The position numbers were made by a program, and so were the translations under genes. Below, one piece after another: positions 1-64,000 of a stretch of 64,000 nt of DNA (the stretch's first letter is position 1; each line of letters starts with the position of its first letter). The DNA lies in the NCBI GenBank assembly GCA_026770025.1, contig JAMXDE010000080.1, positions 57,912 to 121,911 on the forward strand, read 5' to 3'. The stretch comes from Craspedostauros australis (Eukaryota > Bacillariophyta > Bacillariophyceae > Mastogloiales > Achnanthaceae). The notes below the pieces were generated by a model. It had not been told where the DNA came from. It made no database searches and saw only the letters and a program-made list of their open reading frames with translations.

Positions 1-3000
1 GGTCCGAACCCAGCATTAAGTAGTTGCTTCTCCGTGGAGTAATTTTCTCCCGCATTGTCACATCTCACATTTTTCACGCTCACTTGTTGATTCGCCTGAA
101 GCCACCGTAATAACCCCACCATCTTGGATCCGACGTCACTCTTTTCTCTCACAAAGAAACTCCAGCAGTAATCACTGTAATCGTCGATAACCAGAAGCCA
201 GTATTTGCCTCGGCCGAAACTGTACGTCTGAACACTCGATGTGTCCATGAACAGTCGCTCTCCGACTTTTTTTGCTCTCGGCTGTAGAGTCTTCGTCAAT
301 CCTCTTTGTCGCGATTTGCCGATCGCGCAATCCACACAAGCGTTCAGCTTCCCTGTGACATTCCATCCGTATCGTCCCGCAGTGCGAGAGATGGTGTAAG
401 TGTCAACATGGTCTAACATTTTATGGATTTTGTTGATGTCGATCGGTTTCTTCGTCGACACCCCGACGTTGGCTTGATCGTCGTGTGCTGGAGCGGCTAT
501 CATGTTCACGCCGCTCACAAATCCGCTGTGCGTCGCCATGATGCGATCGAAGCGAATGCGTTGTCCCTTCTTCTCCAAGGACATGATCACACCTCGGTTG
601 CTGATATCGAAACCGTTTTCGAGAGCCTTGTTGATGCTCAAGAGGTTGACCCATAGCTCAGGCACGTACTTCACCGACTTGAGGAGGATGATTGCAGTAT
701 CGCCATTCTTCTGCATGACCTTCATCCGCTTGTTCCCCACCTTGGTTGCCCTGAGGTATCGACCGCTGCCTACCTTGATGGAATGATTCGCTGTGCGCAC
801 GTTGGTCATGCCCTCGTCGTTGTTCGTGAGGTGACAGGAGGCGCCGGAATCTCCCAACCAGGTGTTGGCCTCGTGGCGGTCGGGTGCGATGGTCGACTTG
901 CGCGTATCGACGTCGTCCAAGTCGCTGATCACCATTGCCATTTCGTGGCCGTTGGCATCGCTGTATAGTGTTAACTCGCAGTGGGTACGATAATCACGGA
1001 CGCCGTTGATGCTCGGATGGTGCATCCACATCAGCTGCTCCGATGCGATGCTGCTCATTTCTCCGATTAGCGCTTGTTGGATTGGTTGACAGCGAACGCT
1101 CTCTAGCATTCCGTTCATCCGGTATGCGTTGACACAGATGTCGAGTGCGCCTCGCACTCCGATTTGGTGCATAAAGTAGTACAGGGAGCGTGGCTCCACC
1201 CCTGTCAGTCTGAGGGTTGCGATGTCATGCACTGCGTCGAAGCAGATGAGGGAGAGTTCGGACCGGACGTCGTTTGGTGAAAGGACGTTGCTCAGCGAGC
1301 ATCGGGCGGTCTCGAACAACATTCCACTCGTCTCATCTAGCACCTCTCTGCGTACCATCCTTTTGCCTTCGTTTCTAGGCACGGCACCTCTTGGCTCGTT
1401 GGCGAGTTGGATGAAGAAAGGAATGTTTGGGCAGTCTACGCACCATGCGTAGAGAGGCCCGCGCTTGAGGCACAATGGACACCATCCGTTGTTCATGTCG
1501 CGACGTGCTGACTCCTCGATCATGCCGTCGAGTGCGCTTGGACGGGTTGAGAGAGTATAAACCGGTTCGTTGATGGCGCGGTCGATGTTGTCGTTGTCGA
1601 CTCCTGTCATCGCCATCTCCGTTACGTCTGCGTCTTCCTCATCTGTAGTTCCCTCGTGGTACTCTACGACCACATCATCGGGGTCCTCTGTTTCTACGTC
1701 AGATGAAAAGAGCTCGTCTTTGATCATCTCCCCATCGTTGATAGGGGGCCCGTAGTATCCGTACTCTCGTGGAGAGTGCTTGGCCATATCCTCGGAAGTC
1801 CACGCTCTCTCCGCGTTGGATGTTCCGCTCTCGAAGCTGGCGGTTCCGTCGACGTCGATCGTGATGAACGCCATGTCGTCCATCATCACGTCATCATCGT
1901 GTGAAATCACACGGTCCTGTGTGGTCACATTTCTGTCTTGGTTCGCGAATTCGGTGATTTTGTTGAGTTTTTCGCTGATCACACTTTCGTCTTCGGTCGC
2001 GTCTTCGTTGATGAACACACACATCATATCGTCTGATGCGGTGAGTGCGACGTCGTCGACTCCATCCATTCCGTCGGTAGCGACGTTGGCAGAGTCTGCC
2101 TCCTTAATAGCGGCCCTGAGCTTGAAGCATTGCACAATCTTGTGCCCCTTCTTGCCACAGTAGTTGCATTCCCCGTTGAATTTGGGTTTGCCTCCGCCGT
2201 TGCCTTGGCCCTTCGACTTGTTCTTGCCGTTGCCCTTCTTGGCTGCGGAGCGACAATCCGCCTTCTTATGGCCGTAGGCGCCACAGTTGCGACAGTTGCC
2301 CTTGAAGCTCCCAATCGCTGCGAGTGCCATCTCCTCCTTGCTGTTGTTGCCGCCGCGGTTGGAGTTGCCTCCTTTGATGTTGCGGCCGTCGTAGGTGGCA
2401 CTCATGGTCTCGCGGATGTCTTCGATGGTCATGGTCTCTTCCTTTCCGAGGAATCTGAGTTCTATGATCTTCACATCCATTTCGTACTCCTTGCCAAGGG
2501 CGTTGAGCACGAGCATGTGGTACTGCTGCATATCCATGTTGATACCAGCGTTTCCGAGGCGATTGCGCAGCACTTCCATTTTGGTGAGGAACGTGTCTGG
2601 GTTCTCGCCCTTCTTCAATCGCATCCCATTGAGTTGAGCCAACAACTTTGCCTTCATAGGCGCGGTTCGTTGCTCGTAGATGCGCTCAAGAGCCTTCCAC
2701 GCCTTGCGCGGGTCTCCACTCTCAGTGAGACTGCCCTTAGTCCCCACCACAGCCATGAAGGCGACATCGCCTTCCGTGGTTTCGTGGTTGATAGCCACGG
2801 TCAGTTCTTCGAACGCATACTTAGCCAGCATCCTCTTGTATTCTCCCTTTTCCGCACGGGTCATGGAGGATACTTTCTTCGGTTCACTCGCGCCTTCCTC
2901 CGTTTTAGGAACGGGAGCCAAGGGGTCTGAGCTGAACGGAGCTGGCTTCACTACTACATCATCGAAGTCCATGAGGTAAAAATCCCCAAGCCCCTTGCGC

Positions 3001-3098
3001 GTGGCGCGGGTGATGAACTTGATACTCCAGCCTTTCCAACTGGAACGCTTGCCGTCGAAGACGACAACGCGATCAGACTTGAAGAGGTGGGAGCTCAT
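1..3098 (-). CDS. Copia gag-pol polyprotein (gag, protease, integrase), C-terminus outside window
   Basis: The frame is open for about 1032 codons, from an ATG at 3098-3096 to the window edge. Its start MSSHLFKSDRVVVFDGK gives a gag domain of the copia type. Two CCHC zinc knuckles follow at about 2330-2110 (CRNCGAYGHKKADC and CNYCGKKGHKIVQC), then an acidic spacer. The aspartic protease motif DSGAS is at about residue 750 (near 851-837). The integrase carries GERLFMDTSS, the IDDYSDYCWSFF strand and RCDNAGEN, and ends at the window border. By homology, gag packages the RNA, the protease matures the polyprotein and integrase inserts the cDNA. I saw no stop in this frame, so this copy may be coding-competent, but its 3' half is not visible. 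Confidence 0.9.
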   Translation of the reverse strand, partial: MSSHLFKSDRVVVFDGKRSSWKGWSIKFITRATRKGLGDFYLMDFDDVVVKPAPFSSDPLAPVPKTEEGASEPKKVSSMTRAEKGEYKRMLAKYAFEELTVAINHETTEGDVAFMAVVGTKGSLTESGDPRKAWKALERIYEQRTAPMKAKLLAQLNGMRLKKGENPDTFLTKMEVLRNRLGNAGINMDMQQYHMLVLNALGKEYEMDVKIIELRFLGKEETMTIEDIRETMSATYDGRNIKGGNSNRGGNNSKEEMALAAIGSFKGNCRNCGAYGHKKADCRSAAKKGNGKNKSKGQGNGGGKPKFNGECNYCGKKGHKIVQCFKLRAAIKEADSANVATDGMDGVDDVALTASDDMMCVFINEDATEDESVISEKLNKITEFANQDRNVTTQDRVISHDDDVMMDDMAFITIDVDGTASFESGTSNAERAWTSEDMAKHSPREYGYYGPPINDGEMIKDELFSSDVETEDPDDVVVEYHEGTTDEEDADVTEMAMTGVDNDNIDRAINEPVYTLSTRPSALDGMIEESARRDMNNGWCPLCLKRGPLYAWCVDCPNIPFFIQLANEPRGAVPRNEGKRMVRREVLDETSGMLFETARCSLSNVLSPNDVRSELSLICFDAVHDIATLRLTGVEPRSLYYFMHQIGVRGALDICVNAYRMNGMLESVRCQPIQQALIGEMSSIASEQLMWMHHPSINGVRDYRTHCELTLYSDANGHEMAMVISDLDDVDTRKSTIAPDRHEANTWLGDSGASCHLTNNDEGMTNVRTANHSIKVGSGRYLRATKVGNKRMKVMQKNGDTAIILLKSVKYVPELWVNLLSINKALENGFDISNRGVIMSLEKKGQRIRFDRIMATHSGFVSGVNMIAAPAHDDQANVGVSTKKPIDINKIHKMLDHVDTYTISRTAGRYGWNVTGKLNACVDCAIGKSRQRGLTKTLQPRAKKVGERLFMDTSSVQTYSFGRGKYWLLVIDDYSDYCWSFFVREKSDVGSKMVGLLRWLQANQQVSVKNVRCDNAGENYSTEKQLLNAGFG

Positions 3099-3180
3099 GG
3101 TCGAAGTAGTGGTGGTGATGTTCGTTGCTGTGTTGGTGGGTGATGGAAACGTTGGATTTCAATCGTAACGTTTCGAAACG

Positions 3181-3934
3181 TGTTGGAAATCCGGGGTTAG
3201 GTAGTAGACTAATCTGTTATCAATCTGTACCAATTTAGAACTGTGAGAACAAACTCCTTGACTCTCCAATTCCAATTCAGCAGCAAGTGTAATCTGTAGC
3301 AGTTCACCATGATCATGCACTTGTCCATGGTTGCTTTCATCTGCTTCATCAGCTTGCTCTCATGCTCTCTTCTGCAGATTCATCATGCATTCTCGTGGTG
3401 ATTGCATCTTCTACATTCGAGCAGCATCTCTCATAGACGCACAGGTACCTTCAGCATGGGTCTCAGTCTGATCGATCCCACTTGACCTTCGGTTCCTCAG
3501 TATTCCTCCTGCGCCATCATCACATACTCACCGGTCATGTTCGTTCCATGTCGCGTCGTCAATCGTGCTCTTGAGCGGATAGGGGCATCGCTTCCGTTTC
3601 TCTTTCTCAGAGAAGCGATCCCTTGTCCGTCGATGCGCATCGACTTGTCTGATATATATCGACAGATTCGCCCATAGTCTTGGCTCATGTGCGAATACAT
3701 CCCTAGAGGTCGACCCATAGGTTCGCCCTCATCACAGCGGTGGTACATGGATAGGCTCCATGGTGGGACATGACTGATGTTGATATCATTCATGAACAGA
3801 GGGTTGATGGGAGACAGGCTGCAAGGTGGTCCGAGTGTTACCAACGAAGTTGACCTTGTCGAGTTGTGAAGATATTATTGGGAGGTGCGGCAATCATGGG
3901 TATCTTGGTAAAAGCGTACCCCCGATTCCTGACA
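3181..3934 (-). repeat. 5' LTR of the minus-strand family-B copia element
   Basis: The 754-bp LTR begins TGTCAGGAATCGGGGG in element orientation (right side, base 3934) and ends GGATTTCCAACA (left side, base 3181), with the expected TG/CA ends. Both ends and scattered internal segments match the 644-bp LTR at 26541-27184. The outer 5-bp flank is GGTAA (3935-3939). Its partner lies outside the window, so the target duplication cannot be tested. Confidence 0.85.
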
Positions 3935-5090
3935 GGTAATTGTACGAGGCTTGTTTGAGACACGCACGAAAGAAGACCATGTGTGGCACATGTATCTCCG
4001 CCACTGTTTTACAACCCTTTGTCAAGTCCATAGACATCCACATGTTCCACACACAGGATCCAAGCCACATCTTCGACGGCCGAGGTCTGTCCGTCGATTG
4101 GTGATACACGACCAATGTCGCAACAACCAACCATCAACAGGCACGATGTGACACCAACACGGACAACCAGCACAAGGATGCCACACAACAACATGAAGAA
4201 AGACGAAGAGAAATGATGCAGGTAGACGCTCTCTAGACGCAAACCGCTGCAATGTAAATGTCAAAATAATGATGATACGATGACAATCAAAGTGTATCTA
4301 CCACCAATTCTGATGTATTTTCATACGACGAATACGGTGGATCAATTGCCATTGGAATCGAAGCATTGTGTGCAATAGTATAAAATGCGCGCTCACATCA
4401 AGTGCTGCATGAGTGCGCTTCAATTTTGGCACTAGCATGTAAAGCACAGGAACCAGAAGTGAATTTGCGGTTGCAACGTCCGTATGCATCGCGTAGAGCA
4501 AAAACCGTGTTGTTTTCACGCAGTGGGGTGTCATGTTTGCGTTGGGGTCTGTTTTTTTGGGATTTTGACCCCCCCCCTGAGGGGCCGGAATTCTGCCTTT
4601 AAAGGCATTTTTGGCCCTCTGCGAACCCCCCGATCTGCCTTTAAAAGCAGGCGCACTAAGAACGCCGTGAAACAAAACTCACCATGGATATCACATGTAA
4701 AATGAAGCCACCCCTGGAACCTGTCGTGGTGACAACCAGTGGGGAGCTCTCCCCAAATGTTCGCGTTCGCGTTGGATCTTGGAGGGACTGAAATAATCAA
4801 ATTAATCATACAATGACGTCATCAATACTGTCTAGCCTTATCTATGCTGTTGAGTAGCCTTCCTCGGTGGAAGACTATGACAACAGGAAGTTCCTTCCTC
4901 TCCACTTGTTGTTTCCATTCACAGCAAACAAAAATGAATGCTCAACGCTTCCACATGCATGTTCGTGCTTGTTGGTATCACTGCCTACTGTTCCGTTTCA
5001 GTGTTTCTGTCATACAGGTCATGTGTAGCACTTGCCTTGCATGTGTTCCCACTCTAGATTTCCCCAAAGCACAGCCCCAACCCTCCTCCA
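3935..5090. other. Intergenic, no gene recognised
   Basis: Short frames occur on both strands but none has recognisable motifs. At about 4550-4660 there is a T-run, then a C-run, then a G/C-rich stretch with two copies of CTGCCTTTAAA about 57 bp apart (4595 and 4635). I see no RNA gene. Confidence 0.5.
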
Positions 5091-5345
5091 TCCCCAGACC
5101 GCTGCCGGCCCATCCACTGGCAGGCAGAGGTGATCCACGAGCTATGGCACATGATGCTGCAACAGCGGTCTAGTCGGAACTACGCGCTTCACGAGGAAGG
5201 AGAGCGCGATGTGATGTCCCAGCGCATGGGATTTTACTTCCAAACACTCCAAGAGCTGCCACCATGGCCCATCCCCACCCACCTTTGCCAGCTCGCCCAG
5301 CAGGTCCCAACGTCGCAGCCACGACAGGCACAATGGCTGTTCACT
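5091..5345 (+). pseudogene. Possible host exon truncated by the family-A LTR
   Basis: An open frame runs for about 85 codons and stops making sense exactly where the LTR begins (5346). It contains WQAEVIHELWHMMLQQRSS and, further on, MSQRMGFYFQTLQELPPW. This composition looks more like protein than the surrounding sequence does. I do not recognise the family. There is no convincing start codon. A pyrimidine/CAG context upstream (near 5060-5100) could be an acceptor site, which would make this the start of an internal exon. The continuation is not found on the far side of the copia element. This is low-confidence and could be a chance frame. Confidence 0.3.
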
Positions 5346-6134
5346 TGTCGAGATGTACATGTGAGTATATGTCAAGATGTACGTGTATATGTGCATCGTT
5401 CACCCGCTATTCTCTCATACACACTTGGACGGTATAACTATACTCATGTCGATAGTATACTGTGATTCGTCAGAATTACAGGGGAAATGGAACACACGAA
5501 AAGGGGCAAGATTTCTGGAGGAAATTTGCAAATGACGATTTCTGAGAGAATCAGAAGATCGTCCGTCCATGCATCAATGGTACCAAGAGAATCTCGAGGT
5601 ACTTCCCAACTAAACCTCAGATGACGATATCATCTGACAGACTACTGCATCACCAATGGAACGTGACATCTGGAGAGCAGAAGGACGCCTACTGACGTCA
5701 ACAGGATGTCAACATGTCACCACGTCGACATCTGTCTCCAAGTCAGAACAGGAGGTGAAGATACGATGACCCATGAAGATCATGGATACTGAAGGTAAAC
5801 TTCAAATGGTAAGTACTCATGGAGTAGAAGCCAGTACTGAATGAACAGAGTGTCGAATGCGGAGCACGCATCGAACACGGAGCATCGTGTAGCACGAGCA
5901 CACGATGATGAGAGAGAGAGAGAATACAGAGAGGAGCGAGAGAGGATCTCGCGTACTAACTCATAGTCGGAGACTGAATCAACAAAACAGATTAAAGCGC
6001 CGAGAGCATCGGGCAAGAGAACAAACGGACACCAAGAGTATCGGAGTGCCAACGTAATGAAATAGCAAACAGACGACTATCAACCAATACCATCTTCCAC
6101 GTTCGTAGGTTACCGTGAGCGGAACTTGCCAACA
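5346..6134 (+). repeat. 5' LTR, copia family A
   Basis: 789 bp, beginning TGTCGAGATGTACATG and ending GGAACTTGCCAACA. Other copies of the same LTR are at 12485-13279 and, as a split solo LTR, at 46860-47031 plus 51143-51771. A more diverged relative lies at 49011-49792. An internal GA-rich stretch (near 5905-5945) is kept in the three better-preserved copies. Confidence 0.93.
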
Positions 6135-6216
6135 CATTTATAAACGATAGATCAGGGCGAGCCCGCGAATCGTATCGTGCGAGGAAGACGAACATCATTC
6201 AAGAGCAGCAGGCTGA

Positions 6217-8316
6217 ATGAGCGAGGAAGAGGAATTGAAAGAGATCCCTCTGTCCAATCCGACTATCAAGAGAGAAGAAGGTGCAAGTGAGACTCCACCA
6301 CGACAAGAGAAGGAAGCAGCTGCGGCTACTGTCCTATCAGGCGCAGACGCAAGCGCAATCGACGAGACCGAAGAAGAACGGTCTGCAAGACTACATCGTA
6401 AGGAGAAGAGGATTCTCGAGGCGATCAAGCAAGAGGAGACTGGTGTGACGAAGAGCATTCGCACAGCCAAACAGGGTGGGAAAAGTGAGACACCACCAGG
6501 AGGAGAATTTGTGACGAAAACAATCTCCGCGCAACAACAAGCGAAATTCGAAAAAGTGACAACACAGAAACTGACGGAAATCAAGGGCGCGAGCGCACCA
6601 ACGACGAAACAACGAATCAACATGGCGACATCAGCCAACATGAACAAGCGACGCATCAAGGCGCCGATGTTCAGCGGTGAACAGGAAGACTACAGCGCAT
6701 GGGAGTCCCAAGCGAAGGCATACGCTCGTGCACAGAAGACGAGAGACGTGATGTTGGGCAAGACCAAAGTGCCAACAGTGAGCGAGATCGCGGCAGCCGC
6801 CGATGAAGACAAGGAAGCGATGGAGGAGATCTACGAACTGGGATGTGACTGCTTCAGCGATCTAATCCTCATGATGGATGCAGAGAAAGGAAAGGGTAAG
6901 CAAGCCATCCAGTACATCAACCAATGCATCTCCGACGACTACCCCGAAGGAGATGCACACGGAGCGTGGAACGTTCTCGCGGAGAAGTTCCAACCATCCG
7001 ACGCAGTAACGAAGATCAAACTCAAGCGCCAATTCAACAACGAAAAGATGAAGAGAGACACGGACCCCGACATCTACATCACGCAACTCGAGAGTCTACG
7101 ATCGCGTCTCCACGATGTCAAGTACGAGATCACAGACGAGGAAATGATCATGCAGATCCTCAGCACGGTGAGTAACGAGTACAGAACTCACATCGTGAAC
7201 TTCCAACACCAACTCACGTTCAATCCGGAACTGGTCACCATCAACACGGTCAGAGGAGTACTTCGTACTGCATACGCCACGCACAGAGGAGGCAAAGCAT
7301 ACGTCGACGACTTCCAAGACAGTAACACGAAGAGCAACGACACCGGCTTCACAAGCACCGGTAACTTCAAAGGTACTTGTCACAACTGTGGCGTGTATGG
7401 TCATAGATCCGCCGATTGCCCAGAACGCAAGAAACCGAACAACAAGAAAAACAACAACAACAACAACAAGATGAACGGAAAACGCAACAAGGGAAGCGGC
7501 TTCAAGGGCAAGTGCAACTACTGCGGCATCTTCGGACACCGCGAGGCGGAGTGCCGAAAGAAGAAGTTCAACGAGAAGAAGAAGGCCGACGAACAGGCCA
7601 ACACAGCAACGCAAGGACACGACAAGAGCGGGCACGAGATGGTACTCTCTGCGAAGGACATGCCGCTCTGCATGTTGGTGTCCGACGACTACATCGAAGA
7701 CTCCTTCTTCGATAACTTCGAATACGTTGGGAGTGACGACGAAGTGCAGGATGATGAGATCATCCCGGAGTGGCTCAGCGAGGAGCCAATCATCCACGAG
7801 GTGGATCCAAGACGCGAAGTGAGCTACGAATGCTGCTTCAACGCGCACGACCTGATCGGTTCATACGGCGACGAAGCTGAGATGGACGACGAGGCCAACG
7901 ATAGCGACATCGAAGAGGCCATGAGCGATGACGACGACGACGCCGACGAGGACGGCGCAGATGAAGACGATGAGGCGGACCGCGGCGCGGCGCCTCCTCC
8001 TCAAGCTGGGAGATACGAGAGAACGGGAACCTTCATCAATCAAGGCGAAACGCGCCGCGCCGCGGCGCCGCCTCCTCCAGCGGCGGGGAACAACAGATCG
8101 GGCATCTTCGACGAGGATGACAGCGACGAATCCGAGGACGGCAATCATCCAGACGACAGCTTCAATCCAAACGAGCGTGTCGTCTACCCAGGGAATATCG
8201 ACTTCCCACCAATCGATGATCCCAACAGGTCCAATTACCTCCTCAGTCACAGCACCATCCCGAATGCAACAGCAACAGCATTGATAATCCAAAGCAACTC
8301 ATCTTCGATGCAGTGA
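6217..8316 (+). CDS. Copia Gag, family A
   Basis: 699 aa, starting at the ATG of TGAATGAGCGAGG; the preceding TGA in the same frame fixes the start. The N-terminal 150 residues are charged. A copia gag domain follows (APMFSGEQEDYSAWESQAKA onward), then two CCHC zinc knuckles (CHNCGVYGHRSADC and CNYCGIFGHREAEC) separated by a K/N-rich linker. The C-terminal third is strongly acidic with proline-rich patches. By family, it forms the virus-like particle and binds element RNA. The ORF ends in TGA, which overlaps the pol ATG by one base (TGATG). Family-B elements here carry gag and protease in one frame, so the split is specific to family A. Confidence 0.9.
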   Translation: MSEEEELKEIPLSNPTIKREEGASETPPRQEKEAAAATVLSGADASAIDETEEERSARLHRKEKRILEAIKQEETGVTKSIRTAKQGGKSETPPGGEFVTKTISAQQQAKFEKVTTQKLTEIKGASAPTTKQRINMATSANMNKRRIKAPMFSGEQEDYSAWESQAKAYARAQKTRDVMLGKTKVPTVSEIAAAADEDKEAMEEIYELGCDCFSDLILMMDAEKGKGKQAIQYINQCISDDYPEGDAHGAWNVLAEKFQPSDAVTKIKLKRQFNNEKMKRDTDPDIYITQLESLRSRLHDVKYEITDEEMIMQILSTVSNEYRTHIVNFQHQLTFNPELVTINTVRGVLRTAYATHRGGKAYVDDFQDSNTKSNDTGFTSTGNFKGTCHNCGVYGHRSADCPERKKPNNKKNNNNNNKMNGKRNKGSGFKGKCNYCGIFGHREAECRKKKFNEKKKADEQANTATQGHDKSGHEMVLSAKDMPLCMLVSDDYIEDSFFDNFEYVGSDDEVQDDEIIPEWLSEEPIIHEVDPRREVSYECCFNAHDLIGSYGDEAEMDDEANDSDIEEAMSDDDDDADEDGADEDDEADRGAAPPPQAGRYERTGTFINQGETRRAAAPPPPAAGNNRSGIFDEDDSDESEDGNHPDDSFNPNERVVYPGNIDFPPIDDPNRSNYLLSHSTIPNATATALIIQSNSSSMQ

Positions 8317-11300
8317 TGGAAGCAGGAGTGAGCCTGTTCCCAGGAGTCGCACAAGGAGTGCTGAGACCAATATGGGTGAACATGATGGGATCCATCCTAT
8401 CCGAGAACTTCAGATCGATCGAAGAGATTCTCGCCAATTCGGTTGTGATCAATCGCATACTGGAAGCAGCCGAGACAGAGACGATTCCAGAGACGGATCT
8501 CCATTACATCCTTGGAGGATGTATGCGCGTACTCTTACGCGAACGACCACGCGTCCATCCATACGATCCTGTTACAGGATCACATCGAAACAACACAATT
8601 CCATCGGACTACGCGCAACTACCCGATGACATGGATGACGGAGATCATCATCCTCCATACAACGAAGATGGAGTCCACGAAGACGACGACGACGGCAGCT
8701 TCAACGACGAGATAGCTGCGGCAGCTGTGGAGCAACTCCACGAGCTGAGCACCAAGTACAAGGACAAGGTCAACAAGGACACCTGGCTCGCCGACAGCGG
8801 AGCTTCGTGTCACATCGTCAACTCGGACGCCGCTCTCTTCAACGTGCGGCACATCAAGTCCTTCGTCCAAGTGGGAGACAGCACGAAGCTGGATTCTCCC
8901 AAGATGGGATCCATTCGCTTGAAGGTCAAGCAGCGAGACAACACTGGCCACATCATCCGACTCGATGATGTGAAGTACACACCAAAAATGGCGGTGAACC
9001 TTTTCTCCACGAACAAGGCTCTGTACAACGGTTACCAGCTTGGTAACAACGGCATTCTGATGGACATCATCAACGGATCCGGAACGAAGATCGTGTTCGA
9101 TCGAGTCTTCCCCACATCCAACGGATTCATCACGGGAGTGCAGATGCATCCCATCATGCCAACAGACGACGACAAGGCTTGCACAGCCATCGTCAAGAAT
9201 CCATCCAAGGAGATCAGCGCGGTGAACCTGCACCGAATGCTCGGACACGCGCCACTCGAAACCATGAAGCGGACGGCCGCTCAGTATGGATGGAAGATTA
9301 TCGGCGAGATGCCGGTATGTCGCGACTGCGCGGTCGCGAACGCAAGAGTGAAGAATATTCCGAAGGCAACCATTCCAAGAGCGACTCGCCGAGGCGAACG
9401 GCTCTTCATTGACATTAGTTACACTAAACACATAAGCTTCGGAGATAAACGCTACTGGACCCTGATCGTGGACGACTGCACTGATCACTGCTGGAGTTTC
9501 TTTCTCAAGAACAAAAGTGATCAACCAGGATACATCAAACGATTCATCCAGACGATCAAGTCACAGACTGGTGACCAACAGATCATCTTCCGAGGTGACA
9601 ACAGCGGAGAGAACAAATCCACGCAGGATATTCTCATCGATGCAGGCCTCAACGTGAAATTCGAATACACGGCATCGAACACGCCGCAACAGAACGGCAG
9701 AGTGGAACGCAAGTTCGCGTACCTCTACATCAAGATCCGCTCCATGCTCAACGGAGCACAGCTCGACGAAGAGTATAGACATGGCCTGTGGGCAGCAGCT
9801 GCTAGCACTGCCACCGCCATCGCCAACATCACCGTAGCGAAGAACCAGAAGGAGTCACCACATCAACAATTCTTCGGCAACGATCCACCATATGCGGATG
9901 CACTCCGCACATTTGGAGAGGTAGGTGTTGTGAAGACCACCTACGGCGGGATCACCGCCAAACTCAAGAACAGAGGAGAAGAGATGGTATTCATCGGATA
10001 TGCACACCAACATGCATCAGGGGTCTACAACATGTATAGACCATCGACCAAGTCACTCATCTGTTCACGGGACATCAAGTGGCTCAACCAATCATACGGA
10101 CAGTTCCGTGGCTGGGCATCAGCACCGAACATATCCAATGAAACAGCAACAACGGACGCAGACGGCTTCACAACCATCGGACGGAAGGGAGCAACGCCAA
10201 GGACGGCAACGCGTCAAACATCGGAAGCGAAGAGAGTATCTTTCGCTGACAGCAACAGGTACTACATTCTATCAGACAGTGATGACGAGGATAATGAGGA
10301 CGACGGAGTAGTGACTCAACTAATCCAGAATGACGAGGAAGATCGGAGCGAATCCAATCATGAGGATGACGAAATCCTACCATCCGGCGACGAAGCCGAC
10401 GATGACGAGACAGGTGTCACTCCTCCGAACACACCAGCGAGGTCTACACATGACACACCATCAAGATCTCCACCAAGCAAACCAAACAAGCATGACATAG
10501 CTAGAAAGGAGAGGATCCGACGTCACGAAGCACAAGGCAGGAAGGGAGAAGCTAATCCCAAGTCAACTGCAGGGAAGAGTATTCCCAGAGCTCTACGCGA
10601 GCTCGCAGACTTCAACGAACGAGGTCGAAAGGAAGAAGGCTACGAGAGCGATCCATCATCCAACGAGTCGAGTGACGAACTCAGTGACGAGATGATCGAC
10701 GACTCCAACAACGAAACTACAGATGATGAAGAAATCGAAGACGAAGATGAAGAGATCGAGATCACTCACCATAGCACAACTGGATTATACGGAATGAATG
10801 CAATCATCACCGAATCACCAGCGATCGACATCGGACTGTCGATGCAGGACAAGAACAAGGAACCAGAGAAGCACATCGAACCTACAACGTTCGACGGAGC
10901 CTTCAATCACCCAGATCCTATCCATCAAAAGGGATATCGAGCAGCCATCAAGAAGGAGTTCGACTCCATGGATACACGAAAGGTGTATAGCAAGATCAAA
11001 CGAGACGCCATTCCACGCGGCCGCAGATGCTGCAAGTGCAAATGGGTCTTCAAGCTGAAGCGTGACGGCACACATCGAGCGCGGCTCGTTGCATGTGGCT
11101 ATTCACAAGTCGCAGGAGTAGACTTCCAAGAGCATTACTCACCCGTCATCCATGACGTGACCTATCGGGTCATGATGGTGATCATGCTAATCAAGAAGAT
11201 GGACTGCGCACTCATCGATGTCGTAACGGCATTCCTACATGGAGACCTCGACGAGGAGATCTACATGAACTGTCCCAACGGGATGGATCATCAACCAAAC

Positions 11301-12464
11301 GAAGCCCTGACCCTACACAAGCCAATCTACGGACTTGTGCAGAGCGCCAGGCAATGGTTCAAGATGTTGGTATCGACCCTCAAGAATATCAGCTTCGAAC
11401 AGAGCGCAGCAGACCCGTGCCTGTTCTACAGGAAGACGAACGAAGGAAGCATGATCGTGGCCATCTACGTGGACGATTGCTTCTGTTGCGGAGACTCCAA
11501 GGCACTGGAGACCTTCCTGAAGGATATCCAAGACAGCAAATTCAAGGTGACAATCGAGCGCGGACTCGGAGACTACCTCAGCTGCAACATTGAACTGAAC
11601 CATGACAAGACTAGAGCGACATTGCGTCAACCACATCTCATCCGACACCTCATCGAAGAATTCGGAACCAAGGTTGAGAAGATGCAACGCTATGGGACAC
11701 CGGGAACCCCGGGTCAAATCATCGTACGACCATCCGAAGATAACGGACTGCAGAAGGTCGGACCGGAAGAACATGCCGAATACCGCCGAGGCGTCGGTAT
11801 GCTACTCTTCCTCATCAAGCACTCGCGACCAGACATCGCGAATCCTGTGAGGGAACTCTCCAAGGTATTGATCGGGCCCACCAAGGCCGCAATGAAGGAG
11901 ATGTATCGGATCATCAAGTATGTGATCGATACAAAGGACTATGGATTGAAGATCCATCCAGCGCGTCCAGATGACGACGGCTGGGACATGGAGCTCTTCT
12001 GCGATAGCGAATATGCAGGAGACAAGAACACAAGAATCAGCGTAGGGGGATTCATCCTGTACCTGTGCAAGGTACCAATCCTTTGGCGATCCAAGGCACA
12101 GAAGGCTGTCACACTCAGCTCATCCGAAGCAGAATACGTTGCCCTTTCCGAAGCGGCAAAGGAAATCTTCTTCGTCATGCAGCTACTCGAAAGTGTGGGC
12201 ATCCCAGTGAAGACACCGATCAAGGTCCGTGTGGACAACGTCGGAGCGATCTTCATCGCCAAGAACCCATCAACATCCCAACGATCGCGGCACATCGACG
12301 TGCGCCATCACTACGTGAGGAACATGGTAATCAACAAAACCATCGAAATCATTTTCGTCAAATCCGAGCAAAACACAAGCGACGGATTCACCAAGAACAT
12401 CAAGGCCGACTTACAACGTGAACATGAGAAGTCGTACCTTGACACATCGAGAACATTCGAATGA
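8316..12464 (+). CDS. Copia Pol polyprotein (protease, integrase, RT, RNase H), family A
   Basis: About 1382 aa. The start is taken as the ATG at 8316-8318, whose A is the last base of the gag stop. Domains in order are: protease DSGASCH near residue 165; the integrase zinc-binding segment (LHRMLGH with CRDC); the integrase core with IDISYT, RGDNSGEN and TPQQNGRVERK; a long acidic linker; RT with CKWVFKLKRDG, DVVTAFLHGDL and the YVDD active-site loop; and RNase H with CDSEYAGD, SSSEAEYVALSEA and RHIDVRHHYVR. No internal stop was seen, so the reading frame looks functional. By family it matures Gag-Pol, reverse-transcribes the RNA and integrates the cDNA. It sits one frame behind gag, so its translation needs reinitiation at TGATG or a -1 shift. 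Confidence 0.93.
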   Translation: MEAGVSLFPGVAQGVLRPIWVNMMGSILSENFRSIEEILANSVVINRILEAAETETIPETDLHYILGGCMRVLLRERPRVHPYDPVTGSHRNNTIPSDYAQLPDDMDDGDHHPPYNEDGVHEDDDDGSFNDEIAAAAVEQLHELSTKYKDKVNKDTWLADSGASCHIVNSDAALFNVRHIKSFVQVGDSTKLDSPKMGSIRLKVKQRDNTGHIIRLDDVKYTPKMAVNLFSTNKALYNGYQLGNNGILMDIINGSGTKIVFDRVFPTSNGFITGVQMHPIMPTDDDKACTAIVKNPSKEISAVNLHRMLGHAPLETMKRTAAQYGWKIIGEMPVCRDCAVANARVKNIPKATIPRATRRGERLFIDISYTKHISFGDKRYWTLIVDDCTDHCWSFFLKNKSDQPGYIKRFIQTIKSQTGDQQIIFRGDNSGENKSTQDILIDAGLNVKFEYTASNTPQQNGRVERKFAYLYIKIRSMLNGAQLDEEYRHGLWAAAASTATAIANITVAKNQKESPHQQFFGNDPPYADALRTFGEVGVVKTTYGGITAKLKNRGEEMVFIGYAHQHASGVYNMYRPSTKSLICSRDIKWLNQSYGQFRGWASAPNISNETATTDADGFTTIGRKGATPRTATRQTSEAKRVSFADSNRYYILSDSDDEDNEDDGVVTQLIQNDEEDRSESNHEDDEILPSGDEADDDETGVTPPNTPARSTHDTPSRSPPSKPNKHDIARKERIRRHEAQGRKGEANPKSTAGKSIPRALRELADFNERGRKEEGYESDPSSNESSDELSDEMIDDSNNETTDDEEIEDEDEEIEITHHSTTGLYGMNAIITESPAIDIGLSMQDKNKEPEKHIEPTTFDGAFNHPDPIHQKGYRAAIKKEFDSMDTRKVYSKIKRDAIPRGRRCCKCKWVFKLKRDGTHRARLVACGYSQVAGVDFQEHYSPVIHDVTYRVMMVIMLIKKMDCALIDVVTAFLHGDLDEEIYMNCPNGMDHQPNEALTLHKPIYGLVQSARQWFKMLVSTLKNISFEQSAADPCLFYRKTNEGSMIVAIYVDDCFCCGDSKALETFLKDIQDSKFKVTIERGLGDYLSCNIELNHDKTRATLRQPHLIRHLIEEFGTKVEKMQRYGTPGTPGQIIVRPSEDNGLQKVGPEEHAEYRRGVGMLLFLIKHSRPDIANPVRELSKVLIGPTKAAMKEMYRIIKYVIDTKDYGLKIHPARPDDDGWDMELFCDSEYAGDKNTRISVGGFILYLCKVPILWRSKAQKAVTLSSSEAEYVALSEAAKEIFFVMQLLESVGIPVKTPIKVRVDNVGAIFIAKNPSTSQRSRHIDVRHHYVRNMVINKTIEIIFVKSEQNTSDGFTKNIKADLQREHEKSYLDTSRTFE

Positions 12465-12476
12465 CCGAATGCACAC

Positions 12477-12484
12477 AGGAAGGG
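12477..12484 (+). other. Polypurine tract of copia element A
   Basis: AGGAAGGG lies directly before the 3' LTR and is the expected plus-strand primer site. The family-B element has a matching GGAAGGG before its 3' LTR (26534-26540). Confidence 0.8.
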
Positions 12485-13279
12485 TGTCGAGATGTACATG
12501 TGAGTATATGTCAAGATGTACGTGTATATGTGCATCGTTCACCCGCTATTCTCTCATACGCACTTGGACGGTATAACTATACTCATGTCGATAGTATACT
12601 GTGATTCGTCAGAATTACAGGGGAAATGGAACACACGAAAAGGGGCAAGATTTCTGGAGGAAATCTGCAAATGACGATTTCTGAGAGAATCAGAAGATCG
12701 TCCGTCCATGCATCGATGGTACCAAGAGAATCTCGAGGTACTTCCCAACTAAACCTCAGATGACGATATCATCTGACAGACTACTGCATCACCAATGGAA
12801 CGTGACATCTGGAGAGCAGAAGGACGCCTACTGACGTCGACAGGATGTCAACATGTCACCACGTCGACAGCTGTCTCCAAGTCAGAGCAGGAGGCGAAGA
12901 TACGATGACCCATGAAGATCAGCATCATGGATACTGAAGGTGAACTTCAAATGGTAAGTACTCATGGAGTAGAAGCCAGTACTGAATGAACGGAGTGTCG
13001 AATGCGGAGCACGCATCGAACACGGAGCATCGTGTAGCACGAGCACACGATGATGAGAGAGAGAGAGAATACAGAGAGGAGCGAGAGAGGATCTCGCGTA
13101 CCAACTCATAGTCGGAGACTGAATCAACAAAACAGATTAAAGCGCCGAGAGCATCGGGCAAGAGAACAAACGGACACCGAGAGTATCGGAGTGCCAACGT
13201 AATGAAATAGCAAACAGACGACTATCAACCAATACCATCTTCCACGATCGTAGGTTACCGTGAGCGGAACTTGCCAACA
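12485..13279 (+). repeat. 3' LTR, copia family A
   Basis: 795 bp, with the same ends as 5346-6134. It carries the 6-bp AGCATC that the 5' LTR lacks. It ends CCAACA at 13279, immediately followed by the gag frame of the family-B element. Confidence 0.93.
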
Positions 13280-15837
13280 TCCTTCCTCGGTAAGACCGAT
13301 CGTTACATGATCATGTTCGACGGCAAGCGATCCTCCTGGAAAGCTTGGAGTGCGAAGTTCCTCGCCCGCGCCAACCGCAAGGGTTATGGAGACTTGTATC
13401 TCAAGGACTTGGATGAAGTGATTGTGAAGACCGAGGCTTTTGACCCCTCTCCTCTCGCCTCCATCGCGGGAAGCGAAGAGAAGAAGCTTAAGGCCTCGAA
13501 GTTATCTGCCATGTCTCCCGACGAGAAGGCGGAGTACAAAATGGCTCTGGCCAAGTACGCGTTTGAAGAACTGACCATCGCAATCAACCATGAAACTACC
13601 AAAGGCGATGTCGCCTTCATGGCTGTGTTGGGATGCGAGAGCAACATCTACGAGGGAGGAGACCCTCGTAAGGCGTGGAAGGCTCTCGAGCGCATCTACG
13701 AGCAACGTACTGCGCCAATGAAGGCAAAGCTGTTGGCTCAACTCAACGGGATGCGATTGAAGAAAGGCGAACACCCGGATACCTTCCTCACCGAAATGGA
13801 GGTGATCCGTAACCGCCTCAAGCACGCGGGAGTTAACATGGACATGGAGCTGTACCACATGCTCGTGCTCAACGCTCTTGGGAGGGACTACGAAATGGAT
13901 GTGAAGCTCATCGAGCTCAAGTTCGAAAACATCGAAAAGCAGATGACTATCGAAGACATCCGCGAAGCAGTGAGTGCAACCTACGACGCACGTCACATCA
14001 AGCAAGGAGGTAGTAAGCGCGAGAACAATAGCAAAGAAGAAATGGCTCTCGCTGCCACTGGTGGCTTCAAGGGCCACTGCCGCAACTGCGGCGCCTACGG
14101 GCACAAGAAGGCTGACTGCCGCTCTGCGCCTAAGAACAAAGGTGGCAAGCCCACGAAGAAGAACAAGAGAAGTGATACTGAGGACAAGACCAAGTTCAAC
14201 GGAAACTGCAAGTACTGCGGTAAGAAGGGACACAAGATCCTCGAGTGCTTCAAGTTAAAGGCAGCGATGAGAGCAGCCGGCGCCGCCAACGTGGCCACCG
14301 ACGGTATGGACGGAACAGACGACGTCGCCCTCGTGATGGTCGAGGAACCGATGTGGTTACCCGAAGACGCCGCGGCAGACAACGCCGCGTTCGTCGTGGT
14401 AGACGAACCCATGTGGATGCCCGCTAGCGACGAAGAAGACGATATCGATCTCGTGATGACCGATGAATCCATGTGGTTGCCCGACGAAGACAAGTCGGCC
14501 AACAACGAAGAATTGGTGTGTTTCCCCATCGACGAGCTCGAAAACGACCCCGTTGAGGTCAAAAATGTGACCAACCCAAGAATCGTGACAATCGACGAAA
14601 TCACGAACATCAAGAAAAACCAAACAATCAACACCACCGACATGGCGCACTACGAGTCGTTCATCGACGACATGGCCCTCGCAACCACCGACGAAGACAT
14701 GACCGGACTCGACCTCGAAGAAGAGGTCGAGTACTCCGAAGAGGAACGAGAGGCCCACACCCCGAGTGTGTACGGATACTACGGACCCCCAGTAGCTGCA
14801 GTTGAGACCATCAACCGCGAGCACTTCCCATCAAGCGACGAAGACGATTACACCGACAAAGACAACCTCTTCGACGGGATCGTCTACGAGGATGAACCCC
14901 TCAACGTCGGGGACATCATGGAGAATGAAGTAGCGATGCCTGGAGTCGACCATCGCGTCACCTCCACCATCTACTCTCGAACCGAACCAAGGACTCTGGT
15001 CGATCGAATGATCGAAGAGTCGTCCCGCAACGGAGGAAGCACCGCAGGATGGTGCCCGCTGTGTTTTCAGCGCGGCCCACTCTACGCCATGTGCAAGACC
15101 TGCCGTAACTCGCCGTTCCTCATTCAACTGGCAAACCCCCCTGCAAGGGCGGCGCCAACAACGATCCAAGACATCATGACGCGCCGCCAGAAGCTCTGGA
15201 CTGCAGGACCTCTGCATGTCGCAATGAGATACTCTCTCAGCAACATGATGGTTGCTGATGAAGTGCGCTCTGAGCTCGCCCTACTGTGCTGCGACGCGGC
15301 GAACGCGTACACCGAAGGAGGAGGAGAAAGCCTGAACCCTCGCACGCTCTACTACATGATGCACCGCATCGACGTGTTCACGCCAATGCAATTGGTGCAA
15401 GCCGTGCAACACATTAACCCAAGACTTGAAGAACTCAACCTGCCACCCATCCACAGAGGGCTCATCGACAGCCTGGTCCAGCATGCCGCAGAGATGCTGA
15501 TGTGGATGCATCATCCTGGAGACCAAGGGGTCCGAGACCCAGAGGAGTTCAACCAGCTCCCCATCTACCGAGCCGCCGAAGCTCAACCAGACATGGCCAT
15601 GGCGATCAGTGACCACCAAGACGCTCAACCAGACATGGCCATGGTGATCGGTGACCTCGGCGATGCAAGCGCACTCCGCCATACCATCGCCCCCGACCAC
15701 CACGAAGCAAATACGTGGCTGGGTGACTCCGGTGCCTCATGCCACCTCACCAATAGCGAAGAGGGAATGATTAACGTGCGAGTGGCCAACCACTCCATCA
15801 AGATCGGCAGCGGCCGATACCTCAAGGCAACAAAGGT
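13280..15837 (+). pseudogene. Family-B copia gag and protease, 5' part of a disrupted gag-pol frame
   Basis: This is an open frame of about 855 codons. It is homologous to the frame starting at 3098 on the minus strand: FDGKRSSWKAW aligns with FDGKRSSWKGW there. The original start codon is missing because the frame enters from the family-A LTR. Two CCHC knuckles (CRNCGAYGHKKADC and CKYCGKKGHKILEC) lie near 14080-14250. Four short acidic repeats around (E/D)EPMW(L/M)P are at about 14330-14490. The protease motif DSGASCH is near 15724. Just after the protease the frame runs into the LTR of element C and stops at TAA (15848). Confidence 0.85.
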
Positions 15838-16467
15838 TGTTAGAACGTAATCGTAGATGGGTTTGAAGATACCGCACCGAGAACGTAGAGTGATCAAGTC
15901 GTTGTTGTTGGTGAGGAGAGTGTTTGTTTACTGTATTATTCGTATGGTAGTAGGAATGCTGTCGAGCTCACAAGATTGTCTTCTTGGAACTGTGAGCATG
16001 AGAGAGACATGACAGGTCTCATGCAAATTGCAAGTGAAATTAACACGGAGACAACACGGCAAATGTGCGTGTTACTGCGTGAAGATGAGGTGCAAAAGTC
16101 AATGAACAAAACACCGCGATAGCCCGTGTTGTAAATTACGTCTTCTCACGATGTTGCTAGTAGTACGATCACACGATTGATCGTATTCACTTGAGAAGGT
16201 CATGGCAAGATTCGCACGTGTCACACCCAAGATCCAAGTCTGTCCTGATTGGGCAGATTGGCTCATCTTGGCAAGAAATCAATTTCCGCGACATTTTTGG
16301 ATCTGTGATTGAGGGAAAACGATTCTTGCGACGCGAAATGCGACACAAATCTGACACAACGGATTTTCGACCAAAATTTCCGTTCGGAACGGAAAAGGTA
16401 AGAAAAGTGGAGATTTCTGATTGGTCGACGGGTGTCGCTATTGTTAGAGATTTAGCGTGCGCTAATA
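15838..16467 (-). repeat. 3' LTR of element C
   Basis: 630 bp, with ends TGTTAG and CTAATA on the + strand. The last pair departs from canonical CA in both LTR copies, so the substitution predates or accompanied the last transposition. By eye it matches 22401-23030 over its whole length. Confidence 0.95.
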
Positions 16468-16491
16468 CTCCCCAAAGCGTGTCCCGGACAT

Positions 16492-19400
16492 TCAGGTCTT
16501 GTAGGTCGGGGAAGAGGACTCGGTGTGCCCTTTCCAGAAGAGGATGGGCTTCACGAGGGGCCAGAAGACAGCCCATGGAAGGAACTTCGTCATCACGTCG
16601 GCGACGTTCTGCGTGCCGGGGATCTTGATGAAGTAGAGGATGCCAGCGGCGACAGCGGACCGGACGCGATGGTAGGCCAGTGCGTTGTGGCGCTTGGAGA
16701 GCATGCTCTTGGGGACCGTGGAGGAGGTGATGACGGACTGATTGTCACCCAGCATCCAGCTGGGGCCGTCGATCGGAATGCCCATTTCACGAAGAGCAAG
16801 ACGGAGGGAGATGATCTGCTCCGTAGCTTGACGGGCAGCGACGAACTCGGACCCGTAGGTGGCGGTCTCAACCGTGCCTTGACGCTTGGAGAACCATTCG
16901 ATGGGGGTCTGGTTGACCAGATGGAGAGCACCGGTAGCAGATCTGCCAGTGACTTGGCAGTGGAGAAGGTTGGCGTCGACGAACGTGGTGGTTCGGACAG
17001 GTTTGCCTTTCGGCTCGGGGATGTCGTCCGGAATCTCCTCGGAGGTCTTCCCGTAGACGGAGTAGATCCAGTCATGGTTGGGAACCTCGTAGTGAAGATC
17101 GAAGCGGGGGACGCAGGTGCGGAAGCGGATGGCAGCATCAGGATGCTTGCGAAGATATCCGTAGATGCGCTTTGCGCGATCCAGATGACCTTGGCGAGGA
17201 GCTGAGCGGAAGCGTGCCAGCGTCATGACGGCGACAGAGATGTCAAACCGTCCGAGGGAGATACACCACTGGAGTGCGCCGATGAGTGACATGAACTTGC
17301 GTTTGTCGGTTTCGCTAAGTTCGGAAGAGGTGTCGAGCTCCGGACTGTCGGCCTTGTCGAGAGGGCAGCTGATCTTGCGGGGAAGCTCGCCGAACATGCG
17401 TTCGTAGTTCTCCATCATCCGTTTGATGTAGGATTGCGGGGAGAGCTTGAGAGTGCCGTCGGGATCACGGCCGAAGTCAGCACCGAGATGGTACTTGATA
17501 GGACCAACTCCCTTGAGCTGGTACCCGTACTTCGAAGAGAGGATGTCAAAGAAAGCCTTGGGGTCGGCCATCGTCGCGGTGAGGTCATCGACGTAGACGC
17601 AGACGTACTCCCAATGGGAGTTGGCGTCACGCATCCAGATGTCGGGATCGGAGCGGCATTGGAGGAAACCCATGTCGCGAAGGGTGTCGGCGAGAGCCTC
17701 ATGGAATCGGGCGCCCGATGTGCGCAGGCCGTAGAGTGCCTTGACTATCTGCATGGTATGACCAGCGAAGTCACCGAATTCGTCACCAGCGATGAAGCAG
17801 ATGCGTTCTTGAGTGAAGGCCTCAAGATACGCATTGCCGATGTCTCCAACCCATGTTGGAATGCCGTTGAGTTCGCCGGCGAGAAGGGAGAGGCGAAGAG
17901 AGCGAAGACTGACCACACCTGCGTAGGATGCATCCTTGCAGGGGTCGGTGAGGTGACCACCAGCAACGCAGCGCGCCTTGTGACGGAGGTCATGCTTCAC
18001 AGCATAGACCCATTGGAGGCGGATCTTCTGGAAGCCGGAAGGGACAGGGGCGCCTTTGCCGAGAGACTTGAAGGTGTGGTACCCGAAGAGTTGGTCCATC
18101 TCCTTCTTCTCAGCGTCGGCCCAAAAGGAGTTGCCGTTCTTGTCATCGAGTCGCATCGCTTCCTTGTGGTTGCGAGGGACTTGGACACCGAACTGAAAGG
18201 TAGGGGCGTGGTTGAAGGTCTTGGACTTGGCGACGTGGACTTGTCGCTCGAGACGGTTGGTTCGGATGGCGAGGCGCTTGAGGCGCTTCCAGCCAGGCTC
18301 GTCGAGCAGCTCGTGGCGGCGGCCGTAGGCAGCGCAAGAGACAGGATCATCCTGAATCATGATGGAGAGGGGTTCAGTGGAGGTGGAGCCGTCTCCCCAT
18401 TTGACGATGACGTTGAAGCTTGATCCCTTGTAGGAGGGAGAGGAAGATGAGAGGGGACCCTCGTGTCCGATGATGGAGTCGAACTCCCACTTGGCGTCGG
18501 GGTCGTCGTTGTGCTCCTGTTGCCGTTCGATGATGTCGGCGATCTCAACGTAGGAGATGAGGTCATGCGTCTCCCCATCGGCCAGTGCGAGTAGCATCTT
18601 GATGCGTTGGTGGTTGGCTGCATCAAGGTCATTGACCTTTTGCACCACCTCCGCTTTGACTTGCTGGCCATCCTTCTCGTGGATGAAGGTCATCCCAACG
18701 AGATCCTCGGGAGAGAACTTCGGGATGTGGACCTTGGCATTCCCCACTGTTTCAGGGTCTGTGCCGCGGCGGTCAGCCAGGATGGAATCGGCGAGGGAGT
18801 GTACGATGGGGTCGGAGTCAGGAGGGACGGAGATGTCGTCGTCTGGCTCCCCATTCGCCACATTCATGGCATCAGAGCCATCGTCCTCCCCAACAATGGG
18901 GAAGGGGAAGTCCGCACGAAGATTGCGGGTGGCAGAGTCGTCGGAAGGTCGGATGGCAGACCGAGGAAGAAGTCGTTGGGTCTCGTCGTCGAGGACCCAG
19001 AAGGTAAGATCATCGCCTTTGTGAAGGCAGGGACCGGCCCAGCGTCCACTGCGCTCCTTGGACTGGCTGGGGAAGGCGGGGTTGTCAACCCGGTAGTAGA
19101 CAGGTTGCCACCATCGGTAGGATAGGAACTTGGAGATGTCCGGTCGCTGTCCGAAGGCGGCTTGAAGGGGGGTGATGGAGCCAGCGGTGACCTGCGCGAT
19201 GTGATTGAAGAGATCAACCACATAGAGCGTGCAGATCAGCCAGAAGCGGTCGGGAGTCCCCGTGCGATCCATCACACCGTTGGTTGTGCGTTTGATATCT
19301 TGGATCCGGCGTTCCGCGCCGTTCTGGTGTTGATGTTCCGGCTCACTCTGGTGATCACGGATGTGATACTGCCGGAGGATCTCCATAACCTTGTTACCGA

Positions 19401-22080
19401 TCTGCGCCTTGGCATTATCGGACATCAGTAGGTCGGGAGCCCCGTGGCGTCGGATGAAGTCACGGAGAGTGTCGGAGATGCGGCTCTCGGATGGCATGGG
19501 AAAGCCGGCCGTGAACCGAGAGTCGAGGGCGACGTACACCTGAAGCATGGTGCAGCCGCCATGGCCGGGAACCCCGTTGTCGTGAGCAGGGGTATCGGAG
19601 AAGAGCGTATCCATCGCAACCGTCTCATGGAGACGATCAACGTTGGCCGCTGGGAACCGAGACTTGAAATGCTTGCGCATGGAGAAGCGCTCGGCGGTAC
19701 GGTACCACTGGGAGGTGCACCGAAGAGTGTCGCGAACGCGACGAGCTGGAATCCAGCCAAAGTGGGGTCGGAGAGCCTCGTAGTCGGCAGGCTTGCGAGT
19801 AGCAATGATGCTGCCCGGGTTGTCAGCGATGTCGGCTTGGCGAGCACCAGTGTAGGCCGTGAGAACGGTAGAGTTGTTCTCGCGGCGCTGGAGTGCTGCG
19901 GCGTCATCATCGTCGACGTCGTCGAGGTTCATCTCCTGGTCGAGGGAAGAAGGGTCCCATTCGTCGTCCGCAGTGAAGTCGACATGCGGATACTTGTCGA
20001 GTTCGGAGCGGGTGGGCTTGACCATGTCCATGTAGGACAGGCCTTGCCGGACAGCCAGTGGGATGATGTGGCCTCCTGGTGTGATGATGGTCTGGCGACC
20101 TCCAGGGAGATTCCGTGGGCGTTCGTTGACATCCATTCCGAAGGCACCAAGCTGGTTGGATGAATGGATGGTCTTGCCCTTTCCGTAGAGCGCATATTGG
20201 TGGAATTTACCAATGATGGGCCCTTCGGTGGTCTGGATGAGACCAGCAACCGTACCGATGTCGAGGTTGGCGATGGCAGAGTCACCAATGCCACTGACGT
20301 CGGCGGTGTGTCCTGTCTTGCAGAGAACGAGGACGTCATCGCCAGCCAGGCCACCATTGGCACCGCTGTCGACGAGAGAGCCAGAGTGGTCCTTGACAAG
20401 CTTGTTGAAGCTGTATCGGACCACCGTGGAGTTGGCAAGGCGCCAGGTCTGGCCCTTGTAGACCAGTTGAGGAGTATCGTCAGACGAAGAGGTGGACTTG
20501 GTCTGTGCAAGAAGGCGATCGATGGCAGTGGACTGGTCACCAGCCTTGGAAGAGTCCGTGTTACCAGCGGATGGAGTTGCGGAAGGAGTGTCGGTGGTGC
20601 CCGAAGATGTGGCAGCGTTGTTGGCAGCTCGGTGGGAGTCAGCCTTTCCTTTGCCCTTGTTCTTGCGCCACTTTCCCTTTGCTTCGAGGAATGCCTTGCG
20701 TTGGTCCTTGGACATCTCACGCCATTCATCATTGGGAATGGAACGACGGTCGTCCTTGGCGTAGTCCTTGCCATTGCCTTTGCCAGCTGAGCCACCGGTC
20801 TTGGCGTTGTTGACCTTGCGCCGAGATGTGGTACGAGGCTGGTTGGCGTCAAGGGATTGTGCCTCATCTCGAACGAACTCGAGGAGGTCTTCGAAGGAGA
20901 CACCAACCTTGATGAAGCCGCGAGATTGCTTGTGACGTTGGCGGGAGTTGGACTTCACGTTGGTGTAGGCCCGAGTCAAGTCGACATCGGGACCGATGGC
21001 GGTGCGCAACCATTGCTGCTTGACCGCCTCATCGACACATGCATCATCGAGCTCTTCGATGTCATCGAGCTTGGTTTCCCAGGCATCGAGGAATTGCTCG
21101 CGGGTCTTGGTCCAAGTCTGGTCCAGACGGAAGGCGACGATGGTGTCTCTGTATTTGATGGACAGAGTCTCGCCGACGACGCCACTGGTGTAGCTGTCAA
21201 CAAGATCGGCATAGGCCGCACGGCCATCGCAAGACTTCTTGTAGGCACGGATGATGCGCCGACTCTTGGAAGTCTTGACATGCTCAGTGAGCACGGCGAA
21301 GAGGTAGCGATTCTGGCTCGCGAAGAAGGCCTCGTCCTTGGGTGCTGGCATGAAGTCCATGTCGAGATGGTGGTTGAGTCCATGAGAGAAGGAAAGAGTC
21401 TCGAAGGTCCGCATGAAGGTGAGGAAGTGCTTGTCGTCCTTCAGTGTCGGGAGCGACAGGCTCTCTCGCTTGGTTGCCTTGCTGAACTCCTTGACGTAGT
21501 CAGCCGGTAGCTCCATGGCGTGGACACCTTGGAAGTTGGAAGAGGGTGCCATGGATGGAGTCACAGGCGGTTGCGGGAAGGCAGGATCAGGCACCGAAGC
21601 CGAAGGATCGAATGCGAAGTTCACATGCGGAGGTTCTTCAGGCACCGGACGGAATGCGGATGCTGGAGTGTTGTGGTGGCCCATGCCCATCGGAGACGGA
21701 ATGGGAGAGCTTGCAGTCGAATGCGAGTGCGAAGATGGAAGGGAAGGGTTGTTCTGCTCAGCTGTGAACGCCATGAACGAGGTACGATCGAGATCGTTCC
21801 AGGTGTTGTCGTCAAGGATGGCTTGGGTGAGATACCACTTGCCAAGGTTGAGGATCTTGCGAATGTGGTTGACGCCGAGCACGGCGACGATGGTTTCGCC
21901 ATCTTCGGTATCATCGCGAAGTTGGAAGCTGCGAAGATCATCTTCGGTGAGCAAGACAAGGTCAAGAGGGCTGACAATGTCCGCATGGGCGATGATATCG
22001 CGAGGAGTGGAGTCCAATGGAATGCCAATGACACCGAGGATGTGATCCAGGGTGGCGAGGTCCATCTCAGGAGTCGACAT
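16492..22080 (-). CDS. Copia gag-pol single-ORF polyprotein of element C
   Basis: 1862 aa, ATG at 22080. The gag region spans roughly residues 1-500. It ends in a basic KGKWRKNKGKGK patch, and I see no CCHC zinc knuckle. A protease-like LVDSGANGGLAGDD comes next. Integrase carries AMDTLFSD, LLMSDNAKAQ and HQHQNGAERRIQD. After integrase, NVIVKWGDGSTSTEPLS and the following DDP motif resemble a chromo-type module. RT has LQWVYAVKHDLRHKARCVAGG, GDIGNAYLEA and CVYVDDLTA. RNase H has TFVDANLLH, ETATYGSEFVAARQA and ADVMTKFLP. By family, one polyprotein provides particle, maturation, cDNA synthesis and integration. No stop or frameshift was seen. Differences from families A and B in the protease, the missing knuckle and the linker show it is a distinct copia lineage. 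Confidence 0.94.
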   Translation of the reverse strand: MSTPEMDLATLDHILGVIGIPLDSTPRDIIAHADIVSPLDLVLLTEDDLRSFQLRDDTEDGETIVAVLGVNHIRKILNLGKWYLTQAILDDNTWNDLDRTSFMAFTAEQNNPSLPSSHSHSTASSPIPSPMGMGHHNTPASAFRPVPEEPPHVNFAFDPSASVPDPAFPQPPVTPSMAPSSNFQGVHAMELPADYVKEFSKATKRESLSLPTLKDDKHFLTFMRTFETLSFSHGLNHHLDMDFMPAPKDEAFFASQNRYLFAVLTEHVKTSKSRRIIRAYKKSCDGRAAYADLVDSYTSGVVGETLSIKYRDTIVAFRLDQTWTKTREQFLDAWETKLDDIEELDDACVDEAVKQQWLRTAIGPDVDLTRAYTNVKSNSRQRHKQSRGFIKVGVSFEDLLEFVRDEAQSLDANQPRTTSRRKVNNAKTGGSAGKGNGKDYAKDDRRSIPNDEWREMSKDQRKAFLEAKGKWRKNKGKGKADSHRAANNAATSSGTTDTPSATPSAGNTDSSKAGDQSTAIDRLLAQTKSTSSSDDTPQLVYKGQTWRLANSTVVRYSFNKLVKDHSGSLVDSGANGGLAGDDVLVLCKTGHTADVSGIGDSAIANLDIGTVAGLIQTTEGPIIGKFHQYALYGKGKTIHSSNQLGAFGMDVNERPRNLPGGRQTIITPGGHIIPLAVRQGLSYMDMVKPTRSELDKYPHVDFTADDEWDPSSLDQEMNLDDVDDDDAAALQRRENNSTVLTAYTGARQADIADNPGSIIATRKPADYEALRPHFGWIPARRVRDTLRCTSQWYRTAERFSMRKHFKSRFPAANVDRLHETVAMDTLFSDTPAHDNGVPGHGGCTMLQVYVALDSRFTAGFPMPSESRISDTLRDFIRRHGAPDLLMSDNAKAQIGNKVMEILRQYHIRDHQSEPEHQHQNGAERRIQDIKRTTNGVMDRTGTPDRFWLICTLYVVDLFNHIAQVTAGSITPLQAAFGQRPDISKFLSYRWWQPVYYRVDNPAFPSQSKERSGRWAGPCLHKGDDLTFWVLDDETQRLLPRSAIRPSDDSATRNLRADFPFPIVGEDDGSDAMNVANGEPDDDISVPPDSDPIVHSLADSILADRRGTDPETVGNAKVHIPKFSPEDLVGMTFIHEKDGQQVKAEVVQKVNDLDAANHQRIKMLLALADGETHDLISYVEIADIIERQQEHNDDPDAKWEFDSIIGHEGPLSSSSPSYKGSSFNVIVKWGDGSTSTEPLSIMIQDDPVSCAAYGRRHELLDEPGWKRLKRLAIRTNRLERQVHVAKSKTFNHAPTFQFGVQVPRNHKEAMRLDDKNGNSFWADAEKKEMDQLFGYHTFKSLGKGAPVPSGFQKIRLQWVYAVKHDLRHKARCVAGGHLTDPCKDASYAGVVSLRSLRLSLLAGELNGIPTWVGDIGNAYLEAFTQERICFIAGDEFGDFAGHTMQIVKALYGLRTSGARFHEALADTLRDMGFLQCRSDPDIWMRDANSHWEYVCVYVDDLTATMADPKAFFDILSSKYGYQLKGVGPIKYHLGADFGRDPDGTLKLSPQSYIKRMMENYERMFGELPRKISCPLDKADSPELDTSSELSETDKRKFMSLIGALQWCISLGRFDISVAVMTLARFRSAPRQGHLDRAKRIYGYLRKHPDAAIRFRTCVPRFDLHYEVPNHDWIYSVYGKTSEEIPDDIPEPKGKPVRTTTFVDANLLHCQVTGRSATGALHLVNQTPIEWFSKRQGTVETATYGSEFVAARQATEQIISLRLALREMGIPIDGPSWMLGDNQSVITSSTVPKSMLSKRHNALAYHRVRSAVAAGILYFIKIPGTQNVADVMTKFLPWAVFWPLVKPILFWKGHTESSSPTYKT

Positions 22081-22400
22081 GATTGGCGATGGATGGATGT
22101 AGAGATTGGATGCGGATGCTGGAGGCTGAAGGATAGCTGAGGCTGGAGTGCACTGACTGAATCGTCTTCTGGTGCGGGAGGGTGCTGCAGGAAGTCTTGG
22201 ATGGCTGAGTGGGAAGGCCCGAACTCAGCAGGGGAACCGAAAGGAGGGCGTTCTGCGGATGCGAGAAAGCCGAAGGAAAGCCGAAATCACGTCGTCACGT
22301 GATGGAAGGTGAAGGGATCGCTCGTGGATGAACGAGGGATGAAGGATGGATGGATTGTCACGCAATCAATTCAGTAGGTGAAAGCTTGCGACTGTTAATC
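22081..22400 (-). other. 5' leader of element C
   Basis: A 320-bp untranslated leader between the 5' LTR (22401) and the polyprotein ATG. The first bases after the LTR (minus strand GATTAACAGTCGCAAGC) occupy the primer-binding position. I could not match them to a particular tRNA by eye. Confidence 0.6.
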
Positions 22401-23030
22401 TGTTAGAACGTAATCGTAGATGGGTTTGAAGATACCGCACCGAGAACGTAGAGTGATCAAGTCGTTGTTGTTGGTGAGGAGAGTGTTTGTTTACTGTATT
22501 ATTCGTATGGTAGTAGGAATGCTGTCGAGCTCACAAGATTGTCTTCTTGGAACTGTGAGCATGAGAGAGACATGACAGGTCTCATGCAAATTGCAAGTGA
22601 AATTAACACGGAGACAACACGGCAAATGTGCGTGTTACTGCGTGAAGATGAGGTGCAAAAGTCAATGAACAAAACACCGCGATAGCCCGTGTTGTAAATT
22701 ACGTCTTCTCACGATGTTGCTAGTAGTACGATCACACGATTGATCGTATTCACTTGAGAAGGTCATGGCAAGATTCGCACGTGTCACACCCAAGATCCAA
22801 GTCTGTCCTGATTGGGCAGATTGGCTCATCTTGGCAAGAAATCAATTTCCGCGACATTTTTGGATCTGTGATTGAGGGAAAACGATTCTTGCGACGCGAA
22901 ATGCGACACAAATCTGACACAACGGATTTTCGACCAAAATTTCCGTTCGGAACGGAAAAGGTAAGAAAAGTGGAGATTTCTGATTGGTCGACGGGTGTCG
23001 CTATTGTTAGAGATTTAGCGTGCGCTAATA
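22401..23030 (-). repeat. 5' LTR of element C
   Basis: 630 bp, apparently identical to 15838-16467. It is followed on the right by the second copy of the AAGGT target duplication and then by the resumed family-B frame. Confidence 0.95.
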
Positions 23031-23035
23031 AAGGT

Positions 23036-26000
23036 TGGCGATAAACGCATGGTCGTGATGCAGAAGAACGGGAACCAAGCTACCATCGTGCTCAAGCAAG
23101 TGAAGTTCGTGCCCAACCTGTGGGTGAACCTCTTGAGCATCAACAAAGCTCTCGAGAACGGCTTCGACATCAGCAACCAAGGTGTCGTGATGAGCTTGGA
23201 GAAGCGCGGGCAACGCATTACGTTCGACAGACTCATGGCAACCCACAGCGGTTTCGTGAGTGGAGTGAACATGATCAGCGCCCCTCCCCACGAGGACCAA
23301 GCCAATGTCGGCGTGTCCACCGGGTCCGCGGTGGACATCAACCAAATTCATAAAATGTTAGGCCATGTTGACACTTACACGATCTCTCGCACAGCAGGAC
23401 GATACGGTTGGAATGTCACAGGCAAGTTGCATGCATGCATTGACTGCGCAATTGGAAAGCAGAAGCAGAAGTCAATGACAAAACGCCTGCAGCGCCGAGC
23501 AAAGGAAATTGGTGAGCGGTTGTTCATTGACACATCGAGTGTTCAAACGCACAGCTACGGACAAGGAAAATATTGGCTCCTTGTCATCGATGATTACAGT
23601 GATTACTGCTGGAGTTACTTTTTGAAAGAGAAAAGTGAAGTCGGAGAGAAGCTGATCACGCTCCTCCGATGGCTTCACTCCAACCAACAGGCACATGTGA
23701 AAAATATCAGATGTGACAACGCGGGAGAGAATTATGCCGCGGAAAAACAGCTTCTCAGCGCAGGATTCGGCCCAACGTTTGAATACACCGCCGCTTCCAC
23801 TCCCCAACAGAACGGTCGCGTGGAAAGAAAATTCGCAACATTGTACGGGAAAGTCCGCTCCATGCTCAACCAAACGCACCTACCGAGAACAGTGCGTGGA
23901 AAATTGTGGGCGGAGGCAGCCCGAACCGCGACTCAGCTTGAAAATATTATCTAGACAAAGACAAGAGAACCAGCATGTGTTCTCTTCAACAACCGCATCC
24001 CAACATTCGTGGATGGATTACGAAAATTCGGAGAAATAGGCATGGTATACGTTGGCGGTCGTACGATAAAGGCTAAACTGGACGATAGATCCAGACCAGC
24101 CATGTTCGTCGGCTACGGCCAATCGCACGCGAAAGGAGTATATCGAATACTGAATCTCGCAACAACCAAGATCCTAATCACGAGAGACGTGACATGGATG
24201 AATCAGTCATACGGGCAATTCAGAGGTATCGAGAATGCCAACAGATCTGTGCTGATAGATCTAGAAGATGACGACTCTACGTCGGGTATGAACACCCGAG
24301 CTACGAGAACAACTTGGGAGCGACGATCGGAGACCATCAAGAGCATGGAGGCCGACGACGCGGATCGCAGCAGCAGAGCCGAAGAAATAGAAGATACTGA
24401 TGACGCTGCGCGAGGGCAAGATAGCTTGCTCCCTGCCCAAGGGGAAAATGAATCGAACGAAGAGAACGACGATGAATTCGGAAGGGACGACGAGGGGAAA
24501 GTAGACGAAGCAGCCGAGAAAGAGCCCAAAGACACCCCTGTTGCAGAACCTGTAACACGCATGCCAAGGATGCTGAGCGCTCTCGCCGGGTATAACAACG
24601 ACCCAATCCCAGAGGAGGAGCGAGATCTCGGATCAAGTGATGAGTCAGAACCTAATGACAGCGAGGGATATGTGACGCCCGAAGAGACCATCACAACTCC
24701 ACTGGAAACAGGAGGACCCAACTTCCACGCAGACGGGTCAATATTCAACAGAGATATCGCAGGTACGATGATAGACACACCTCATGGAATGACGAGACTA
24801 GATGACATCATCGCTGCGGACCAGGCATTGAGAGACGAACGAAATGAAGGAGGGGCAGAACATGCGAATGTCGCTATGCTGCTGGACCCCACCACATTCG
24901 AAGACTGCTGGGACCATGCGGATCCCAACAAAAGAAAGAAATGGCGCGAAGATATCAACAAAGAGTTCTATGATATGGCCAGAAGGAAAGTATGGGAGAA
25001 GATCAAGAAGGACCAGATGCCGAAGGATCGGCGGTGTGTGAAGACCAAATGGGTCTTCAAGGAAAAGAGAAATGGGGTATTCCGCGCCAGACTCGTGGCA
25101 TGCGGATACTCGCAAATCGCAGGAGTCGACTTCTCAGCACACCACGCGCCAGTGATACATGATGCAACATATCGAATCATGCTCACGATGAAGATGATAC
25201 TACACATGGACAGCATCATCATTGACTTTGAGACAGCATTCCTGCATGGAGACCTCGATGAAGAGATCTACATGCAATGCCCAAAGGGTATGAGGCACGA
25301 AGCCGACGAATGCCTGCTACTCAAGAAAACCATCTACGGCCTCGTGCAGAGCGCGAGACAATGGAATAAGAAGCTCGTCGACATCCTACTCAAACTAGGG
25401 TTCAGACAGAGCGAGGTGGACCCATGCCTACTGATTCGGAATCAGGAAGGGAGACTGCTACTGATCGGCACCTATGTGGACGATTGCCTCTGCATCGGAG
25501 CGGAGCAGGAACTGAAAAAGCTCGTGAAGGATATCCGAGCGGAACGATTCGGTGTCAAAGTGGAGGAAGATCTCGAAGACTACTTGAGCTGCAAGATCAT
25601 CTTCAACCGCGACAAGACGAACTGTTGGGTGAACCAACCACACATCCTAAAGAATATCATCGATACATTCGGAAGTGATGTGGTGAAGCTGCAACGATAC
25701 GGAACACCTGGGACACCAGGGCAAGGCATCCAAAGGCAAAGCGATGCACCCAAAGTGGACAAGCAGCGACACAGCAGATACCGAAGCGGAGTAGGTATGC
25801 TGCTATACCTGGTGAAACACTCTCGACCCGACATCGCCAATGCAGTGCGAGAACTGACCAAGGTGTTGGATGGACCAACAGCCGCAGCATACAAGGAAAT
25901 GCTTCGAGTCATGAAGTTCGTGTGGGACACAAGAGAGTATGGACTGAAGATGAAACCAGGTCCACTGACCCAAGATGCATGGAAGATTGCAATATACACC

Positions 26001-26465
26001 GACAGCGAATTCGCAGGTGACAAGGACAATCGCATCAGCGTAGGAGGGCACATCGTCCTACTACAAGGAGTGCCGATCATATGGAGATCAAAGGCACAAC
26101 GCAGCGTAACACTCAGCTCGACGGAAGCAGAGTACGTCGCCCTGTCGGAGGCAGGAAAGGAAATTCGCTTCGTAACACAATTGATGAGTGACATCGGACT
26201 GAGGATGCACAAGCCGGCAGACGTAATGGTTGACAATGTTGGAGCAATCTTCATCGCGTCCAACCCATCAACATCCGCCAGGACACGGCACATCGACATC
26301 CGACATCATTTCATTCGAGAACTGATCACAAACGGAGAGGCCAGAACCAAATTTGTGCGTTCTGAAGACAACATCGCAGATGGCTTTACGAAGAATACCA
26401 AAAAGGAGACCTATGAAAAACACAGGGATCACTACATCCAACTGCGTTCCACAATGGATCAGTGA
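23036..26465 (+). pseudogene. Family-B copia integrase, RT and RNase H, 3' part of disrupted gag-pol
   Basis: This resumes the frame that was broken at 15837. The integrase has HKMLGHVDTYT, GERLFIDTSS, RCDNAGEN and TPQQNGRVERK. A TAG at 23952-23954 stops it, and the same frame then continues as 818 open codons (24009-26465). The later part has an acidic linker, RT (CVKTKWVFKEKRNG, DFETAFLHGDLDEE, YVDDCLC) and RNase H (YTDSEFAGDKDN, SSTEAEYVALSEAG, TRHIDIRHHFIRE), ending at TGA. One nonsense change plus the element-C insertion and the missing 5' end make it non-functional. Confidence 0.88.
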
Positions 26466-26540
26466 CGGAGAGGAGAGGACGCGAAATTATGAAAAATGTG
26501 AGAGTGTGAGTGATGTGTTGTCGATGCGACAATGGAAGGG

Positions 26541-27184
26541 TGTCAGGAATCGAGGGTACGACTCTGTCGGAAAGATACCCATGATTGCCGCAACTCCCAA
26601 TATTATTCGTCACACCTTTGGATATTATTCGTCACACCTTTGAATATTATCCATTCCAACCACGACACGAATCACACGGGAATGACCTCAGTCTTACCAA
26701 GAAAACAAGCCTGTCCTCTGTAAATCAAGAAAAGGCCACGATATCTAAATCATGTGAAGGAAGATGATGACCGACACATTGATGATCACCCCATCTGGAG
26801 ATCATGGCACGTGTCAGCCAGGGACTAGAACAACTCAGAAAAGGCATCATCCATGACACCAATCATGACACCAATCGTAAAGTTTGGTGTCAGGAGATCA
26901 AGAGCGAAACGCAAGACTGTGGAATCGTACCGCAGGGAATGTAGAATAAGGATATGCACGACGAGGTGCATGGCAAGGATGCCTGCGGATGAGATCTCAT
27001 GCACGCAAGCGTTGATTCATGATGATGAGATGCATGAATACAACAGTCTAACACGATGCTGCTGCAGGAGATGCTACATGAGAAACGAAAGGCAAAGGAG
27101 CTGAAGAGAATGAACTCACAGTTCTGAATAGTACGATCTAACAACCAATTAGTTCTTACTAACACTAACCCCGGATTTCCAACA
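26541..27184 (+). repeat. 3' LTR, copia family B
   Basis: 644 bp, from TGTCAGGAATCGAGGG to GGATTTCCAACA, preceded by the PPT AATGGAAGGG. A segment around ATTATTCGTCACACCTTTG is duplicated in tandem (26600-26645). The LTR is shorter than its relative at 3181-3934 because of indels. The outer flank is GGTGG. Confidence 0.85.
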
Positions 27185-27277
27185 GGTGGGACCCCGTGGG
27201 ACCCCATCCCACCGACATCGAGTCACGCTTCAATCCCGCTTAAACACTCTGAGCAGTCGGACAGTTGACTAACTAGA

Positions 27278-27897
27278 CTAAATCTTAACACGACTAATGG
27301 GAATACTAGTTTGAGCTAATAACAGTTCACTCATGACACAAATGTAGTTTTGCTGCTTGCGTGTAGAATAAGATAACAATGGGTGAGCAATGCACATGTA
27401 CATATGCACATTCCAACAATGAATGAGCTTTCCAAGGCTGTTCATGAGGTATTTTGCTTTGAAAGCTGTTGTTTTGTAGATGATGGGTACATTGGGGCCA
27501 GTGACACTGCGGTTGGAATTGATGGGCCCCACGAAGTGCGGATCGTTCTCTTGCATCATCATGAATTGTGAAAGGGCCAGATCTGTTGCACTTCCCATAT
27601 TGGACCAGTCGGCTGTTCAGTTGCATGTATCTCTGATGATGGCGATGCAGCGATCAAGTTCACCTGTTCCTGTGTATTCGTATGTGTATGAGCATGAGTA
27701 TGTATCTGCATGCTGGTATTGGTAGGTTCCTGTGCAATTGTCTGCATTGCCAGCTCCTCCGTACTTGCAGCGTCATTCAATACGGACTGAATCTGCATCT
27801 GGATCACGGCTGCATTCAAAGTCTGTATGGAAGCACGCAACGAAAGACCGCAGAGGAGTGCGCCGAAGATCGCCGCACGTCTACATCAAGTGGCTGA
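27278..27897 (-). pseudogene. Decayed GT61-like glycosyltransferase, N-terminal remnant
   Basis: Minus-strand fragments match the N-terminal half of the neighbouring 28231-29835 protein. A hydrophobic anchor AAIFGALLCGLSL (near 27870-27830) leads into a T/H/Q-rich stem. After a frameshift near 27600 comes QFMMMQENDPHFVGP, which parallels RFMTVQEADPMFAEP in the intact gene, then YKTTAFKAKYLMNSLGKLIHC. A stop lies just upstream of the anchor, no start codon remains, and the catalytic half is missing before the family-B LTR at 27184. It is best read as a third tandem copy lost by truncation. Confidence 0.65.
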
Positions 27898-28230
27898 CCG
27901 TAATATGGTCCGCGCTCTGTGAAAGCATGGAGATGGTGCTGTGTCTTGTTGTGAATAGTATTATACATTGTGAGCTCAGCAATTTGGATCCGTCAAGGCA
28001 TCCACATCATTGGTGTTGTTGCGAATGTTGGGTTGTTGATAGTTTCACGATTGAAGGACACGTTCAGTCACGATCTTTTCGTGATCGCGTGCGAATCTAG
28101 TACCAAGGCACCACGACAGAAACGAAGGTGCTCATATAATATGCATTATATGATCTACCATGTAAATATTGGTATATAGGCATGGATTGATGAAGGTAGC
28201 AAGATTATATATGCTTAACACTATGAACCA
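27898..28230. other. Intergenic, downstream of the first GT61-like gene
   Basis: AT-rich sequence without a recognised gene. It includes the short palindrome-like ATATAATATGCATTATAT (near 28133-28150). It should contain the 3' UTR and polyadenylation region of the gene ending at 28231 and any promoter of the decayed copy. Confidence 0.45.
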
Positions 28231-29835
28231 TTATGATTCGACGGCATCGCCGCCACCACCGCCACAACAAGCCCGCCAATTGTTCAGTTCGATTTGTACC
28301 GCTTCAATGATTGGCGCAATGCCGGCACACAAGTTGTCCGCGCGCCCCTGTTTGCGGTCGCGCAAGGACTGCATACTTGCATACGCTTCACTGGTGTTCC
28401 TACCCAAGAAGATGTGCGCATGATGCAAGCCGCAGACTGTGGCCAACGAACCAAAGAAGTCGGGCAAGTAGTACTTGGACGGGAAGATTTCGATCACCGA
28501 TCCGCATCGCGGCATGAAGAAGATACCGGTGAGCTGCGCACCGTGTGGTGCGATGAGAATGTCGACGTTGGTGAATGCCCGCGCTTGGTCCTGATAGGAC
28601 ATGTCCTCAAAGTAGAATACGGGTGGTTTGTAGGGGAGGTGGAAATGCTCCTGCAGGCGCAGCGATATCGTCGTAGATTGCAGAAGGCGGCGAGTCACAC
28701 GTCGATTCAGAATGGCGATGCGCGGAAATGTGCTGTTGGTCAAGTGATGTTGGATGGAAGCCCCACCGCCGTCGCTGGTTTGAACTTCTGAACCACTGGC
28801 ACCTCCGCAATACGTCGTTTCGCTTGGAAGGATTGGAATCAGTTCCATGGCTTTGCTTCGGAAGTGTGGCACATCCGTGATGTTTCCCACGCGAAAAATG
28901 TTGCTGTTTCTGGACCATGCAACCAACATGCCGCGTTTCTTGCCCTTCGCGTTTTTGACGTATTCAGGTGGATTCGAGATTGTGGTATCCAGAATGATGT
29001 TGTTGCGATCCAACAATTCCACCAAGGCGGAGCTGAAGCTCGTTCGAGTCGTCATCGTGCGCTTCTGCTCCGGGCTCAGCATCATGATATACTTGGCGCG
29101 GGGGAAACGCCGCCACATGGACCAGCACTGGAGGATGTGCTGCAGGGCGTGGGGGAAGTGATGCATGTCGCTGCGTTGAGAAATTGCGCAGACCGCCGTG
29201 TGCAATGGTTTGTTTCCCGCGGCCAGCCTCTTCTGATCCGTATCCATGCAATTACCATGCACACATTTGATGATCTTGATGATCGGGAACGTTCGTTCAT
29301 ATTTCAAGCTTGCGTACATCACTGGAAGTGAAGCATCGGTGACGTTGCAAGCTGAATCTGAGGGTTCCGCGAACATCGGATCAGCCTCTTGCACGGTCAT
29401 GAAGCGTGGGAATTGCACGATTCGTGACATCAAACCCGATGGTACGACTTGTATCGGTTGTTTTGTGGACCCTTGTTGTGTCGGCTGCTGAGTTGGCTGC
29501 TTCGTCGGTGGTTGTGTGGATGCTTGTTGTGTCGACTGCTCCGTAGATTGCACCGTTTCATGTTCTGCCTGTGAATGCTCTTGAATCTGCATCGGCGGCT
29601 CTGTGGAGAATCGCTCAGTATTCGTAGGCACTGACGTATTTGTCTCCAACCCGATTTGCGGCAGCGTCAATCGCTGTTCCGCAACCGGCAACCCTTGAGA
29701 TGGGATTGACATTGCGGCCTCATACTCATCGAGATTGGTGGGGATTGCCGTCATGGACGTCAACAACGAGGCCACAAACATGATCATGGTCACCACGGCT
29801 ACGACGGCCTTTCCGATCGTCCGTGCGCGCATCAT
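28231..29835 (-). CDS. GT61-like glycosyltransferase, type II membrane protein
   Basis: 534 aa, start chosen at ATG 29835 (CACCATGATG context); the open frame extends upstream only to a TTG at 29943. A hydrophobic anchor (GKAVVAVVTMIMFVASLL) near the N-terminus is followed by a Q/T/P-rich stem and then a lumenal catalytic domain. The core has VFYFEDMSY, then NVDILIAPHGAQLTGIFFM with CGSVIEIFP, the signature of the GT61 (DUF563) family, whose members add pentoses or GlcNAc in the Golgi or ER. The donor and acceptor sugars cannot be told. The gene lies tail-to-head with a paralogue at 30260-31819 on the same strand and a decayed copy downstream, so it is part of a tandem family. Confidence 0.8.
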   Translation of the reverse strand: MMRARTIGKAVVAVVTMIMFVASLLTSMTAIPTNLDEYEAAMSIPSQGLPVAEQRLTLPQIGLETNTSVPTNTERFSTEPPMQIQEHSQAEHETVQSTEQSTQQASTQPPTKQPTQQPTQQGSTKQPIQVVPSGLMSRIVQFPRFMTVQEADPMFAEPSDSACNVTDASLPVMYASLKYERTFPIIKIIKCVHGNCMDTDQKRLAAGNKPLHTAVCAISQRSDMHHFPHALQHILQCWSMWRRFPRAKYIMMLSPEQKRTMTTRTSFSSALVELLDRNNIILDTTISNPPEYVKNAKGKKRGMLVAWSRNSNIFRVGNITDVPHFRSKAMELIPILPSETTYCGGASGSEVQTSDGGGASIQHHLTNSTFPRIAILNRRVTRRLLQSTTISLRLQEHFHLPYKPPVFYFEDMSYQDQARAFTNVDILIAPHGAQLTGIFFMPRCGSVIEIFPSKYYLPDFFGSLATVCGLHHAHIFLGRNTSEAYASMQSLRDRKQGRADNLCAGIAPIIEAVQIELNNWRACCGGGGGDAVES

Positions 29836-30259
29836 GGTGCAAGCGCTTCTCCGATCACGGGGGAAATCAAGGTTGATGGCGGAGATGGAATGATTGTGAT
29901 CATGTCCAAGCCCAAGTCGGAATGAGGCCAACAATGACAACAATGACGTGATGCGTCGGAACGAGCCGTTGATTTTGTTCGCTCACATTGTAGTCGAACG
30001 AGTCGAATATCAATGGTGATTTTCGCGCCAAGTTCACTGCATTCAATGGAAACAATGACAGGAGACGAATCTGCAGAATAGTACTATATGGTATTATACG
30101 AGTAGTCCTGATGAGAGTTCCTCGAAGAGAGGCAGTGTGGGTCGTACGAGTACTAGTCGCAAGCAGGAAAATCATGCTTCATTGAGTGCGTATCCCTTTC
30201 CGACTCAGCTCGTTCTTCAACTCTGCCCGCTGCTTCGTGCGTGCCTCCAGCCACACTCC
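29836..30259. other. Intergenic spacer between two GT61-like genes
   Basis: 424 bp between the stop of the upstream gene (TAA at 30262-30260, minus strand) and the ATG of the next. It should hold the promoter of the 28231-29835 gene. I saw no clear TATA box or conserved motif. Confidence 0.45.
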
Positions 30260-31819
30260 TTATGACATCACCGCCGCCTCGTCCCCAAACCCACAACACC
30301 GTCGCCACTCATCAATCTGCGTGCGCACGGCTTCCAAAATCCGCGGCGCCGGCAGGCACAATTGCTTATTGCGCGCTGCGCTGCGCGATGTCAATGTCTT
30401 CATGACCTCGACCGCCTCTGCTTGCATGTTGGTGCCCAAGTAGATGTAGGAATGATTCAGCAGGGAGATGCGCGCCAGGCGTCCGTAGAAGACGGGATAA
30501 TCCAATCCCAACGGAAACGATTCGATCAGCGATCCGCACTGCGGCATGAAGAAAGCGCCGGTGCATTGCGCGCCGTGCGGTGTTACGACGATATCGGCCT
30601 GCAGGAAGGTTTCCGCCTGGTGATCGAACGAGAAGTCTTCGAAGTAAACGACGGGCGGCCGGTAGGATAATCCCAATTCGTCTTGCAACAGCCGCGCGAT
30701 GGAATCGGGAGCGAGCAAACGACGTGCGCCCTTTCGATTGATGATAACGATGCGCGGCATGGGCAGCGCGTGCTGCTGTGGTTTCGTGACATTGCTGGGG
30801 AAGAGCGGATTGTCAATGTGCAAGTTTTTGGAGCAATATTCGATGGAATCGCGATGCGACGAAATCGATTCCAACATTTTCTGCCTGAAATCCTTGAGAT
30901 CCTCCGTATCGGCGATTTTGTATCCTTTGAATTTGCTGGTCACGCCCACGAAGAGCTTGTTGGCATCGCCATTGTAGGTTTGTGAGTAGTTCTTGGGTGT
31001 TGTGAAGTTGGAGTCCACGATGACGCCCTGCGCCGTGATCATGCTCGTGAGGCCGAGGTTGAAGGTGCTTCCCGTCGTCATGGAACGGTTCTGGATGTCA
31101 TCCAGCAGCATGACGTGCTTGGAGTTGGGGTACCGACGCCACAACGACCAGCACTGCAGAAGATGCTGCAGCTTGTGGGGAAAAGGGCCAAACACTGAGC
31201 CTCCAGCGATGGCACAGGCCACGGTTTCAGGCTGATTGGCGGAGTCGCCCGGTGGGAACTTGCTGAAGTTGCCGTCGAGGCACCCAATGAATTCATGGAG
31301 CGGATAACTGGTCGGGAAGTTGCCGGTAAGGTACCGGCCGGGAAGATCGGGATCCGTGATGGTGCAGTTGGCGTCGGTCGCCTCCGCGAAGGCGGCATTG
31401 TGCTGTTGTTGCATGATGAAGTCTGGGAAGTACGTAGCGTCTGACGTTGATGGTGTCGACTGTGTCGATATTGTCGTTGTGGATTGTGATTGCGTCGTTG
31501 CTTCTGTCGTTGTTACTTGCGTAGTCGTCGGTTGCGTAGTCGTTGCAGATTGCGGCTCCGCACTTCGTTCCATCTTCATCTGCTCTTCTGCTTGCTGCTC
31601 TTCCATACCTGCAATACCGCCATTGTCATTGTCATTGTCATTGCCATTGTGGGATACCGAGTTGCTGGCAAATACTGACTGCTGGGCGTACTGCTTCTCG
31701 GGGGCGACGTGGGTCAATTTGGTTGCGGAGAACAACGACATGACGCACAGCAGAATGATGAAGGCCGCTGACTTCATGATCTTTGTGTGTCGCCCGGTCA
31801 TGTTGTCAGCCTTCTCCAT
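30260..31819 (-). CDS. GT61-like glycosyltransferase, type II membrane protein, paralogue
   Basis: 519 aa, ATG at 31819. Residues about 15-33 (SAAFIILLCVMSLFSATKL) form a signal anchor. A stem rich in T, Q and S (TTTQPTTTQVTTTEATTQ) follows and resembles a mucin-like O-glycosylated stalk. The catalytic domain carries VVYFEDFSFDHQAETFLQ, then ADIVVTPHGAQCTGAFFM with QCGSLIESFP, the GT61 signature, and a conserved C-terminal WRRCCGFG that matches WRACC in the paralogue. The likely site of action is the Golgi lumen, modifying glycoproteins or wall polysaccharides. The 322 bp upstream reach directly to the TIR element inserted at 32141, so its promoter region was hit by a transposon. Confidence 0.8.
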   Translation of the reverse strand: MEKADNMTGRHTKIMKSAAFIILLCVMSLFSATKLTHVAPEKQYAQQSVFASNSVSHNGNDNDNDNGGIAGMEEQQAEEQMKMERSAEPQSATTTQPTTTQVTTTEATTQSQSTTTISTQSTPSTSDATYFPDFIMQQQHNAAFAEATDANCTITDPDLPGRYLTGNFPTSYPLHEFIGCLDGNFSKFPPGDSANQPETVACAIAGGSVFGPFPHKLQHLLQCWSLWRRYPNSKHVMLLDDIQNRSMTTGSTFNLGLTSMITAQGVIVDSNFTTPKNYSQTYNGDANKLFVGVTSKFKGYKIADTEDLKDFRQKMLESISSHRDSIEYCSKNLHIDNPLFPSNVTKPQQHALPMPRIVIINRKGARRLLAPDSIARLLQDELGLSYRPPVVYFEDFSFDHQAETFLQADIVVTPHGAQCTGAFFMPQCGSLIESFPLGLDYPVFYGRLARISLLNHSYIYLGTNMQAEAVEVMKTLTSRSAARNKQLCLPAPRILEAVRTQIDEWRRCCGFGDEAAVMS

Positions 31820-32141
31820 CTTGCTTGTTGCTGCTGTTGTTGTTGTTCTCTTCCAGTGATAGAGATGTTGTGGTCTTGCACTCGACTGGTACGTTGCGTC
31901 ACTCTGGTCTGCTATACGACCACTCGATTCACTCCACTTTACTTCGACTGGGTTGTGGTCGATGTTCTGTTAAAGTGGAAGCCCAGCTTTGATTGGCGTC
32001 GTTGTTGGAGTGGCTAGATCGTTCTCTTTGTGGAGTCTCCGTGTCCAATCACTTCGTATTCCGCAACAGCCTTGGGCCTTGTGTGTCGATCATGAGGAAT
32101 TCAGTGTCTCTGCGCTCTTGCGGAATCGAGAGGAGATCCCG
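31820..32141. promoter_or_regulatory. Presumed promoter region of the 31819 GT61-like gene
   Basis: 322 bp between the ATG and the left target duplication (CCG, 32139-32141) of the TIR element. It includes a CTT/GTT-rich 5' leader (near 31820-31850). No core promoter motif could be assigned. Confidence 0.35.
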
Positions 32142-32165
32142 CAAGGCACGGGAAAAACGTTGAAA
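32142..32165 (+). repeat. Left TIR of TIR element copy 1
   Basis: 24 bp, starting CAAGGCACGGGAAAAACG. It pairs with 40166-40189 with two mismatches. The same sequence, with a few changes, ends the element at 47032-51142. Confidence 0.85.
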
Positions 32166-32318
32166 CACGACTTAGAGCGTGTTCGACCACTTCGACGATT
32201 TACTTTGAATCGCTGAAGCCATGTTGAAGTTCGACTCAACTGATTGCAACATTCGTTCTAGAATAACGTTTTTAACGTCTATATGTTCAAAAAGCGAACT
32301 CCAATGACAACAAACTGA

Positions 32319-32495
32319 TTCAATGAAAGTAATGACGTTTCAATGAAAGTAATGACGTTTCAATGAAAGTAATGACGATTCAATGAAAGTAATAACGATT
32401 CAATGAAAGTAATGACGATTCAATGAAAGTAATGACGTTTCAATGAAAGTAATAGCGTTTCAATGAAAGTAATGACGTTTCAATGAAAGTAATGT
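32319..32495 (+). repeat. 20-bp tandem array, nine copies
   Basis: Core TTCAATGAAAGTAAT followed by a short variable part (GACG, AACG, AGCG). Copies begin every 20 bp from 32319 to about 32479, with no slippage. On the other strand the core reads TACTTTCATTGAA, which is one base from the TACTTTCATCGAA core of TIR copy 2. Confidence 0.95.
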
Positions 32496-32585
32496 CGGAC
32501 CACGACTGAACGACGAAAACACGACTCACACGATTTTGTCGAAACTCGACACAACTCACACAACCGCACACGATGAATCAGTTTT

Positions 32586-33389
32586 GTGTCATTCCAAAAC
32601 AACAAGAACTTGATGTGCGCGCTGCCTACATCAGTGAATGCAGCGAACGATAACGCTGGTTATACATGTGTTCTTGGTGCAAGTACTACCATTGCGTACT
32701 TTGCACGATTGGTACATTCTCTATTTGGCATTGTTGTGACACAGCACAACTGCAAAGCCAGAGCAAGAGCAAGAGAGACTGCGATCTATTATATTATATT
32801 ACATTACATTATATTATATTATATCATGTTTGTGTGGTATGGCAGAGTAGCTCGCGCTAGTATGTACAAGTGCTCCACAACTATCAGTGCTGCATCAGCA
32901 GCAGTGCCATCGCTGAAGGTATGTAGAGATTTCCCATAAATAAGTACTGGCCATCACTTGTGTTCAGGCATGTCTGTCACCATCCCTCCAAACTGCCACA
33001 TCCCCACCACAAGAACTGCACCAGTCTACCTATACCTCCTGACAATCCATATAGGAGTTGATTGTTGCTTGAACCTGCGGCCACAGTGAACCCTTGTACA
33101 TGCAAGCCACACAGATGAAGTGGAGCACACCATTGGTCTAATCACAATAACAGCTCAAGGATTATACTCAATTCACATGAGAATGCACCGACTGCACTTT
33201 TCTCCTCCTCCTTTCTACTCTTCCACTCACAAAGAGGGGGTACGGAATCTGGTTGCTGCATTGGTGTGGCTGGTGATGTGGCCAGTGCTGTGGTACTGCA
33301 AGTTGTGCAGGATGCGGCAGCTGTTGTCATCCAGTTGGTCATCTGTTGGAGCTGACTTGAGTGCCAAAGTGCATGACCAACCATTTACA
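32586..33389. other. Internal part of TIR element copy 1, no gene
   Basis: Non-coding to my reading. An AT microsatellite-like tract (ATTATATTATATTACATTAC and similar) lies at about 32785-32825. Confidence 0.5.
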
Positions 33390-35390
33390 TAGCCCATTTG
33401 ATACTTCGACAGTATTGCCAAGGAAAGGGCGCAGCTGTTCCATCCAACATCCGCTTGCTGTCTGCGGATATTGTTATCAGAGGGAGAGTTCTGCCAACTG
33501 CTGAGCGGTGGCACGCCTCTGCTGATCTTTCTTGGCCTCCCCACGATACCGGCGGTGACCAAGGGGTGCGTTTTCCAGGCCTTCATTTTCTGTCACATCT
33601 CCGAAAGATCTTCACTCCATGTGGATTGCATGAGCAGGCCTTGGCACAACCACATGTGATTTATATACTTGGTCTTTCCGCATGTTGGGCACCTGTTTCT
33701 GGTCCGCACATGCCACTGCTTCATCCGTTTCCTAGACATGATCTTGCTGTGGACTAGCTTGAAGGTGGCGCATTGTTTGGATTCACTCAACCTGGGCATT
33801 GCAGCCACCAATGCAACTTGGTCTTGGCCGACTTCACAAATAAACCGGCTCCAGAGGAACCTATCCATGAATTGGCAATTCCAGAGCTGCCCTGGCATGG
33901 CCTTATATGTGATGGGGGAGGGGGGGGATAGCTTTGTGTGGAGATGATAGCAGGCTATACTCTCTCCGTGCACCACTGATGTCCAGGCAATGCTTCCTTG
34001 TATCTCCATGCACCGCCAGTGCAAACCTGCCAACATGTCCACCAACATGTTCATGTGCGCCCAAGGGTCCTTGGCAGGAAGCCCCTTGTTGTCCTGGTGC
34101 CCTTTGACATGCCATCCAGTAGCTCAAGACTGCAGGTTGCAGGCAATGAAATGAGTAGTGCTTGCTAGATCGCTGTCCGCATCCTCCAGCCTGACGGTGC
34201 GCGCTGGATCGAGAACCACAAGCACTGATGCGTTGTCACAGGCGAGCTGCACGCGCCATTTGATCCCATGGACCAATTCGGCATGCTAGATCCACGCAAA
34301 TATGCTGTAGATACCGGTGAGCTCTGCTTGATGCGGTTGCATCAGCTGGTTCCCGCATGGCACCTTGTTCACAAATGTGAATGTGGAGACAGGGGTCAGA
34401 AACGGTGGTTGAATTTCTGTGGCTGGAGTGCCGATTCCATTTTGGATGACCCGTCCCTGCAGGCCACGCATATTGTGTTGCCAACACTGGTGATGAAGGC
34501 TTCCTCTTCACCAGTGGACACCATTTGTTTGACCGACCATCATTGACTGCACTCGGTGCTGCGGAGCAGCTGGCTGATGATTGCATTCATCCTCACTGTT
34601 GGATCGATGCAGTTCAATATGCAGCCTGGGACTAGCTAGTCCCCTTGCCAAGTGTTCATGAACTGGTAGCAATGGCTTCATGAGGGTGGTGCCTGTCTGG
34701 TGATGATACGTGCCTCCCCTGATCCCTCTGCTACATGCCCAATACAATGATCTTTGGCCCACTTCCTGGACTATCTGGCCGTCCTCCAACAAGAGGTAGC
34801 CTGGATGTCTCGAAAACAGACCGTATCAGGCCCTTGGCCTAGCTTAGATGTTGTTGATCACAATATTGGCTCCTGGCCAGGAGATGATGGCCGACCACCA
34901 TAGTTTCCATTGGGATAGCTACCACAATCCAAGCGGCAGCCATTTCAGACTCAAGTGAGGTTTGGTGTGCTCTCTGGGATGTAGGACTTGCTGTCATATG
35001 GCCATCCCATTTGTGTTGAGCAGGTCTGACTTCCATATGGCTTACAGGTGCACCAGGCATTGATTGATCATAGCCTCTTGCTTCTAGGAGTATTCTACTA
35101 GGAGGATTACATCCCTAGTGAGTTGGTTGTTCTGTCTTGGCAGTTGGAGAGGGGAAATGGAGACCTACATACGCATGTCAGCCTGCCACGTATTTTCCTG
35201 CATCCGGGTAGACAATGTGGAAGTGCAGAGATGCTCCATTCCACTAGGGTAGCACAGCCACACCTCTGGCAGCCCTGTCTCAAGCACCATGGCTTCCACC
35301 ATGAAGCGGAGACGCTTACCAGTGGTGGAGTAGTACTCCGTTGATCTAGTTGGCACATCAACCCACAGCCAAGCATCCGTCACCCAACTC
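33390..35390 (-). pseudogene. Remnant of a retroelement polyprotein: RNase H and C-terminal zinc-finger-like region
   Basis: Minus-strand fragments in several frames read in a consistent order. First comes TEYYSTTGKRLRFMVEA (near 35340-35280). An RNase H start-like AAAWIVVAIPMETMVVG (near 34960) and HQAELTGIYSIFAWI (near 34330) follow. Next is LACDNASVLVVLDPART (near 34230-34180), then HVKGHQDNKGLPAKDPW (near 34090-34040). The last part is a putative zinc-binding segment CPTCGKTKYINHMWLC (near 33690-33640). Order and motifs fit the RNase H and following region of an RT polyprotein. The E and D of the RNase H core are still visible, but stops and shifts make it dead. The RT itself is not seen. 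It sits inside the TIR element, either captured or inserted. Confidence 0.6.
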
Positions 35391-35763
35391 CCATCACATC
35401 ATTCTGCCTCAGCCAAATACTCAAATGGGAGACTGACGCAATCGACCAAACGGCAAGGACGATCAACCAAATGAGTCTTTGTATCAGCAACAACGCAAGA
35501 AAGACAAGCAGAAATCAAAATGGTAACAACACTACAGCAACAGTTGCACCATGGAAGATATAATATTATACATCTGGAACCCTACTTCTACTGCTTGTGG
35601 TAATGTTATAGATTGTGTTGCACAGTAAGGGCAAGCACTTGTTGTTGTGCGTGTGTTTGCATCATGCGCACGATTTTGTTTTTGTTCGAATGGCGGTCCA
35701 AACGTGGATTCGTCAAATCGTGAATCAAAGGACTCCCACAAACATTCGATGTCAGTCGTGACG

Positions 35764-35910
35764 TTTCAATGAAAGTAATCACGATTCAATGAAAGTAATC
35801 AGGATTCAATGAAAGTAATCACGATTCAATGAAAGTAATCACGATTCAATGAAAGTAATCGCGTTTCAATGAAAGTAATAGCGTTTCAATGAAAGTAATG
35901 ACGTTTCAAT
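35764..35910 (+). repeat. 20-bp tandem array, right side of TIR element copy 1
   Basis: Seven full copies of the TTTCAATGAAAGTAAT core at 20-bp spacing. An eighth copy is cut in two by the Harbinger insertion: TTTCAAT at 35904-35910 and AATGAAAGTAAT at 40012-40023. It has the same orientation as the array at 32319-32495, so the two arrays are direct, not inverted, repeats. Confidence 0.93.
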
Positions 35911-35946
35911 AGAGAGTTATCGCATTGTTTGGATTTCCATCGAGAG
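35911..35946 (+). repeat. Left TIR of the Harbinger element
   Basis: Starts AGAGAGTTATCGCATTG and pairs with 39976-40011. Confidence 0.9.
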
Positions 35947-36454
35947 AGTCCCGTGAGGGAGTCATGACCTGATAGAGACATTTTCCCGGGGGGTGGCGAG
36001 AAATCACCCCCTCGCTCGATGGAAATTATTTCCATTCGTGCTGCACGAAAGGAAATTATTTCCATCGAGAGAGTGGATCTCCTTCGGGAGAGTCCCGGAA
36101 AAATGTATCATTTCCACATGGAATATAGACTTTGGCCAATCATGTTGCGCCATTTCGTTCTAGTTTAGTCCTTCTTGTCCTCCACATCCATCTACATTGG
36201 CCACCATCGTAGACTTTTGCGTTCGTTTTGGAACAACAAAGAGAAAAACATCATCCATCACATCGCCATCACATCGCCATCACATCACCAGCGCTCGATT
36301 CTCTCATCTCAAGACAATCATCCATCACAACCCACCTCATGACTACACCTCGATGCTCTGCTTGGACCAACATCTTGCACGAGTTATTCTGATCACCACC
36401 ACAGACCACTGCACGTGTGGCTTCTGACACATAGTCTTCTTCCTGATATTCGTC

Positions 36455-37885
36455 ATGGACGGCTCTCCTCCTCCCGCTGATCCATCTATCGCCCCGTCGG
36501 AGACCAACAGCGACAGCGAGGTCACGACGAGTGGAAGGACTGGCGCACCAGCAACCTTTGTCTTTCCACCACCTGTGTTAGCCAAGAACGAGAAGCTCCC
36601 ACCTGGCTTTGAACACTGCACTTTCAGGTTCACGCTGGCGCAGCCTCAAGCCAACGTTGGTGCTGCCTTCGACGCGCGCAATGGCGACGACACCGATGCG
36701 ATGGCTGACTCTGGGAAGCCTCGCGCTTCACCATCAGGCACCCATCAGCCTCCGGCGCAACCATCGCCACCAAGCAACAGCAACAGCAACAACAGCAACA
36801 ACAAGAAGCGTGCGTACCGACGCAAGAAGGCGCCTCCACCTTCTTCCGTATCCTCTGTGGTGGCGACAGCGAGCGATGGCAACTTGGAATCCTCCGCCAG
36901 CGATTCTGCCCCGGTCGCCCGCCAATCCAGACGAACATCCTTCCCTCCCATGTACTATGATCTGAAGGGGAAGGTTGACTATTTCCCATGGCTGGTGAGC
37001 CCCCAGCCATGCGACCGAATCCTCATCGACGTCGTCGCCAGGGCTCCAAAAAAGCCATGGATACGTCCATACGGAGTCGCGTGGAGTGCAATCTGCCATG
37101 CAGTGCATGTTGAGAATTCGACGGTCTTTCCCACCGTCCCAACCAAGAAATCGCTCAAAGGGAGATTCGAAAATCTCATGAGCTTCACAGCTCAATACAA
37201 CCATGCCCATCCTCACAGGAGCGGCATGCATGAGAGTATCAAACTGTGGCTGGACGACCTCACCGAAATTCAACGGGATCGCCAGGAGTACATTGACGAT
37301 GCAATCGCATCCTCCCGAGAAACTGTGGGGCGCAAGAGGATTTCCACAAGGCAGGAGCAATGTATGCTTGGACGTCGCCCTCCTCGAATGCAGTCGCAAG
37401 CTGGGGCAGCGAGAACAGCACAGAGACAGAATGCGGCGGCGAGCAACAGCGACGACGCGACCTCAAGTTCGTCTTCTGTGGAGGTGGTAGCTTCCCCTAA
37501 ACGAAGCCCCAACGCACAACAGCAAATCCAGCAAACAGTCGGTCTCCTCGAGAAACTGGACGAAACTCAACGCCAGTTTCAAGCATGGCTCTCCACAGCC
37601 ATGCCTCCACGCCGTGCAGAACGCACAGAAGATTCTCCGATTGCTGCATCGCTCGCTGCTTCTCCGACCCCTCCAACTGTGGGGACAGCAGCAGCTTCCA
37701 ACAACAGCAACAGCGATCTCCTCCAGCTCGTGTTGAATCAGCATCAAATGATGATCAACATGAACCGCCATCTGGAGGAGGATAGGAAACAGGCGCAGCG
37801 CGAGACCTCACAGTTGCGCGAGTCGCAAATGAAGCTCTCGTCTGACGTCAGGTCTCTCGTCGACGCCCTATCTGGACCTCAACGC

Positions 37886-37921
<36 letters not shown>

Positions 37922-37984
37922 GACGACGACGACGACGAAGACAACAGCAGCAGCTGCAATGGCGACGACGGTGCGGGAAAATGA
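36455..37984 (+). CDS. Harbinger accessory protein, Myb/SANT-like DNA-binding
   Basis: 509 aa, ATG at 36455. The N-terminal 150 residues are low-complexity, with P/S/N/Q-rich runs and a basic KKRAYRRKKAPPP patch. A central globular region (about 165-280) has tryptophans and a motif, WSAICHAVH then TKKSLKGRFENLMSFTAQY, that fits the trihelix/Myb-SANT fold of Harbinger second proteins. A glutamine-rich predicted coiled coil follows near 350-450 (QQIQQTVGLLEKLDETQRQF), and the tail is an N/D/E-rich repeat. In this superfamily the second protein binds the element ends and helps bring the transposase to the nucleus. The Myb assignment rests on weak motifs and on its position beside the transposase. 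Confidence 0.65.
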
Positions 37985-38414
37985 TACTCACCCATTCTTT
38001 CCTCTCTGCATTTTCACATTTCATACCTTCTTTCCCGCAACCCCTCACATTTCGCAACACATCAACCAACCCATTCGTCGTGACATGCGTCGATCCAATT
38101 CGATGATCCATCCTTCAATGCATGCATGCATCCATTCATTCCATCCATTCATTCCTCTCTCCGCGCAAGAGACACTCCACCATGGCATACCAATCAACAC
38201 CAAGTAGAGAAGCCGACGCGCTGAAGCTCATGTGCGCACAGCCGCATGGTTCCTTCCGCGTCCACATGCATTCCATCAGAAAATCATTCCCATCATTCGC
38301 TCACCGCACGCAGCACAACACACACAGCACAAGTGCCTGCGCGCCATGAGTACTACATAATAGTTAGTCGAATGCGTATTACATGTACCTCATTAATTCT
38401 AACTGTTTGAATGC
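37985..38414. other. Intergenic between convergent Harbinger genes
   Basis: 430 bp separating the two stop codons. It is T/C-rich, with CATGCATG and CATTCATT repeats (38110-38150). No gene is seen. Confidence 0.5.
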
Positions 38415-39629
38415 TCATGGGATCAGGTTGATGTATTCTTCGAATGTCAGCTTGTGCGATTGGTACCGTGAAGACTGCTGATTACCATTCATGGTGCAAT
38501 GAATGTTGGCGAGGAACGCAGCAACAAAATTAATGTGTGTGAGAGGATTCAGCAGTGTTTTGTTGGCACTGCGAACGCTGACGAGGGGAAAATTTTTCGT
38601 GATCTCCTTGAATGCCCACTCAACACAGATGCGTCCCGACGACATGTCCTTGTTGCACTGCGCCTCGGAGGACCCTGGAACAGTGTCCTTGTATGCAGCG
38701 AATATGTATGGATTAGTAGGATATGCTGCATCACCATAGAGACGATATGGAGGATTGTTCTCATCCAACGGCATGAGAGCCTCCAATCGCTGTTCGATTT
38801 TGCTTTGCTGGAACATGTACCCGTCACTGCGAGCACCCGCAATCGGCCCAAAGTAGTGGATCATCAACCCATCTGGTGCAACGATGCCTTGATAGTGCAA
38901 CCCATGAGCGCGTTTATAGCCAGAGTATAGGCCTTTTTGATTCTCCTTCGGGCGACACGTTTCCCACAACGTGCCGTCGACATAAGCAATCACATCGTCC
39001 ACCAAGCCGTGGGTGAGACGGTGGTTGTTGTTCGCATAGTCAGGGAATCGAGTATGAAACAAACCAATGTCGCTCAGGTACGGCTTGCCAATGGCATAGA
39101 AGTAGGAGTAGAAAGTGGAGGCAATGCTGGAAATGCGGTTGCTGTCCATGCTGAATTTCTCTTCCATGTCACACAGCCGCCCGCGATGTGCCAGACGGAA
39201 CAGCATGACGAGCAATCCCATTTCGTATGATACCGTGTATCGATTCTTCACCTGAATGCATGCAGGATCTAACTCACCAGACACTGCCTGGAATTTGGGC
39301 CAGAGACGGTCAGCCAGACGTTGGAGATCACACGCACGGAAACGAAAGTGACGAACACTTTCGCGGTCGTCCAGTTCCGCGATGGCAATATTCCTGTTGG
39401 TGAACATGGGAGGAGGTCCCAATGGAGTGAGGTAGAGTTGCTGCATCTGTAGCACATGACGGCCCAATGCGACGATGTTGCTATAGTGCTGAATCAAAAT
39501 GACGACTCCTGCATAATCCAGACGTTGGACGTCGATGTCTGCAAGTTGAACGATGGCAGCCTCAAATCGAGCGCTGGCTTCTTGCAATGCCTGCCGCTCG
39601 GGAACGGTATTCCAGTTACGATTGACCAT
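38415..39629 (-). CDS. PIF/Harbinger-type DDE transposase
   Basis: 404 aa, ATG at 39629, stop TGA at 38415. A helical N-terminal part (about 90-180) precedes the DDE_Tnp_4-type catalytic core. Its motifs are VDGTLWETCRP (D218), KRAHGLHYQGIVAPDGL, GPIAGARSDG, LYGDAAYPTNPYI (D300) and GRICVEWAFKEITKNF (E337), giving a complete D-D-E triad. In the family this enzyme cuts the element out and reinserts it, usually with 3-bp duplications. The AAT duplication here agrees in length but departs slightly from the common TWA. The length is typical and no frame damage was seen. It lies opposite the accessory gene inside intact TIRs. Confidence 0.9.
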   Translation of the reverse strand: MVNRNWNTVPERQALQEASARFEAAIVQLADIDVQRLDYAGVVILIQHYSNIVALGRHVLQMQQLYLTPLGPPPMFTNRNIAIAELDDRESVRHFRFRACDLQRLADRLWPKFQAVSGELDPACIQVKNRYTVSYEMGLLVMLFRLAHRGRLCDMEEKFSMDSNRISSIASTFYSYFYAIGKPYLSDIGLFHTRFPDYANNNHRLTHGLVDDVIAYVDGTLWETCRPKENQKGLYSGYKRAHGLHYQGIVAPDGLMIHYFGPIAGARSDGYMFQQSKIEQRLEALMPLDENNPPYRLYGDAAYPTNPYIFAAYKDTVPGSSEAQCNKDMSSGRICVEWAFKEITKNFPLVSVRSANKTLLNPLTHINFVAAFLANIHCTMNGNQQSSRYQSHKLTFEEYINLIP

Positions 39630-39975
39630 GGCAACGATGGTAAGTAATAATCGAACGCGTGGAGGAGCTGCGTGTGCGAAGGTGCGATGAACACAGAAGA
39701 ATTGAAGGAGCAGCGATTATAGCATGACATGTAGCATGGAGGGAATGCATCATGCAACATCAAAAAAGGAACCGATGATGTGTTGTGACACTCATGACCA
39801 AAATGTGACGCTCTTCGGGAGAAGTGAAAGCGAACATGTCTAAATTAGATACCCTAGAGATGGCGCGAACGGTTATTGACTCCACGTAATCCAAGCAGTA
39901 TTCTGTCACGCAACAGTCCTGTGCAGTTTCCGTCACTCGAGACTCCATGTCACATGTGACATGGCGCCTGGGGGC
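39630..39975. other. Upstream region of the Harbinger transposase
   Basis: About 345 bp between the transposase ATG and the right TIR. It should carry the transposase promoter. A small palindrome, CATGTCACATGTGACATG, lies at 39947-39964 near the TIR. Confidence 0.45.
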
Positions 39976-40011
39976 CTCTCGATGGAAATCGCAACAATGC
40001 GATAACTCTCT
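39976..40011 (-). repeat. Right TIR of the Harbinger element
   Basis: Inverse complement of 35911-35946 with two mismatches. It is followed by the second AAT. Confidence 0.9.
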
Positions 40012-40165
40012 AATGAAAGTAATAAAATCGACGTTACCGCCTATAACGTCTATTTAACCTTCACATATTGGAACATCGGAGTTGGTCTTGGCTCGTCGGC
40101 GTCGAGGAGTGCCTCGAACACGGGATTGGTGTGGCGAAGGGCGTTTGTCCGTTCTCCGGACACAC

Positions 40166-40189
40166 TTTCAACGAATTTCCCGTGCCTTG
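40166..40189 (-). repeat. Right TIR of TIR element copy 1
   Basis: 24 bp, ending ATTTCCCGTGCCTTG, followed by CCG. It is complementary to 32142-32165. Confidence 0.85.
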
Positions 40190-41714
40190 CCGATGATGTG
40201 ATCTGTTCGTGTGCTGGTTGCGTCTGGTGGTGGTCGTCATTGGAGGGGTTCGGGTGGCTATTTTCGTTGGCCTGGCTGGCGACCCCAGCCAATCAAATGG
40301 CTTACTACTCCACTCGGGAGGATACGGAAAAGCACAGACCAGCGCGTCAAGTCTTGGGACGTATCTAAATTGTTAATCCTGCCTTTCGAAAAAGGTCTGA
40401 AAATATCCCTAATGACGTTTTGCTTGCGTCCGGACGCAAATTGGGCCAATTTGCGTGGGGACGCAAATGGAAGGTCGCCGAAAATGCCACTTGTACTACT
40501 TAAGTCCCATGTTCCTCCACGATGTCCCGTGTTGCAGAAAAAAACGTGCTTTGCCTCCGAAACCCGAAAACGGTTTTCTTTTTCTGACTCCTTCGAGTAA
40601 CGCATTTATTTGGCGATTTCACAAAAAAACCCACGATGCAGCACGGCGTCATTGGTCATGTCTCAGGGGTTCCTTTCCGTGCGCCTGACTTGCTTTTCTG
40701 ACGTCATGGGATCTGAGGTAATAAAATTTTACTTTTTGATTTCGATGTCATCCACCACGATCCTGACAACAACACCAAAATCCTGGCAACGGTGTAACAC
40801 AACAAGGAGGGAGGCGCACGAATCATGATTATTGTTTGTTCAATTCCCACAACTGCAACGATTATTATCAATTTAAGACATGAGGCATGTCGTGAGTCGA
40901 GCTGGCCAGCGCAAGAGGATTTGAAAAAAAACGGCTTCCCGTAAAGCGTATTTGAGCGAGTCCGTTGAGTCGCCGCTTGCGTCCGGACGCAAGCTACGTA
41001 GGCCAGTATCAGGCCAACATCATTAGGGGTATACGCAAGTGTTGCTGTTGCTGTTGCTGTTGCCGTGAACGTGGACGTGTCAGGAAGCCGCCACCAACGC
41101 TGCGCTGCTTGACACAACACGCACAAACGTGGAAACACCCAAATGGGCCAAATGACCAACAACGCGAGGAATCAACGCAACACCGAATCTGCCGCAACAT
41201 CACCATCCACACCGTTGGATACCATCGCCGTCTGATATCGACCGTCAAAGACGTCATCATTTTCGTCCGCGGTGAAGACAAGCCAGCCAGGTATTTATGT
41301 CGTAGAAGCTAGCTAAATATATCTAACCCTACTGGACAACACGAAAAATCATGTTCTAAAAATATCATGTTTTACGATGTCAAATCCGCAAGAACGTACG
41401 TGCGAACCCTGAATGGGGTCGTATGAGGATGTGTGATGTGAATTGTATTACAGCGCGCCGCGCGTTGGGGGTGTCAGACACTTGTAAGATTGAGCGCTCC
41501 ATGGCTTTCTTGTCCCAGCGACGCTCTCCCAAGCCCGCTGATACTGTCTACCGATGGATGGCGAGATCCTTTCGATACTACGGTTGTGCTGAAGACCGAA
41601 TTATGAAGGTGATTTGTCATCATCCGTATGGTGGCTGGCCCAAACCCTTCAAGACTTGGATTTGGTGTGGAACCGGAGGAGGATTGTGCTCGTGCTCTTA
41701 CTCCCACAGGGCGC
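40190..41714. other. Intergenic with two copies of a perfect palindrome
   Basis: No gene recognised. TTGCGTCCGGACGCAA occurs at 40424-40439 and again, extended to 20 bp, at 40975-40994. A (TTGCTG)n-like run lies at 41040-41066. The region holds the 3' flank of the gene ending at 41715. Confidence 0.5.
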
Positions 41715-44261
41715 TTAGGTGCAGGTGATTGGGCAAGAGCTGCCAGAGGCAATGGTCAAGACAGCAGTGAGAGGCGCGCAGGTGGAAGTCGGCCCAATAC
41801 CGTGTTGGCATCGGCTGCATCCCCCTACAGGGGTATCGTTGCACACGCCGTCGGAGAGGGTGATGTCCGCGTTAAAGTCGTAGTCGTAGCCCAGGTAGTA
41901 GCAGGAGTCCTCCGGCACGCAAGTACCATCACCGATAAGTGTGTCTCCCTCGAACTGGTTATAGTTTATGCCGATGTAGGAGTGGTGAGCGTTGATGTTC
42001 GTGCACGAGCGGACGTTGGCACAGGACCCGGCTCCCACAATAGTATTGGACACACGCTTGTTATTGGTGGTGCCGTTGCCCTGGGTGGGTGTTGTGGTCG
42101 CGTAATTTTCTGCTCCAGCACCCATGTCAGCACAGGCTCTATCCATAGCACATGATCCTGCGCCAATAATGGCGTCGCCGTTGGACTGTTGCGCGAAGGC
42201 GTAGCATGCCCTGGTTCCAATGCACGATCCTGGCCCAATGATGGAGGCCTTGTCACTTCCAGAGTTGAAGTTGAAGTGGGAGCATGCATCAAAACCGGGA
42301 GAAGCGCCAGAGAGGCAGGATCCCTGGAAGATCATGGACTGAGTCTCGATGCTTTTGCAGGCCTTGTCCCCAATGCAACTGTTGGATGCGATAGACGCGA
42401 TCCCGGTCCAGGAGCAGGCCGAGGCTATGTTGCAGCACGTGCGCCCTGCCATACCACACCAAGCCATAGCCTCAGGAGCGGTTCCAGTGAACATCTCACC
42501 GGTGGTGGCGGCGGCGGCGGCCGCGCTGAAGATATCGAGGACACCGGTCTTTCCGCTGATGGTGTTGAAGAGAGCGACGCCGTCAGCAATGGTTGCCTGG
42601 TTTTCGAAGATCCTGAGGAGATCAGCTTCATTCTGGATAGTGGAGAGAAGGGTCCTTCCCTCTGCTGTGTCTGGTGTTCCGAGGGCAAACAGGAATGTCA
42701 AGGGAGTTGGAGCAGAAGTTGGAGCTGTGGGTGCTGATGTTGGAGCAGAAGTTGGAGCTGCTGTTGGACCAGTGGGGGCTGATGTGGGAGGTGACGTGGC
42801 AGGTGTTGGGAAAGGGGTGGGGGAAAAGGTTGGACAGTCTGTGGGCAAGGTGTCCTTGCCAATGCAATACTCATCCACTCTGTCACCAGTGGGATTCATG
42901 TTGCTGTCGCTGCCTCCCTTTGGACAGGCCCCATCAACATCGCTGATGATGTAGACTTCGTCGGAGTTGCACTCCGTCTTCGTCATGCATCCTCTGCAGC
43001 CTTCGACACTGCCGCATCCACCAGGAGGGACGACGAGGTCGGTTGTCATCCTGTCATTGAATCCCATCTTCTCGCATGACCCATCGGCGGCGCAACCACC
43101 AGCACCAATGGTGAGGCTGCCTGCATACTTGCCTGCAGTACCATGGTTGACAGTGGAATGGGCATCCTTGCAGGCATTGCTGCCAACACACGCATTCTCA
43201 CCGATGTCGATGTGGCTGCGGATGCGGGTGGAGGCCTTCTGCACGACGCGGCGTCCAGCTGCATTGCATGCCTCTGATCCAATACATGCACCGGTCTGGA
43301 TGGTGACATCACCATGAGAGCGGCGTCCCACTCCCTCACAAGATTGAGGGGTGGTGCATGACATCTCACCGACGAAGGTGACTCCTGTGATGGACGGGTT
43401 GATTTCATTTTCGTTCATCAACTCGCATGCACTCGCGCCTGTGCAGGAGGAATCAAGGACGAGGGGATTGGGACCCATATCCTTGCAGGCGCTGTCACCA
43501 GTGCAGGCAGTGATGGCGATGGTCATGAATGGAGGAGAGTTGGAGGCGGAACCGGTGACTGAGGTGCATCCTGAGGATCCTTGGCAGCATGGATCTGCGA
43601 CGGCAGGCGATTGCATCGCAGCGATGTCCGTGCATGCTGTGCTCATTTCATCTGGTCGTTCGGTGATGAGGAGCGGCTTGGTGGCAGCAACCAGGGTCAA
43701 TTGGCCAGCAAGGATATCGCTGGATGCGTACTTGTTGAAGAGCTTGCGAGCGGCTCCTTCGCCAAGGTCTCCTGCGCATCCGAAGAAGTTTTGCAGTTGC
43801 TCGGATTCCTTGACGGCCCTGATGGCTTCGCGGCAGGATTGCTTGGCAGAGTTACAGATGATGGTTTTGGCGCTTTGCTCTTCTGTTGTGAGGGCGGTAT
43901 TGCCATCTGGCTTGCAGACAACGGAGATGGTGGAATCGAAGACGGTTGGGGCAGCTGATGGTTTGGCAGTTGGCAGGAGGGTGGGCTGGGAGGTCGGCGA
44001 GGTAGTCAGCGACCCAGTAGGCAATGCGGTTGGCGGGGTCGTTTCTGGATCAGTTGGGTTTTCAGTGGGTGGCACTTGATTGTTCTTGTTGCTCTTGTTG
44101 GTGTCACCGCCGGCGCCCTTGAGGATGCGGGTCTTCATCATCATCATGTGGAGTTTCTCGGTTGGATCCACAGGAATCCTGTTGCCGCGGAGCACGGCGT
44201 CGACCGTTGCCGTGTCGGCGAGAGCGAGAAAGGTCGCGAAGGCTGTCTTGGTGTAGATCAT
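41715..44261 (-). CDS. Secreted Cys-rich repeat protein with PT-rich linkers
   Basis: 848 aa, ATG at 44261. The N-terminus (MIYTKTAFATFLALADTATV) could be a signal peptide. A first P/T-rich segment (about 65-110) leads into a Cys-rich repeat block. Its units follow the pattern G-x-x-(A/S)C-x-G-x-x-(A/S)C, for example TACTGDSACKDMG, SSCTGASACELM and ENACVGSNACKDA. A PTSAPT-type linker of about 45 residues (near 490-535) separates it from a second block of the same repeats (NSCIGDKACKSI, GSCIGTRACYAF, GSCANVRSCTNI). P/T-rich linkers joining Cys-rich modules are typical of diatom secreted or cell-wall proteins. The repeats suggest a disulfide-stabilised solenoid. I do not recognise a catalytic domain, and the function is unknown. 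Confidence 0.8.
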   Translation of the reverse strand: MIYTKTAFATFLALADTATVDAVLRGNRIPVDPTEKLHMMMMKTRILKGAGGDTNKSNKNNQVPPTENPTDPETTPPTALPTGSLTTSPTSQPTLLPTAKPSAAPTVFDSTISVVCKPDGNTALTTEEQSAKTIICNSAKQSCREAIRAVKESEQLQNFFGCAGDLGEGAARKLFNKYASSDILAGQLTLVAATKPLLITERPDEMSTACTDIAAMQSPAVADPCCQGSSGCTSVTGSASNSPPFMTIAITACTGDSACKDMGPNPLVLDSSCTGASACELMNENEINPSITGVTFVGEMSCTTPQSCEGVGRRSHGDVTIQTGACIGSEACNAAGRRVVQKASTRIRSHIDIGENACVGSNACKDAHSTVNHGTAGKYAGSLTIGAGGCAADGSCEKMGFNDRMTTDLVVPPGGCGSVEGCRGCMTKTECNSDEVYIISDVDGACPKGGSDSNMNPTGDRVDEYCIGKDTLPTDCPTFSPTPFPTPATSPPTSAPTGPTAAPTSAPTSAPTAPTSAPTPLTFLFALGTPDTAEGRTLLSTIQNEADLLRIFENQATIADGVALFNTISGKTGVLDIFSAAAAAATTGEMFTGTAPEAMAWCGMAGRTCCNIASACSWTGIASIASNSCIGDKACKSIETQSMIFQGSCLSGASPGFDACSHFNFNSGSDKASIIGPGSCIGTRACYAFAQQSNGDAIIGAGSCAMDRACADMGAGAENYATTTPTQGNGTTNNKRVSNTIVGAGSCANVRSCTNINAHHSYIGINYNQFEGDTLIGDGTCVPEDSCYYLGYDYDFNADITLSDGVCNDTPVGGCSRCQHGIGPTSTCAPLTAVLTIASGSSCPITCT

Positions 44262-45396
44262 GGTTGCTCGGTACTTGGTGGTTGGTGATTGATCGTTCGG
44301 GGTTGATAGTTGTTTGCTTGGTGTTGTCAGTTGACAACTTGGATGGATTTATGAGATGAAGAGTTTGATTGCTGCTTGTTTGGGCCATTTTGTGTGCGTC
44401 TTCGATGTTGTGCATGAGGCAACATGGTACGAGGATGGCATGACGCCAAGGAGGCCAAAGCTCCGCCACAACCAGAACCTTCACAACTGGTGACATCACC
44501 GTTGGATAGAAAGACTCCGTGGATCGATGCCGATGACCAACACTTATGGTGCAGCATGACCCTCCCCAACGTCCATCACATGTTGGGCCTGAACTATTTG
44601 ACGTCCGAGCAAAGCGCATGCAAGCATGGTGGGACAAGTAGACATGGAACATGCCGCCCTTGCTCAACTCCACATGCCATCATCTGTCGTCCTTCTTGAT
44701 CCGCTGTTCTCGTCTGTACCAGGACAGGACTTTGTCGCAGTCTGGTTTCCACAAGGGCACTCTCCATGTGTTTTGGCATGCAACACGCAACACTCAACAC
44801 GCAACCGCCACAACCCATTCGGTAAAACAACACTCTTGGAGTCGAGCAGCGGGAACAAGCATCAAGCTCTTGATCACTCCAACGCAAGAACGCAAACGAT
44901 GAATCGGTATCTGGGTTTGCGCCTTCCCAGCAAAAAAGGAGAGAGAAAAAAGACTCGCCAACTGATGGGGTGGAAGGGTCTTTCGTGATCGTCGCCTCTG
45001 TGATGCAAGCACAATCAGGTTGTCGAAGCTCTTACGGAACGAGAGCTGAATGCACTTTGTAGGATCAAACACCGATTCGCATTTTGGTTGGCGTACGACT
45101 CGCCCTGGCATGAACACTCCAACACTAAAACATTTACAGTGCAGCTACACCACTCAACAGTTACGAACGTGCTGCCCTGTCTCTGAAGACGCAAGTGGGG
45201 GTTCCTGCTCTTCAGATTGGGAACCGTTTCGCGTTGGTGTTGGGGTTTGTGGCTCTCCCACTTCACTCTCACGAGCATTCACGTGACGAATACAACACAA
45301 CTCTGCACAAGTTTCGTGACATGTTGCGAACGAATGTTCGTCCGCACGGCGAAGACTCTCTGTTGGGCAAAGACAAAGAGGCATTCGATGACCCCT
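44262..45396. other. Intergenic, upstream of the Cys-rich protein gene
   Basis: Should contain the promoter of the gene starting at 44261 (GGTTGATAG/GGTGATTG-like repeats near 44275-44310). Short frames are present but none is convincing. Confidence 0.4.
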
Positions 45397-46356
45397 TGTG
45401 CCTCAAAGAGCCGGCTGTAGCCAAACAAATTGGCGATGTTTGGCGATGTTTGGATCACAGAAACTGCTCTGTAGAATGTAGTACATTTTCTACGTAAGTC
45501 CCGAACAAAAAAGGCTAACAACAGCATCAACCAAAGTTAAGCTCTCCGGACTTAGCTCGTGTGCATGTTCCTGTACTCGTCTTTCTATTGTAGCATCGTA
45601 TATAGTATATATATACAATCCTAAAGTTTGGTGTCTGTTGCTCTCCTGCTCGGTGAGCGCTGATGTGATCTGTCAAGCACCCCCATCATTCACGGACGTT
45701 TTTGGCTTCTGGTTGGCTTGTTTTCCTGTTCTGATTGGTCAAAACAACTGATCCAACCATCGATGACGTCATGATGACGCAAGCATTGGAACCAGAATTC
45801 TCCAAACTTGCCGCCGAAATTGGGGATCCGAGTGGTCAAATATCGTTCCGACCTCCATGGGAGCACTAAACGCAAGCATATCTCCATACCATCGCACTCA
45901 AACTCAATATATACCATATGGTTGTGACCGCCTCGGAGAGAGTATTCTTAAATGATATATATTGTACAGATTGAGCCAAAGACCGCTAAGTCCGGAGACT
46001 TCAAAGATGGAGAGTCGAATTTCTCGAAAAAAGAGGCAAGATCCTACCGGACTCCTGTAGAATTCTACTTGTAGCCAAACATCGCCAAACAAAACCCGGT
46101 CCGTCCGTCGTCCGAAGGCAAAACCACACCAAGGGGGTCAACAAACAGACAAAGATCGACGAGATGGTAGTAATAACAAGATAATGCTATTGCTTGCCTG
46201 GATAGCCCTGAGTCTTAAGTATATGTAGATGCAAAGAGATATTCGATTGAGTGTCTATAACTTTAAGTCTGAGTTTGGGAAAAACGGGTCCAAAATCTGT
46301 AGCCAATCATCGCCAAACATCGCCAAACATTTGGGTCCGGCTCTTTGAGGCACTTG
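45397..46356. repeat. Imperfect inverted-repeat (foldback) region
   Basis: The left arm, at 45397-45453, holds GTGCCTCAAAGAGCCGG and then TTGGCGATGTTTGGCGATG. The right arm, at 46298-46356, is its complement. A second nested pair around GCTAAGTCCGGAG lies at 45541-45557 and 45985-45997. The CCAAACATCGCCAAACA motif occurs once more at 46076-46092. The whole could be a foldback or MITE-like element of about 0.96 kb. No clear target duplication was found. Confidence 0.55.
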
Positions 46357-46859
46357 GGGAAGGGAAAACGCATTTTTTAATCGCGACTCAGAAAGAAGAG
46401 AAAGTGGGTCCAAACTTGCTATTTTCCAAATTTTCTTGCTCTTCGCTCGAATCAGCCATTTCACAGGTTCTGCTGTTGCTTTCCTCGTGTATTTGTGACT
46501 TGCCTTGGGTCTGGGACAACAAGCCCATCATCCATTGCAACTTCGTCCATAACTTGCATCCGCACTTCACGACGATCCTCCCCGCAACAACGAATAGTGG
46601 TCCAGCCCGCCATACTTACAATGCAAGTTGCTTCTCTCTTCCTCCCCATGCATGCTGTGCACACTTATTTTTCTGTTGCTGTTGTACCGTATAGACTATA
46701 ATCCATAATTATGTGCCGCAGCTGCTTTCGTACTGCCTCGTTTATTCCACACGAGCCATGCAGTGGGAACGGATAATGTTGGCAGGTCTTGCCTTGCTGT
46801 GTGGTTGTATACAATTGAGTATGCCAGTACATATATAATGTACACGCGGGAGACACGGA
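46357..46859. other. Intergenic, no gene recognised
   Basis: About 500 bp of C/T-rich and A/T-rich sequence before the solo LTR. No motifs were seen. Confidence 0.5.
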
Positions 46860-47031
46860 TGTCGAGATGTACATGTGAGTATATGTCGAGATGTATGTGT
46901 ATATGTGCATCGTTCACCCGCTATTCTCTCATACGCACTTGGACGGTACAACTACACTCGTGTAGATAGTATAATGTGATTCGTCAGAATTACAGCGGAA
47001 ATGGAACACACAAAAAGGTGCAAGATTTCTG
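46860..47031 (+). repeat. Solo LTR of copia family A, left piece
   Basis: Begins TGTCGAGATGTACATG like the LTRs at 5346 and 12485, and runs to GCAAGATTTCTG, where TIR element copy 2 has inserted. It continues at 51143. No copia coding region is attached, so it is a solo LTR. No 5-bp duplication is visible around it (ACGGA and GCCAA). Confidence 0.88.
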
Positions 47032-47055
47032 CAAGACACGGGAATTTCGCCGAAA
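47032..47055 (+). repeat. Left TIR of TIR element copy 2
   Basis: 24 bp, one mismatch to the complement of 51119-51142. Confidence 0.9.
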
Positions 47056-47198
47056 GTTCGCGGAGACCACATGCGCAAGACTCCAATCAGCCCAGTCCCG
47101 TTCACAACCACGTCAAAACCCCAATGAGTCGGACGGGGAGACCGAGCCCGTGTGTCACGACGTTAACTAGACGTTATAGACGTTACGAGTAGTAATGT

Positions 47199-47331
47199 TA
47201 CTTTCATCGAAGTCCTGTTACTTTCATCGAAGTGACATTACTTTCATCGAAGCGTGACTACTTTCATCGAACCCGTGTTACTTTCATCGAATGGTTGCGA
47301 CCATCATTGGCGCGTGCGTACTTTCGTCGAA
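47199..47331 (+). repeat. 20-bp array of TACTTTCATCGAA, left
   Basis: Copies start at 47199, 47219, 47239, 47259 and 47279. One variant starts at 47319, still in the 20-bp phase. The 13-bp core is constant, while the 7 bp between cores vary (for example GTCCTGT, GTGACAT, GCGTGAC). The motif AGACGTTATAGACGTTACG precedes it. Confidence 0.93.
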
Positions 47332-47389
47332 ACGCCACCAACCAATTTTGTGCGAAGCTGTGAGTCATGTTATTCTGTTGGTTCACGAG

Positions 47390-47755
47390 GAAATCCACGA
47401 ACCAGCCCTTTCGAAGTCCCGAATTCCGCCAGCCAGTCGATTTTCACAGCACTCAGTTGCACAAAACGTGTGAGCGACATCTCGTGGACACAGAGATTTC
47501 ACATCGACCTCCAAGGCCAGAATATAAATGTAGACCGCCTGTATCACACAGGAAAAGTACAAGCCACATCATACATGTTTGTCATACTGGTAACATTAAC
47601 CAGTGCATATGAACATACATCATCTAATGAAAGGAATGAATGCCTACTATAGTTGTAGATATGTGCATCATTCACCTGTTTGCTCCAATTCTGTGTTTTG
47701 TGGATTTTATTCTGACCAAGTCTTCATTGAAAAGTATAAACATATTCCATCTAAA
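47390..47755 (+). repeat. Left inverted arm of TIR element copy 2
   Basis: Complementary to 50035-50420. The best-kept part is GTATCACACAGGAAAAGTAC and what follows (47541-47582), which pairs with 50221-50268 with one mismatch. The arm also contains a stretch resembling the early part of the family-A LTR (ATATGTGCATCATTCACC). Confidence 0.75.
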
Positions 47756-48119
47756 CAAGATCAGAGCATTGAGATCATTTCAATGGTTATACTACCAGCT
47801 TGCGAGTGACTGGATCCATCTAGAAGTTGTTGCACATTGTACGCGATCAAATCACATGATACCGCACGGCGACTCTGCGCGGTATGCAGGGTTTTGACCA
47901 AACCTTCATATGAAAGATCCAACATCTGCAATTCTACCAACATCGTCATAGTGAAAGTGCTTCAATGGGTATGGGGGTGGTTTCCAAGTATCTGGATCCG
48001 TCTGGAAGGAATCCTGGTATCCAAATCTATGAACCTCATCATACTGTGCGGTACGCTTGACTCTGTGCTGCATTACGCATATCTATGCATTTAGCAGGCT
48101 GTTTTGAGAGATATGATCA

Positions 48120-48760
48120 ACTGCGTAGCTCCAAACACGCTCCAAAGAGTACAGTCATGAAGTTTGAAGTCTTAGCTCCATTTGGAAGGGATCTAATTCT
48201 ACAGATGCTGATATTACGCAGTACTGAACAGTACGTGTCGCACTGGGCAGTGATTTGGATATTTGTGCATGGGAACTGTCGATCGTATTCTGATCCAACA
48301 CTACAACCACTCCAACCATACATCACAGAATATGGGCATGGAGTTGGAAGCCCCTAGATCCGTCAGGAAGGCATCCAATTTCATGGATGCTCATATCACA
48401 TGGGGCTGAAAGATACGCCTCGCGTTGTACAGTGTTCTGCGCATATGTGCATAGACAACATTGATCATACTCCACACAAACACTTCAGTCACTCCGCATG
48501 CAATCTAAAGAGTACGCAAATGGTGGTGGAAATGCAAGATCCATCTGTATGGGATCCATTCTTACAGATGCTGTTGTCACGCAGTACTGCCTGGGACGCA
48601 TCTCTACAGTAGGCATCGCCTTGAGCAGTATTCCACACATTTATGCCTTTGGTTGGCTGCCTTGAGACATGCGACTGCTGAACACTCCAAGTAGACTTCA
48701 ATGGCTATGGCTGTGGAGTTTGAAGTCCTTGGTCCATTTTGAAGAGATCTAATTCTACTG
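48120..48760. repeat. Three diverged copies of an internal repeat in TIR element copy 2
   Basis: Segments around GGATCTAATTCTACAGATGCTGATAT recur at about 48140-48235, 48490-48600 and 48680-48785. Related sequence appears in reverse at about 49808-49860. Divergence is high, so the boundaries are approximate. Confidence 0.5.
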
Positions 48761-49010
48761 ATGCTGACATCAAGCAGCGCTCAGCAGCGTCGTGACATGA
48801 GGTTCACCTGAGGGCATGTTGATGCGCCTTGCTAGTGGGTGTGCAGCTTCCAACTCCATGACTGCCCTCCATGGAGTGCGTTTGGACTCGCCGAGGTGCT
48901 ACATTGAATATGATTGACATTTTCTGTGCACATCTGCTCAGGACGCTGAGCAGCATGATGCGTATGTTTCAGTACTGCAGGATATCAGCATCAGTAGAAT
49001 TAGATCCCGT

Positions 49011-49792
49011 TGTTGGGATGTATATGTGTATGTGCATCGCTCACCCAGTGTTCTCTCACCCCGTGTGCGCTGAGCAGCATTGACATTTGCATCATTGGCC
49101 ATCAACGGTTGTGTGAATCACGAACCAAAATTATGCAAGCCACTTTTGTGCCCAACGTCGGACAGACGCGAGACAGGAAATCTGAGAGTATCAGATGTTC
49201 GATCTGCCCACTCATCCAGAAACCTATGATATCGATACTGGATCGGTATGTTTGCCAACTGAGCCTCAAATGACACCAACCTGATACTCCGACAGCATCG
49301 TCAATGGAATATGGAATCAGCACATCCATAGAACGACGATGACTGACGTTGACTCAGAAGTCCATGCCATTCGAACTGACAGCTGGTTCGGAATCAGAAC
49401 AGAAGGTAGGAATCTTATGATTGAAGTATCATGGCGATTGTCAAAGGTGCAAGGTGCAGAGAATGCATGGCACTGACTACTACATGCAAAGTAGTGGACT
49501 AGTAGAAGGAGGAAGATCGAGATTATGTCGAATACACGCTATCATGCGTGGTATTAGCACACAATATCAGCATAGAGAGAGAATATGACTAGCAGCAAGA
49601 GAGCATCTCATGTGCCAACTCATAGTCAGACGGACGAACCACTGAGAGCATCAGGTAGACAAGAGATTTCAAGAGCATCGAAGAGACACTAAGAGTATTG
49701 GAGTAGCAACGTAATGAACTAACAAGAGTATTGTAACAACCAACACCATCATCAACAATGCCAAGGCCATTCGTGTGCGGAACTTGCCAACA
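49011..49792 (+). repeat. Diverged family-A-like LTR inside TIR element copy 2
   Basis: It starts with TATATGTGTATGTGCATCGC-type sequence like the family-A LTR and ends GCGGAACTTGCCAACA. Its length (782 bp) is close to the 789-795 bp of the family. The middle shares patches such as AAATCTGAGAGTATCAGA, CCTCAAATGAC and CCAACTCATAGTCAGACGGA. It is clearly older than the other copies. Confidence 0.65.
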
Positions 49793-50034
49793 TCCCTTCC
49801 AGGCGAATCAAGGACTTCAAACTCCATGGTCGTACTCTTTAGAGTGTGATTGGAGTGGTGCCGTTGGTCAGATCTCACAAAATGGCCTGAGGAATGCGTA
49901 GACATGCAGAAGATTGTGCAGCATCAAGCGTAGCGCTGAGTATGACGAGGTTCATAGATTTGGATATCAGCATCTCTTCCAGATGGATAAATACACTTGC
50001 TAGCTGGCAGCATACCCATTGGAATGCTTGGGAT

Positions 50035-50420
50035 GCACTATTCTTGTTAAAGTGTAATATTTTATCCTTTCCTATGAAGGTTTAGTCAGCATACGATCCA
50101 CGATGTACATAATTGGAGCAAACAGATGGATGATGCACATATCTACAGCTGAAGTAGGCATTTATCCCTTCATTAGACAATGTGCGTTGATAGGAACTTA
50201 TTAATGTCACAATGCTAAAAGTATGATAAACATGTATGATGTGGCTTGTACTTTTCCTGTGTGATACAGGTGGCCTACATGTATACACTAGCCTTGGATG
50301 CCAATGCGAAATCTCCGTGTCCATGGAATGTCGCGTGGACATTTCGACGTTTTGAGTCGCGACAGAGCACAAAATAAACTGGTTGGTGGAAATTGGGTGG
50401 TTCGTGAATTTCCGCGTTGG
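50035..50420 (-). repeat. Right inverted arm of TIR element copy 2
   Basis: Complement of 47390-47755. Confidence 0.75.
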
Positions 50421-50815
50421 TCGACGGTCTGATGACGGACGGAGCGGCGGCAAATTCTCCTACCCGCTGCGTCTGCTGAGACAGTCAGAGTGCACACACA
50501 ACGCACACCCGTCGCGTCTGCCGATCGTCACACGTTCACCATTATCCCACGCCGCAGGCTACGCTCTTTCCAGCTGCACTGCAATTCTGTCTGGAACACT
50601 CCAAATTCTCTGCTGCCTTTGCTTCCTCTTTTTGGTGAATGTTGGTGTGCCAATTGGTTGGCTGATTGCTGAGTTCTTCCTCTGTAATGCGGAGTGACAC
50701 AGATTGGCACGGGGTTTCGGGCTCTTGTTTTTGTCATTGGGTCTTGTTGCAACAGAATGGCTGTTTGGACACGAGTTGGTTTCTTGAACCGTTGTGGCGC
50801 AGGTTGCAGAATGTC

Positions 50816-50968
50816 CGCTTTCATCGGACTCGCCGGACCTTTGTCGGACTATTGGTACTTTCATCGAACTGGTCTTAGTTTCATCGAACTGGTGGTACTT
50901 TCATCGAACTGGTGGTACTTTCATCGAAGTGATGGTACTTTCATCGAACTGGTGGTACTTTCATCGAA
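50816..50968 (+). repeat. 20-bp array of TACTTTCATCGAA, right
   Basis: Good copies start at 50856, 50876, 50896, 50916, 50936 and 50956. Two decayed copies at 50816 and 50836 keep the phase. The orientation is the same as in the left array. An AGACGTTAAATGCGTTA motif follows (51007-51023). Confidence 0.93.
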
Positions 50969-51118
50969 CTTGTGTTCGTTGGAAGGTGTTCGGTATTCAA
51001 ACCAAAAGACGTTAAATGCGTTAAACTACAAATTCAATGGTGGTCCATTGAGTCCACCCAGATTTCGTTTGGGCCATTTTGGGATTAGTCCATGTGGTCG
51101 AACGCAAACGGCATCGAG

Positions 51119-51142
51119 TTTCAGCGAAATTCCCGTGTCTTG
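51119..51142 (-). repeat. Right TIR of TIR element copy 2
   Basis: Ends GAAATTCCCGTGTCTTG, followed by the second CTG. Confidence 0.9.
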
Positions 51143-51771
51143 CTGGAGGAAATTTGCAAATAACGATTTCTGAGAGAATCAGAAGATCGTCCGTCCATCC
51201 ATCAATGGTACCAAGAGAATCTCGAGGTACTTCCCAACTAAACCTCAGATGACGATATCATCTGACAGACTGCTGCATCACCAATGGAACGTGACATCTG
51301 GAGAGCAGAAGGACGCCTACTGACGTCGACAAGATGTCAACATGTCACCACGTCAACAGCTGTCTCCAAGTCAGAGCAGGAGGCGAAGATGCGATGACCC
51401 ATGAAGATCAGCATCATGGATACTGAAGGTGAACTTCAAATGGTAAGTACTCATGGAGTAGGAGCCAGTACTGAATGAACGAAGTGTTGAATGTGGAGTA
51501 CGCATCGAACACGGAGTATTGTGTAGCACGAAGTACACGATGTTGAGAGAGAGAGAGAGAATACAGAGAGGAGCGAGAGAGGATCTCGCGTACCAACTCA
51601 TAGTTGGAGACTGAATCTACAAAGCAGATTGAAGCGCCGAGAGCATCGGGCAAGAGAGCTGGTGTACACCAAGAGGATCGGAGTAGCCAACTATTGAAAT
51701 AGCAAACGAACGACTATCAACCAACACCACCTTCCACGATCGTAGGTTTCCGTGAGCGGAACTTGCCAACA
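51143..51771 (+). repeat. Solo LTR of copia family A, right piece
   Basis: Continues the LTR interrupted at 47031, from CTGGAGGAAATTTGC to GGAACTTGCCAACA. Joined, the two pieces give about 798 bp, the family length. It has more substitutions than the pair around element A. Confidence 0.9.
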
Positions 51772-52601
51772 GCCAACACCACTCTCCATCATTGCCGTGC
51801 TCTTTGAGTGGGGCATGGACTGGGACACCACTCGTGCATGAGCGGTTATTCCTCCCCCATGCACTATATTGAGACAACCCAAACAAAGATGAGCGTTGGA
51901 AGAGCAGTTGAAGCACATGGAGCAGTTGTGCACGGTGGCTGCTTTGTTTCGCGACGTTGAGTGTGTCGCGAAATTGTGTCGTCTGCCCGTGAGTACGTTT
52001 CATTCACGAATGTTTGGCCCAAAATCAAGTTCGAGAGGGTCTCGGATCCGTGAACCAACCAGAAATGTACCGAATCAGTCTCATTGACAAAAACACACAA
52101 GAAGAAGAACAACGCAAAAAACGCACTCACAAAGGCCCTATTAGAGATAGCTTGGCCATTTTCATCACCTCATAACTTTATAACCAAAAGCTGGACTCAC
52201 TGTTTAGCACCTGGTCCTTATTACCAATTTGTTAAAGTATATATGGTTAGATTTTAGTCTCCATAGGAGCCCACTTTTTCAGAATCCTGCCGTGGTCGTA
52301 CGGTCATTGGCTGACGTGGGTCTTTTGGTAGTCCTCAAATTAAAAAATCGGCACGAACGTACTATCGTATCCTGAATGGGGTTGTACAGTAGAGAGGTGT
52401 GTACTCGCATGGATGGCATTGCCCTCCGACCTACCTCTTTCGTTACCTTTACTGGACCCATCGCCTTCCGAGGGTGCGACCTAGCATGCGATCATAGGAG
52501 CGGATGAGTCTGCTTTGGCTTCTGTTTCTCTGTTCGCATTGAATACTCATTCCTCTACGTCTTGTTGGTAGCTCGCACTCCACCCATCGCCTTCCGAGCG
52601 T
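51772..52601. other. Intergenic, no certain gene
   Basis: A frame near 51890-51990 (GAAGAGCAGTTGAAGCAC onward) ends at a splice-donor-like GTGAGTACG (51989-51997). A small exon is possible but unsupported. At 52481-52530 a degenerate GCATGCGATCATAG copy foreshadows the minisatellite that follows. Confidence 0.4.
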
Positions 52602-52778
52602 GCGATCATAGCATGCGATCATAGCATGCGATCATAGCATGCGATCATAGCATGCGATCATAGCATGCGATCATAGCATGCGATCATAGCATGCGATCAT
52701 AGCATGCGATCATAGCATGCGATCATAGCATGCGATCATAGCATGCGATCATAGCATGCGATCATAGCATGCGAACAA
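52602..52778 (+). repeat. 13-bp minisatellite, about 13 copies
   Basis: Unit GCGATCATAGCAT in a nearly perfect head-to-tail array, ending in a variant GCGAACAAAG. The flanks (CCCATCGCCTTCCGAG before and GCTTTGGCT after) also surround the single decayed unit at 52461-52520. The array therefore lies in a locally duplicated segment in which one copy has expanded. Confidence 0.95.
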
Positions 52779-53165
52779 AGAAGCGGACGAGTATTACCGC
52801 TTTGGCTGTTCGGTCCGTGTGTGTGAAAGTAAAGAACATCTGTGGAAGTAGAAGGATAAGTGTCAGAGTGCGTGGTACGAGTACAGCGTGTGCGATGGGG
52901 GACGATACAGCACCAATGCGTACGAAACGGTACGAAAGGGTACCACTACCAATGGTTGACACCTCAGCTGCCCACTATCATCGCCACGGATGCAAATGAC
53001 AAACGTGGTGCGAATGCCACCACGACCTCACTGATGCGTGCGATCAAGGGATTATTGCTGCGGAGAAGCGAAGTTGCTCTCTCTGCCTCGCCCAACATTG
53101 ATCTTGTTGGCATGCCTGAAATCGTTTGGAGCATCTTATTTCCTCACCCTCACAATCCATCAACA
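52779..53165. other. Intergenic before the subtelomeric repeats
   Basis: About 390 bp with a short frame on each strand but no recognised gene. It ends at a TTAGGGTTAGGGTTT motif (53174-53188) that begins the first subtelomeric block. Confidence 0.5.
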
Positions 53166-53590
53166 ACATCATCTTAGGGTTAGGGTTTAAATAAAGCATA
53201 AGCTGAATTATGCTAGTGCTATGGTTTGGCTAAACACAACTCGCTGTTACGAGTCACATCCCAATGACATCAACCATAACCTGATTAATGCTAGTGTTAG
53301 TGTTTGGCAAAACACAACTCGCTGTTATGAGTCATATCACAATGAAATAAACCATAACCTAATTAATGCTAGTGCTATGGTTTGGCAACACACAACTCAC
53401 TGTTATGAGTCATACCACAATGAAATAAACCATAACCTGATTAATGGTAGTGTGAGTATTTGGCTAAACACAACTCGCTGTTTTGAGTCATCTCACAATT
53501 AAATAAACTATAACCTGATTAATGATAGTGTTAGTGTTTGGCTGAACACAACTGACTGTTATGAGTCGTACCCCAACATGGGGAATAATC
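53166..53590 (+). repeat. 81-bp subtelomeric satellite, about five copies (block copy 1)
   Basis: It starts at a two-repeat telomere-like TTAGGGTTAGGGTTTAAATAAAGC. Units of about 81 bp contain AACACAACTCGCTGTTATGAGTC and CATAACCTGATTAATG. Because 81 is a multiple of three, a frame stays open through the array. This is a consequence of the repeat and not evidence of a gene. A second array lies at 61411-61975. Confidence 0.93.
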
Positions 53591-53745
53591 ACCTTGCGGT
53601 GTGATTTGTGTATCCAGATGTCAGTTTCACCATTCGTAATGATCAGAAGGCTGTTCAATGCGCCTGTAGCGGTCAGTGTGTATTGCTTGTTTGTAGTCGC
53701 TGTGTGTAGTGGTTGTTGTGGGCATCTGTGCATGTGCTGGATGTA

Positions 53746-53800
<55 letters not shown>
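53746..53800 (+). repeat. (GT)n microsatellite
   Basis: An almost pure GT tract of about 50 bp, following GTAGTGA and ending CGCACGTGG. Confidence 0.95.
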
Positions 53801-53803
<3 letters not shown>

Positions 53804-53814
53804 ACGTGGATGTG

Positions 53815-54510
53815 TGAGTATCACAGTTGATGGTGTTGTTCCCCCTCCTCCCCCACAAGTCAGCCATTTCATGGGACTTGTGCCATCCTCCTGTAGTTGG
53901 AATGGTGTTGACTTCCCCCTCCTCCCCCACAAGTCAGCCATTTCATGGGACTTGTGCCATCCTCCTGTAGTTGGAATGGTGTTGACAGATAGTTCATTGT
54001 GTGTTGACTGTTGCATCACGGTCTCACATGTTGTTGCATGTTGTGGCTGGTTGTACCGTGTGGCAGTGTGTGTGTGTGTGAGCACGTGGATGTGTGAGTA
54101 TCACAGTTGATAATGTTGACTTCCCCCTCCTCCCCCACAAGTCAGCCATTTCATGGGACTTGTGCCATCCTCCTGTAGTTGGAATGTGTTAACAATAGTT
54201 CATTTGATGTTGACAGATAGTTCATTGTGTGTTGACTGTTGCATCACGGTCCCACATGTTGTTGTGTGTTGTGGCTGGTTGTACGGTGTGGCAGTGTGTG
54301 TGTGTGTGTGAGCACGTGGATGTGTGAGTATCACAGTTGATGGTGTTGACTTCCCCCTCTTCCCCCACAAGTCAGCCATTTCATGGGACTTGTGCCATCC
54401 TCCAGTAGTTGGAATGGTGTTGTTCCCCCTCCTCCCCCACAAGTCAGCCATTTCATGGGACTTGTGCCATCCTCCTGTAGTTGGAATGATATTAACAATA
54501 GTTCATTTGG
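53815..54510 (+). repeat. 76-bp boxed repeat, five copies (block copy 1)
   Basis: The box TTCCCCCTCCTCCCCCACAA, followed by GTCAGCCATTTCATGGGACT and TGCCATCCTCC, begins near 53838, 53913, 54120, 54350 and 54424. Copies are separated by TG-rich spacers with GAGCACGTGGATGTGTGAGT. Two more copies lie at 62807 and 62880. Confidence 0.9.
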
Positions 54511-55215
54511 TGTTGACAGATAGTTCATTTGCCATTGACAATGTTCATCCGCCATTGACGATGTTCATCTTCCATTGACGATGTTCATCTCACATTAACA
54601 TGGTTGCACGTGTTATCACATGTTGCTTGTGTTGTACTCATGCATCACTATCTCCATCACCAAGCTGATCCAGAGTGTGGTTCTTGATGTCACACGTGTG
54701 TATGGTCATGGTGAACACGTGTGTGTGCTTACATGTATATGACACTGTGTATTGCAAGTACTGGTTGATCTTGAGTACTTTGATCATCAATATCTCACCT
54801 TGTAGTGGTCCGTTGAAGATGGTAGAAGTATTGATGTGTACGTATGGACACGTTGCGTGTGTGTGTTCACATGGATGTACGTGAACATGGGTTCATCATG
54901 GTGTAGCGTGGTGTACATGTTTAACACGGTGTATCGCGTGTCTCGAAGTATCTCGTGTTGTTTGGGAGCTGCGGATGTTGAACATTCGTCCGCACTTTCG
55001 GGGAGTTGCGGATCATCGTCGTTTTCCATACAAAAACGTCCGTACGTCGACCGTGCGTATTGCGTGCCCATACAAACGTCTGTACGTCGTCCGTCAATCG
55101 ACCCAAACTTCGGTCTGGCCGTCGTACGTCACCGTGTTAAATCCTCGTACATTAGGGTTTGATTGGTTGCACCTGTGGACACTATTGCGGCTACAGCTAG
55201 GGTTAGGGTTTATAA
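54511..55215 (+). repeat. Telomere-proximal block, internal copy
   Basis: It matches 62945-63630 over about 650 bp. The best-kept part is the CpG-rich end (54960-55180), with only a handful of differences by eye. The block ends in GCTAGGGTTAGGGTTTATAAA (55196 onward), where the terminal copy has the telomere, so this is a former chromosome-end segment now internal. Confidence 0.88.
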
Positions 55216-55559
55216 AAGCCGGAACCTGTGAAAGTGAAGGGTGATATTTTTGGCTCTTTCGTTGTTGATGGTGTGGAGGGTGCTCTTGGGCGGCTGTAGT
55301 GACGCTCGCTTTTGTCAACGGATGGATATTGAGCGAGCTGTGGGGTGTTGAAGTTTGTCACTATTTTGGTGTTGATTAGGGGTATTTTGGGAGCTGTGGG
55401 ACATGGATATTGGGTGGTACATTTGGGAGTTGCGGGAAATGGTGAATTGGGTGGTATATTAGCGTCCGTACGTTGTCCGTAGTGTATTGGATTGTGGATA
55501 ATTGGTCTGCCCTTCGTCTGTTTGTGCGTTGTGTAGTGTGGTGTGTACAGTGATTGGTC
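55216..55559. other. Unique-looking subtelomeric spacer
   Basis: TG-rich sequence with two related phrases, GGGAGCTGTGGGACATGGATATTGGGTGGTA and GGGAGTTGCGGGAAATGGTGAATTGGGTGGTA in part (55388-55460). No gene. Confidence 0.45.
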
Positions 55560-55830
55560 TGTACGTTGTTCGTTGTGTGGTGTGTAGTGTGGTGTGTAGT
55601 GTGGTGTGTAGTGTGGTGTGTAGTGTGGTGTGTAGTGTGGTGTGTAGTGTGAGTGTGTAGTGTGAGTGTGTAGTGTGAGTGTGTAGTGTGAGTGTGTAGT
55701 GTGAGTGTGTAGTGTGAGTGTGTAGTGTGAGTGTGTAGTGTGAGTGTGTAGTGTGAGTGTGTAGTGTGAGTGTGAGTGCTAACATGAGTGTGAGTGCTAA
55801 CATGAGTGTGAGTGTGAGTGATAGTGTGAG
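55560..55830 (+). repeat. TG-rich minisatellite (12- and 13-bp units)
   Basis: TAGTGTGGTGTG repeats (55573-55650) change to TAGTGTGAGTGTG repeats (55650-55765) and then to GTGAGTGCTAACATGAGT units. The strand is almost free of C. Confidence 0.93.
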
Positions 55831-56483
55831 TGTGTGTGCCATTGCTGCTCATGTGTGTCTTGGGTGTAGTAACGTCCTTGTATTGCGGGTTATGGTGCAT
55901 TGGCATGTTGTGTGATCAAGTTTTGGTTTTGTGGGCATTGTTTGGGCACTTGTGTGTGCCTGTTTTTGCTGCCAGTGTGTTGCAGGCTATTAGCAACATT
56001 CTTTTTTGGGTTATTGTGCATTGGGGTGTAGTGAGCTGTGTCTTGATGTATGATTGGTACTGTCAATTTGTTAGCGTGATGTTTTTGTGTCCTGCATCAT
56101 CGTGCTTTGGCCTGTAGTGAGCAGTGTCTTAGTGTATGATGGGTCCTGGAAATTGCTTTGGTTTTGTGTGTTTGGTTATCATGCATGGGTGTGTAGTGAG
56201 CAGGTGGTGACATGTTGTGCCATGGCCTTGTCTCTGTGCATGTCTTGTGTGCCTTGTGTGCCTTGTGTGCCTTTGCTACTCGTGTATTGAGGGTTAGGGG
56301 TTATTAGTGATGCTGTATCTTGGGTTTTTGTGCATTTCCTTGTTGTGAGCAGTGTGTGAGCAGTGTATGGGCACTGTATGGGCAGTGTGTTGTGATTTTG
56401 CCATTCAAGCTTGTAGGGAACCGTGTGATCAGTGTGTGTGCACTGTCTGTGTGCTGTCTGTGTGTGTGTGTTGGCCAGTGAGT
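55831..56483. other. TG-rich subtelomeric sequence, degenerate repeats
   Basis: Loose repeats of GTAGTGAGCAGTGT and GTGTATGATGG. Frames here are long only because of base composition. No gene. Confidence 0.5.
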
Positions 56484-59073
56484 GAGGGGCTGGAAGTGAC
56501 TGCAAGTGTGATCCAACATTATCCATCTTTGAGTGTGACAACGAGTATCATGGAGTAGCCAACCGCATGTGCCACGCGTGTGTCATGTCATGAGTGTTAT
56601 GGGATGTGTATGAATGTTGTTGGATGTGTGATTACCGCAATAGGCAGTGGTGAGAGAGTATCTGTAAATGTGTGCAAGTGTGGGATGTTGGGGTGTTGGG
56701 GTTTTGTGATCCAACATGGTCCACTTTGGAGTGTGACAACGAGCATCATGGAGTATCCGACCGCATGTGATACACTTGGTCCATGTCAAAGTAGCTTTGG
56801 AGTGTGTATGAGCGTTGTTGGATGTGTGATTACTGCAGTTGGAGGTGTTGAGATATGGGCTGGAAGTGAGTGCAAGTGTGAGATATTATTGTGATCCAAC
56901 ACAATCCATCATGATCCATCTTTGAGTGTGACAATGATCATGTTGGGGTGGCTGGCTGCATGTGATACACTTGGGCTATGTCATGCGTGGTATGGGTGAG
57001 TGCGGCTGTTGTTGGATGTGTAAAGTATTGCTGTTGATGGTGTTGAGCCATGGGCCGGAAGTGACTGCAATTGTGAGATGTTATTGTGATCCATCATCCA
57101 CCATGGTCCATCTTTGAGGGTGACAGTAACAACAAGCATCACTGAGTTGTTGGCCGCATGTTCCACGCTTGTATCGTGCCATGAGTGTTATGGGGGGTGT
57201 ACGAGCGTTGTTGGTTGTGCCAATGACGCAATTGGTGGTGGTGAGAGAGGATCTGGAAATGTGTGCAAGTGTGAGATATTATTCTGATCCATTATGCATT
57301 ATGGTCCACCTTTGAGTGTGACAATGAATATAATTGAGTAGCCAGACGCATGTGCCACGCTTGTATCGTGCCATGAGTGTTATGGGGTGTGTACGAGCAT
57401 TGTTGGTTGTGCCAATGACGCAATTGGTGGTGGTGAGAGAGGATCTGGAAATGTGTGCAAGTGTGAGATATTATTCTGATCCATAATAGTCCAGGTTTGT
57501 GTGCAAAACTGAAGATCCTGGAGTTGCCAGCCACATGTGGTACGGATGTGGTGTGTTGTGTATTGTGTATTGTATGTGCCATGGTGCGTGTGTGAGCGTT
57601 CTGGGATGTGCGAGTATTGTTGTTGGTGTTGTTGTGAGAGTGACCGGAAGCATCTGCACAATTTGAGATTGTGTGATCCATCATGGTCCATCTTTTGAGT
57701 GTGAAGGTATCAACGAGTATCTTTGAGTTGCCAGCCACATGTGATACAGACGTGGTGTATAGTACGCTGTACGCTGTACGTGCTATAGCTATGGAGCGTG
57801 TGCATACAATATTGGATGTGTGATACACTGCATTAGATGGTGTTTGGAGAGGGACCGGAAATGACAGCATGTGCGAGAAATTGTGCTCCACCATGATCCA
57901 CATTTGAGTGCGAAGGTAACAACAAGTATCATGGAGTTGCCGACCGCATGTGATACGGATGTACCATGTCATGTGTGCCATGAGACATGTGCGAGCGATG
58001 TTGGATGTGCGATTAGTGCAGTTGATCGTGTTGTGAGAGTTAGGGTTAGCCGTTAGGGTTAGGGTTAGCATTGTATCTGCAAGTATGTGATTTTGTGATC
58101 CATCTTTGGTTCATCTTTGAGCGTGAAGGTAACAACAAGCATCATGGAGTTGCCGACCGCATGTGATATGGATGTGGTGTATTGTGTATTGTGTATTGTG
58201 TATTGTGTATTGTACGTGCCATGGGGCGTGTGTGGGCGTTGTGAGATGCGCGAGTATCAAGGTTGGAGGTGTTGTGAGAGGGGCCAGAAGTGTCTGCTTT
58301 TGTGAGATAGTGTGATCCATCATCCATCATCCATCATGGTCCATCTTTGAGTGTGAAAACGAACATCATGGCGTTGCCGGTCGCATGTGATATGGATGTG
58401 TTGTATTGTGTATTGTGCATGCCATGGGGCGTGTGTACGCGTTGTGGTATGTGCGAGTATTGCAGCTGATGGTGTTGTGAGAGTTAGGGTTAACCAGAAG
58501 CATTGTATCAGCAAGTACGTGATTGTGTGATCCATCATGGTCCACATTCGGGTGTGACTGCAATAATGAGCATCATCGAGTTGCCGGCTGCATTTGATGT
58601 GGATATGGTGTATTGTGCGTGCATGAGACGTGTGCGAGCGTTGTGGGATGTGCGAGTATCGTTGTTGATGGTGTTGTGAGAGTTAGGGTTAGCTGTTAGG
58701 GTTAGTATCAGCAAGTGTGAGATTTTGGGATTCATCATGGTCCATCTTTGAGTGTTACTGTGGCTGTGACAATGAGCATCCTGTAGTTGCTGGCCAGATG
58801 TGTTACGGATGTGCCATGTCAGGTGTGCCATGGGACATGTGTGATTGTTGGTGGTTGTGCAAGGATTGCAGTTGATGGTGTTGTGAGAGTTAGGGTTAGC
58901 CAAAAGCATCTGCTTGCTTGAGATTTTGTGATTCATCATCCACCATGGTCCACCTTTGAGTGTTACTGTAATAATGAGCCTCATGGAGCTGCCAACCATA
59001 TGTGATATTGATGTGGTGTATTGTGTGCGCCATGGGACGTGTAGTAACATTGTTGGATGTGCGAGGATTGCAG

Positions 59074-59104
<31 letters not shown>

Positions 59105-60510
59105 GAGAGGGACCGGAAGTGGCTGCAACAGTGAAACTTCATGATCCATTATGGTCCATCTTTGAGTGTGACGGTAACAATGAGCATCATGGAGTGCCCC
59201 GCCGCATGTGATACAGATGTGGCGTGTCATGCGTGGCATGGGACGTGTGCGAACGTTGCTAGATGTGCGAGTATCGCAGTTGATGGTGTTGAGAGAGTTA
59301 GGGTTAGCCATAAGTATCTGCAAGCAAGTTATTGTTTGATCCATCTTGGTTCATCTTTTAGTGTTCCAACAAGCATCATGGAGTTGCCGGACGCATGTGT
59401 TTTGGATGTTACATGTCATGCGTGCTGTAAGACGTGTAGGAACGTTTGTGAGGTGTGCAAATATCGCGTTTGATTGTGCTGTGAGAGTGAGAGTGGCTGG
59501 TGGCATTTGCAAGTTTGAGGTTTTTTGTGATCCATCATCCACCATGGTCCACCTTTGAATGTGACGGTAACAATGAGCATCATGGAGTTGCTGGACGCAT
59601 GTGTTACGGATGTGGTGTATTGTGCGTGCCATGGAGAATGTGTGAGCATTGTGTGATGTTCGTGTATTGTGGTTGTTGGTGTTGTGAGAGGGGCCGGAAG
59701 TGTCTGCAAGTATGTGATTTTGTGAGCCATCTTGGTTCATCTTTGAGTATGTCAACGAGCATCATGTCATTGCCGGCCACATGTGATATGAATGTGGCAT
59801 GTCATGTGTTCCATGCGACGTGTGCGAGCGTTGTGAGATGTGCAAGGATTGCAGCTGATGGTGTTGTGAGAGTTAGGGTTAGCCAGAAGTATCAGCAAGT
59901 TTGAGGTTTTGCAATCCATCATGGTCCATCTTTGAGTGTGACAATGGGCATCATGTCGTTGCTGGCCAGATGTGATACAGATGTGGTGTATTGTGTATTG
60001 TGTATTGTGTATTGTGCGTGCCATGGGGCGTGTGTATGGGATGTTGGATGTGTGACTACCGCAATCGGAGGTGTTAAGAGAGAAGCCGGAAGTGACTGCA
60101 AGTGGGTGATTTTGTGATCCTTCTTGGATCATGTTTGAGTGTGATGGTAACAATGAGCATCATGTCGTTTCTGACCAGATGTGATATGGATGTGGTGTAT
60201 TCTGCGTTCCATGGGGCGTGTGTGGGCGTTGTGAGATGTGCAAGTATCACAGCTGATGGTGTTGTGAGAGGGGCCGGAAGTGTCTGCATGTGTGAGATAT
60301 TGTGATCCATCATCCATCATCCATCATCCATCATCCATCATGATCCATCTTTGAGTGTGGCAATGAGCATCATGGAGTTGCCAACCACACGTGCCATGCT
60401 TCTACCATGTCATATGTGGTGTGGGGCACCTCCTGGCATTGTTGGATGTGTGACTACCGCAATCAGAGGTGTTGAGAGAGAGAAGCTGGAAGTGACTGCA
60501 AGTGGGTGCT
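56484..60510 (+). repeat. ~200-bp subtelomeric satellite, about 20 copies
   Basis: Each unit has GTGATCCATCATGGTCCATC then TTTGAGTGTGA, then CATCATGGAGTTGCCGACCG, CATGTGATA and, near its end, GAGAGGGGCCGGAAGTG. Anchors recur about every 185-230 bp from 56522 to 60343 (20 anchors, mean near 201). Several units (58035, 58485, 58680, 58880, 59298, 59872) carry GTTAGGGTTAGCC in place of the GGGGCCGG segment. Internal microsatellites include (TTG)n at 59075-59102 and (CATC)-type repeats at 58318-58340 and 60306-60340. Confidence 0.9.
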
Positions 60511-61405
60511 GTGTGGTGAGTGATGGCAGTTGCTGTGCATTCCATTTCGGGTGTGTGAGTGAGTGTGAGTGAGTGTGTGAGTGAGTGAGTGTGTGAGTGT
60601 GTGTGTGAGCACGTGTATGTGTGTGTATGTGTGATGAATTTGTATCAAGGGTTAGGTTGGGCAATACTTTTAGGAGTTAGTTAGGGTATGCATGGTTGGG
60701 GTTAGGGTATGGGGTTAGGGTATAGGAATGGATATCAGCTAGTTTTTGTTGTGCTGTGAGTGATGGTAAGGGTCAGGGTGTTATGAATTTGTATCAAGGG
60801 CTAGGGTGTTGCTGTGTGACGAATTTGTATCAAGGGCTAGGGTGTTAATGTGTGTTGGATTTGTATCAAGGGCTAGGGTGTTGCTGTGTGATGAATTTGT
60901 ATCAAGGGCTAGGGTGTTAATCGATGATGAATTGGTATCAAGGGTTAGTTTGGGCAATACTTTTAGGAGTTAGTTGCGTGGTTGGGGGTGGGGTATAGGA
61001 ATGGATATCGGCCAATGTGTGTTGTGCTGTGAGTGATGGTTAGGGTTCCACCATTTTGAACTTGTGGCAAGGGTGAATGGCTGATGAATTTGTTAGGGTG
61101 TTAATGTGTGATGAATTGGTATCAAGGGTTAGGTTGGGCAATACTTTTAGGAGTTAGTTGCGTGGTTGGGGGTGGGGTATAGGAATGGATATCGGCCAAT
61201 GTGTGTTGTGCTGTGAGTGATGGCAAGGGTCAGGGCTCTATGAACTTGTGGCAAGGGTGAATGGCTGATGAACTTGTATCAAGGGTTAATGTGTGATGAA
61301 TTTGTATCAAGGGTTAGTTTGGGCAATACTTGCAGCAGTTAGTTGCGTGGTTGGGGGTGGGGTATAGGAATGGATATTGGCCAATGTGTGTTGTATGGTG
61401 AGTGA
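60511..61405 (+). repeat. Mixed subtelomeric repeats (about 57 bp and 180 bp)
   Basis: A short unit around GAATTTGTATCAAGGGCTAG recurs from 60640 to 60930. A longer unit (GGGCAATACTTTTAGGAGTT then GGATATCGGCCAATGTGTG) recurs near 60658, 60955, 61135 and 61318. Isolated GGTTAGGGT motifs are scattered throughout. No gene. Confidence 0.8.
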
Positions 61406-61985
61406 TGGTTAGGGTTTAAATAAAGCCTAACCTGAATTATGCTAGTGCTATGGTTTGGCTAAACACAACTCGCTGTTACGAGTCAAATCCCAGTGAAATA
61501 AACCATAACCTGATTAATGCTAGTGTTCGTGTTTGGCAAAACACAACTCGCTGTTATGAGTCATATCACAATGAAATAAACCATTACCTAATTAATGCTA
61601 GTGCTATGGTTTGGCAAAACGCAACTCGCTGTTATGAGTCATACCATAATGAAATAAACCATAACCTGATTAATGGTAGTGTGAGTGTTTGGCAAAACAC
61701 AACTCGCTGTTATGAGTCATACCACAATGAAATAAACCATAACCTGATTAATGGTAGTGTGAGTGTTTGGCAAAACACAACTCGCTGTTTTGAGTCATCT
61801 CACAATTAAATAAACTATAACCCGATTAATGCTAGTGTTAGTGTTTGGCTGAACGCAACTCGCTGTTTTGAGACGTACCACAATTAAATAAACCATAACC
61901 TGATTAATGCTAGTGTTGGTGTTTGGCTGAACGCAACTTGCTGTTTTGAGACGTACCACAATATGGTGAATACTCACCATGCGGT
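61406..61985 (+). repeat. 81-bp subtelomeric satellite, about seven copies (block copy 2)
   Basis: Same unit and same starting phrase (GGTTAGGGTTTAAATAAAGC) as 53166-53590, with two more units. The sequence after the array (GTATCCAGATGTCAGTTTCACC) also matches 53611 onward. Confidence 0.93.
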
Positions 61986-62770
61986 GACATTCGTGTATCC
62001 AGATGTCAGTTTCACCATTCGTAGCAGTCAGAAGGCTGTTCAATGCATCTATCGTGGTCTGTGTATCGCGTGATTGTAGTAGCTATTTTGTCATGGTCGG
62101 AGTGGGCAGGTGTGTGTGTTCTAGATGTTGTGAGTGTCTGTTGTGGTCTGTGTGTGTGGTGCTTGTTTCCAGTGGCTGCTAGTAGTGGCTGCCTGCAGAG
62201 ACTTTTGTGGGTGCCTGTTGTGGTCTGTGTGTGTATTGCCTGTGTATAGTAGCTGATTATAGTAGCTGATTGTGGCAACTAATTGTAGTGGCTATCTGCA
62301 GCGATCTGTGTATGAACTGGTTGTTAATGGTGGATGCAGCACGTGTTTGCACCAAGATGTTCTCCTAGATGATTGTAGTGGCTGCAATGCGTACTGTGAG
62401 TGAATGTGAGTGGAACCAATGTGACCGCGCTTGAGACTGACACCATGACAATTGTTGTGGCTGTAGTGGCAACAAGTGCCATAGTGAAGTCATACATTGT
62501 CAATCATTGTCATGCATTGTCATGTGTGTGTTGATGAAAGTCATGGCACATTCCGGACATTGTAGTGAGTGTTGTGTGTGCAGGTAGTGGATGTGAGTGG
62601 CACCATTGTGACTGTTGTTGTTGTTGTTAGTGTAGTAGCAACACGAGTCATAGTGGAGTCATGCATTGTCATGTGTCGTCATGCATTGTCATGTGTCTTC
62701 ATGTGTGTGTGTGTGTGAGCATGTGGATGTGTGAGCATGTGGATGTGTGAGCATGTGGATGTGTGAGCAT
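61986..62770. other. TG-rich subtelomeric spacer with small repeats
   Basis: GTGGTCTGTGTGTG phrases, GTCATGCATTGTCATGTGT repeats (62500-62530 and 62665-62700) and four 16-bp GAGCATGTGGATGTGT units (62717-62780). No gene. Confidence 0.6.
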
Positions 62771-62950
62771 GTGGATGTGTGAGTATCACAGTTGATGGTG
62801 TTGACTTCCCCCTCCTCCCCCACAAGTCAGCCATTTCATGGGACTTGTGCCATCCTCCTGTAGTTGGAATGGTGTTGACTTCCCCCTCCTCCCCCACAAG
62901 TCAGCCATTTCATGGGACTTGTGCCATCCTCCTGTAGTTGGAATGTGTGA
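62771..62950 (+). repeat. 76-bp boxed repeat, two copies (block copy 2)
   Basis: Same box as 53815-54510, starting near 62807 and 62880. Confidence 0.9.
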
Positions 62951-63627
62951 ACAATAGTTCATTTGATGTTGACAGATAGTTCATCTGCCATTGACAATGT
63001 TCATCTTACATTGACGATGTTCATCTCACATTAACGTGGTTGCACGTGTTATCACATGTTGTCTGTGTTGTACTCATGCATCACTATCTCCATCACCAAG
63101 TCGATTCAGAGTGTGGTTCTTGTTGTCACACGTGTGTATAGACATGGTCGACATGTGCGTGTGCTCACATGTACATGACACTGTGTATTGCAAGTACTGG
63201 TTGATGTTGAGTACTTTGATCATCCATATCTCACCTTGTAGAGGTCCGTTGAAGGTGGTAGAAGTGTTGACAGGTACGTATGGACACGCTGCGTGTATGT
63301 GTACACATAGATGTACGTGAACATGTGTACATCATGGTGTGAAGTGCTGTACATGTTTAACACGGTGTATCGCGTGGCTCGTAGTATCTCGTGTTGTTTG
63401 GGAGTTGCGGATGTTGAACATTCGTCCGCACTTTCGGGGAGTTGCGGATCATCGACATTTTCCATACAAAAACGTCCGTCCTTCGACCGTGTGTATTGCG
63501 TGCCCATACAAACGTCTGTACGTCGTCCGTCAATCGACCCAAACTTCGGTCTGGCCGTCGTACGTCACCGTGTTAAATCCTCGTACATTAGGGTTTGATT
63601 GGTTGCACCTGCGGACCCTCTGGCGAT
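62951..63627 (+). repeat. Telomere-proximal block, terminal copy
   Basis: Duplicate of 54511-55195. Its last ~200 bp are rich in CG and ACGT motifs (CGTCTGTACGTCGTCCGTC) in an otherwise CG-poor, TG-rich region. The block ends with GATTGGTTGCACCTGCGGAC before the telomere. Confidence 0.9.
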
Positions 63628-64000
63628 GGTTAGGGTTAGGGTTAGGGTTAGGGTTAGGGTTAGGGTTAGGGTTAGGGTTAGGGTTAGGGTTAGGGTTAGG
63701 GTTAGGGTTAGGGGTTAGGGTTAGGGTTAGGGTTAGGGTTAGGGTTAGGGTTAGGGTTAGGGTTAGGGTTAGGGTTAGGGTTAGGGTTAGGGTTAGGGTT
63801 AGGGTTAGGGTTAGGGTTAGGGTTAGGGTTAGGGTTAGGGTTAGGGTTAGGGTTAGGGTTAGGGTTAGGGTTAGGGTTAGGGTTAGGGTTAGGGTTAGGG
63901 TTAGGGTTAGGGTTAGGGTTAGGGTTAGGGTTAGGGTTAGGGTTAGGGTTAGGGTTAGGGTTAGGGTTAGGGTTAGGGTTAGGGGTTAGGGGTTAGGGTT
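63628..64000 (+). repeat. Telomere, (TTAGGG)n
   Basis: About 62 tandem TTAGGG repeats reaching the last base, with the G-rich strand running 5' to 3' outward as expected at a right chromosome end. TTAGGGG variants occur near 63711 and in the last 20 bp. Telomerase-type repeats of this sequence are known in diatoms and many other eukaryotes. Confidence 0.98.

Follow-up and report, generated by a model that had tools for sequence, protein, structure and literature searches.

Among PHIS-type transposons, the NuwaI group is described by Han et al. (2015, PMC4482050) as being reported from animals only, with a 5'-CWG-3' duplication, a short terminal inverted repeat (TIR) usually starting GGG, and autonomous copies which average about 4.5 kb and mostly carry two ORFs, a transposase and a Myb/SANT protein. 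The same account calls the role of the additional ORFs of PHIS elements unknown and lists the Pangu group, with ANT duplications, as a PHIS member. Harbinger3_DR, a zebrafish PIF/Harbinger element, specifies a Myb-like protein which, in the description given in PMC9710019, binds a 9-bp subterminal motif. CACTA/EnSpm elements are characterized in PMC2613891 by many subterminal repeats, a 3-bp duplication and a separate DNA-binding protein (TNPA) recognising the repeats, while Galileo, of the P superfamily, is described as carrying tandem repeats close to its ends, in which the transposase has several binding sites (PMC3688188).

The window, a 64,000-nucleotide stretch of contig JAMXDE010000080.1 of the diatom Craspedostauros australis, contains two elements, 32142-40189 (copy 1) and 47032-51142 (copy 2), which were proposed in a sequence-only reading and were both recovered here. 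They are non-autonomous members of a real TIR transposon family with fixed polarity. Like NuwaI as described, this family has a PHIS-type DDE transposase, a short TIR, a separate accessory ORF and the CWG duplication (in 40 of the 43 elements with both ends read in the 74.8-Mb host genome; the others have CCG, CGG and TAG). It differs from NuwaI, compared by its published description, in its TIR (CAAG), its length of 6.4-7.6 kb, its four shared ORFs, none matching Myb/SANT, its phased arrays and its diatom host. The TWA duplication of the PIF/Harbinger group occurs in none of the 43 elements.

The likeness to Harbinger3_DR lies in an accessory element protein, putative in the diatom family, that binds a short subterminal motif; there the protein is Myb-like, the motif is 9 bp, and the account consulted (PMC9710019) mentions no 20-bp phased direct array. 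With CACTA/EnSpm the family shares many subterminal repeats and a 3-bp duplication, and here too a repeat-binding protein is putative, but in the soybean element described in PMC2613891 the repeats are asymmetric, length-variable and both direct and inverted, and TIR and transposase are different. The repeats of Galileo, by the description in PMC3688188, lie within long inverted TIRs and so should be mirrored rather than direct, and its transposase is P-type.

Layout of the two window elements

The features of the two copies, whose ends are designated A and B, are as follows.

32139..32141, no strand: left target site duplication CCG of copy 1
32142..32165, + strand: A-end TIR of copy 1, 24 bp
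32273..32280, - strand: A-end AGACGTTA motif of copy 1
32319..32491, - strand: A-end array of copy 1, 9 units (TTCAATGAAAGTA on the + strand) at 20 bp spacing
35765..35897, - strand: B-end array of copy 1, 7 units at 20 bp
35911..40011, no strand: nested Harbinger-type element in copy 1, outside the family; TIR AGAGAGTTATCGCATTGTT, AAT duplication
40044..40051, - strand: B-end AGACGTTA motif of copy 1
40166..40189, - strand: B-end TIR of copy 1, 24 bp
40190..40192, no strand: right target site duplication CCG of copy 1
47029..47031, no strand: left target site duplication CTG of copy 2 (empty sites)
47032..47055, + strand: B-end TIR of copy 2, 24 bp, containing the core-like motif CGCCGAAA
47169..47185, + strand: two B-end AGACGTTA motifs of copy 2
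47199..47331, + strand: B-end array of copy 2, TACTTTCATCGAA (reverse strand TTCGATGAAAGTA), five units spaced by 20 bp and one at +40
47474..50334, no strand: interior of copy 2, lacking family genes, with imperfect foldback arms (among them 47474-47597 / 50211-50334)
50856..50968, + strand: A-end array of copy 2, 6 units spaced 20 bp apart (one carries a base change), oriented as the B-end array
51007..51014, + strand: A-end AGACGTTA motif of copy 2
51119..51142, - strand: A-end TIR of copy 2, 24 bp
51143..51145, no strand: right target site duplication CTG of copy 2 (empty sites)

The inverted ends agree at 22 of 24 positions in copy 1 and 23 of 24 in copy 2, and the duplications are CCG/CCG and CTG/CTG respectively. 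The AGACGTTA motif is present in the same orientation at both ends of each copy, and phased 20-bp arrays of the core, likewise in one direction, are found at both ends of both; decayed or missing units stay in phase, as does the decayed unit at 50816 at the A end of copy 2. The borders of copy 2 had been regarded as certain, and indeed its flanks joined with a single CTG match empty sites at all 40 scored places (217/217 bases, 96-97%; 1128 candidates); its borders are therefore exact.

Discounting the 4.1-kb nested element inside it, copy 1 as the outer element measures about 3.94 kb. The nested element separates the right-hand array from its TIR and interrupts one more unit of the B-end array, which continues at 40012. 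Its AAT duplication and TIR starting AG fit the Pangu group as described; it would thus belong to the same superfamily as the outer family, which has CNG rather than ANT duplications. The DDE protein encoded within copy 1 (38415-39629) was considered as the family transposase and rejected, since it belongs to the nested element, which has a TIR and an AAT duplication of its own; the protein's BLASTP similarity to the family transposase, TP, is no better than chance (E 1.4).

The family, its transposase and its accessory proteins

Examination of many genomic copies bore out the duplications: all 43 elements possess a perfect 3-bp duplication, CAG/CTG in 40, CCG/CGG in two and TAG in one, so that the target is CNG in 42 and CWG in 40. 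The TIR pattern has 117 matches in the genome against four for the reversed pattern used as control, and begins CAAG in 43/43 elements, but here the search pattern itself selected for CAAG.

The sequence-only reading saw no transposase. This holds for the interior of copy 2, which contains none of the family's genes, but not for the family, in that seven longer copies of 6.4-7.6 kb located elsewhere in the genome encode one and are candidate autonomous elements. From A end to B end each of the seven carries, in unchanged order and strands, TP (+, one predicted short intron), the acidic P2b (-), P2 (-) and P3 (+), with the A end upstream of TP. The transposase matches PF13359 [DDE_Tnp_4] in the two copies tested (9.7e-15 in L048, 2.9e-15 in L050); other transposase matches at E up to 1 are weak ones to DDE_Tnp_1, ISL3 and DUF models. 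Our criterion for PHIS was a transposase alignable over the catalytic region at E below 1e-4, with the Pfam model substituting for PHIS transposases, and the DDE_Tnp_4 type therefore places the family in PHIS (PIF/Harbinger relatives) and not in CACTA.

Fold predictions were made on database homologues of the family proteins. In the predicted model of P0001, which is 50% identical to TP, D208 follows strand 204-207 and E240 lies in helix 226-247; the PHIS arrangement has the second D between strand and helix and the E in a helix. D132 is inside strand 127-138, whereas the first D of PHIS should lie between two strands. A PDB fold search with the transposase homologue matched integrases and transposases only, and weakly (best E 5.8e-3). 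The transposase also carries an arginine-rich N-terminal extension, the frame of which is broken in L046.

P3, interrupted in L068, is basic (pI 9.55-10.05) and composed of two copies of a domain of ~50 residues, its halves being homologous (HHalign probability 97%, E 4.8e-11). Its Pfam matches are weak: the best E among six family copies is 0.043 (HTH_71, 2/6), and among 14 homologues 0.0025, to an unrelated-looking ribonuclease family in 2/14. A PDB fold search with the model of a P3 homologue (pTM 0.44) gave no match. No Myb/SANT match was found in P2, P2b or P3, one of which may contain a very divergent domain of this type. A search for P2 homologues gave none at E 0.01, and five interior ORFs of mid-size copies had no Pfam match above cut-off.

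A related family has about 52% identity in the catalytic exon; it has three of these genes in common with the present one and likewise shows CAG duplications and repeats in direct orientation. The first impression that it was truncated was dropped when its true left end was seen in four other copies. A divergent relative retains TP, P2 and P3, its repeats being few and loosely spaced. A 46%-identical family (L073/L074) yielded no match to P3 at an E under 0.1, and autocorrelation revealed no array there, although this method likewise overlooked the weak repeats that the 52% family has. The idea that arrays are a trait of all related transposases was set aside, although weak repeats may exist at the ends of the 46% family. 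Among viral contigs ten stretches fitted a pattern for P3, none of them confirmed. The array pattern occurs in two stretches of viral and 56 of prokaryote contigs; none of these 58 stretches has the TIR or encodes TP, P2, P2b or P3 at E 1e-3, and we regard them as chance matches or as repeats of another kind.

The phased arrays and proposed end recognition

The GAAASTA units are mainly co-oriented between both ends, and the majority direction agrees in 43/43 elements, as expected from the polarity proposed earlier. Opposite-facing units number one each in L031, L032, L035, L039 and L022 and two in L045. In the whole genome, a spacing of 20 bp is found for 820 unit pairs, as against 12 at 8-19 bp and eight at 21-37 bp. 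Reversed-pattern controls of the three unit-pair searches gave 352, 131 and 121 matches, above those at off-20 spacings; the reversed core ATSAAAG is a different word, commoner in this genome, and can itself match arrays (ATGAAAG), for which reason spacings of the same word were compared. Neither the 20-bp excess nor the TIR pattern matches are due to chance. The distance to the first unit is 181-186 bp at the A end and 171-176 bp at the B end, each in 38/40 elements.

These observations probably reflect cut-and-paste PHIS transposition, the window elements being non-autonomous copies whose arrays a putative element protein recognises, thereby pairing the ends. The transposase would cut at the TIRs and join to CWG, while the element protein would bind YGAAASTA units cooperatively. 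Units two helical turns apart would all face the same side of the helix, and we infer that one protein binds all array copies on that face, marking both ends and bringing them together. Protein from complete copies would act in trans on gene-less ones. P3 is the first candidate binder, perhaps with one domain per helical turn; P2 and the arginine-rich extension of the transposase are others. Within the superfamily, the Myb-like protein of Harbinger3_DR offers a precedent for such subterminal binding (PMC9710019).

One could instead regard the arrays as ordinary, functionless 20-bp tandem repeats which change by slippage or unequal exchange, the spacing being merely the unit length. Duplication alone could hold phase, and whole units are almost identical, as after recent duplication, in the L031 group (83/1800 positions differ) and L050 (14/460), while L033 has a 40-bp higher-order unit. 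Nevertheless we consider this unlikely. The arrays have diverged, 1434/12500 positions deviating from the subfamily consensus (625 of 690 units), and at the interior rate (88 indels per 2167 substitutions) about 58 phase-shifting indels would be expected; none was seen among 609 spacings in 40 elements (582 of 20 bp, 27 of 40 bp, no others). The core is kept while the filler diverges in W2, L046, L033 and L049, although units were selected by exact core and zero differences in core columns are thus built in. Furthermore, in every subfamily seen the two ends have the same period, the distance to the TIR is nearly fixed, and short copies which lost the genes kept the arrays: none of the 15 copies measuring 0.97-1.38 kb matches TP, P2b, P2 or P3, and all 15 retain at least six exact units at each end.

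A role of the arrays as promoters or enhancers driving or self-regulating the element genes, the polarity being that of transcription which starts at the A end and runs into the transposase, is also unlikely: promoters have direction and the A end does lie upstream of the transposase in 7/7 long copies, but an equal array stands at the B end, past P3, and those 15 short copies keep both arrays without the genes. A dual role may nonetheless exist. There is next to no prospect that this is a CACTA/EnSpm element with an altered TIR, for despite the 3-bp duplication, subterminal repeats and accessory proteins, a resemblance of design which the sequence-only reading rightly saw, the TIR is CAAGRCACGGGAA and not CACTA, eight proteins scanned gave no CACTA transposase family at E up to 1, and the DDE_Tnp_4 transposase refutes membership.

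Returning to array recognition by an element protein, the co-oriented arrays would break the TIRs' two-fold symmetry and distinguish the A end from the B end. They could also recombine with each other, deleting the interior. In two tiny copies a single array lies between the two ends, the expected product of recombination between arrays in direct orientation; as these copies have one array only, a second, separate array may be dispensable. A specific form of polar end recognition, in which a two-domain P3 sits one per 20-bp unit, co-oriented at both ends, so that the paired-end complex distinguishes A from B, and in which solo-array derivatives arise by array recombination like solo LTRs, is possible but in our opinion doubtful.

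The family is PHIS-type, with two unexplained features of design: its helical phasing is strict, and its arrays are direct and polar. It offers many similar copies with certain borders, and its gene-less and solo-array derivatives are natural deletion experiments. With several subfamilies in one genome, having differing cores and matching versions of P3, P2 and transposase, recognition specificity is directly testable.

Copies and borders in the window

Copy 1 (32142–40189, flanked by CCG) and copy 2 (47032–51142, flanked by CTG) were borne out as placed and bordered by the sequence-only reading, and in each the cores of the left and right ends recur every 20 bp and share one strand. Like the cores, the shared motif AGACGTTA keeps the same orientation from one end to the other. 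Decayed units keep the phase, as had been claimed, the unit at 47319 lying 40 bp from that at 47279 and the unit at 50856 lying 40 bp from a decayed one at 50816. Copy 2 sits inside a repeat: closing its two flanks around one CTG gives a sequence that aligns with every one of the 40 places scored (from 1128 candidates) across 217/217 bases at 96–97%. Its interior (47474–50334) is a foldback whose inverted repeats are imperfect (85% over 124 nt, 81% over 110 nt and 74% over 230 nt) and which has no gene of the family; none of these genes (TP, the transposase, and P2b, P2 and P3) lies within the 64-kb window.

Copy 1 has a single unit beside its B-end TIR (the end beyond P3) because a 4.1-kb element is nested within that array.

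Features of the nested element
35911–40011, Harbinger-type element, TIR AGAGAGTTATCGCATTGTT, AAT duplication
36455–37984, + strand, reading frame
38415–39629, − strand, reading frame with DDE_Tnp_4 match (1.6e-20)

Its AAT duplication and TIR start fit the description of the Pangu group in PMC4482050. Directly after copy 1, the 41 bp at 40317–40357 agree exactly with the left terminus of a further DDE_Tnp_4-related family (L073, L074). The window ends in telomere-type (GGTTAG)n repeats spanning 373 bp or more (63628–64000) and may therefore be subtelomeric.

Target duplications and phased arrays

The TIR pattern CAAGRCACGGGAA occurs at 58 and 59 places in the 74.8-Mb genome, and its reversed form at 2 and 2. 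Both ends were examined in 43 elements: 38 whole, three longer ones by their terminal stretches, and the window's two. The other 41 account for 82 of the first 100 places; the survey left out the remaining 18, which had no near partner or lay in long or nested pairs on contigs C11, C27 and C35, and the 17 further places save the window's own four. The 3-bp flanks are identical in 43 of 43 elements, so that the proposed duplications proved perfectly consistent across insertions, and the suggested CNG preference held (CAG or CTG 40, CCG one, CGG one) with a lone TAG outside it. DDE_Tnp_4 elements at large are much expanded in this host, with 141 transposase matches, many of them at 36–52% identity and each with several near-identical copies. 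The genome also has 88 matches to silicon-transporter genes (best E 4.2e-249), a sign that the host is most likely a diatom; among the 14 genomes used as controls a single one gave any match, and none passed the cut-off.

The arrays are polar and phased. The majority direction of the GAAASTA units agrees between ends in 40/40 elements, and in 3/3 more; minority-direction units number one each in L031, L032, L035, L039 and L022 and two in L045. Among the 40, L053 and L054 have a single array and L042 one exact unit at the A end (upstream of the transposase). Successive units are spaced by 20 bp (582 times) or 40 bp (27 times), and by no other distance. In 38/40 elements the first unit starts 181–186 bp from the A end, and in 38/40 it starts 171–176 bp from the B end. 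Cores are subfamily-specific (TTCAATGAAAGTA, TTCAATGAAACTA, TTCGATGAAAGTA, TTCGACGAAACTA, CGTTGAAACTA, CGTTGAAAGTACT), a further type being an alternating pair which forms a 40-bp super-unit. The TIR itself contains a core-like GAAA motif, mirrored between ends, unlike the arrays.

Genome-wide, GAAASTA pairs number 820 at 20 bp, 12 at 8–19 bp and 8 at 21–37 bp; the reversed-pattern controls (352, 131 and 121) use a different, commoner word able to match arrays, and the comparison rests on spacing. At 1434 of 12500 positions (625 of 690 units, 13 groups) the units deviate from their subfamily consensus. The interiors show 88 indels against 2167 substitutions, a ratio that predicts roughly 58 indels disrupting the phase; not one was observed. 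The prediction is a rough one, since copies share ancestry and the selection of exact-core units makes core columns look invariant.

Genes of long copies and their loss

A member with a transposase, which the earlier reading had lacked, was found. Seven copies of 6.4–7.6 kb (L045–L050, L068) carry four reading frames in the fixed order TP, P2b, P2, P3. The catalytic part of TP matches DDE_Tnp_4, and its exon is matched at 80% or more at no fewer than 13 places. An intron is predicted in TP at one place in all seven copies, from sequence, with donor GTAAG in 5/7 and GCAAG in 2/7 (L049, L068) and an AG acceptor in 7/7. TP has 368 relatives at E 1e-3, the best 120 of which include the diatoms Mayamaea pseudoterrestris and Pseudo-nitzschia arenysensis (the latter by taxid). 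Upstream of TP, six copies (L045, L047–L050, L068) have an open frame of 301–375 residues, a putative arginine-rich, repetitive extension, which is broken up in L046; its repeated RGR/RRG/RGG motifs we take to be loosely AT-hook-like.

P3 (157–165 residues, pI 9.55–10.05) is 59–99% identical to that of L048 in six aligned copies, is interrupted in L068, and has homologous halves (HHalign 97%, E 4.8e-11). Its relatives are 18 database proteins, the one with an organism name being from Thalassiosira sp. (E 1.1e-3). P2 (367–387 residues) had no database relative at E 0.01, and a Pfam scan matched neither P2 nor the acidic P2b.

Arrays are retained in gene-less copies. The 15 short copies (0.97–1.38 kb) had no match to TP, P2b, P2 or P3, and all 15 keep at least six exact units at each end. 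Nine of them align over their whole length with one of the long copies and four over 79–91% of it; two fit mid-size types better. Copies of 3.5–5.3 kb, among them copy 2 and copy 1 minus its nested element, share little beyond their ends with any long copy. L053 (438 bp) and L054 (572 bp) are made up of an A arm, one unbroken array and a B arm within their own perfect duplications (CTG and CAG respectively); recombination or slippage between two direct arrays would be their simplest origin.

Proposed mechanism and relatives

As described in PMC4482050, NuwaI stands beside the diatom family in TSD and transposase, and differs from it in TIR start, ORF number, Myb/SANT and host. Titles and abstract starts of the open-licence literature yielded neither phased direct arrays in PHIS elements nor such a diatom family. 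We therefore regard the family as a variant of a known transposon kind, whose phased direct arrays, like the diatom family itself, appear to be new relative to that literature.

In the mechanism we propose, the TIRs would be acted on by a cut-and-paste PHIS transposase that selects CWG targets, and the arrays would be lined by a protein of the element; we consider this mechanism as a whole probable. Such a protein might bind cooperatively and have a role in end pairing. An accessory protein of Harbinger3_DR which binds a subterminal motif offers a precedent (PMC9710019). We put P3 forward as the binder tentatively, at somewhat below even chances; the putative N-terminal extension of TP is a rival candidate.

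In a 46%-identical family no P3 and no array was found, by an array test insensitive to weak arrays. The family at G000:C17:25219 (L071/L075, L072/L076) has a catalytic exon 50–53% identical to that of TP, with TP, P2 and P3 in the order and strands of the main family. Its P3 is 34–39% identical, and its P2, found with 5/7 P2 queries, 22–26%; a search for P2b there found no match, and an acidic open frame occupies its place. A C or G stands in front of the TIR of this family, ACCGTCCGGTACTT, and read with that base both copies with two ends show CAG duplications. One copy carries GTTCTGAA direct at both ends (three left, four right, none reversed), spaced by 19 in 3/5 cases and by 30 and 48 in the others. 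Since this family has TP, P2 and P3 together with loosely spaced direct repeats, the comparison of the two families suggests that direct polarity and the three genes may predate the strict 20-bp spacing.
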